Origin: Candidatus Mediterraneibacter excrementavium
GTDB taxonomy: Bacteria > Bacillota > Clostridia > Lachnospirales > Lachnospiraceae
Direction: 5' to 3'
DNA length: 33,389 nt
NCBI GenBank assembly: GCA_019120275.1
Contig: DWVL01000034.1
Location: 1 to 33,389 of the forward strand
Shown: in pieces, positions 1-33,389 of the stretch
Layout of the letters: each line of letters begins with the position of its first letter
Numbering within the stretch: position 1 is the first letter of the stretch
Program-made: the position numbers and the translations under genes
The notes under the pieces: model-generated
What the model saw: only the letters and a program-made list of their open reading frames with translations
What the model was told of the DNA's origin: nothing
Databases searched by the model: none

Positions 1-98
1 AGAAGGTATAAAAAGCATTTTCTGTATCTGATATTTTGTTTATATTTTCTAAATATTCTGTTTATTTATAATTAATTATATTTTTTTCTGATTACGTG

Positions 99-127
99 TT
101 GACATATTCATTATTATGAGTTATTAT
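99..127 (+). promoter_or_regulatory. Sigma-A-type promoter for the left-end transcript
   Basis: A perfect -35 TTGACA (99-104) is followed after 17 bp by TATTAT (122-127), a 5/6 match to the -10 consensus, in AT-rich DNA. Transcription would start near 134 and run right. No coding gene follows before the terminator at 327-368. Confidence 0.6.
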
Positions 128-133
128 AATGAC

Positions 134-372
134 ATCAAAAGAACAGAAAATAAAACAAAGGAGGACGGACCACCGAAAACATAATCGTAACCTAATAATT
201 TAAGAAAAGAGAGGTAGAGTCCAATGGGAAGGTAACATAAAATCCGAAAACACTATTCAGATGAATAGTTTTATATAGATAAAAAACAAAATAAAGGAGG
301 CTAGATCCAATGGATGGAATAAGCTGAAAAATCCACTGTACGAAATACCAACGATACAGTGGATTTTTCATG
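134..372 (+). ncRNA. Candidate small RNA or orphan leader
   Basis: This stretch lies between a strong promoter and an intrinsic terminator and holds no ORF longer than a few codons. It carries two AAAGGAGG sequences (157-164 and 293-300) and a weaker one (about 210-214). The second AAAGGAGG and the weak one are followed by TCCAATGG, where the ATG opens only a 3-codon (224-235) or 5-codon (310-327) reading frame. A small hairpin CTATTC/GAATAG lies near 252-268. It could be a regulatory RNA, a leader cut off from its gene, or decayed sequence. I do not recognise a known RNA family. The promoter and terminator are directly visible; RNA function is inference. Confidence 0.35.
327..368. terminator. 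Intrinsic terminator, probably bidirectional
   Basis: A perfect 14-bp inverted repeat (327-340 and 355-368, arm AAAAATCCACTGTA) with a 14-nt loop. The arms begin with an A run and end with a T run, so it can stop transcripts from either side: the left-end transcript and the DUF4143 ATPase gene that ends at 384. Confidence 0.8.
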
Positions 373-383
373 TCCTGTTTTAT

Positions 384-1685
384 TTACAGACAGAACGCCG
401 CATACAGCGGGATTGATTTCATCCCGTCCTCATCTTCTCCGAAATTCCTGGCTGTCAACCGGATTGCAGTCTCCGGATGATACATGCGGATGTAATGCTT
501 TATGCTGCGCGCATGCACATTCTCTCCGTATTTCACCTCAACCGGAATCACTTTACCATGTTTCTGGATCACGAAATCCACTTCCGCCTGGGGAGAATCC
601 GATGTCCAGTAATACAGATCATACCCATTCCCCTTCAACGTCTGCGCGACATAATTTTCGGTCAGGGCTCCTTTGTATACATCTGAAAGATCATCCCGAA
701 TCATATTTTCGGGCATGATCCCTGCAAACGCAGACAGAAGTCCCGTATCCGCCATATATAATTTGAACGCCGACACATCCCTGAAAACCCGGACCGGCAT
801 CTCTCCTCTGGTCACACGGTCCGCCTCAAGCACAACACCCGCCATCACAAGCCAGGCGATCGAGTCTCCGAAAAGTCCTGCTGTTGCACCCTTCCGGATC
901 AGTTTGTACTGAAATTTTTTATTGTCCTTTGCCAGCTGTGCGGGAAGGGAGCGAAACGCATTCTGTATTTTCGTACTTTCCCCGGCTTCCGCGTATTTCG
1001 CCATATCCGCTGTATACGCATTCAGGATCATCATCTGAAGTTCCGGAACATTGATCACCGACTGATCTTCGATATATTTCTTCACGGCCGCCGGCATACC
1101 GCCCACCAGCATGTACCGCCGCAGCCACAGCAGGAGTTCTCTGTGCGTCTGTTCCGGCATTTGTTCCATACTGCTGAAATGTTCCCTGATAACCGTCACA
1201 AGATGACCGTTGCCCATTGCACGAAGGAATTCGTCAAACCGAAGCGGATACATCGTCTTCATGATCACTTTTCCTACAGGGAACGAATATTTTCCCCGGT
1301 GTATCGCCACACCAAGCAGGCTTCCCGCCGCCGCGACATGATATTCCGGCGCTTCTTCTGCAAAATATTTCAGAGAAGTAAGCGCACGTTCACAGGCCTG
1401 GATTTCATCAAATATGAGGAGCGTCTGTCCCGGAATGATCTTTTCGCTGAAATATTCCTCCAGAAAACGGATCAGACGGTCCGGCTTCAGATCACCATCG
1501 AAAAATTCAGCGATAACCGACATCCTTTCAAAATTGATATATATGAAATTCTTATAATACTCTCTTCCGAAATTCTGAAGCGCATATGTCTTCCCTACCT
1601 GCCTCGCACCATACAGGACCAAAGGCATACGGTTCCTTTCCATGTTCTTCCATTCCAGAAGTTCTGCAGTAATATTTCGATCCAT
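384..1685 (-). CDS. Orphan DUF4143 family AAA+ ATPase
   Basis: A 433-aa member of the AAA_14/DUF4143 family (COG1373 type). From the chosen start, Walker A is GARQVGKT (26-33) and Walker B is LLIFDEIQ (D93, E94). The C-terminal third is the DUF4143 part, ending in a PD-(D/E)XK-like pattern: EVDF (E368, D370) then VEVKYG (E383, K385). An upstream in-frame start at 1748 exists, but GGAGAAGG lies just before the ATG at 1685, so I use that. The family is common in bacteria and archaea, often as strain-variable single genes; its biological role is not settled and I assign none. It faces the MarR gene across a palindrome-rich region. Confidence 0.85.
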   Translation of the reverse strand: MDRNITAELLEWKNMERNRMPLVLYGARQVGKTYALQNFGREYYKNFIYINFERMSVIAEFFDGDLKPDRLIRFLEEYFSEKIIPGQTLLIFDEIQACERALTSLKYFAEEAPEYHVAAAGSLLGVAIHRGKYSFPVGKVIMKTMYPLRFDEFLRAMGNGHLVTVIREHFSSMEQMPEQTHRELLLWLRRYMLVGGMPAAVKKYIEDQSVINVPELQMMILNAYTADMAKYAEAGESTKIQNAFRSLPAQLAKDNKKFQYKLIRKGATAGLFGDSIAWLVMAGVVLEADRVTRGEMPVRVFRDVSAFKLYMADTGLLSAFAGIMPENMIRDDLSDVYKGALTENYVAQTLKGNGYDLYYWTSDSPQAEVDFVIQKHGKVIPVEVKYGENVHARSIKHYIRMYHPETAIRLTARNFGEDEDGMKSIPLYAAFCL

Positions 1686-1719
1686 GGCGATACCTTCTCC
1701 CACATCTGATTTAATATAA

Positions 1720-1748
1720 ATGCTATCATATCTCCATCTTTCTTTCAA
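1720..1748 (-). promoter_or_regulatory. Promoter of the DUF4143 ATPase gene
   Basis: On the minus strand, TTGAAA (1743-1748), a 17-bp spacer, then TAGCAT (1720-1725) preceded by TGA, which makes an extended -10. It lies 35 bp upstream of the start codon and 6 bp from the nearer palindrome (1755-1770). Confidence 0.5.
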
Positions 1749-1754
1749 TAAAAA

Positions 1755-1802
1755 ATCACTCTAAAATGATTTTTTCCAGCTAAAATATCATTTTAAAATG
1801 AT
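1755..1802. promoter_or_regulatory. Tandem 16-bp palindromes in divergent intergenic region
   Basis: Site B (1787-1802) is a perfect 16-bp palindrome, ATCATTTTAAAATGAT. Site A (1755-1770) matches it at 14 of 16 positions and keeps the right half intact. They are 32 bp apart start to start, about three helical turns, so both would face the same side of the DNA. They sit between the promoters of the ATPase and MarR genes and look like a paired operator. The binding protein is unknown; the MarR protein next door is one candidate. Confidence 0.55.
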
Positions 1803-1815
1803 TTTTTATTATTTC

Positions 1816-1843
1816 TTAACTTCTTTTCAGTCTGTGATACAAT
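1816..1843 (+). promoter_or_regulatory. Promoter of the MarR gene
   Basis: An extended -10, TGA followed by TACAAT (1838-1843, 5/6 match), with a weak -35-like TTAACT at 1816-1821 and a 16-bp spacer. The start of transcription would be near 1850, just before the palindrome at 1857. Confidence 0.45.
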
Positions 1844-1856
1844 ATTATCGTTTATT

Positions 1857-1870
1857 GTTTGAATTCAAAC
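1857..1870. promoter_or_regulatory. Likely MarR autoregulatory operator
   Basis: A perfect 14-bp palindrome, GTTTGAATTCAAAC, lies just after the predicted transcription start of the MarR gene. A further half-site, TTTCAAAC, follows at 1878-1885. Palindromes of this kind in this position are typical of MarR-family self-repression; binding here is inferred. Confidence 0.55.
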
Positions 1871-1924
1871 TATTCTATTTCAAACAAACATACTTATATT
1901 CTGACGTAAAGGAGATTTTCAGAA

Positions 1925-2356
1925 ATGGAATATTCTTTTCACTACCTTATCATGGCGCAGCAGGCGCTCTTTCAGAAGGAACTTCTCGCCCGGCTTAAGG
2001 ACACCGACCTGACCAGCGGCCAGCCAAAGATACTGGACTATCTGGCTGATCATGACGGCGCCAGCCAGAAGGACATCGCGCAGGGCTGTCATGTCGAACC
2101 CGGCACGCTGACTACACTGCTGAACCGCATGGAAGAGATGGATCTTGTAGAACGCCGCATGCTGAACGGCAACCGCCGGAGCTATCATATTTTCATGACA
2201 GAAAAAGGGAAAGCGCACGCTGATCTGACACAAACGGCATTCAAAGAACTGGAAGAAACAGCATTTCACGGCATAACCGCAGAAGAACAGGAACAGTTCA
2301 TGCACCTCTTTGAACGGATCTTTGAAAATACACTTGCACATAACGAAAAGGACTGA
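1925..2356 (+). CDS. MarR family transcriptional regulator
   Basis: A 143-aa protein of normal length for the family. It has the winged-helix core: a recognition region around residues 40-75 (QPKILDYLADHDGASQKDIA, then PGTLTTLLNRMEE) followed by the wing with RRMLNGNRRSYHIFMTEKG. Helices at both ends would form the dimer interface. The ATG at 1925 follows AAAGGAGA. The gene has its own promoter and palindrome upstream, and its stop codon overlaps the first retained base of the truncated YczE gene, so MarR and YczE were probably co-transcribed. The ligand is unknown; control of the adjacent membrane protein is the simplest guess. Confidence 0.9.
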   Translation: MEYSFHYLIMAQQALFQKELLARLKDTDLTSGQPKILDYLADHDGASQKDIAQGCHVEPGTLTTLLNRMEEMDLVERRMLNGNRRSYHIFMTEKGKAHADLTQTAFKELEETAFHGITAEEQEQFMHLFERIFENTLAHNEKD

Positions 2357-2952
2357 TCACCAAAGCAAACCTTGGCACTTCGCCGATCTCCTCAATCCCT
2401 TACGTGCTCAGCCTGAACTTCCCGTTTACGCTGGGACAGTTCACTATCGCATTCAGCCTGCTGCTGATCCTGATCCAGCTTGCGATCCTGCGCAGGAATT
2501 TCAAAGCGGAGCACGTACTGCAGATCCCGATCTCGATCCTGTTCGGCTGGTTTATCGATCTGACTATGGGGATGCTTTTCTTTGTCAGACCGCACGGCTA
2601 TATTTCCAGTCTGATCTATCTTCTGACCGGCTGTCTGATCCTGGGATTCGGCGTGTATACCGAAGTCCTGGCAAATGTAGCCATGCTGCCGGGTGAATCT
2701 TTCGTCCGCGCCGTCTCTTCCACGTGGAAGACCGAATTCGGCACAACAAAAGTCGCCTTTGACGTATCCCTTACCGTGATCGCCGCTGTACTCTCACTCG
2801 TTTTTGCAGGACGGCTGGACGGCGTCCGGGAAGGAACCATCATCGCGGCGCTTCTGGTCGGCTTCATCGCAAGACTGATCGGACGGAAACTCTCCTTCCT
2901 GGAAGAAAAACTGTTCAGTTCATCCCGCTTTTCTCCGCCTCGAGCCTGCTGA
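2356..2952 (+). pseudogene. YczE-like membrane protein, 5'-truncated
   Basis: The translation from 2356 opens with ITKANLGTSPISSIPYVLSL, the hallmark sequence of the YczE/YitT-like membrane family, and carries on through several hydrophobic segments to a stop at 2952. In the relatives I know, about 20-25 residues (a start codon and the first membrane helix) come before this point. Here the reading frame upstream hits a stop at 2341 within the marR 3' end, with no start codon or ribosome site between. The first possible start, GTG at 2404, falls inside the conserved region and has no Shine-Dalgarno sequence. I read this as a deletion that removed the 5' end. Rescue by frameshifting from marR is possible but unlikely. 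The 3' end overlaps the convergent DUF2812 gene by 38 bp. Confidence 0.7.
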
Positions 2953-3436
2953 TCACTTTCTGCATCTTGAACGCCGCTCTGCCGCAGGCCGCTGTTAAAA
3001 CAGCGATCAGCACAGCGAATCCCCAGGCGATCCCAGTGCCCGTAACCCCTCCGATCACTTCTACCAGAAAGCAGATCATCTCCAGCGCGATCACGCCCAT
3101 GAACATCTTCAGTATCTTCCGGTAATGTCCGATCATGGACTCCGTGTCCGTATACAGTTCGAAAGGGCCATCCGCCGCCCGCTTCCTCAGGATGATCCAG
3201 AACCCCCATAGCGCAACAATCTCGATCCCCAGGTCTGCCATCAGTTCCCGATACTCATCGCTGACATGATAAGCGTGGTCTCCAAAGTCGATCTGGTAGA
3301 TCCACTCCCCTTTCCCGCATTTCTCAAAGCTGTAAAATCCGGCAAAAAATCCTTTCAGTGCCCAACCGTCCGACGCCATCCGGTTCAGCCATTCCGTCTC
3401 CGGATCTTTATCAAAATATAACCGGAATCTGATCAT
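2915..3436 (-). CDS. DUF2812 domain membrane protein
   Basis: A 173-aa protein. The N-terminal half has the DUF2812 pattern: FRLYFDKDPETEWLNRMASD, a GWALKGF segment, then FEKCGKGEWIYQIDF. Two predicted membrane helices lie near residues 110-150, after a short basic stretch. I start at the ATG at 3436 because AGGAGG is 8 nt upstream; the GTG at 3445 would touch that motif. It follows padR by 13 bp and is surely co-transcribed. PadR/DUF2812 pairs recur in Firmicutes, which suggests the PadR protein controls its own operon including this protein. Its biochemical role is unknown. Confidence 0.8.
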   Translation of the reverse strand: MIRFRLYFDKDPETEWLNRMASDGWALKGFFAGFYSFEKCGKGEWIYQIDFGDHAYHVSDEYRELMADLGIEIVALWGFWIILRKRAADGPFELYTDTESMIGHYRKILKMFMGVIALEMICFLVEVIGGVTGTGIAWGFAVLIAVLTAACGRAAFKMQKVISRLEAEKSGMN

Positions 3437-3449
3437 AACATCCACCTCC

Positions 3450-3767
3450 TCATGCGCGGTCCATCAGGCCCGCATTTCCAAGCAGTTCCGCAAGCCGCGC
3501 CCGCTCTGTCTCAAATACTTCTTTTCCCGCTTCTGTGATAATATATTCCTTCTTCTTCCTTGACTCAGTCTCCTGGCTCACCACGCGGATCCACCCGCGC
3601 TTCTGCATGGTCTGCAACGCTCCGTAGAGCGTACCCGCCCCAAGGCTCACCCGCCCCTTTGTCAGTTCCTCCACTTCCTGGATCACGCCGTATCCGTGAT
3701 TCGGATGACGTAAGGAAAGAAGGATATAGAAAAAAGCTTCGGTAAGAGGATTATCTTTCTCCGACAT
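3450..3767 (-). CDS. PadR family transcriptional regulator
   Basis: A 105-aa compact PadR protein (PadR_2 type, lacking a large C-terminal domain). It has the typical N-terminus TEAFFYILLSL, the HGYGVIQEVEEL helix, the GAGTLYGALQTMQKRGWI recognition region and the RKKKEYIITEAGKEV wing. It is the first gene of a two-gene operon with the DUF2812 protein. A strong promoter and a long palindrome that overlaps the -10 lie directly upstream, which suggests self-repression. The effector cannot be predicted. Confidence 0.92.
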   Translation of the reverse strand: MSEKDNPLTEAFFYILLSLRHPNHGYGVIQEVEELTKGRVSLGAGTLYGALQTMQKRGWIRVVSQETESRKKKEYIITEAGKEVFETERARLAELLGNAGLMDRA

Positions 3768-3798
3768 AAGACCGCTCCCTTCTCGATATATCGTTCAA

Positions 3799-3824
3799 TG
3801 ATATATTATGATTATAATATATCA
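3799..3824. promoter_or_regulatory. PadR operator candidate
   Basis: A 26-bp near-perfect palindrome with one mismatched pair in 13. Its outer arms are TGATATAT and ATATATCA. A further ATATATC-type element lies at about 3785-3792. The palindrome covers the -10 of the padR promoter, a classic repressor position. Confidence 0.65.
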
Positions 3825-3844
3825 TCTCACGTTATATTTGTCAA
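3816..3844 (-). promoter_or_regulatory. Promoter of the padR-DUF2812 operon
   Basis: On the minus strand, a perfect TTGACA (3839-3844), a 17-bp spacer, and TATATT (3816-3821). The -10 lies inside the palindrome at 3799-3824. Confidence 0.7.
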
Positions 3845-3847
3845 GAA

Positions 3848-3881
3848 AAAACGGCAGATCTTTTTTAATATCTGCCGTTTT
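3848..3881 (-). terminator. Terminator of the two-component operon
   Basis: A 12-bp inverted repeat (arm AAAACGGCAGAT, 3848-3859 and 3870-3881) with a 10-nt loop, followed on the minus strand by a T run. It lies 15 bp past the response regulator stop. Confidence 0.8.
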
Positions 3882-3896
3882 GCGCGCCGGCTGTGA

Positions 3897-4589
3897 TCAC
3901 ACTTTGAACCGGTATCCCACGCCCCAGATCGTCTCGATATACTGCGGGTGCGAGGTGTCATACTCGATCTTCTCACGGATCTTCTTGATATGCACGGTCA
4001 CAGTCGCGATGTCGCCCACGGACTCCATATCCCAGATCTCACGGAAGAGTTCTTCCTTCGTATACACATGGTTCGGATGCCCTGCCAGGAATGTCAGCAG
4101 GTCGAACTCCTTGGTCGTAAAGGACCGTTCCTCGCCGTTCACCCACACGCGCCGCGCGGTAGTGTCGATCTTCAGGCCGCGGATCTCGATCACTTTATTC
4201 TCCTCCACGTTGCTGCCGATCAGCCGCTCATAACGGGCCAGATGCGCCTTCACGCGGGCAACCAGCTCGCTGGGGCTGAAAGGCTTGGTCATATAGTCAT
4301 CCGCGCCGAGCCCCAGGCCTCGGATCTTGTCGATATCGTCCTTCTTCGCGGACACCATGATGATCGGGGTGTTCTTCTTATCCCGGATCTGCCTGCAGAT
4401 CTCAAAGCCGTCCACGCCCGGCAGCATCAGATCCAGGATGATCAGGTCAAAGTCCCCGTCCAGCCCCATCTCAAGGCCGGTCTGCCCGTCATTGGCCACT
4501 TCCACTTCAAAGCTGCTCAGTTCCAGATAGTCTTTCTCAAGATCAGCGATGCTCTCTTCATCTTCTACGATCAAAATACGCTTACTCAT
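3897..4589 (-). CDS. OmpR/PhoB family response regulator
   Basis: A 230-aa DNA-binding response regulator. The receiver domain (about 3-118) has the acidic pocket VEDEE, the phosphoacceptor aspartate in LIILDLMLPG (D53) and the conserved lysine in TKPFS. The winged-helix effector domain (about 130-230) ends with TVHIKKIREKIE and ETIWGVGYRFKV, typical of the OmpR group. I start at ATG 4589; a TTG one codon upstream is possible. The start overlaps the end of the kinase gene (ATGA-type coupling), so the two proteins form one signalling pair. The target genes are not shown by the sequence. Confidence 0.95.
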   Translation of the reverse strand: MSKRILIVEDEESIADLEKDYLELSSFEVEVANDGQTGLEMGLDGDFDLIILDLMLPGVDGFEICRQIRDKKNTPIIMVSAKKDDIDKIRGLGLGADDYMTKPFSPSELVARVKAHLARYERLIGSNVEENKVIEIRGLKIDTTARRVWVNGEERSFTTKEFDLLTFLAGHPNHVYTKEELFREIWDMESVGDIATVTVHIKKIREKIEYDTSHPQYIETIWGVGYRFKV

Positions 4590-5637
4590 CAATCGGTACC
4601 TCCTGATATTTTCTGATCACAAAATACATTGTCGTACCAGCGCCCTCATCACTGGTGGCCCAGATATTGCCTCCGTGCTCCTCGACGATCTTCTTTACAA
4701 TGGAAAGGCCGATGCCGCTTCCGCCCTTGGATGAATTCCTGGATGCATCCGTGCGGTAGAACCGGTCGAAGATATACGGCAGATCCTTTGCCGCGATGCC
4801 CTTGCCATTGTCACCCAGTTCAACCTGAATGAAATCTCCCACATCCTTTATTTCCATCGTCACCTTTCCCTGTTCCTTGTCCATATATTTCAGGGAATTG
4901 GAGACGATATTATTGATAACCCGCCTCAGCTGTTCCGGATCCACGATCACCTTGCAGTCCTCCGGCATGGTGTTCCGGTAGGTAAATGCGACGCCCTTTC
5001 CATCCAGCTCCATGCGCAGATCCTCCGCACAGTCCTCAAAATAATCCCGCGCCGAAATGGTGGCGAAATTATAGGGAATCCTGTTCGTATCGATCTTGGA
5101 ATAGAAGGTCAGCTCGTTGATCAGCAGATCCATCTCGCTGGTCTTATTATATATTGTCCGGATATATCTGTCCATCTTTTCCGGCGTGTCCGCCACCCCG
5201 TCCATGATGCCTTCCACATACCCCTTGATGGTCGTGATCGGCGTCTTCAGGTCATGGGAAATATTGCTGATCAGCTCTTTATTTTCCCGGTCGAACTGGA
5301 CCCGCTCCTCCGCCTGGATCTTCAGACGCATGCGCATCTCCTCAAAGTCCTGGCAGAGCTGCCCGATCTCGTCGTCCGACTCCTGCCGGATCTCAAAGTC
5401 CAGATTTCCTTCCTTTATGTTGCGCGCCGCCTTCTGAAGCCTTGACAGCGGCACGGACACCGACCGGTAGATCCAGTAGATCAGAAGCGCGGTCGTGATA
5501 AATACAAGCAGCATATAGAGCTGCAGCACCTCGCCGGCCTCCCCCGGGCCGATGGCGTACACCGCGATGGTCATGAAAATGACCGGCAGGATCATGACGG
5601 TCAGAAAAACGATAACCAGTTTTGTTCTCAGTTTCAT
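4582..5637 (-). CDS. Sensor histidine kinase (HAMP-HisKA-HATPase)
   Basis: A 351-aa membrane kinase, partner of the overlapping response regulator. Two membrane helices (about 5-28 and 40-58) are separated by only about 10 residues, so it has almost no external sensing domain. A HAMP domain follows (about 58-112), then the dimerisation/phosphoacceptor helix with SHDLKTP (H128), then the ATPase domain with the N box (NNIVSNSLKYM), DNGKGI, and GSGIGLSIVKKIV. I use the ATG at 5637, preceded by AGAGGAA; an upstream GTG at 5661 lacks a good ribosome site. The tiny loop fits an intramembrane-sensing kinase, which often answers cell-envelope stress, but the signal is unknown. Confidence 0.93.
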   Translation of the reverse strand: MKLRTKLVIVFLTVMILPVIFMTIAVYAIGPGEAGEVLQLYMLLVFITTALLIYWIYRSVSVPLSRLQKAARNIKEGNLDFEIRQESDDEIGQLCQDFEEMRMRLKIQAEERVQFDRENKELISNISHDLKTPITTIKGYVEGIMDGVADTPEKMDRYIRTIYNKTSEMDLLINELTFYSKIDTNRIPYNFATISARDYFEDCAEDLRMELDGKGVAFTYRNTMPEDCKVIVDPEQLRRVINNIVSNSLKYMDKEQGKVTMEIKDVGDFIQVELGDNGKGIAAKDLPYIFDRFYRTDASRNSSKGGSGIGLSIVKKIVEEHGGNIWATSDEGAGTTMYFVIRKYQEVPIDE

Positions 5638-5693
5638 GGGCTGTTCCTCTTTTCCGCACAAATATGCGCAAAGTATGTTACCGGATAAAAGAA

Positions 5694-5721
5694 GCCGGAC
5701 ACATACTCAGATGCGCCCGGC
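5694..5721 (-). terminator. Terminator of metK
   Basis: On the minus strand, a 10-bp stem (5'-GCCGGGCGCA paired to TGTGTCCGGC with two G-U pairs) and an 8-nt loop, followed by TTCTTTTA. It separates metK from the kinase gene downstream. Confidence 0.75.
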
Positions 5722-5744
5722 ACTCTGAAATACCTGTAAATATT

Positions 5745-6932
5745 TTACAGATATTTCTTTAATGCGTCAACTTTGTCCAGTTTTTCCCACGGCAGATCCA
5801 GATCCGTGCGTCCGAAGTGTCCGTACGCCGCTGTCTGCTTGTAGATCGGCCTGCGCAGGTCCAGCATGCGGATGATGCCCGCCGGACGGAAATCAAAGTT
5901 CTCTCTTAAGATCTCCACCAGTTTCTCATCGGACACCTTGCCGGTCCCGAATGTATTTACGGAAATGGATGTCGGATGCGCCACGCCGATGGCATAGGAC
6001 AGCTGGATCTCGCACCGCTTCGCCAGTCCCGCCGCCACGATGTTCTTCGCCGCGTAGCGAGCCGCATAAGCCGCAGAACGGTCTACTTTTGTACAGTCCT
6101 TTCCGGAAAATGCCCCGCCGCCGTGACGCGCCATGCCGCCGTACGTATCAACGATGATCTTACGTCCGGTCAGGCCGCTGTCGCCGTGCGGTCCGCCGAT
6201 CACGAACCGGCCCGTCGGATTAATGAAAAATTTAGTCACCTCATCGGTCATGCCTTCCGGGATCACCACGTCAAATACATGCTTCTTAATATCCGCATGG
6301 ATCTGCTCCTGGGTCACATCCGGATCGTGCTGGGTGGAAAGCACCACCGCATCCAGTCGTTTCGGCATATGGTTCTCATCGTACTCAACGGTTACCTGCG
6401 TCTTGCCGTCCGGACGGAGATAAGGCAGCGTGCCGTTCTTTCTCACTTCAGTCAGACGGAGTGCAAGTTTATGCGCCAGTGCGATCGGATAGGGCATATA
6501 TTCCTCCGTCTCATCGGAAGCGTAGCCGAACATCATACCCTGGTCGCCCGCGCCGATAGCGTCGATGTCATCCTCGGACATGGTGTGTTCTTTCGCCTCC
6601 AGCGCCTTGTCAACGCCCAGCGCGATATCCGCCGACTGCTCGTCGATGGTCGTGATCACGCCGCAGGTGTCCGCGTCGAACCCGAATTTCCCTCTCGTAT
6701 ATCCGATCTCGCGCACTGTATCGCGCACGATTTTCGGGATATCCACATACGCCTGTGTAGTGATCTCTCCCATAACCATGACCATACCGGTCGTACAGCA
6801 TGTCTCACACGCCACGCGGCTCATCGGATCCTGCTCCATCAGCGCATCCAGGATCGCGTCAGAGATGGCATCGCACATCTTATCCGGATGGCCTTCTGTA
6901 ACTGACTCAGACGTAAACAATAACTTCTCCAT
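5745..6932 (-). CDS. metK: S-adenosylmethionine synthetase
   Basis: A 395-aa cytosolic enzyme making S-adenosylmethionine from methionine and ATP. It starts [21 protein letters not shown] (the GHPDK loop) and contains [12 protein letters not shown] and the phosphate-binding GGAFSGKD, all family signatures. The ATG at 6932 follows AAGGAGAG; an in-frame extension to 7022 runs through the untranslated leader and is not used. It is a single-gene unit controlled by a SAM-I riboswitch and its terminator (7041-7183), so high SAM should shut it off. Length is normal and all key motifs are present. Confidence 0.98.
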
Positions 6933-7040
6933 GTAAACTCTCCTTTCCGCCGGGTTCCCCGGCATGACTTTCTCTTCGGACCGTCTGTCATGCGTCAGTC
7001 CGGATCTCCCCGCCGCCCGCATGAAACATGAAATAAGAAA

Positions 7041-7062
7041 GCAGCCCGCACAAGCGGACTGC
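7041..7062 (-). terminator. Riboswitch-controlled terminator in the metK leader
   Basis: On the minus strand, GCAGTCCGC, a TTGT loop and GCGGGCTGC form a stem with one internal G-T pair, followed by TTTCTTATTT. It lies just after the SAM-I aptamer and well before the metK start, as expected for the expression platform. Confidence 0.8.
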
Positions 7063-7083
7063 CGATATTATCATCCCAACAAT

Positions 7084-7183
7084 CCTCTTATTGTTCGATC
7101 ACTCGCTCAGGTTGGCACCTTCCTTGTCAGGGGTTGCCGCAGCTTCACAGATCCTTTGTATCTCCACTGCTCTGAATAAGAGA
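7084..7183 (-). ncRNA. SAM-I (S-box) riboswitch aptamer
   Basis: Read on the minus strand, the closing P1 stem pairs CTCTTATT (about 7175-7183) with AATAAGAG (about 7085-7092). Between them are the S-box landmarks in order: a CAGAG segment, GATCTGTGAAGC, CGGCAACC, then AAGGTGCCAACCTGAGC. It precedes metK, a standard SAM-I target, and is followed by a terminator. SAM binding should favour termination. Boundaries are approximate to a few bases. Confidence 0.92.
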
Positions 7184-7215
7184 AAGTATTCTATATATTT
7201 TTGCTACAGTAAGAA

Positions 7216-7244
7216 ACTTTACTATGTACGATCATAAAAGTCAA
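7216..7244 (-). promoter_or_regulatory. Promoter of metK
   Basis: On the minus strand, TTGACT (7239-7244), a 17-bp spacer, and TAAAGT (7216-7221, 4/6 match). It lies about 30 bp before the riboswitch. Confidence 0.6.
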
Positions 7245-7280
7245 GAGAATTTATGGTTTTTTCACTTTTACCGTTCAAAA

Positions 7281-7306
7281 AAGGATACGGAAAGCTCCGT
7301 ATCCTT
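7281..7306 (-). terminator. Terminator of murA
   Basis: A perfect 11-bp inverted repeat (arm AAGGATACGGA) with a 4-nt loop, followed on the minus strand by a T run. It lies 15 bp past the murA stop. Confidence 0.9.
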
Positions 7307-7321
7307 CTGCACATTTCAATT

Positions 7322-8614
7322 TCAGCCGACTTTCAGCCTGAATTTCTGTATCTCTTTCTCACTCGATACCTTTTCGATCAGACCGCCAAGGCTTCTGAGT
7401 TTCTCATCAAACCGCTCATATCCTCTCTGGATATAAACGATATCATCCACGATTGTAATTCCTTCTGCGGCAAGTCCGGCGATACAGAGCGCCGCTCCCG
7501 CCCTCAGATCAGGCGCGCTCACCCGCGCTGCTGAAAATTTCTCAACCCCTTCGATGGTTGCGGAATTACCTTCCACTTTGACCTGTGCGCCCATACGCGC
7601 AAGTTCAGCCAGATATTTAAAACGGTTTTCAAAAATACTCTCCGTGATCGTGCTTGTGCCTTTTGCCAGGGCGAGCACCACACCGATCTGCGGCTGCATA
7701 TCGGTCGGATATCCCGGATACGGAAGCGTCTTTACCTGCGTATTTCTCAGACGTCCCTTTGCCACGACGCGGACCGCATCATCAAATTCCTCCACCTCGC
7801 ACCCGATATCGATCAGTTTGGAGATCGTGGCATCCAGATGCTTCGGGATCACGTTCAGCACAGTGACATCTCCTCTGGTCGCCGCCGCAGCAAACATGAA
7901 CGTTCCTGCCTCGATCTGATCCGGGATGATGGAATATTCCGTCTTGTGAAGGGAGCGGACTCCCCTGATCTTTATCACATCCGTACCGGCTCCGCGGATA
8001 TTGGCACCCATGCTGTTGAGGAAGTTTGCCACATCCACGACATGCGGTTCCTTCGCCACATTTTCCATAATAGTAAGGCCCTCGGACATCGCCGCCGCCA
8101 TCATCACATTGATCGTTGCGCCTACGGACACCACGTCAAAATAGAGATGCGTTCCTCTCAGATGTTCCGCCTCGGCTACGATCTTTCCGTGTTCGATATC
8201 CACGTCGGCTCCAAGCGCCCGGAATCCTTTCAGATGCTGGTCGATCGGCCTGCTGCCGATATTGCACCCGCCAGGCAGGGCCACCTCCGCTCTTCTGTAT
8301 TTCCCGAGCAGTGCGCCCAGCAGATAGTACGATGCCCTGATCTTCTTGATATAATCATATTCTATATCGAAATCAGTAATCGTGCCGCCATTGATCTTCA
8401 CCGTATGTCTGTCCAGCCTCTGCACGACTGCGCCAATACCACTGATCGCTTCCAGCATGACATTGATATCATTAACATCCGGCAGATTATCGATCAGGAC
8501 AGTTTCGTCCGTCATGATCGCTGCAGCCAGAATAGCCAGCGCCGCGTTCTTGGCGCCGCCGATCTCCACTTCACCGACAAGCGGATTCCCGCCCTTGATA
8601 ATATATTGCTCCAT
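7322..8614 (-). CDS. murA: UDP-N-acetylglucosamine 1-carboxyvinyltransferase
   Basis: A 430-aa cytosolic enzyme for the first committed step of peptidoglycan synthesis, joining phosphoenolpyruvate to UDP-GlcNAc. It has the K22-N23 pair in GGAKNAAL and the catalytic cysteine C117 in LPGGCNIGSRPIDQH, the residue attacked by fosfomycin. Length and both halves of the inside-out barrel look complete. Low-GC Gram-positives often carry two murA copies; I cannot tell which one this is. It has its own promoter-like sequence and terminator and so is probably transcribed alone or with read-through from the kinase gene upstream. Confidence 0.97.
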   Translation of the reverse strand: MEQYIIKGGNPLVGEVEIGGAKNAALAILAAAIMTDETVLIDNLPDVNDINVMLEAISGIGAVVQRLDRHTVKINGGTITDFDIEYDYIKKIRASYYLLGALLGKYRRAEVALPGGCNIGSRPIDQHLKGFRALGADVDIEHGKIVAEAEHLRGTHLYFDVVSVGATINVMMAAAMSEGLTIMENVAKEPHVVDVANFLNSMGANIRGAGTDVIKIRGVRSLHKTEYSIIPDQIEAGTFMFAAAATRGDVTVLNVIPKHLDATISKLIDIGCEVEEFDDAVRVVAKGRLRNTQVKTLPYPGYPTDMQPQIGVVLALAKGTSTITESIFENRFKYLAELARMGAQVKVEGNSATIEGVEKFSAARVSAPDLRAGAALCIAGLAAEGITIVDDIVYIQRGYERFDEKLRSLGGLIEKVSSEKEIQKFRLKVG

Positions 8615-8640
8615 ATTGCACCTCGACTCTGATCTTAGTT

Positions 8641-8670
8641 ATCCTATCTGTATTTACTTCAGTAATTCAA
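8641..8670 (-). promoter_or_regulatory. Possible promoter of murA
   Basis: On the minus strand, TTGAAT (8665-8670), an 18-bp spacer, and TAGGAT (8641-8646). It lies in the 83-bp gap between the upstream kinase-like gene and murA. Confidence 0.4.
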
Positions 8671-8697
8671 GTCTGTTATATTTTTGCTCATACGTAA

Positions 8698-9258
8698 TTA
8701 TTTTAGTGTTCTTCCATGCCGCTTGTCAAGTTTTTTCCTGGAATACATCTCTTTTCTATATTTTTTTACCGCTCTCAGGACATTGCCGATCGTATCTTCG
8801 ATCCGGCATCCATCCTCACATACCGTAATATCCGCGTACTTTTCAAAATAGGGAACACGCTCGTAATACAGGTCTTTCAGCGACTGCCCTTCCCGGAGAA
8901 CGACTCCCCGCTTCTTCGGATTACGTATCCGCCTTTTTATTGTCGGATAAGAAGCCTTTAAATATACGACTATCCCGATTTTTTTATAATGTTTCATAGC
9001 CTCTTCGCAGTAGATCACACTCCCGCCCGGTGAGATAACGGAGTTTTCCGCCTGGATGGATGCATTGACCCGGTTCTCGATCTCCAGGAATCCATCCTGC
9101 CCGACCTCTGCGATGATCTCCCGCAGCAGCTTATGCTCCTGCTCCTGGATCACAAGGTCAACGTCAACGAATTTCATCCCCAGCCGCTTAGCTACCACGA
9201 TCCCGACTGTACTCTTTCCCACGGCCGGCATTCCGATAAAAATAAGGTTCTTCTTCAT
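8698..9258 (-). CDS. Shikimate kinase family protein
   Basis: A 186-aa P-loop kinase. The N-terminus IFIGMPAVGKSTVG is the nucleotide-binding loop (residues about 9-17), FVDVDLVI has the DxD of shikimate kinases, and SPGGSVIY corresponds to their GGG substrate loop. In canonical AroK the GExxFRxxE motif has an arginine that holds shikimate; here the region reads GFLEIENRV, so that arginine is replaced by leucine. The substrate may therefore not be shikimate. The C-terminus is basic. I start at the ATG at 9258, which follows AGGAGATGG; an upstream in-frame extension is unlikely. It is 23 bp downstream of an unknown small gene, likely in one operon with it. Confidence 0.8.
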   Translation of the reverse strand: MKKNLIFIGMPAVGKSTVGIVVAKRLGMKFVDVDLVIQEQEHKLLREIIAEVGQDGFLEIENRVNASIQAENSVISPGGSVIYCEEAMKHYKKIGIVVYLKASYPTIKRRIRNPKKRGVVLREGQSLKDLYYERVPYFEKYADITVCEDGCRIEDTIGNVLRAVKKYRKEMYSRKKLDKRHGRTLK

Positions 9259-9281
9259 ATGTGTCCATCTCCTGTCTTCCG

Positions 9282-9641
9282 TCAGTAAAACCGTCTGTTC
9301 CTCCTGCGCCGTCCGCACCGGCGCCTGTATAGTTCTTCGCACAGGATCACTCCTGTCAGATCCCACAGCTGATCCCGGTCCAGATCCTCTTCGTGCGCCG
9401 CTGCATTTTCACAGGCTCTCCTGCACATCAGCCGGAGCTGCAGTTTATCCGGATACTGGTCATAGATCATACTGTTTTCATATTCCATACGGTCGCATTC
9501 CTCTTCCACATAGGGAAGGATCCGTTTCGGCATATCCGGATACAGGCTCTTCAGGTATTCGGAATCCATACGCTCCGCCCGGTCGTCATCACAGGAAAAC
9601 AGCAGCGGATATGCCATGTAATACGGCAGTTTCTCATACAT
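9282..9641 (-). CDS. Small acidic-then-basic protein, unknown
   Basis: A 119-aa protein I do not recognise. Residues 1-95 are mostly acidic and aromatic (PYYMAYPLLFSCDDD, then YPDMPKRILPYVEEECDRMEYE) and look helical. The tail is strongly basic (YRRRCGRRRRNRR) and could bind nucleic acid or simply be a disordered end. There is no signal peptide or membrane segment. A good ribosome site (GGGAG) precedes the ATG at 9641. It lies between a membrane FHA protein and the shikimate-kinase-like gene, same strand, so they may share a transcript. The real-gene call rests on codon-like usage, spacing and ribosome site. Confidence 0.7.
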   Translation of the reverse strand: MYEKLPYYMAYPLLFSCDDDRAERMDSEYLKSLYPDMPKRILPYVEEECDRMEYENSMIYDQYPDKLQLRLMCRRACENAAAHEEDLDRDQLWDLTGVILCEELYRRRCGRRRRNRRFY

Positions 9642-9694
9642 GTCTCTTCACTCCCGAAATTGCTTCTATATGGCTACTATATGCGGATACAAAT

Positions 9695-9718
9695 ATAGCG
9701 GTGAACTGTCACCGCTAT
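9695..9718 (-). terminator. Terminator of the FHA gene
   Basis: A perfect 10-bp inverted repeat (arm ATAGCGGTGA) with a 4-nt loop, followed on the minus strand by ATTTGT, a weak T tract. It lies 12 bp past the FHA stop. Confidence 0.6.
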
Positions 9719-9729
9719 GTCTTCCTCTT

Positions 9730-10311
9730 CTACCGTGTGCTGTGCACCGCCGGTTCAGGACTTTCCCGGAGGATCTTCTGGATTTCCAGACGGGTCTCGC
9801 CGATGCCGATGATATCATCCCGCTGGATCACGACCGGTCTGTCGATCCGTACGCCGTTCAGATACGTTCCGTTCCGTGACCCTTCATCTTTCACATAAAG
9901 CTTATCGCCACGGCGGAGGATCACGCAATGAAGTTTGGAAACCCTTCCGTCCCCGATGATCGGCAGGAATTTCTCATACATATTTCCGTCCTGGCTCCGT
10001 CCGATCCCGACGGAATCATAAAATGTAAAACTGTATTTATCCCAGCTGTCAATATCCTCCATAAGGATCTTCCAGCGAAGTTTCTGCTTCTTCGCACGGC
10101 GTTCCTGTGCGGCCGGCGCCTGCGGTGGCTGCTGCCTGCGGCTGCGCCGTACAGGTTCTTCATATTCTTCTTCCTCTTCATCATATCTGCCGCGTCCGCG
10201 CCTTCCGTCCGGAACAGCGGCCGCTTTATTTTTCCTGATGCTGACAGCCGACACGCTCAACATGACAGTGCATCCGGCAGCCAGCGCCAACATTACGATC
10301 CAATACCACAT
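9730..10311 (-). CDS. Membrane-anchored FHA domain protein
   Basis: A 193-aa protein. One membrane helix (about 4-23) anchors it; a charged, disordered linker (acidic EEEEEYEE, then basic and proline/glutamine-rich) reaches to about residue 75; a forkhead-associated domain fills the rest, with GIGRSQ, SKLHCVI and DEGSRNGTYLNG, the phosphothreonine-binding loops. FHA domains dock on proteins phosphorylated by Ser/Thr kinases of the PASTA type, often near the division site or in secretion. No kinase or phosphatase gene is beside it, so the partner is unknown. A strong AAGGAGAG precedes the ATG. Confidence 0.88.
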   Translation of the reverse strand: MWYWIVMLALAAGCTVMLSVSAVSIRKNKAAAVPDGRRGRGRYDEEEEEYEEPVRRSRRQQPPQAPAAQERRAKKQKLRWKILMEDIDSWDKYSFTFYDSVGIGRSQDGNMYEKFLPIIGDGRVSKLHCVILRRGDKLYVKDEGSRNGTYLNGVRIDRPVVIQRDDIIGIGETRLEIQKILRESPEPAVHSTR

Positions 10312-10415
10312 ATTATTTCTCTCCTTCAGATTTTAATACTACTATACTTTTCGCCTGCGGGCAAGTAAAAGGTCATTTTTTGTCAAAACATGCGGTAGTA
10401 AAACCCTCCTGTGTG

Positions 10416-10424
10416 TGTTAGAAT
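10416..10424 (+). promoter_or_regulatory. Extended -10 promoter of the DUF1015 gene
   Basis: TGT followed by TAGAAT (10419-10424), an extended -10 with no clear -35. It lies about 44 bp before the start codon. Confidence 0.35.
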
Positions 10425-10467
10425 ATGTGTGGCTGCAACGAATATCCGCAAATCAAAGGAGACGATC

Positions 10468-11700
10468 ATGAGTATCATCCGACCATTTAAGGGGATCCGT
10501 CCCCGACCGGATCTTGCCTCTTCGATCGCCGCTCTTCCGTATGATGTGTACAATACCGAAGAAGCGCGCCGGATCGTACAGGCAAATCCCCTTTCATTTT
10601 TAAAAATAGACCGGGCGGAAACGCTCTTTCCCGAAGGGATCCATATCTATTCACGGGAAGTTTACGAGAAAGCCAGAGACACGCTGGATGCAATGATCCG
10701 GGACGGTGAGTTTATCCGGGACGAAGAACCCTGCTTCTATATCTATGCCCTGACCATGGACGGCCGCACGCAGACCGGTCTGGTCGGCTGCGCCTCCATT
10801 GATGATTATGTAAACAATGTGATCCTGAAACACGAGAACACACTGGAAGCGAAGGAAGCGGACCGCATCCGGCATGTAGATACATGCAGCGCCCAGACCG
10901 GACCGATTTTTCTGGCATACCGTCCCTGCGAAGAACTGCAGGGGATCATCCGGACCGTCTGTGAAACAGATCCGCTCTATGATTTCACTTCCGATGACAA
11001 CATCCGGCATCAGGTATGGAAGATCAGCGCCCCCGACTGTATTGAACACATTTCCCGGCTGTTCGCCGGCATTCCGAAGCTGTATATTGCCGATGGCCAT
11101 CACCGGGCCGCTTCAGCCGTAAAAGTAGGTTTAATGAGACGGGCCGCAGATCCGGACTTTTCCGGAACAGAAGAATACAATTATTTTCTCAGCGTACTCT
11201 TCCCGTCGGACGAACTCCATATTTATGACTACAACCGCGTAGTAACCGGCCGCATCGACTGTACATTTGCGGAATTTACTGATATGATAAAAGGCGGATT
11301 TGAGATCAGCGAACCGGAAGGAACCCCCTGCAGTCCCGCAGGAAAAGGCGAATTCGGACTCTGCTGGGCAGGAAAATGGTACAGAATGAAGGCAGATCCC
11401 TCCCTGTTTACCGGCGATCCGGTGAACGATCTGGATGTCTCCATCCTGCAGGACCACATTCTGGAACCCGTCTTCGGGATCCGGGATCCGAAGAAAGATC
11501 CGCGCCTTAGCTTCATCGGCGGCATCCGCGGATTAAAGGCACTGGAACAGGCCGTGCAGACAGGCGGCGCTGCTTTTGCCATGTATCCCACTTCCATGGA
11601 CGAACTGCTTTCTGTAGCAGACGCCGGCAGGCTGATGCCTCCGAAATCCACCTGGTTTGAACCGAAACTTCGCAGCGGACTTTTTATCCACCGCTTCTGA
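10468..11700 (+). CDS. DUF1015 family protein
   Basis: A 410-aa cytosolic protein of the DUF1015 family. It opens with IIRPFKGIRPRPDLA and has the DVYNTEEARRI segment, the family's RAETLFPEG region and the motif LYIADGHHRAASA near residue 210, where the Asp-Gly-His-His cluster resembles a catalytic or metal site. The family is broadly distributed in anaerobes and is sometimes next to serine or D-3-phosphoglycerate metabolism genes, but no reaction is firmly known and I assign none. The ATG at 10468 follows AAAGGAGA; an upstream in-frame extension is not used. It is 27 bp upstream of map and probably co-transcribed with it. Confidence 0.88.
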   Translation: MSIIRPFKGIRPRPDLASSIAALPYDVYNTEEARRIVQANPLSFLKIDRAETLFPEGIHIYSREVYEKARDTLDAMIRDGEFIRDEEPCFYIYALTMDGRTQTGLVGCASIDDYVNNVILKHENTLEAKEADRIRHVDTCSAQTGPIFLAYRPCEELQGIIRTVCETDPLYDFTSDDNIRHQVWKISAPDCIEHISRLFAGIPKLYIADGHHRAASAVKVGLMRRAADPDFSGTEEYNYFLSVLFPSDELHIYDYNRVVTGRIDCTFAEFTDMIKGGFEISEPEGTPCSPAGKGEFGLCWAGKWYRMKADPSLFTGDPVNDLDVSILQDHILEPVFGIRDPKKDPRLSFIGGIRGLKALEQAVQTGGAAFAMYPTSMDELLSVADAGRLMPPKSTWFEPKLRSGLFIHRF

Positions 11701-11727
11701 ACTATCAATTTAAGGAGATGTTTTTAT

Positions 11728-12591
11728 ATGGAAAGAAACGAACTTTGCTGGTGCGGCAGCGGGAAAAAATATAAGAAATGCCATATGCCCATCGAAGAGA
11801 AAATGATGCTCCACGCAGAAAAGGGCGAGATCGTCCCCACCCGCGCACTGCTGAAGACACCGGAGCAGATTGAAAAGATAAAGATCAGCGCTGCACTCAA
11901 CACTGCAGTCCTTGACGAAGTGGCCAGACATATCCATATCGGAATGAGCACCGCCGAGATCGACGATATCGTATACCGCTATACGACCGAGCACGGCGGC
12001 ATCCCGGCCCCGCTCAACTATCAGGGTTTCCCGAAGAGCGTATGCACCTCGCTGAACAATGAAATCTGTCACGGAATCCCGGACGAGAATATCATCCTTC
12101 AGGAAGGCGATATCATTAACGTCGACGTATCCACCATTGTTGACGGATACTTCTCTGACGCTTCCAGAATGTTCAAAATGGGAAAAATCTCCGACCGGGC
12201 AGAAAAACTGATCCGCGTCACGGAAGAATGCGTGGAACTGGGTCTTGCAGCCGCAAAGCCGTGGGGACATCTGGGCGACATCGCTGATGCCATCAACACA
12301 CATGCACAGGCCAACGGATACTCCGTTGTTGAGGAGATCGGCGGACACGGCATCGGCCTTGCATTCCACGAAGATCCGTTCGTCAGCTATGTAACGCCAA
12401 AAGGCAGCGAAATGCTCCTGGTTCCCGGCATGATGTTTACCATCGAGCCAATGATCAACGAAGGCAGTCCTGATTTCTTCGTAGACGAAGACAACGGCTG
12501 GACTGTGTACACCATCGACGACGGACTTTCCGCTCAGATCGAATACATGGTGCTGGTTAAAGAAAACGGTATTGAAGTACTGACAAAATAA
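11728..12591 (+). CDS. map: Type I methionine aminopeptidase with SEC-C zinc motif
   Basis: A 287-aa enzyme removing the first methionine from new proteins. Residues 1-20 form a SEC-C zinc-binding motif (CWCGSGKKYKKCH), seen on many clostridial MetAPs and likely to aid ribosome contact. The catalytic part has the metal ligands in order: aspartate in NVDVSTIVDG, aspartate in FSDASRMF, histidine in GGHGIGLAFHEDP, glutamate in FTIEPM and glutamate in SAQIEYMVLV. AAGGAGATG precedes the start. It ends just before a large palindrome that can act as terminator. Confidence 0.97.
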   Translation: MERNELCWCGSGKKYKKCHMPIEEKMMLHAEKGEIVPTRALLKTPEQIEKIKISAALNTAVLDEVARHIHIGMSTAEIDDIVYRYTTEHGGIPAPLNYQGFPKSVCTSLNNEICHGIPDENIILQEGDIINVDVSTIVDGYFSDASRMFKMGKISDRAEKLIRVTEECVELGLAAAKPWGHLGDIADAINTHAQANGYSVVEEIGGHGIGLAFHEDPFVSYVTPKGSEMLLVPGMMFTIEPMINEGSPDFFVDEDNGWTVYTIDDGLSAQIEYMVLVKENGIEVLTK

Positions 12592-12594
12592 CTT

Positions 12595-12639
12595 CAGTTT
12601 GGGACGTAGTAAAATTGAATTTTACTACGTCCCAAACTG
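12595..12639. repeat. 45-nt near-perfect palindrome, possible mobile remnant or terminator
   Basis: A 22-bp inverted repeat with a single-base centre; arms 12595-12616 and 12618-12639, outer ends CAGTTTGGGACG and CGTCCCAAACTG. It sits between convergent map and radical SAM genes and could end both transcripts. The stem is longer than a usual terminator, and a second GTCCC follows at about 12651-12655, so it may derive from a small palindromic repeat. A short stem around CAGGCAT/ATGCCTG overlaps the radical SAM stop codon at 12660. Confidence 0.75.
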
Positions 12640-12659
12640 ACTTTTGCCCTGTCCCTAAA

Positions 12660-13259
12660 TCAGGCATAATGCCTGACTCTTAAATTGATGCCCATAGATT
12701 CCGCCAGTTTCCGGCTGGCTTCTATATCTTTTTCCGGTAGCACGTCAACCACAGTAAAGCGTACGTCCGGTATCTGCTTCGCACATTCTGCCGCGAAATC
12801 CAGCATGCCTTCAAAAGCATGGTCGAATTTCGGCCGTGTTACAGCTTCGTACTCTTCCGCTGTCGGCGCATTCAGACTGATCGATACGCAGTCCACGGCC
12901 TGCGCCAGTTCCGGGACCACATCCCGGCCATGATAGAGATTGGCCAGTCCGTTGGTATTCACGCGGATCCCGACTCCGTATTTCTTCTTTGCATACTGCG
13001 CCGACCGGATCAGGATATCCAGCGCACAGGTCGGTTCGCCATAGCCGCAGTACACCAGTTCATCGTAACCTGTAAAATCAAAATCATCCAGAGCTGCTGT
13101 CACTTCTTCCAATCCCGGATCTGTTTTATGCCAGAGCGTATCCGCCGAATCTCCCACACTGTCCTGATGGCTGCGGATGCAGAATGTGCATGCACAGTCG
13201 CATTTATTTGTCAGATTTACATATACCTGGTTTTTATAAGTGTACAAAATATCTGCCAT
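12660..13259 (-). CDS. Small radical SAM protein (S-component-linked)
   Basis: A 199-aa radical SAM protein. The iron-sulfur motif is C20-x3-C24-x2-C27 within NKCDCACTFCIRS, with an extra cysteine at 22. It is followed by YCGYGEPT (SAM-binding GGE-like motif), IRVNTNG and VSISLNAP, which belong to the radical SAM barrel. It is unusually short and lacks any C-terminal cluster domain. It resembles what I recall as the TIGR04100 group, often found with a small membrane protein (TIGR04002), which is exactly the gene 27 bp upstream. The substrate is unknown. Being in line with a pyridoxal kinase, a role in vitamin B6 or a related cofactor is possible (inference). Confidence 0.85.
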   Translation of the reverse strand: MADILYTYKNQVYVNLTNKCDCACTFCIRSHQDSVGDSADTLWHKTDPGLEEVTAALDDFDFTGYDELVYCGYGEPTCALDILIRSAQYAKKKYGVGIRVNTNGLANLYHGRDVVPELAQAVDCVSISLNAPTAEEYEAVTRPKFDHAFEGMLDFAAECAKQIPDVRFTVVDVLPEKDIEASRKLAESMGINLRVRHYA

Positions 13260-13286
13260 TCTATCTTTCCTTCCTTTCCCCGGCCC

Positions 13287-13805
13287 TTACTGTATTCCGA
13301 GCAGCATCCGGATCCGCGTATTCGCGTGTGAGCGTTCCAGCAGGACCGCTGCAGCGTAAAACAGCACCGCACTTCCGCCCGACTGGATCAGGCTCCCCGC
13401 CAGGGACATCAGCGGCGCCGCAAAAGACCCGAAGAGCAATCCCTCCGCCACGTAGTAGCCTGCCGCCGAGATAACCAGAGCGATCACCGGAGCCGCCATG
13501 TTCCGTGCACTCAGAAGTTTCCCGCTCTTCTCTGAAAAAGGAAGGACGATCAGCATTTTGATGATAACGGTTGCCGGCATCCACATGGGCGCCGTCAGCA
13601 GATCCGCCAGCCCGCCTCCGATCGCCGCAGCCGCCAGAGCATATGGCCTTGGAAGGAATACGGCGGCCAGATAGATCAGCACGTCTCCGAAATGGATATA
13701 GCCTCCGTTTGCCCCATACGGGATATGACAGATATACGCAGTCATAACCGCGATCATAGCCGCGAAAATCCCGGTTGTAACAATTTTAAGTGTACGATTT
13801 CGCAC
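13287..13805 (-). CDS. ECF transporter S-component-like membrane protein
   Basis: A 172-aa integral membrane protein with about five to six hydrophobic helices. Its N-terminus, IVTTGIFAAMIAVMTAYICHI, and the GGYIHFGDVLIYLAAVFLP segment are typical of ECF-type substrate-binding (S) components; GGGLADLL fits the same fold. It likely corresponds to the TIGR04002 group. The start is GTG at 13805, preceded by GGAGATGG. No energy-coupling subunits (EcfA, EcfT) are here, so it would use shared ones. With pyridoxal kinase upstream and radical SAM downstream, a B6-type vitamer or its precursor is the best guess for the substrate, not proven. Confidence 0.82.
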   Translation of the reverse strand: MRNRTLKIVTTGIFAAMIAVMTAYICHIPYGANGGYIHFGDVLIYLAAVFLPRPYALAAAAIGGGLADLLTAPMWMPATVIIKMLIVLPFSEKSGKLLSARNMAAPVIALVISAAGYYVAEGLLFGSFAAPLMSLAGSLIQSGGSAVLFYAAAVLLERSHANTRIRMLLGIQ

Positions 13806-13873
13806 AAAACCATCTCCTCTCTTTTCCGCATTTCACATTTATCTGAACGTCTGTCTGATCACACATCTGATCC

Positions 13874-14749
13874 TCAGGCGCCCGCCAGCCGGTTCTTCTC
13901 TCCCAGCATCCACAGATACTGTTCATATTCCACCCCGTCATTTCTCGGCACACCGTCCCGGACCGCATCTTCGATCGCCCGCTCGATCATAGCGCCGGCC
14001 AGCGCCATACTGTCCGAAAGACGGTCTCCCCGGGCCCTGCCTGCCGCCACAACGGACGCAAACAGGTCACCGGTTCCGGAATAACTGTCGCCGATAAACG
14101 GAAATGCCGCGAATGCGGTTCCTTCCTCTGTCACTGCCAGGTTTCCCATCATCTCGCGTCCGTCCGTTTCTTCTCTGTAACGGATCCCCGTGACCACCGC
14201 CTCTTTCGTTTTTCCCGTCATCAGCTCCCTGGCCATCTCCTCCGCCGCGGTAATGATCTGTTCCTTCCTGCGTATTTTCTCTGTCATCCGGCAGTCTCTG
14301 TCTGTCAGCAGGCACAGCTCCGTAAGATTCGGCGTAATAATATCCGCCCGCGCAGTCAGTTCTTTCATCTCCGATTCCATACGGGACGTAAATACCGGAT
14401 ATCGGACGCCATTGTCTCCCATCACCGGATCCACCAGCAGAAATGTATCTTCTCTGCAGAAGATATCCAGAAACTCCAGCACTTTCCGGATCTGATGCTC
14501 TCCAGATATGAATCCGGTATAGATGCCGTCAAAATGAACATCCATCTTCTGCCATTCTCTGGTAATATTCTCCATCCGGTCTGTATAATCATCATAGTAA
14601 TAACAGGGATATCCCGTCTGGGCGCTGAGTATCGCCGTCGGCAGCGGACAGGGCTGGACCCCCATTGCCGCGACCGCCGAGATCGCTGCTGTCAGCGAAC
14701 ATTTCCCAAAACCGGACAGATCATTGATCACCGCTATTTTCTTCGTCAT
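13874..14749 (-). CDS. pdxY: Pyridoxal/pyridoxamine kinase
   Basis: A 291-aa ribokinase-fold enzyme that phosphorylates vitamin B6 vitamers for cofactor salvage. The N-terminus KKIAVINDLSGFGKCSLTA is characteristic of the PdxK/PdxY group. Further on, LVDPVMGDNG, ADIITPNLTEL and the C-terminal DSYSGTGDLFASV (catalytic aspartate in GTGD) are all present. Its start is the ATG at 14749 after AAAGGAT. It is the first gene in line with the S-component and radical SAM genes (gaps 68 and 27 bp), so the three probably form an operon. Confidence 0.93.
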   Translation of the reverse strand: MTKKIAVINDLSGFGKCSLTAAISAVAAMGVQPCPLPTAILSAQTGYPCYYYDDYTDRMENITREWQKMDVHFDGIYTGFISGEHQIRKVLEFLDIFCREDTFLLVDPVMGDNGVRYPVFTSRMESEMKELTARADIITPNLTELCLLTDRDCRMTEKIRRKEQIITAAEEMARELMTGKTKEAVVTGIRYREETDGREMMGNLAVTEEGTAFAAFPFIGDSYSGTGDLFASVVAAGRARGDRLSDSMALAGAMIERAIEDAVRDGVPRNDGVEYEQYLWMLGEKNRLAGA

Positions 14750-14805
14750 ATCCTTTACTCCCGTTTAATCTTCATTTCCAATTACCCGGTCATCTTAGCA
14801 CTCAT

Positions 14806-14846
14806 CTGGTTATGCTAAAACAGCCAGTTATTTAATATTTAACCAG
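14806..14846. promoter_or_regulatory. Repeated CTGGTTA-type motifs upstream of pdxY
   Basis: CTGGTTA (14806-14812) and its inverted copy TAACCAG (14840-14846) flank a related CCAGTTA (14824-14830), spaced 16-18 bp apart, in the only non-coding stretch before pdxY. They could be binding sites for a regulator; no regulator gene is adjacent. I could not find a convincing promoter box here. Confidence 0.3.
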
Positions 14847-14866
14847 GCCAGTTTGTCCAAAAAGAA

Positions 14867-14888
14867 GCCGGACCTCTTCCGGTCCGGC
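14867..14888 (-). terminator. Terminator of the ftsH-glycosidase transcript
   Basis: A perfect 8-bp stem (GCCGGACC/GGTCCGGC) with a 6-nt loop; on the minus strand it is followed by TTCTTTTT. It lies 12 bp past the GH13 stop. Confidence 0.85.
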
Positions 14889-14899
14889 CCCTGTACCGA

Positions 14900-16951
14900 T
14901 CAGAATTCGCTCGCATTTATCGGTTTCAGCACGATTGCGGAATGGCGTCCCATATTCAGGACGACCTCTCCATTCTCCACGATATATTCATCATATGCCG
15001 TTGTATACCCTTCCTCGTGCGTATACATCAGCCGTTTCATACGTCCTTCCTTGCGGACGCCCGAGAACCATACCGGCACGGTAATGCTTTTCAGTTCCTT
15101 GCTGTTATTAAGCACGACTACGATCTGCTCATCCTCCTGGAAGCGTGCATATGCCAGTATATTATGGTCTGCATGCAGAAGTTTTATCGAGCCTTTGCGG
15201 AGCGGCTTTTCCTCCTTATGGATCCGGATCATTTCCTTGTGGAACGCAAGAAGTTCTTTATCTTCCTTTCCCCACGGATAAGTCCTGCGGCTGTCCGGAT
15301 CGGTAAATCCGCACAGGCCCGCCTCGTCGCCATAATAAATGGTCGGCGCTCCCACCCAGGTGAACTGGACAGTTACCGCCTCCCTGAGGACCGCCTGGTT
15401 GATGCCCTCCTCAGCCGCTTTGTGTCCGACATGCTCCGCCCGCCCGACGATATGATTCGTCCGGGTCAGAAATCGGGAATGATCGTGATTGGACAACTCA
15501 TTCATCGCCACCTGCAGAGACGGCGTCAGCATACTTGCCATAAAATGACGCATGGCGCCGACGAAATTGTCCGGATTCCCCCACAGATCGGTACGGCGCT
15601 CATCACTGTGCTTCTCCATCCCGGTCAGGAACCAGGTAAGCGGCTCCATAAATGCGTCGTAATTCATCACGCTGTCCCACTCATCGCCCTGCAGCCATTC
15701 CACAGGATCCCCGTAGTGCTCTGCCAGGATGATCGCATCGGGATTCGCGCTTTTTACTTCTTTCCGGAACCTTTTCCAGAACATATGGTTATATTCATTG
15801 CTGCACCCGAGGTCCGCCGCAACATCCAGTCTCCACCCATCCGCATTGTACGGAGGCGAAACCCATTTCTTTCCGATGTCCATAATATACTGCTCAAGTT
15901 CCGGCGAGTCCTCATACGCCAGCTTCGGCAGTGTATCATGCCCCCACCAGCCGTCATAACTTCCGTTGTAAGGCCACGCTTCCGGACGGTCATCATGAAA
16001 ATGGAAGAAATCATGATACGGACTGTCTTCACTTACATAAGCGCCTTTCGGATATTCCGGACGCTGCTCGTAGATCCGCTCGCGGTCCAGCCATTTGTTA
16101 AATGACCCGCAGTGATTGAACACCCCGTCCAGGATCACCCGCATCCCCCGCCTGTGCATCTCTTCAACCAGACGGATAAACAGACGGTTGCTGGCTTCCA
16201 GATTGCGGATATCGCCCACACGCTTCTGGTATTTCGTCGCACAGACATTATCCTGCGCGCCGTCCGGCAGGACCTCGCCGCCATCCGCCGCGATCACACC
16301 GTAATGAGGATCGATATAATCATAATCCTGAATGTCATACTTATGGTTGGACGGCGATACGAAAAGCGGATTAAAATAAATCACCTCAATCCCCAGATCC
16401 TGCAGATAATCAAGCTTATCCATTACCCCCTGCAGATCACCGCCATAGAAATTCCGGATATCAAGGGACGCCGGCACCTGTTCCCAGTTCCTGATCTTCC
16501 TGGCCGGCGCTCCGATATAAATGTACTCTCCGTCCTCCACATCATTGGACGGATCACCGTTATAAAACCGGTCCACAAATATCTGATACATAACCGCGCC
16601 CTTCGCCCACTCCGGCGTCCTGAATCCAGGCACGATAATAAACTGATAATAATCCTCCCTGTGGTCGGACACGCCGTACCGGTTAAAAAACCAGATCTGT
16701 TCCCCGCTCTTGATCTCGAAAGAATAATAGAACGGGTCCACGCCCAGCTGCCATTCGATCTCATAGTAATCGAACTCATTTCCGGAACGGATCTTCCACA
16801 TCGTGTAACTTCTTTCTCCAACGAGAAGGCACACTTCCTCCACGTCATTGTGCGCTGTGCGGAAACGCAGCCGGATCCTGTCGTTCTTCTCCGGTTCAGC
16901 CGGGATCACATAATCCTGCGTACCGTCACAGAACAGCGCATCTCTGTTCAT
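14900..16951 (-). CDS. GH13 alpha-glycosidase (neopullulanase/cyclomaltodextrinase-like)
   Basis: A 683-aa glycoside hydrolase family 13 enzyme, with no signal peptide and so cytosolic. An N-terminal beta-sandwich of CBM34 type (about 1-105) is followed by the barrel: region I DGVFNHCG (about 274), region II GWRLDVAAD with the nucleophile aspartate (about 375), region III ILAEHYGD with the acid/base glutamate (about 410) and region IV SNHDHSRF (about 489). A small beta domain ends the protein. It should split imported maltodextrins or cyclodextrins. The ATG at 16951 lies 4 bp past the ftsH stop, and its ribosome site GAGGAGG is inside the end of ftsH, so the two are translationally close. Link to FtsH function is not evident. 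Confidence 0.93.
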   Translation of the reverse strand: MNRDALFCDGTQDYVIPAEPEKNDRIRLRFRTAHNDVEEVCLLVGERSYTMWKIRSGNEFDYYEIEWQLGVDPFYYSFEIKSGEQIWFFNRYGVSDHREDYYQFIIVPGFRTPEWAKGAVMYQIFVDRFYNGDPSNDVEDGEYIYIGAPARKIRNWEQVPASLDIRNFYGGDLQGVMDKLDYLQDLGIEVIYFNPLFVSPSNHKYDIQDYDYIDPHYGVIAADGGEVLPDGAQDNVCATKYQKRVGDIRNLEASNRLFIRLVEEMHRRGMRVILDGVFNHCGSFNKWLDRERIYEQRPEYPKGAYVSEDSPYHDFFHFHDDRPEAWPYNGSYDGWWGHDTLPKLAYEDSPELEQYIMDIGKKWVSPPYNADGWRLDVAADLGCSNEYNHMFWKRFRKEVKSANPDAIILAEHYGDPVEWLQGDEWDSVMNYDAFMEPLTWFLTGMEKHSDERRTDLWGNPDNFVGAMRHFMASMLTPSLQVAMNELSNHDHSRFLTRTNHIVGRAEHVGHKAAEEGINQAVLREAVTVQFTWVGAPTIYYGDEAGLCGFTDPDSRRTYPWGKEDKELLAFHKEMIRIHKEEKPLRKGSIKLLHADHNILAYARFQEDEQIVVVLNNSKELKSITVPVWFSGVRKEGRMKRLMYTHEEGYTTAYDEYIVENGEVVLNMGRHSAIVLKPINASEF

Positions 16952-16955
16952 AAAA

Positions 16956-18797
16956 TTATGCCTCCTCTTTCCCACCATCGTCAAAGAGTTCTTCAAACTC
17001 CGCTCTCGTGATTTTTTCCTTCTCGAGCAGAAGCTGCGCACAGGCATCCAGCACATGGTGGTGCTCACTGATGATATTGCGCGCTTTCACATAACATTCA
17101 TCGATGATCCTCTTCACTTCTTCATCGATCGTACCGGCCACTTTCTCGCCATAGCCTCTCGACATATGGCCGAAATCACGGCCGATAAACACTTCGTCGC
17201 TGTCATTGTCATAATTGATCAGTCCAAGGCGCTCAGACATACCGAACTTGGTGATCATGGATTTGGCAATAGCCGTCGCCTGCTTAATATCCTGGGAAGC
17301 CCCGGTCGTGATATCGTCAAAGATCTCCTCTTCAGCGACACGCCCTCCGAGCGCCACTGTGATCTCCTGCAGCATATGCCCCTTCGTATTGAACATATCA
17401 TCCCGCTCCGGAAGAGGCATGGTGTAGCCGCCCGCCCCGCCGGTCGGAATAATGGAAACACTGTAGACCGGCCCGACATCCGGGAGCACATGGAAGAGGA
17501 TCGCATGCCCCGCTTCATGATAAGCTGTAATGCGGCGTTCCTTTTCAGACACTACCCGGCTCTTCTTCTCCGGCCCGATGCCAACTTTCACAAATGCATG
17601 GCGGATGTCCTGCTGCTGCACATATACACGGTTTTCCTTTGCAGCCAGGATCGCCGCCTCATTGAGCAGATTTTCCAGATCGGCGCCCGTGAATCCGGCC
17701 GTCGTCTGCGCGATCTGCTTCAGATCCACATCATCACCCAGCGGCTTATTTCTGGCATGGACTTTCAGGATCTCCTCCCTGCCGGCCACATCCGGACGTC
17801 CGACAATGACATTCCGGTCAAAGCGTCCCGGACGCAGGATCGCCGGATCCAGAATATCTTTCCGGTTGGTCGCCGCCATCACGATAATCCCTTCATTGAC
17901 GCCGAATCCGTCCATCTCTACCAGAAGCTGGTTCAGCGTCTGCTCTCTCTCATCATGTCCGCCGCCCAGACCGCTTCCGCGCCGTCTGGCAACCGCATCG
18001 ATCTCATCGATAAATACGATGCAGGGCGCGTTTTTCTTGGCATCCTGGAAAAGGTCGCGCACGCGGGATGCGCCTACGCCGACAAACATTTCCACAAAAT
18101 CCGAACCAGAAATGCTGAAGAAAGGCACGCCTGCTTCACCGGCCACCGCCTTGGCGAGCAGCGTCTTTCCGGTTCCCGGAGGTCCCTCCAGCAGAACGCC
18201 TTTGGGGATCCTTGCCCCGACCTGCACATATTTCTTTGGAGCTTTCAGAAAATCCACGATCTCCTCCAGCTCTTCTTTCTCTTCCTTTAAACCGGCCACA
18301 TCTGCAAATGTCACCCGGACCTCGTTCTGGCCCGCCATCCGCGCACGGCTTTTACCGAAATTCATAGCCTTCGCATTCGCATTTCCTCCCTGCCGGTTCA
18401 TGAGGAAGAACAGCAGCAGCACCGCTCCCAGCGTCATGATAAGCGGAAGCAGCACCGTTGTGATCATGGAATCCTCCGGGATGGCCGACATTGTATACAC
18501 AACGTCATTTTCATCCAGAAGCGTCTCCACTTTTTCCACATCCGATACATTGACGGTCTTCGTACCTTCTTCGTCCTTCAGCATAAAGGACACCGTACCC
18601 GTGGGCACGGCGCTGTTCAGATCAATGTATACGTCCGTTACGTTCTCCGCCTTCACTTCGGACACAAAATCCGTATATGTCATCTCCTGCCGGTGCACCT
18701 GCATCCGGCTCGCCATCCAGAGTGCCGCAACAACGACAATGATAAACATCAGCACTGTCGAACCGTTGACGCTCCCGTATTTTTTCTTATTATCCAA
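16956..18797 (-). CDS. ftsH: ATP-dependent zinc metalloprotease FtsH
   Basis: A 613-aa membrane protease that degrades damaged and regulatory membrane proteins. Two membrane helices (about 14-32 and 108-132) flank a short extracytoplasmic domain. The AAA+ domain has Walker [14 protein letters not shown], Walker [11 protein letters not shown], the pore motif region and the second region of homology with [18 protein letters not shown]. The protease domain carries HEAGHAI. The start is TTG at 18797, with AAGGAG 8 nt upstream. It follows hpt by 18 bp, the conserved Firmicutes order tilS-hpt-ftsH. Confidence 0.98.
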
Positions 18798-18815
18798 AAC
18801 CTATACTCCTTCCTG

Positions 18816-19343
18816 CTACTCCAGGCCTTCCACCACACCGATGTACGGAAGATTCCTGTATTTCTGGGCATAGTCAAGTCCATAGCCCACGATAAATTCA
18901 TCCGGCACTTCAAAGCCGCAGTAATCCGCTTTCACATCTTTCTCCCGGCGCTCCGGCTTGTCGAGAAGCGTACACAGCCTGATGCCGGCCGGATTTCTCT
19001 TTCTCAGGACATCCATCAGATAATACAGTGTATTCCCTGAGTCCACAATATCTTCCACGATCAAGACTTCCTTATCCTCGATCGTTTCATCCAGATCTTT
19101 GGCGATGCGCACGACTCCGCTTGACTTTGTTCCGTCGCCGTAGCTGCCCACACACATAAAATCCATGGTCACCGGCACAGTAATGCGTTTTGCCAGTTCA
19201 CACATGAAAAATACGCCGCCTTTCAGCACACAGATCAGATGGACCTGCTTTCCCGCATAATCTTCACTGATCTTTTTTCCCAGTTCCCTGATCCTTTCAT
19301 CTACTTTCTCTTCCGGGATCAATACCCTGATCGTCTCTGACAT
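18816..19343 (-). CDS. hpt: Hypoxanthine phosphoribosyltransferase
   Basis: A 175-aa purine salvage enzyme, turning hypoxanthine (and usually guanine) into nucleotides with PRPP. It has the [12 protein letters not shown] loop and the PRPP-binding motif [14 protein letters not shown] with the acidic pair E-D. The C-terminal [26 protein letters not shown] is family-typical. It starts inside the end of tilS (47-bp overlap) behind GGAGGAAAG, so the two are coupled. Length is normal. Confidence 0.97.
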
Positions 19344-20790
19344 CTGTTCTTTCCTCCGTTATCTTTATCTCCAGGATCCTTTTCGTACTGTCCTTTACGT
19401 AATACGCCGGGTTCAGCCTGTGTCCCGGGATCCACACGATTTCCGGTCCGTCGGCTATCAGCCGGAGCTTTTCCCGCTCTTCGCGCGGGATTTTTTCATT
19501 GATAAAGTATGATTTTAATTTCTGCCTGTTTCCCCCGGCATCTATTTCCAGATAATCGCCGGGGCGCCTCCCCCTTACAGAAAGGCCATGTTTTATTATA
19601 TCATAATCCATCCATTTCGTGTATTTTTTTTGCGGAATATCCTTCCCCTCCCTGACACTGTCCCGTGGGACCAGACGGCAGGTTATGCGGCAGTTCTTAT
19701 CTTCCCCGCCGCAATCCGGAAGGACGGTTTCGCCCGGAATCTCCAGAATGGTTTCTTCCGCCGCATCCGGCATTCCTCCGGTCCTGCCGGGGCCGGCTTT
19801 CCCCGTGCGGCTGATCTCCACCCCCTCATAAACCCGGACGGCTGATACCCTGCCCGGCAGATCCACACGCCGGCCATTCTGTCTGTCCAGCAGTTCCAGC
19901 ACATTTTTCACATGCACTGCAGAGATATCTTTCTCTGTTCCGAGCATCTCCGCGATACAGCGTCTGACAAGCTGCTTCTTCACAGCCGTCTGCTCTTCCT
20001 CCAGCGCGGCTTTGTCAAGAATGCTCCCGCCGTCTCCGCCTCTTCGCACACAGCTCCTGTACGCCCGCTCCGTTTCCTGTTCCAGCAGTTCCCATAACTC
20101 CCGCGCCTGGGCGGACAGTTCGTTCAGATGTCCTGCAGTCCCGGGATTAACCTGTTTCTCCAGGGACGGGATCACATGGTGGCGGATCCGGTTTCTTGTG
20201 TAATCATCCGCTTCATTTGTGGCATCCGTACACCAGCCAAGTCCCTGTTCACGGAGAAATCCCTCGATCTCATCCCTGCCCGCCCAGAGAAGCGGGCGGA
20301 TCCATCTCCCGCGGACCGGCCAGATCCCGCACAACCCGCGCAGTCCGGTTCCCCTGGCTATATTCAAGAGAACCGTTTCCGCATTGTCGTCCCGGTGGTG
20401 TGCAGTAGCGATCCTTGCATGCATTTCGCCCGCACACACTTTTTCAAAGGCCTCCCGGCGCACCATGCGCCCGGCCTCCTCCAGAGATTGTTTCCGCTTT
20501 CCGGCAATTAATTCCACATTTTCATGAAAAACCACGCATTCCACCTGAAAACGTCCGCAGATTTCCCGTACATACCGTTCGTCCGCATCCGCATCCGCAC
20601 CGCGCAGTCCATGATTGACATGACACGCTTTCACGGTAAAACCCATGCGTTCCCGCAGAGCGCAGAGCACAAAAAGCAGGCATACCGAATCCGCTCCGCC
20701 CGATACGCCCGCAACTACGACATCGCCCTCTCCGGCCATGCCCAGCTTCTTCATATATCTCTCTGTCTCTTCCAAAAATCCGCTCATCAT
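19297..20790 (-). CDS. tilS: tRNA(Ile)-lysidine synthetase
   Basis: A 497-aa enzyme that converts C34 of the CAU-anticodon isoleucine tRNA to lysidine, which lets it read AUA codons. The PP-loop VAGVSGGADSVCLL is near residue 30; HVNHGLRG, ATAHHRDDNAETVLLNIARG and RPLL are the other catalytic-domain signatures. The C-terminal part has a TilS substrate-binding region ending LRLIADGPEIVWIPGHRLNP. The start is uncertain: I chose the ATG at 20790, but 20787 or an in-frame GTG at 20850 are possible, and none has a strong ribosome site. Essential in most bacteria; position between spoIIE and hpt is conserved. Confidence 0.95.
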   Translation of the reverse strand: MMSGFLEETERYMKKLGMAGEGDVVVAGVSGGADSVCLLFVLCALRERMGFTVKACHVNHGLRGADADADERYVREICGRFQVECVVFHENVELIAGKRKQSLEEAGRMVRREAFEKVCAGEMHARIATAHHRDDNAETVLLNIARGTGLRGLCGIWPVRGRWIRPLLWAGRDEIEGFLREQGLGWCTDATNEADDYTRNRIRHHVIPSLEKQVNPGTAGHLNELSAQARELWELLEQETERAYRSCVRRGGDGGSILDKAALEEEQTAVKKQLVRRCIAEMLGTEKDISAVHVKNVLELLDRQNGRRVDLPGRVSAVRVYEGVEISRTGKAGPGRTGGMPDAAEETILEIPGETVLPDCGGEDKNCRITCRLVPRDSVREGKDIPQKKYTKWMDYDIIKHGLSVRGRRPGDYLEIDAGGNRQKLKSYFINEKIPREEREKLRLIADGPEIVWIPGHRLNPAYYVKDSTKRILEIKITEERTDVRDDQGIDPGRESR

Positions 20791-20856
20791 ATGTAAACTA
20801 TAACCAATCCATTTCAAAAAGTAAAGAGGCTGCGTCTGCCGTTCACGCACATCCGG

Positions 20857-22257
20857 CTATTGTTCACGCCAGATGCCGACCGCCAGAACCGTCATGTCGT
20901 CCGCCGGCTCCTTCCCTGTCCATGCAAGCACCTGTTCCAGCACATGGTGCGCCATCTCCCGGGGATTGCGTATATCGCTTCCCTGGATGATCGTTTCCAG
21001 CAGGATATCCTGTTCCCCCACCGGCAGGGCGTCCAGGATCCCGTCCGTCACCATGATCACAAAATCTCCGTCATCAAGCGTCCGCGTCACCGCATCGATC
21101 TCTATCCGGTTCACTACGCCGACCGGCAGGCTCGATGAACTCAGATGTTCCACCTGGTTACCCTTCTTTATAAATGTAGACGACGCCCCTGCTTTGGTGA
21201 TCTCACATTCCCCGGTATACAGATCAAATACCGTCATATCCACCGTCGAATAATGGATCTCTTCCCGGCCCATGACCAGCGCGGCATTCAGCATGCGGAT
21301 CGCAGCTTTTTCCGGAAATCCCGCGCCTAAAAGCTCCTCGAGGAGTTCGATGACCATCGCACTCTCCCGGCACGCATCCTCTCCGGCCCCCATGCCGTCC
21401 GACAGGATGGCCGCCTGCCGGCCGCCGGGCATGTCCAGCAGCGCAAAATTATCCCCCGATATCCGCGAACACCCTTTCCCGATCCTGGCCGTACCCTGCA
21501 TCGTATAAAATGCCGGGCCTTCCATGCATACAACCGTTGTATATTCCTGGCCGATCATCCCCATGCTTCCTCCGGGCAGGATAAAGCTGCGCCCTGTGGA
21601 TTCCGCGGCTGTTTTAGCCACTTCCTTTACCGGTATCTTCCGCCCGTCAAGCGTTCTCGCCATCACGTGTATCTCATATTTTCCCTTCCTGTTTATAAAG
21701 AAATTGATATTCAGCACCCGCAGTCCTTTCTTCCTGAGCGCTGTTCCCAGTTTCTTTTTCAGCCTTTCATCCGTATGGATGCTGTTCTCCAGTTCTCTTG
21801 CAGCGCTGCGGATCATATCCGCAAATGTATCCATCTGGATGACACAGCATTCCCGGCTCCTGGCCATCCTGCCTGACCAGATGATATTCTGTCTCGCCTC
21901 GCGGAATCCGGCCAGCATCTCCCGCAGAAAGCGGGGCGCCATCACACACCGCTGCATCAGTCGGCGCTTGACTTCCGTATTCAGTTCGTTTCCATAATGG
22001 TCCACAGCTGAAAGGATATCATACCCCATCTGATACGTGTGGATAAAATTCTCTCCCCAGCACCAGCCGCACTTTTCACAGCGTCCGCATACCTTCTCCC
22101 GCACGCCGGAAAACATCTCCTCCACCTCTTCGTCAGAAAAAGCGTTTTTCTTTTCCTCCAGGCCGAGAAACGTCTGCGACAACCGCTGCAGTGAATCCGC
22201 ATATTTCTCTATCTGCTCCACATATGGGCTTTCGTGAAGCATCTGCCCTCCACCCAT
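20857..22257 (-). CDS. spoIIE: SpoIIE-family serine phosphatase without membrane domain
   Basis: A PP2C-type phosphatase of about 466 aa. The central region includes a cysteine cluster C57-x2-C60-x2-C63-x2-C66 (CGRCEKCGWC). The C-terminal phosphatase has the metal-binding aspartates in ILSDGMGAGEDA, DMTVFDL, VTDGILD and ADDMTVLAV. Synteny (yabP-yabQ-divIC-spoIIE-tilS) marks it as the SpoIIE orthologue, which in Bacillus activates sigma F in the forespore by dephosphorylating SpoIIAA. Canonical SpoIIE has about 800 residues with ten membrane helices in the first third; here they are missing, and the 100 bp upstream contain only a terminator. Two starts are plausible (22257 and 22242). Confidence 0.9.
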   Translation of the reverse strand: MGGGQMLHESPYVEQIEKYADSLQRLSQTFLGLEEKKNAFSDEEVEEMFSGVREKVCGRCEKCGWCWGENFIHTYQMGYDILSAVDHYGNELNTEVKRRLMQRCVMAPRFLREMLAGFREARQNIIWSGRMARSRECCVIQMDTFADMIRSAARELENSIHTDERLKKKLGTALRKKGLRVLNINFFINRKGKYEIHVMARTLDGRKIPVKEVAKTAAESTGRSFILPGGSMGMIGQEYTTVVCMEGPAFYTMQGTARIGKGCSRISGDNFALLDMPGGRQAAILSDGMGAGEDACRESAMVIELLEELLGAGFPEKAAIRMLNAALVMGREEIHYSTVDMTVFDLYTGECEITKAGASSTFIKKGNQVEHLSSSSLPVGVVNRIEIDAVTRTLDDGDFVIMVTDGILDALPVGEQDILLETIIQGSDIRNPREMAHHVLEQVLAWTGKEPADDMTVLAVGIWREQ

Positions 22258-22317
22258 ATCTCCCTCTCCCTTCACACGGCCTGCAGCACAGGCTGCCGCC
22301 GGATTTGCCACGCAAAA

Positions 22318-22341
22318 ACTCCGGGAGAATTCTCCCGGAGT
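22318..22341 (-). terminator. Terminator of divIC
   Basis: A perfect 24-bp palindrome (12-bp arms, ACTCCGGGAGAA) followed on the minus strand by GTTTTTGC. It lies 17 bp past the divIC stop and splits this gene from spoIIE. Confidence 0.8.
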
Positions 22342-22358
22342 CTTCATTCGTAATCAAT

Positions 22359-22694
22359 CTATTCAGACGGCTTGAATACGATCTCATTCGGATCCACAAG
22401 GTTCAGCTTGTCCTCCGCCATTTCTTTAATGTAATCATCCGTCTTAACATATTCTTCAAATTCATCAATTTCGCCGGCACGTTCCTTTTCTTCCCGGATC
22501 TGTTCCTTCAGCTCCGCCTCCTGTGCCTTGTACTGCGCGTTCTTCGCCTGAAGCCGCACCGAACTCACCGCCAGCGCACCGGTCAGACATACAAGCACTG
22601 CACAGATCATAAGGATGCTCCTTTTATAACGCCTCAGCTTCCGATTCCGTCTGCCGCCGCGCACATCCGTTCCTGCCTGTTTTCTTTTCTTCAT
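22359..22694 (-). CDS. divIC: Septum formation initiator DivIC/FtsB-like
   Basis: A 111-aa bitopic membrane protein. A basic cytoplasmic tail (about 1-26) is followed by one membrane helix (about 27-47), then a coiled coil rich in K, E and Q (about 48-80) and a short C-terminal region containing KLNLVDPNEIVF, typical of the DivIC/FtsB family. It joins the divisome with FtsL and DivIB. I use the ATG at 22694, with GGTGGAG upstream; a TTG one codon before is also possible. Position between yabQ and spoIIE is conserved. Confidence 0.9.
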   Translation of the reverse strand: MKKRKQAGTDVRGGRRNRKLRRYKRSILMICAVLVCLTGALAVSSVRLQAKNAQYKAQEAELKEQIREEKERAGEIDEFEEYVKTDDYIKEMAEDKLNLVDPNEIVFKPSE

Positions 22695-22747
22695 CAATAC
22701 TCCACCCTGTATATTAATATTTTATACACCCCGTTAACAAAAACATT

Positions 22748-23080
22748 TTATCTTTTTTCCCGGTACTTTTCAAGCCTTTTCTTAGCCTTTATGTAAATTT
22801 TACCGGACAGCCGCAGGATCATCCCTGCCGCTCCCGCGCCAATGACCGCTCCGAATATAAAATACCACCTTATCCGTCCATATGAGGTCAGATACATTCT
22901 CCTGAAAAGGTAGATGCTGGCGCCGATCCAGAATATCAGATCCTCCACCCCCACAGCAAGCATACTGTGGCGGATCATTCTCCGTATGTATCCGAGCAGA
23001 CAGTATCCGAGCAGGATCATCGCGCCGCTCAAAACCGCGTACAGGAAGACCGCCGCCTCATTGCCGATCCCCGCTATCAT
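22748..23080 (-). CDS. yabQ: Spore cortex protein YabQ
   Basis: A 110-aa membrane protein with about four hydrophobic helices and a basic C-terminal tail (KAKKRLEKYREKR). The N-terminus NEAAVFLYAVLSGAMILLGY is characteristic of YabQ. In Bacillus it lies in the outer forespore membrane and is needed for cortex formation, in one operon with yabP under sigma E. Here it starts 11 bp past yabP, and the ribosome site lies inside that gap. Confidence 0.9.
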   Translation of the reverse strand: MIAGIGNEAAVFLYAVLSGAMILLGYCLLGYIRRMIRHSMLAVGVEDLIFWIGASIYLFRRMYLTSYGRIRWYFIFGAVIGAGAAGMILRLSGKIYIKAKKRLEKYREKR

Positions 23081-23091
23081 CCTCTCGCGCC

Positions 23092-23376
23092 CTACTTAAA
23101 AAGCCTGGACAGGAATCCCCCGTCCGCTTTCCCGGTCTGAGCAATCCCGGAATACGCAATACTGTCAATATTTCCGGACAGATCGACCTCCCCTTTTTCC
23201 ACACTCAGACGATTGACATGCAGATCTGTGCCTTTGACCATCAGCATTCCCTGTTCTGTCTCCAGGAGGATCTCGTTCAGATCAAAAGACAGCACGTCCA
23301 GAACTCCTGTCACCATACTGGTTTTCCTGTTATTCACCACAAGCTTGTGCGGCTTCGGCGTCCTCTGTTCTTCCAT
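23092..23376 (-). CDS. yabP: Sporulation protein YabP
   Basis: A 94-aa protein of the YabP/YqfC family. HKLVVNNRKTSMVTGVLDVLSFD, EILLETEQGMLMVKGTDLHV and the LSVEKGEVDLSGNIDSIAY segment match the family. It helps spore cortex and coat assembly around the forespore. I start at ATG 23376; ATG 23382 would overlap the GGGGAGGG ribosome site. It is directly followed by yabQ. Confidence 0.93.
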   Translation of the reverse strand: MEEQRTPKPHKLVVNNRKTSMVTGVLDVLSFDLNEILLETEQGMLMVKGTDLHVNRLSVEKGEVDLSGNIDSIAYSGIAQTGKADGGFLSRLFK

Positions 23377-23427
23377 CCGCATCCCTCCCCACATCTGATA
23401 TATATGAGGACAGCGCAGGATTTATAC

Positions 23428-23667
23428 CTACAGATATCTGAAAAGTTCTGACGCCTCTTCTTTTTTCGTCGTATCCTGAAGTTTCAGGACCTCAGCCCGG
23501 ACCGTGCGCGTTCCGAACTGAATCTCGATCACATCGCCCGGCTTTACCTGGACCGACGCCTTCGCCGGTTTGTCATTCACCATAACGCGGCCGGCATCAC
23601 AGGCTTCATTTGCCACAGTCCTGCGCTTGATCAGTCTGGATACCTTTAAAAATTTATCAAGTCTCAT
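23428..23667 (-). CDS. rqcP: S4-domain RNA-binding protein RqcP (YabO)
   Basis: A 79-aa S4-domain protein starting MRLDKFLKVSRLIKRRTVANEACD, with GRVMVNDKPAKASVQVKPGD, the classic alpha-L RNA-binding fold. In Bacillus this protein (YabO/RqcP) binds 50S subunits stalled with peptidyl-tRNA and helps RqcH add C-terminal alanine tails. Neighbours (HU upstream, yabP downstream) match the conserved order. The ATG at 23667 follows GGAAGGGAGAGG; upstream in-frame codons are not used. Confidence 0.93.
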   Translation of the reverse strand: MRLDKFLKVSRLIKRRTVANEACDAGRVMVNDKPAKASVQVKPGDVIEIQFGTRTVRAEVLKLQDTTKKEEASELFRYL

Positions 23668-23742
23668 TTGCCTCTCCCTTCCGGTTAAATCGTCCGGCTG
23701 GCCCTGCATATACGGGATCACAGCAGACGGTGCTTACCAAAA

Positions 23743-23774
23743 AGGCACCTGCGATGTTCTCATCACAAGTGCCT
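23743..23774 (-). terminator. Terminator of the HU gene
   Basis: A 14-bp stem (arm starting AGGCAC, with a few non-Watson-Crick pairs), 4-nt loop, followed on the minus strand by a run of five T. It lies 28 bp past the HU stop. Confidence 0.8.
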
Positions 23775-23802
23775 GCATAGTCATTTATTCTTATCCGATG
23801 GA

Positions 23803-24075
23803 TTAGTTGATCGCGTCTTTTAAAGCCTTGCCTGCTTTGAACTTCGGAGCCTTACATGCTGCAATCTTCATTGTCTTGCCTGTCTGCGGATTTCTTCCTT
23901 CTCTTGCAGCTCTCTCGCTTACTTCAAATGTTCCGAAACCTACAAGCTGTACTTTGTCGCCTTTTTTAAGCTGATCAGTAACAACATCGATAAAAGCTTT
24001 CAGTGCTTTTTCTGAATCTTTTTTAGAAATTTCTGCCTGCTCTGCAATTGCTGCGATTAATTCTGTTTTGTTCAT
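23803..24075 (-). CDS. hup: DNA-binding protein HU
   Basis: A 90-aa histone-like protein, the usual HU length. It begins [20 protein letters not shown], has [29 protein letters not shown] (DNA-binding arm with the RNPQTG hairpin tip) and ends [12 protein letters not shown]. It coats and bends chromosomal DNA as a dimer. It has a strong consensus promoter about 100 bp upstream and its own terminator, in line with high expression. The ATG follows AGGAGGA. Confidence 0.97.
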
Positions 24076-24173
24076 GGATAAATTCCTCCTCTTTATTGTA
24101 CATACATACAATATTCATACTGATTTTTAAACGGAAAAACGCCTAAAACGACATTTTCCCGCCTTTATGTATT

Positions 24174-24202
24174 GTTATAACGGTTCATGCCATCTTTGTC
24201 AA
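24174..24202 (-). promoter_or_regulatory. Promoter of the HU gene
   Basis: On the minus strand, a perfect TTGACA (24197-24202), a 17-bp spacer, and TATAAC (24174-24179, 5/6). The transcript would have a leader of about 90 nt. Confidence 0.75.
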
Positions 24203-24248
24203 GAATTTTCACCGTTTTTTGCGCTATTCTACCGTATTTGCAACAACT

Positions 24249-25931
24249 TTACGCCATTACGGGTTTCAGCGCTTCCGAAAGCTTCTCTTTCTCTGCTTCC
24301 GCCTCTGCCAGATCCTTTCCGAGCGTGGTGTAATAGATCTTGATCTTCGGCTCCGTACCGGACGGACGGACGATCACTGTCTCGTTGTTCTCCAGCTTGT
24401 AAATCAGAACATTCGCGGCCGGAAGTCCGGTCTCCTCCGGTTTTGTATAGTCTGTTACAGATACGACTTTATAGTCCGCGATCTCTGTCAGCGGATTATC
24501 CCGCAGTCCCTGCATGATCCCTGCCATCTTGTCCATTCCGCTCAGGCCCGGGAACTCGAAGCTGTCCACCTTGTTCAGGTAGCGGCCGTACTGTGCATAG
24601 ATCTCTTCCATTCTTGCCTTCAGGGAGCTGCCGATGCTTCTGTAGTAAGCCGCCATCTCACAGATCAGCATGGAGCCGATGACCGCGTCTTTATCGCGCA
24701 CATACGGTCCTGCAAGATATCCGTAGCTCTCCTCGAATCCGAAGATAAAGCGGTCAACCTCGCCCGCCTCTTCCAGCTGTGCGATCTGGTCGCCGATCCA
24801 TTTAAATCCGGTCAGCACATTGCGGAGCTCCACGCCGTAGTGCTCTGCCACCGCGTCCGCAAGCGGAGTGGATACGATCGATTTCACCGCAACCGGATCC
24901 GCCGGCATGGTTCCCTTTTCGATTCGTCCCGCACAGATATAGTCCAGCAGGAGTACGCCCACTTCATTGCCGCTCACCAGCTCATAAGAACCGTCCGGGC
25001 ATTTCATGGCGATCCCCACGCGGTCTGCATCCGGGTCCGTCGCCAGCATCAGGTCAGCGCCTGTCTCTTTGGCAAGGTTCAGTCCCTGCTCCAGCGCAGC
25101 GAAGATCTCCGGATTCGGATAGCTGCATGTAGTAAAGTAACCGTTCGGATACTCCTGATCCGGAACGATCGTGATATCCGTAATACCAATATCTTTCAGC
25201 ACCTGGGTCACCGGCATCAGACCGGATCCGTTCAGCGGGCTGTACACCAGCTTCAGTCCGGCGGTCCTGCACAGTCCCGGACGGACCTGACGGGATTCGA
25301 TCGCGTCATAAAGCGCCCTCTTGCAGTCCTCGCCGACAAACCGGATGAGTCCTTCCTCTACGCCCTGGGCAAACGGCATATATTTCGCACCTTCCAGGAT
25401 ATCCGTTTTCTGGATCTCCTCGTATACGATCGCTGCAGCATCATCTGTCATCTGGCAGCCGTCCGGTCCGTATGCCTTATATCCGTTATATTTTGCAGGA
25501 TTGTGGGATGCAGTCACCATAACGCCCGCATTACAGTTGTAGTAGCGTGTCGCGAAAGAAAGCGCCGGCACAGGCATAAGAGAGTCATAAATCCTTACCT
25601 TGATGCCGTTGGCCGCCAGAACGCCCGCCGCTGTCTTGGCAAACACATCGCTCTTGATGCGGCTGTCATAGCTGATCGCAACAGTCTGCGTACCGCCCTG
25701 CGTCCTCACCCAGTTGGCAAGTCCCTGTGTCGCCTGGCGGACTACATAAATGTTCATACGGTTCGTTCCTGCCCCGAGGACGCCGCGCAGTCCGGCTGTT
25801 CCGAACTTCAGCGCCACCGCGAAACGCTCCTTGATCTCATCATCGTTACCTTCGATTTTCATTAATTCCGGCTTCAGATCCGGATCTTCCAGATCAGCCG
25901 CCATCCAGCGCTTATACTCTTCCTGATACAT
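24249..25931 (-). CDS. pgcA: Phosphoglucomutase/phosphomannomutase (PgcA-like)
   Basis: A 560-aa enzyme of the alpha-D-phosphohexomutase family, interconverting glucose 1- and 6-phosphate. The catalytic serine is in VMVTASHNPAKYNGYK; the metal-binding loop is ATDPDADRVG; the sugar loop is FGFEESYGYL; the phosphate-binding loop is VRPSGTEPKIKIY. All are intact. Size and motifs place it in the long Firmicutes group (Bacillus PgcA). It supplies glucose 1-phosphate for envelope sugars and glycogen. The ATG at 25931 follows CAGGAG; the upstream in-frame extension is leader. Confidence 0.96.
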   Translation of the reverse strand: MYQEEYKRWMAADLEDPDLKPELMKIEGNDDEIKERFAVALKFGTAGLRGVLGAGTNRMNIYVVRQATQGLANWVRTQGGTQTVAISYDSRIKSDVFAKTAAGVLAANGIKVRIYDSLMPVPALSFATRYYNCNAGVMVTASHNPAKYNGYKAYGPDGCQMTDDAAAIVYEEIQKTDILEGAKYMPFAQGVEEGLIRFVGEDCKRALYDAIESRQVRPGLCRTAGLKLVYSPLNGSGLMPVTQVLKDIGITDITIVPDQEYPNGYFTTCSYPNPEIFAALEQGLNLAKETGADLMLATDPDADRVGIAMKCPDGSYELVSGNEVGVLLLDYICAGRIEKGTMPADPVAVKSIVSTPLADAVAEHYGVELRNVLTGFKWIGDQIAQLEEAGEVDRFIFGFEESYGYLAGPYVRDKDAVIGSMLICEMAAYYRSIGSSLKARMEEIYAQYGRYLNKVDSFEFPGLSGMDKMAGIMQGLRDNPLTEIADYKVVSVTDYTKPEETGLPAANVLIYKLENNETVIVRPSGTEPKIKIYYTTLGKDLAEAEAEKEKLSEALKPVMA

Positions 25932-26003
25932 TTTGACCACTCCTGTTGTTTTTCTAAAATTTCTCTGGTGATTTTTCTCAAAAATCACGCTAAATCCAGT
26001 ATT

Positions 26004-26032
26004 AATATATCATGTTTTCACGAAAACAGCAA
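26004..26032 (-). promoter_or_regulatory. Promoter of the phosphoglucomutase gene
   Basis: On the minus strand, TTGCTG (26027-26032), a 17-bp spacer, and TATATT (26004-26009). It lies in the gap after the CotS-like gene. Confidence 0.5.
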
Positions 26033-26042
26033 CCGTCCGCCA

Positions 26043-27056
26043 TCAGATATCAATGGAAAAAATCTGTTGGAGAAAAGCCTTCTTTTCCCCGCACTGGCGG
26101 AGGACAAGGCCCAGTTTCTCCCGATTCTTTTCCGGGATCCACGCCTTGTTGGAATGGTAATAGCCGCTGGCCGTCTTCCAGTATTTTTCCGGATACGCCA
26201 GCATCAGTCCGATATACTCCCTCTCTTCTGGGCGCAGCATGCGTATGCTCTCATATGCCCCAAGAAGTTTTTGTCCTGTTTTCTGTTTCCATGAATATTT
26301 TTCCATGACTTTTCTAAGAAAGTAATACAGATCATAGACCTGGATCCCCCTCTTCATATGTTCAAAATCCGTAACCGCAGTGTCATTTCCGCAGATCAGG
26401 AGGTTGTGATAATTATAGGCCCCGTGGAGCAGACGCCCCTCCCCGGCTTCCGCCGCGTACAGAGCCGGACATCCGGATAATTCCATCCGTTCCGCCACGC
26501 GCTCCGCAATTCCGTACATCTGCTCAAAGCTGTCGAGAAACAGATATTCAAATTCATTTTTGACGGCACGCCCTCGCATAAAGCGACGGACTTTTTTCAA
26601 TTCACGGTTATGCCGCCGGATCTCTTCCATCGGAGGCGTCGCCTGCCTGACCGCATCCGGAAATACACAGCACAATTCCCGGATCTGCCCGTCTCCAAGT
26701 TTTTCATGAAGCACTGCAAGCTGCCCTGCCGCGCGCACGGCTTCCTCCTCCTGCCGGACATCGCATTCTCTTCCGCAATACCATTTTCTGAGCATATATC
26801 TGCGCCCGTCTCCCGCATCGGCGAGGATCTCCCCTTCTTTTGTGCAGACCGGCGTGTCAACTTTTATATTTCCGGACGTTTCCAGACGACTGAGAACCTG
26901 ATACAAAAAGAGGGCGTGCCGTTCCGACATTTTCGTCTCTCCAAACAGCATCGTCCCCTCATTCGTATCGCAAAAAAACGCACCCCTTATCTTTCGGGTG
27001 CTCCTCACTTCCAGATCATACTTTTCCAATACTTCCAGTTCGTATTCTTCTCTCAT
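26043..27056 (-). CDS. CotS-like spore coat kinase-fold protein
   Basis: A 337-aa protein of the CotS/aminoglycoside-phosphotransferase-like fold. The N-lobe spans about 1-100. The catalytic loop region reads LLHGAYNYHNLLICG (around residue 210): the aspartate usual in HGD is alanine, while the asparagine is kept. The later aspartate in VTDFEHMKRG is present. CotS proteins are spore coat components in Bacillus, and many copies occur in Clostridia. The missing aspartate suggests a binding rather than catalytic role (inference). A strong stem-loop covers the ribosome site just upstream of the ATG. It lies 66 bp past cca. Confidence 0.8.
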   Translation of the reverse strand: MREEYELEVLEKYDLEVRSTRKIRGAFFCDTNEGTMLFGETKMSERHALFLYQVLSRLETSGNIKVDTPVCTKEGEILADAGDGRRYMLRKWYCGRECDVRQEEEAVRAAGQLAVLHEKLGDGQIRELCCVFPDAVRQATPPMEEIRRHNRELKKVRRFMRGRAVKNEFEYLFLDSFEQMYGIAERVAERMELSGCPALYAAEAGEGRLLHGAYNYHNLLICGNDTAVTDFEHMKRGIQVYDLYYFLRKVMEKYSWKQKTGQKLLGAYESIRMLRPEEREYIGLMLAYPEKYWKTASGYYHSNKAWIPEKNREKLGLVLRQCGEKKAFLQQIFSIDI

Positions 27057-27112
27057 GGCTGCCCCCTGTCAACGCCTGTTCTGACTCTCTCTAATCTATG
27101 ACAGGGGCAGCC
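27057..27112 (-). promoter_or_regulatory. Stem-loop covering the ribosome site of the CotS-like gene
   Basis: Arms 27057-27071 and 27099-27112 (outer sequence GGCTGCCCC / GGGGCAGCC) form a 14-bp stem with one bulged base and a 27-nt loop. The 3' arm on the minus strand contains the only Shine-Dalgarno-like sequence (AGGGGG) and ends at the start codon. No T run follows, so it does not look like a terminator; it should block ribosome entry unless opened. Confidence 0.65.
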
Positions 27113-27121
27113 CGAGTATGA

Positions 27122-28456
27122 TCATAAATCCAGTTTTTCTTTCACATAATCGCAGAGAATATCTTTCCGGTTGCGCTCCGGATCATCGATCACGTATTCC
27201 AGCAGTTCACTGAGCATATTTCCCATCTCCCGTCCGGGACTCATCCCCAGATCCATCAGATCCCGTCCGCTCACAGCCAGCTGGCGGAGCGTCACGCACT
27301 GGTCCTCAAGGAGGATCTTCTGATACAGAACCCGTACAGCTACGATATTCTCGATCTTCTCACGCTTCCGGTACGGACTCTGCGCCTTTACATCCGCCAG
27401 CCGCACAGCCAGATAATACGGGAATAGTTCTACGCCAATACGGTTCATGGCGCGCCGGACATTTTTCGGCGTCGCCTCCATGCGATAGTCGTGGTAGCAG
27501 ACAAGCCGGGTCACCTTCCGGATCGTATCATTGTCAAACTTCAGCCTGCGCATCACCCTTCTGGCTATTTCTTCGCTGATCAGCGCATGCCCTTTGAAAT
27601 GATCCCTTCCGGCTTCATCCGTGGTCTTTGACTCCGGTTTGCCCATATCATGGAACAGCATGGTCAGCCGCAGGACTTTATCTCTCTTCACATTTTTCAT
27701 CGCACGCAGCGTATGCTGTGCCACGTCATATTTGTGGTGCGGCGTATTCTGCTCTACTCCGGTCATGGCGTCCCACTCCGGCAGGATCACCTTCGTGATG
27801 CCCAGTTCACAGGCGTCCTGTATCCGTTCCGGATGCGCCGACACCAACAGCTTCACCAGCTCAGCCTGTATCCGTTCTGCACTGATACGCCCGAGACTGG
27901 GAGCCATCTCTTTCACCGCTTCAGCTGTCTTCTTCTCAATCGGGAAATTCAGCTGTGCGGAAAAACGCACCGCCCTCAGGATCCTCAGTGCATCTTCGGA
28001 AAACCGCTCCACCGGATCCCCCACACATCGGATCAGATGATGATTCAGATCCTGCATACCCCCGAAAACGTCCACCAGACGCACATCATCATTATATGCC
28101 ATGGCATTAATGGTAAAATCTCTTCTCTGCAGATCTTCTTTCAGATCATCTGTGAACCGTACTTCTTTCGGATGTCTGCCGTCCTCATACGTTCCATCGA
28201 TCCGGTACGTTGTCACTTCGTAGCTGTCTTTTCCCAGGATCACAGTGACCGTTCCGTGCTCGATCCCGGTATCCACCGTTCTCCGGAACAGTTTTTTGAT
28301 CTCTTCCGGTTTCGCGGAAGTCGTAATATCCCAGTCCTCCGGGCGTCTTGCCAGGATCGAATCCCGCACGCAGCCGCCCACCGCATACGCTTCATATCCG
28401 TGGAGCTGAAGGTTGTTAATGATCATCAGCATTTTCTCAGGCAAATTTATCTTCAT
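27122..28456 (-). CDS. cca: CCA-adding tRNA nucleotidyltransferase
   Basis: A 444-aa enzyme adding or repairing the CCA end of tRNAs. The head domain has GGCVRDSILARRPEDWDITTSA with the DxD metal site (D-W-D); RRDFTINAMAYN and the EDALRILRAVRFSAQL helix follow. An HD domain is in the C-terminal half (TMLFHDMGKP, HALISEEIARRVMRRL), a form common in Clostridia. Its start overlaps the end of the YhaN-like gene by 20 bp, so they are co-translated. Confidence 0.96.
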   Translation of the reverse strand: MKINLPEKMLMIINNLQLHGYEAYAVGGCVRDSILARRPEDWDITTSAKPEEIKKLFRRTVDTGIEHGTVTVILGKDSYEVTTYRIDGTYEDGRHPKEVRFTDDLKEDLQRRDFTINAMAYNDDVRLVDVFGGMQDLNHHLIRCVGDPVERFSEDALRILRAVRFSAQLNFPIEKKTAEAVKEMAPSLGRISAERIQAELVKLLVSAHPERIQDACELGITKVILPEWDAMTGVEQNTPHHKYDVAQHTLRAMKNVKRDKVLRLTMLFHDMGKPESKTTDEAGRDHFKGHALISEEIARRVMRRLKFDNDTIRKVTRLVCYHDYRMEATPKNVRRAMNRIGVELFPYYLAVRLADVKAQSPYRKREKIENIVAVRVLYQKILLEDQCVTLRQLAVSGRDLMDLGMSPGREMGNMLSELLEYVIDDPERNRKDILCDYVKEKLDL

Positions 28457-29978
28457 CTGAAACTCTTCTTTCTCGTACTAAATTTTTCAGGATCCGCTCT
28501 TCGCGGTTATGGCAGGTGAGCAGGATCACCTGCTCTTTTTCTCTGCTCAACCATTGTAATACAGACTCCAGCCTTTTGTCATCATAAAATGCAAATACAT
28601 CATCGAGGATAACCGGGAACGGCTCCTCCAGCAGGACGTCCGCCGCCGCCATCCTGAGCGAGAAATAAAGCTGCTCGACGGTTCCCCGGCTTAAGACCGA
28701 TGCAGGAATGCGCCTGGCACCGTCCCACACGGTGATCCGGAAATTCCCCTTTGTGCGGCCCGCCTCAACAGACCGGTATCTTCCTCCCGTAAGACTGGCA
28801 AAGATCCCCGACATCCTGCCGCTTAAGCGCCGTTCCATTCCTTCTCCCGCCGCCTGCGCCGCTTTCTGCAGCCGTTCCGCCGCCATCTCCAGTGCCCGGC
28901 ATTTTTCTTCCAGACGCATCCGGCATTCACTTTTACCGGTCTCATCATACTGTTCCTGCAGATTCTCATACCGCAGTTTCTTCTCACAGAGTTCTCCCCG
29001 GATATATGTCATTTCTCCGGCCAGACGGCTCCGAATATCCGCGGGCGTGCCATCCGGACGCCTCCGGCCTCCCCCGCAGGGCCGCCGTCTCTTTCTGTTC
29101 CGTATGCCCAGGCAGAACAGCACCGCGCCCGCAGCAAAGATGACTGTTCCGGCGGCCAGTGCCGCAGCAGCTGCGTTCTGTACCATGAATAAGTATGCTG
29201 CCGTACCAATCCCGGCAGCTATGGCAGCCAGTCCCAACAGCATCAGCACAGTTCCCGTCCGCTTTACGCACCGGAGATCCGCCGCTTCATCCGGATTTTC
29301 CGACAGGCTGCTCTTCTCCGCATACTCCGCTTTCAGCCGCCGCATATCTTCATTCAGATATCCCATCTCCTGCTGCAGCCGCCTCCGTTTCGCTTCCTCC
29401 GCATCCGCTTCCGCACGCAGTTCCCGGTCTGCAGCGCGCCGCTTCTCATTCAGGATGTTCAGCGCGCCGCTTACATTATATTCACCGCCGCCCGTCTCAT
29501 AATAATTTGCCGCATAGTCAGCCAGCGCATCCGACAGCAGCCGCCCGGGTTCCGCCTTCAGCTGCCCGACAGACACAGTACTGTCAAATATCCCGGAAGT
29601 CAGGCCGCCCAGCAGCACCTCCAGATCTCCGTCCTCCACAGACAATTCCTCTCCATCATCCTCGCAGACCAACGATGCACGCTTCACACCGCGCGCAAAA
29701 TCACGCTCCAGCCTGAACCGTCGCCCTCCGCAGACAAACCGCATCATACCGCCGTAGATCCCCGGATTTTCCCATGGCTCATACCGGATGAAATCATCAC
29801 CGGCCGCCGCGCGGCCTCTCCCCCGCTCCAGGCCGAACAGCATGGCTCTGATAAACGCGTGCAGCGTTGTCTTCCCGAATTCATTATCCCCGCTGATGAT
29901 CTGAACGCCATTTTCAAGATAAAAATGCCTGTCCGAAAGTTTTCCGAAATTTCTGACATAGAGTTCTGTAATGATCAT
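28437..29978 (-). CDS. YhaN/SbcC-like ATPase with two membrane helices
   Basis: A 513-aa ABC/SMC-type ATPase. Walker A is SGDNEFGKTTLHAF (about 29-42). A coiled coil (about 175-215) is followed by two hydrophobic helices (about 226-285), a basic turn and a second coiled coil. The signature ASVLSRGTVEQLYFSLRMA and Walker B FPVILDDVFAFYDD close the site. Bacillus YhaN is nearly twice as long; this is a compact relative. It pairs with the YhaO-like nuclease upstream (20-bp gap), as SbcC pairs with SbcD, so the two likely act on DNA ends. The membrane helices would hold the complex at the membrane. Its exact role is unknown. Confidence 0.88.
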   Translation of the reverse strand: MIITELYVRNFGKLSDRHFYLENGVQIISGDNEFGKTTLHAFIRAMLFGLERGRGRAAAGDDFIRYEPWENPGIYGGMMRFVCGGRRFRLERDFARGVKRASLVCEDDGEELSVEDGDLEVLLGGLTSGIFDSTVSVGQLKAEPGRLLSDALADYAANYYETGGGEYNVSGALNILNEKRRAADRELRAEADAEEAKRRRLQQEMGYLNEDMRRLKAEYAEKSSLSENPDEAADLRCVKRTGTVLMLLGLAAIAAGIGTAAYLFMVQNAAAAALAAGTVIFAAGAVLFCLGIRNRKRRRPCGGGRRRPDGTPADIRSRLAGEMTYIRGELCEKKLRYENLQEQYDETGKSECRMRLEEKCRALEMAAERLQKAAQAAGEGMERRLSGRMSGIFASLTGGRYRSVEAGRTKGNFRITVWDGARRIPASVLSRGTVEQLYFSLRMAAADVLLEEPFPVILDDVFAFYDDKRLESVLQWLSREKEQVILLTCHNREERILKNLVRERRVSDEDKFA

Positions 29979-29998
29979 CCTATCTCCCCGTTTCTTTC

Positions 29999-31054
29999 TT
30001 ACTTCCGCATACTGCCGATCAGAGCTTCCACACCTTCACACAGCGCCTGGTACTCCACGCTGTCCTCCCGGCATTCCCGGAACTGACCGATATATTTCCC
30101 CAGGATAGAATCCTTATGTTCTGCGTAAAGCTTTTCAAAATCATAAGCCGGACTGGTTCTGTCCGTGATCTCCAGTATATTCCCTTCTTCCGCCATCCGG
30201 GACGTATCCAGCAGGACATCCGGATCACGCTTTCCTCTGAGCTCTATCCTGTAAATATTTTCCGTTCCATTTTCACATATCCACTGCCCGATCTTTTTCG
30301 CAATGCTCCCTGTCGTATCATCCCGGCAAACCTCTGCAGAGAGATGGATATATGTTCTGGAAGCACAGGGAACCCACCGGGTATGCACTTCATGCCCGTT
30401 GACCTCCCCCTTTACATAACCATGTTCTCCGGTGTCATTTATATCTGTCGGCTCCAGCGCTCCGGCATAAATGATCCGGTCCTTCTTCAATACGGCAGGT
30501 TTGTGGATATGGCCCAGCGCGATATAATCGAACCCCGACTGTTCCAGCTTCCGCCGGTCAAATGGGATATGCCGGTCATCTCCGCCGTGAGCCAGCAGGA
30601 TCTCACAGCCGCGCACTCCGGCCGCTTTCACCTCATCGTAAAACGGATCCCGGATCTCTCTGCTGTGATAACTCAGCCCATACACAGCCGTATCAAGCTC
30701 CGGAAAATCCGCATACTGCATTGTTTCCCCGAATAGCGGATATACATTCTCACTCCACTGAAATGTCCGGTAGTTGGAATTTGTCCCGATATAATCATGA
30801 TTTCCGGCGATCAGGACGACCTTCGTATGCGTCAGCTCCGAAAAAAGATAATCCGCCTCTTTCAATTCCCGGATCAACGGCTGCCGGTGAAAAAGATCCC
30901 CCGCGATCAGCAGCAGATCCGTCTGCTCCTTCTCACAGGTCCGGATCACATGTTCAAATGTTTCCCACAGCTCCCGCGGCCGTTCCTCGCTGTACAGCGG
31001 TCCTGCATCAGGCCGCGCACCGAGATGAACATCCGCCACATGGATAAACCGCAT
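29999..31054 (-). CDS. YhaO/SbcD-like metallophosphoesterase
   Basis: A 351-aa calcineurin-like phosphoesterase. The metal-binding motifs are FIHVADVHLGARP (D-x-H), LLLIAGDLFHRQ (GD), LIAGNHDYIG (GNHD), LLAHGGDDRHIP and ALGHIHKP (GHxH). This is the nuclease partner in SbcCD- or YhaON-like pairs. The C-terminal capping domain is less conserved. The ATG at 31054 has GGGGAGG upstream; an in-frame extension is unused. It is the first gene of a nuclease-ATPase-cca run and follows the asnS terminator. Confidence 0.92.
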   Translation of the reverse strand: MRFIHVADVHLGARPDAGPLYSEERPRELWETFEHVIRTCEKEQTDLLLIAGDLFHRQPLIRELKEADYLFSELTHTKVVLIAGNHDYIGTNSNYRTFQWSENVYPLFGETMQYADFPELDTAVYGLSYHSREIRDPFYDEVKAAGVRGCEILLAHGGDDRHIPFDRRKLEQSGFDYIALGHIHKPAVLKKDRIIYAGALEPTDINDTGEHGYVKGEVNGHEVHTRWVPCASRTYIHLSAEVCRDDTTGSIAKKIGQWICENGTENIYRIELRGKRDPDVLLDTSRMAEEGNILEITDRTSPAYDFEKLYAEHKDSILGKYIGQFRECREDSVEYQALCEGVEALIGSMRK

Positions 31055-31116
31055 TGCCCTTACCTCCCCATTCTCCGGGATCCGCCCCGGATTCTCCTGC
31101 CGATGCAACTAAAAAG

Positions 31117-31142
31117 GCGCATGACGGCTGTCTGTCATGCGC
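31117..31142 (-). terminator. Terminator of asnS
   Basis: A perfect 9-bp stem (arm GCGCATGAC) with an 8-nt loop, followed on the minus strand by CTTTTT. It lies 17 bp past the asnS stop. Confidence 0.85.
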
Positions 31143-31158
31143 GCTTTGCTGCCTGTCT

Positions 31159-32550
31159 CTACAGTTCGCAGTTATTTACAGTTCTCGGGAACGGGATCAC
31201 GTCACGGATATTGGACATTCCCGTCAGATACATCACGCAGCGCTCGAACCCGAGTCCGAATCCCGCGTGGCGTGTAGAACCGTATTTTCTCAGATCCAGA
31301 TAGAAGCCGTAGTCTTCTTCCTTCAGTCCCAGCTCTCTCATCCGGTTCAGGAGCTTGTCATAGTCATCCTCTCTCTGGCTGCCGCCGATGATCTCGCCGA
31401 TCCCCGGCACCAGGCAGTCCACAGCCGCAACGGTCTTGCCGTCATCGTTCTGCTTCATATAAAATGCCTTGATCTCCTTCGGATAATCCGTCACGAATAC
31501 CGGGCGCTTAAAGATCTGCTCGGTCAGGTAGCGCTCATGCTCCGTCTGCAGGTCGCATCCCCAGGATACTTTATATTCAAATTTATCATTATTCTTCTCC
31601 AGAAGTTCGATCGCTTCCGTATACGTAATCCGCGCGAAATCAGATGTCGCAACATTCTGAAGCCGCTCAAGCAGTCCCTTGTCCACAAAGGAATTGAAGA
31701 AAGCCATCTCCTCCGGCGCATTTTCCACAACATAGTTGATGATATATTTCAGCATATCCTCCGCCAGATCCATATCATCCTCAAGATCGGCAAAGGCGAT
31801 CTCCGGCTCGATCATCCAGAACTCCGCCGCATGGCGTGTGGTGTTGGAGTTCTCCGCGCGGAACGTGGGCCCGAATGTGTAAATGCTGCGGAACGCCTGC
31901 GCATACGTCTCGCCGTTGAGCTGTCCGCTCACCGTAAGGCTTGTCTCCTTGCCAAAGAAATCCTTCGTGTAATCAACCGTGCCGTCTTCATTCTTCGGCA
32001 CATTTTCCATATCCAGCGTGGTCACGCGGAACATCTCGCCCGCGCCCTCGCAGTCGCTTCCCGTGATCAGCGGCGTGTGCACATACACGAATCCCCTCTC
32101 CTGGAAGAACCGGTGGATCGCATAGGCTGCCAGCGAACGCACGCGGAATACCGCCTGGAACGTATTTGTTCTCGGACGCAGATGGGAAATCGTCCTCAGA
32201 TACTCAAAACTGTGGCGTTTCTTCTGAAGCGGATAATCCGGCGCAGACGCCCCCTCGATCTCCACCGTGTCCGCCTGGATCTCAAACGGCTGCTTCGCCT
32301 GCGGCGTCGCCACCAGCGTACCGGTCACGATGACCGCCGCACCCACATTGAGCTTCGACACTTCGGCAAAATTCTCCATCTCATCATGATATACCACCTG
32401 CAGCGGCTGAAAATAAGATCCGTCGTTTACCACGATGAACCCGAACGTCTTCGAATCACGGATGCTGCGTACCCAGCCGCCGACCGTGATCTTCTGATCG
32501 ATATATGCTTCTCTGTTTTTGAATAATTCTCTGATCGTTGTCAGTTCCAT
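31159..32550 (-). CDS. asnS: Asparaginyl-tRNA synthetase
   Basis: A 463-aa class IIb synthetase that charges tRNA-Asn. The N-terminal OB-fold anticodon-binding domain includes [25 protein letters not shown]. Class II motif 2 is in [25 protein letters not shown] and motif 3 in [13 protein letters not shown]. The [15 protein letters not shown] wording separates it from AspRS. It has its own promoter and terminator and no T-box leader: only about 60 nt of leader would precede the start. Confidence 0.97.
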
Positions 32551-32610
32551 CTCTCAAACTCCTTATCACTCAGGCTCCGCTCCGGGAAACCCGCTATATT
32601 CACTCTCAAT

Positions 32611-32639
32611 AGTATAACACCAGAAAACGCCTCCGTAAA
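32611..32639 (-). promoter_or_regulatory. Promoter of asnS
   Basis: On the minus strand, TTTACG (32634-32639), a 17-bp spacer, and TATACT (32611-32616, 5/6). Confidence 0.6.
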
Positions 32640-32678
32640 CAAAAGATTTCAGCGCGGCTGCCCGCGCTGAAATCCCCT

Positions 32679-33158
32679 CTACCATCTGTCCTCTTCCCAC
32701 TTCAGGATATTGCCCGAACTGGCATCAATCTCAAACTCATATTCCATCCCGTTGTAGAAGATCTCACCTTCATACACATACCAGCCGTCATCGTGGTCCA
32801 GCTCGATGGAAATATTCGACGCCGTCGCGCCTTCCACCCGCGCAAGCGCGATATCCCGCGCTTCCTCCAGACTGATCTGCCCGTTCCCGGACTGCGCGTT
32901 CTGCGTGTCGTTCCCCTGGGGATCATCCGCCGGCCGTTCCGCGCCCCCTGCCTGAGCATCGTCCGTAGGCGCCTGCGTCTGTGCATCCGCGTCCTGGCCT
33001 TCCTGTCCTGCACGCAGGTCGTCGATCTCCTGACGCAGTTCATTGATCTCATTCTGGAGCTCCGCCTCCCGCTCGGCCGCCCGCCGGCTGCCGCACCCGG
33101 TGAAGAGCATCATCGAAAACACGATACCCGCAAGTACTGTTATATATCTTTTCCGCAT
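32679..33158 (-). CDS. PepSY domain lipoprotein
   Basis: A 159-aa secreted lipoprotein. The signal peptide (about 1-21) ends in the lipobox LFTGC with the lipidated cysteine at about 22. A short coiled coil (RAAEREAELQNEINELRQEI) and a disordered D/Q/A-rich linker lead to a C-terminal PepSY domain: ISLEEARDIALARVEGA, then GWYVYEGEIFYNGMEYEFEIDASSGNILKWEEDRW. PepSY domains are thought to inhibit or tune proteases or sense envelope conditions; the partner is not identifiable here. It starts at 33158 with AAAGGAGG about 11 nt upstream. Confidence 0.9.
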   Translation of the reverse strand: MRKRYITVLAGIVFSMMLFTGCGSRRAAEREAELQNEINELRQEIDDLRAGQEGQDADAQTQAPTDDAQAGGAERPADDPQGNDTQNAQSGNGQISLEEARDIALARVEGATASNISIELDHDDGWYVYEGEIFYNGMEYEFEIDASSGNILKWEEDRW

Positions 33159-33190
33159 CGTAAAAGCGCCTCCTTTCTTCCCGTAACTGT

Positions 33191-33196
33191 ATTATA
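33191..33196 (-). promoter_or_regulatory. -10 box of the PepSY lipoprotein gene
   Basis: A perfect TATAAT on the minus strand, 32 bp before the start codon, just 5' of the AAAGGAGG ribosome site. No clear -35 is visible. Confidence 0.45.
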
Positions 33197-33226
33197 CAGG
33201 AAAAAGATTAAAGGAACATTAAAAAA

Positions 33227-33252
33227 ATCCCGGAAACTTTCATCTCCGGAAT
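33227..33252 (-). terminator. Terminator downstream of tRNA-Cys
   Basis: An 8-bp stem (ATTCCGGA paired to TCCCGGAT, one G-T-like or mismatched pair) with a 10-nt loop, followed on the minus strand by a run of seven T. It lies 8 bp past the 3' end of the tRNA fragment and would have ended the intact tRNA transcript. Confidence 0.7.
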
Positions 33253-33260
33253 CTTTAAAG

Positions 33261-33305
33261 AGGCGCAGACCGGATTTGAACCGGTGAATCAGGGTGTTGC
33301 AGACC
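33261..33305 (-). tRNA. 3' fragment of tRNA-Cys(GCA), probable attachment site
   Basis: Read on the minus strand, this has an anticodon loop CTGCAAC (33296-33302, anticodon GCA at 33298-33300), the 3' anticodon stem ACCCT, a short variable loop, a perfect T arm (ACCGG, loop TTCAAAT, CCGGT; 33269-33285), the 3' acceptor strand CTGCGCC and discriminator T at 33261. The 5' anticodon stem reads CTGGT where AGGGT is needed, and no D arm or GGCGCAG acceptor strand lies upstream. So only the 3' half is present. This is what an integrase leaves at the element edge away from the intact tRNA. Confidence 0.8.
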
Positions 33306-33355
33306 AGCAAAAAAATCCTCGGAACCCGCTAAAACTCTGGGGAATTTTAAATGTG

Positions 33356-33382
33356 TCCACCTTATTTCCACCCTATTCCACT
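33356..33382. repeat. Three helically phased TCCAC(C) direct repeats
   Basis: TCCACC (33356), TCCACC (33367) and TCCACT (33377) start 11 and 10 bp apart, one helical turn each, about 50 bp from the tRNA fragment. They look like binding sites for one protein on one DNA face, for example arm-type sites of an integrase. No gene is seen between 33306 and the window end. Confidence 0.45.
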
Positions 33383-33389
33383 AAATTCA

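Follow-up and report, generated by a model that had tools for sequence, protein, structure and literature searches.

A probable PdxR-PdxK-PdxU-type vitamin B6 salvage layout extended by a radical SAM enzyme in an anaerobe related to Mediterraneibacter

The stretch of DNA analyzed here (the window, 33,389 nt) comes from a draft genome (G000; 2.16 Mb, 86% completeness) and carries three adjacent genes, predicted to encode a B6 kinase, an ECF S component and a minimal radical SAM (rSAM) protein (Table 1). Three same-strand genes separated by 68 and 27 bp had been described in a sequence-only reading of this DNA, and this arrangement was confirmed on the minus strand, with the gaps at positions 13806-13873 and 13260-13286, respectively. 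The rSAM gene has the S component and kinase genes on one side and a gene reading as methionine aminopeptidase on the other; in the window ORF list, no MocR/PdxR-type regulator gene adjoins the trio and no tatD gene adjoins the rSAM gene. A pattern scan detected one promoter-like site at the trio versus 2.8 expected, no more than chance. The terminator-like stem contains a perfect 16-base inverted repeat, lies where the rSAM gene and the methionine aminopeptidase-like gene converge, and perhaps serves both as a two-way terminator. Elsewhere in the window, a SAM riboswitch (RF00162, 69.4 bits) was found on the minus strand at 7085-7182, ahead of an S-adenosylmethionine synthetase-like gene (5745-7022).

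Table 1. Features of the three-gene locus (positions in the window).
Feature	Position	Strand	Description
B6 (pyridoxamine/pyridoxal/pyridoxine) kinase gene	13874..14749	minus	291 aa, ATG start; NF005491/PRK07105 type
ECF S component gene	13287..13805	minus	172 aa, GTG start; TIGR04002, PdxU2/HmpT-like, predicted B6 vitamer importer
Minimal radical SAM (rSAM) gene	12660..13259	minus	199 aa, ATG start; TIGR04100
Terminator-like stem, 20 pairs	12594..12640	minus	pattern scan only; just past rSAM stop

Family searches gave the kinase its best match in NF005491, "pyridoxamine kinase" (242.1 bits, cut-off 231), along with PF08543 (74 bits), and the closest solved chain is 3mbh (E = 1.8e-48). The name pdxY, which had been given to this gene earlier, was rejected, as the score against NF004398 was 70.8 bits versus a cut-off of 292. 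Matches to the ThiD family were weak, and the score against the HMP-P kinase family was 51.3 bits (cut-off 205). For the other two proteins, the families named in the sequence-only reading were the right ones, with both scores above the curated cut-offs: 218.8 bits against TIGR04002 for the S component (cut-off 120) and 295.8 bits against TIGR04100 (rSAM_pair_X) for the rSAM protein (cut-off 262). The rSAM protein also scored above the cut-offs of PF04055 (52.2 bits, cut-off 29.5) and of the TatD-associated family TIGR04038 (206.8 bits, cut-off 129.7), with TIGR04100 the higher of the two specific matches. Its nearest named relative is from an uncultured Mediterraneibacter (91%; the records compared may lack those closest to the window).

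By both sequence and fold, the nearest solved relative of the S component is HmpT/PdxU2 of Lactobacillus brevis (4HZU), with 19-23% identity. The acid, Trp/Tyr, Tyr and Gln positions of the HmpT pocket are kept in the TIGR04002 S component, whereas His84 of HmpT is replaced by an invariant lysine (Lys83, 63/63). The ligand of HmpT was originally guessed to be HMP, and mass spectrometry detected pyridoxamine extracted from the protein (PMC4860826). The window trio also fits the description of PdxR-PdxKU loci as those in which a B6 kinase gene adjoins a PF07155 S component gene. We predict that the S component imports a B6 vitamer. EcfT/CbiQ family matches were found in the same genome, fitting the shared module of Group II ECF transporters, and an ORF beside EcfT reads as an ABC ATPase.

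The AlphaFold2 model of the rSAM protein (mean pLDDT 92.1) comprises a 199-aa core without an extra domain, in agreement with the minimal fold noted from the sequence, and its fold matches span the superfamily, with NifB first and the PFL-AE and viperin cores also matched. The CX3CX2C cysteines are C20, C24 and C27, invariant in 46/46 aligned rows, and there are two extra cysteines, Cys22 and Cys71. We examined both across 195 aligned family members, comprising 69 B6-linked proteins (S component and/or kinase nearby), 47 TatD-adjacent proteins and 79 remaining ones. Cys71, which precedes GYGEP, is present in 195/195 rows. Cys22, inside the cluster loop (CxCxCxxC), is present in 69/69 B6-linked rows and in 50/79 remaining rows, including those of five TatD-near proteins from kin of Ruminococcus flavefaciens in the named set; in the class sample, Asn22 takes its place in 45/47 TatD-adjacent rows. 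The Cys22 proteins fall mostly in one part of the tree, so this pattern is partly one of descent. Judged by its sequence, the window protein is a member of a larger family that is partly linked to TatD; it exceeds the TIGR04038 cut-off but has no tatD beside it and carries Cys22 rather than Asn22.

We scanned named genomes for the arrangement using the best 80 of 579 confirmed rSAM loci, a selection that favors sequences closely related to the query. In 48 of these best 80 of 579 loci, the rSAM gene is accompanied by both an S component gene and a kinase gene, always in the same orientation, no more than 2 kb upstream of it and with the kinase first. Because it recurs in this way, the arrangement is not due to chance, and the earlier suggestion that the pair should be found beside a B6 kinase held for these 48 loci. 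Among the rest of the best 80 of 579, three have the kinase only, three the S component only (two with a regulator), one a regulator only and five tatD, while 20 have none of these within 3.5 kb. A MocR/PdxR-like regulator of ~432 aa is encoded at 22 of the best 80 of 579 loci, divergently at 21; the GntR and Aminotran_1_2 domains of the MocR layout were present in 2/2 regulators scanned, and the other 20 were assigned by likeness. At one locus without a kinase or S component nearby (L065), the regulator gene directly faces the rSAM gene. MocR-type PdxR regulators control pdxST, pdxK and pdxU and mark B6 loci (PMC5320631). Counting against a role in B6 metabolism, one clade of the named set (clade B, 23 rows) has no B6 neighbors except at L070; its rSAM proteins exceeded the TIGR04100 cut-off in 4/4 cases scored. 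In Ruminococcus flavefaciens and its kin, the rSAM gene is near alanine racemase-like and branched-chain aminotransferase-like genes, both encoding PLP enzymes (L076, L082, L084, L085, L087, L092, L093, L104, L106 and L108).

In the window genome and 60 relatives (61 genomes), TIGR04100 was over the cut-off in 12, and one more genome scored 238.6 bits. The kinase gene was found at all 13 of these rSAM-positive loci and the S component gene at 12. G002 keeps the rSAM gene without the S component gene (L150). The order at the G040 locus (L013) is S component, rSAM, kinase, and the kinase gene there (2088-3335) has a long repetitive, low-complexity stretch mid-frame.

A class-wide sample of 393 genomes yielded 115 rSAM loci, 15 trio-type, 47 TatD-adjacent and 53 without B6 or TatD neighbors. 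Many of the 47 tatD loci (L199, L203 and others in L180-L294) have a metG-tatD-rSAM stretch with yabE/ksgA-like genes, named from the starts of the ORFs. A B6 kinase was present in 34/42 genomes with a Cys22-type rSAM protein, 41/73 with the other type and 119/277 without an rSAM protein; the difference between the first and last groups (p = 4e-6) persisted when the 15 adjacent cases were omitted (19/27, p = 0.008), in both tests with genomes treated as independent. TIGR04002 was over the cut-off in 19/393 genomes, with an rSAM gene nearby in 12/19; two of the other seven have a kinase gene beside the S component gene (L296 and L297) and five have neither. In these five (L298-L302), the S component genes lie beside unrelated genes. 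Among the matches listed, an rSAM gene was near 10/12 kinase-adjacent S components of the TIGR04002 type versus 1/7 below the cut-off (G356 with, and G133, G199, G221, G332, G458 and G491 without; Fisher p = 0.006), a comparison of small numbers with positions hand-matched across tables. What the rSAM gene seems to follow is thus the TIGR04002-type S component, not the B6 kinases as a whole.

We also searched for the enzymes of B6 supply. Neither PdxH nor PdxJ was over the cut-off in any of the 61 genomes (0/61 each; controls were found), with 12 genomes giving 20-29 bits for PdxH versus a cut-off of 180. True PdxS (E < 1e-100) was present in 9/61 and in 0/13 rSAM-positive genomes (p = 0.18); we took two matches of 27.6 and 28.5 bits, one in the rSAM-positive genome G040, for remote relatives and did not count them. 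Loci from the best 80 of 579 led to 45 named genomes, and in these intact PdxS was found in 2/27 trio genomes (L063 and L068), 3/14 clade B genomes and 0/4 others (L065, L070, L074 and L078); among the trio genomes, L038 has a broken PdxS remnant and a 27.1-bit match in L060 was set aside. In the class sample, PdxS was present in 4/15 trio-type, 23/47 TatD-adjacent, 37/53 context-free and 64/277 rSAM-less genomes, so that its frequency with the trio is no lower than background (4/15 versus 64/277, Fisher p = 0.76). The three sets may share genomes; two named contigs (L031 and L037) are as long as contigs found in the relatives. The gap in B6 biosynthesis that the sequence-only reading had proposed to look for was therefore seen in 13/13 relatives and 25/27 named genomes, while 4/15 trio-type genomes of the class sample have PdxS; that reading also held that the link would fail if the pair were as common in B6 makers, and the class-sample frequencies neither clearly bear this out nor dispel it. 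We predict that trio genomes are often, though not always, auxotrophs. Against a B6 role, 18/25 context-free copies of the Cys22 type are in PdxS-positive genomes, where PLP is made directly. More broadly in the class sample, rSAM genes without B6 neighbors are strongly enriched in PdxS-bearing genomes (60/100 versus 64/277 for genomes without an rSAM gene).

These data point to the known PdxR-PdxK-PdxU salvage layout, extended by an rSAM enzyme, in an anaerobe related to Mediterraneibacter. The trio is probably a B6-salvage unit in which the rSAM protein acts on a B6 compound, given the gene order, the regulator, the S-component specificity and the likeness of the pocket. The B6 link that had been suggested for the pair is upheld by the adjacent kinase in most kept loci, the HmpT/PdxU2-like S component and the regulator in 22/80 loci (best of 579). 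In the proposed pathway, for which we infer both the transported vitamer and the regulation, the S component, together with a shared EcfA/EcfT module encoded elsewhere, would import an unphosphorylated B6 vitamer, and phosphorylation at the 5' position by the kinase would trap it. The MocR/PdxR-like regulator belongs to a type known for sensing PLP and probably controls the unit in many related loci.

The rSAM enzyme would act on the imported vitamer or its phosphate. As a tentative proposal for the reaction, it may catalyze the O2-independent oxidation of pyridoxine or pyridoxamine (or their phosphates) at C4' to give pyridoxal (or PLP), by abstracting a hydrogen atom from C4' and handing on the electron; on the way from pyridoxamine to pyridoxal, imine hydrolysis would follow. 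We favor this guess because PdxH, which carries out the same net reaction, was not over the cut-off in any of the 61 genomes; these relatives lack PdxH, yet the importer resembles a pyridoxamine carrier. PdxH is an unrelated FMN enzyme and needs O2 as well as FMN. Known rSAM dehydrogenases provide precedent for a C4' oxidation; most have auxiliary clusters (SPASM domains), and DesII is a precedent without one. The rSAM protein of the trio has no auxiliary cluster domain, which counts against the C4' proposal, as do the genomes of the genus that lack both an rSAM gene and PdxS and the PdxS-bearing genomes with a lone rSAM gene. A Bacillus subtilis pdxST mutant is rescued by pyridoxal, and formed PLP from pyridoxine once supplied with E. 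coli pdxH (PMC6522883). More speculative still is the idea that TIGR04100 fills the place of PdxH in anaerobes, with Cys22 and/or Cys71 catalytic, and defines a radical-based branch of B6 salvage in gut Clostridia.

Other explanations can be weighed against a B6-acting rSAM enzyme in a salvage unit. The S component might import a modified vitamer (methylated, glycosylated or otherwise blocked) and the rSAM enzyme might remove or alter the modification and thereby make the compound a substrate for the kinase. The tracking of the rSAM gene with TIGR04002-type S components (10/12 versus 1/7 among the matches listed) is in line with an enzyme tuned to what is imported, and the invariant Lys83 in place of HmpT His84 (63/63) hints at a ligand other than that of HmpT. 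However, the analysis identified no such compound, TIGR04002 occurs beside a kinase without an rSAM gene (G130 and G158) and without either in 5/19 genomes, and rSAM and kinase genes occur without the S component gene in 3 of the best 80 of 579 named loci and 3/115 class-sample loci. We regard this explanation as quite unlikely, and, since PdxH was over the cut-off in 0/61 relatives, an enzyme that oxidizes an ordinary vitamer seems at least as natural a guess. Salvage of the thiamin-type pyrimidine HMP instead of B6 is suggested by the first name of HmpT, the relatedness of PdxK-like and ThiD-like kinases and the weak ThiD-family matches of the window kinase. That the kinase is over the cut-off for B6 kinases, with only 51.3 bits versus 205 for HMP-P kinase, that MocR-type PdxR regulators mark B6 loci (PMC5320631), and that pyridoxamine was found in HmpT by mass spectrometry (PMC4860826) make this highly improbable.

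Alternatively, the rSAM protein could be a general TatD-linked, TIGR04038-like enzyme with a metabolite- or nucleic-acid-related housekeeping role, of which a derived branch is carried with B6 genes without acting on B6. The TatD-adjacent loci (47/115 in the class sample) are basal on the drawn tree, which is midpoint-rooted, and 53/115 copies have neither B6 nor TatD neighbors. Moreover, TatD-adjacent members have nearly all invariant residues in common with the B6-linked ones, so the two groups could catalyze one common, non-B6 reaction. This explanation does not readily account for the way the rSAM protein is repeatedly found with B6 kinases from different lineages, TIGR04002 and MocR-like regulators, nor for the genome-wide co-occurrence of the kinase with the Cys22-type rSAM protein. 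The residue difference (Cys22 in 69/69 versus Asn in 45/47) also argues against it, though Cys22 mostly marks one clade and also occurs in five TatD-near copies of the named set. We consider it unlikely.

A related PdxR-PdxKU locus is known in Streptococcus pyogenes (PMC11619246). It resembles the trio in having a kinase followed by a B6 S component/permease, a MocR/PdxR regulator (in many relatives) and reliance on imported vitamers; unlike it, the window trio adds the rSAM gene, has a TIGR04002/HmpT-like S component and lacks an adjacent PdxR. Queuine salvage in gut anaerobes offers a precedent for pairing an S component with an rSAM protein, as the queuine lyase QueL, an rSAM enzyme, is found with an ECF importer; this system differs from the trio in the family of its S component and is not known to include a B6 kinase. 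In the open literature searched, with most subscription papers and preprints outside its scope, TIGR04002 and TIGR04100 had no full-text mention and nothing on the pair joined an rSAM protein with B6, ECF or TatD, which is no proof of novelty. A 2023 survey of PLP pathways cites three characterized transporters, does not contain "radical SAM" in its main text and cautions that its own analysis lacks the reliability needed to detect missing salvage genes (PMC9997740). Anaerobes that import pyridoxine or pyridoxamine must form the 4'-aldehyde, yet PdxH was over the cut-off in 0/61 relatives, and the trio suggests an oxygen-free step from scavenged vitamin B6 to its active form in some oxygen-shunning gut bacteria. 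A link between B6 salvage and the two nameless families TIGR04002 and TIGR04100 provides a candidate that can be tested directly, and it matters for which vitamers can be shared among gut bacteria.

An rSAM gene over the cut-off is present in 10/37 same-genus genomes, the window genome included, and an NF005491-type kinase (E < 1e-50) in 36/37. At least 23/27 rSAM-less genomes keep the kinase gene at the same site, between or beside alpha-amylase-like and/or methionine aminopeptidase-like genes, according to ORF lists that include several drafts; hence the kinase is the resident gene, and the S component/rSAM pair is a module that has been gained or lost next to it. These 27 genomes also lack PdxH, and 24/27 lack intact PdxS, so the rSAM step is either dispensable or has another route. 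In line with gain and loss, the trio label requires at least seven changes on the rSAM tree and at least eight on the kinase tree (quick trees with SH-aLRT support only, the drawn rSAM tree midpoint-rooted), and the link thus was made, lost or remade repeatedly. One trio is in a metagenome-assembled genome labeled Bacteroides (L079) that groups with clostridial sequences on both trees, and this label probably is wrong.
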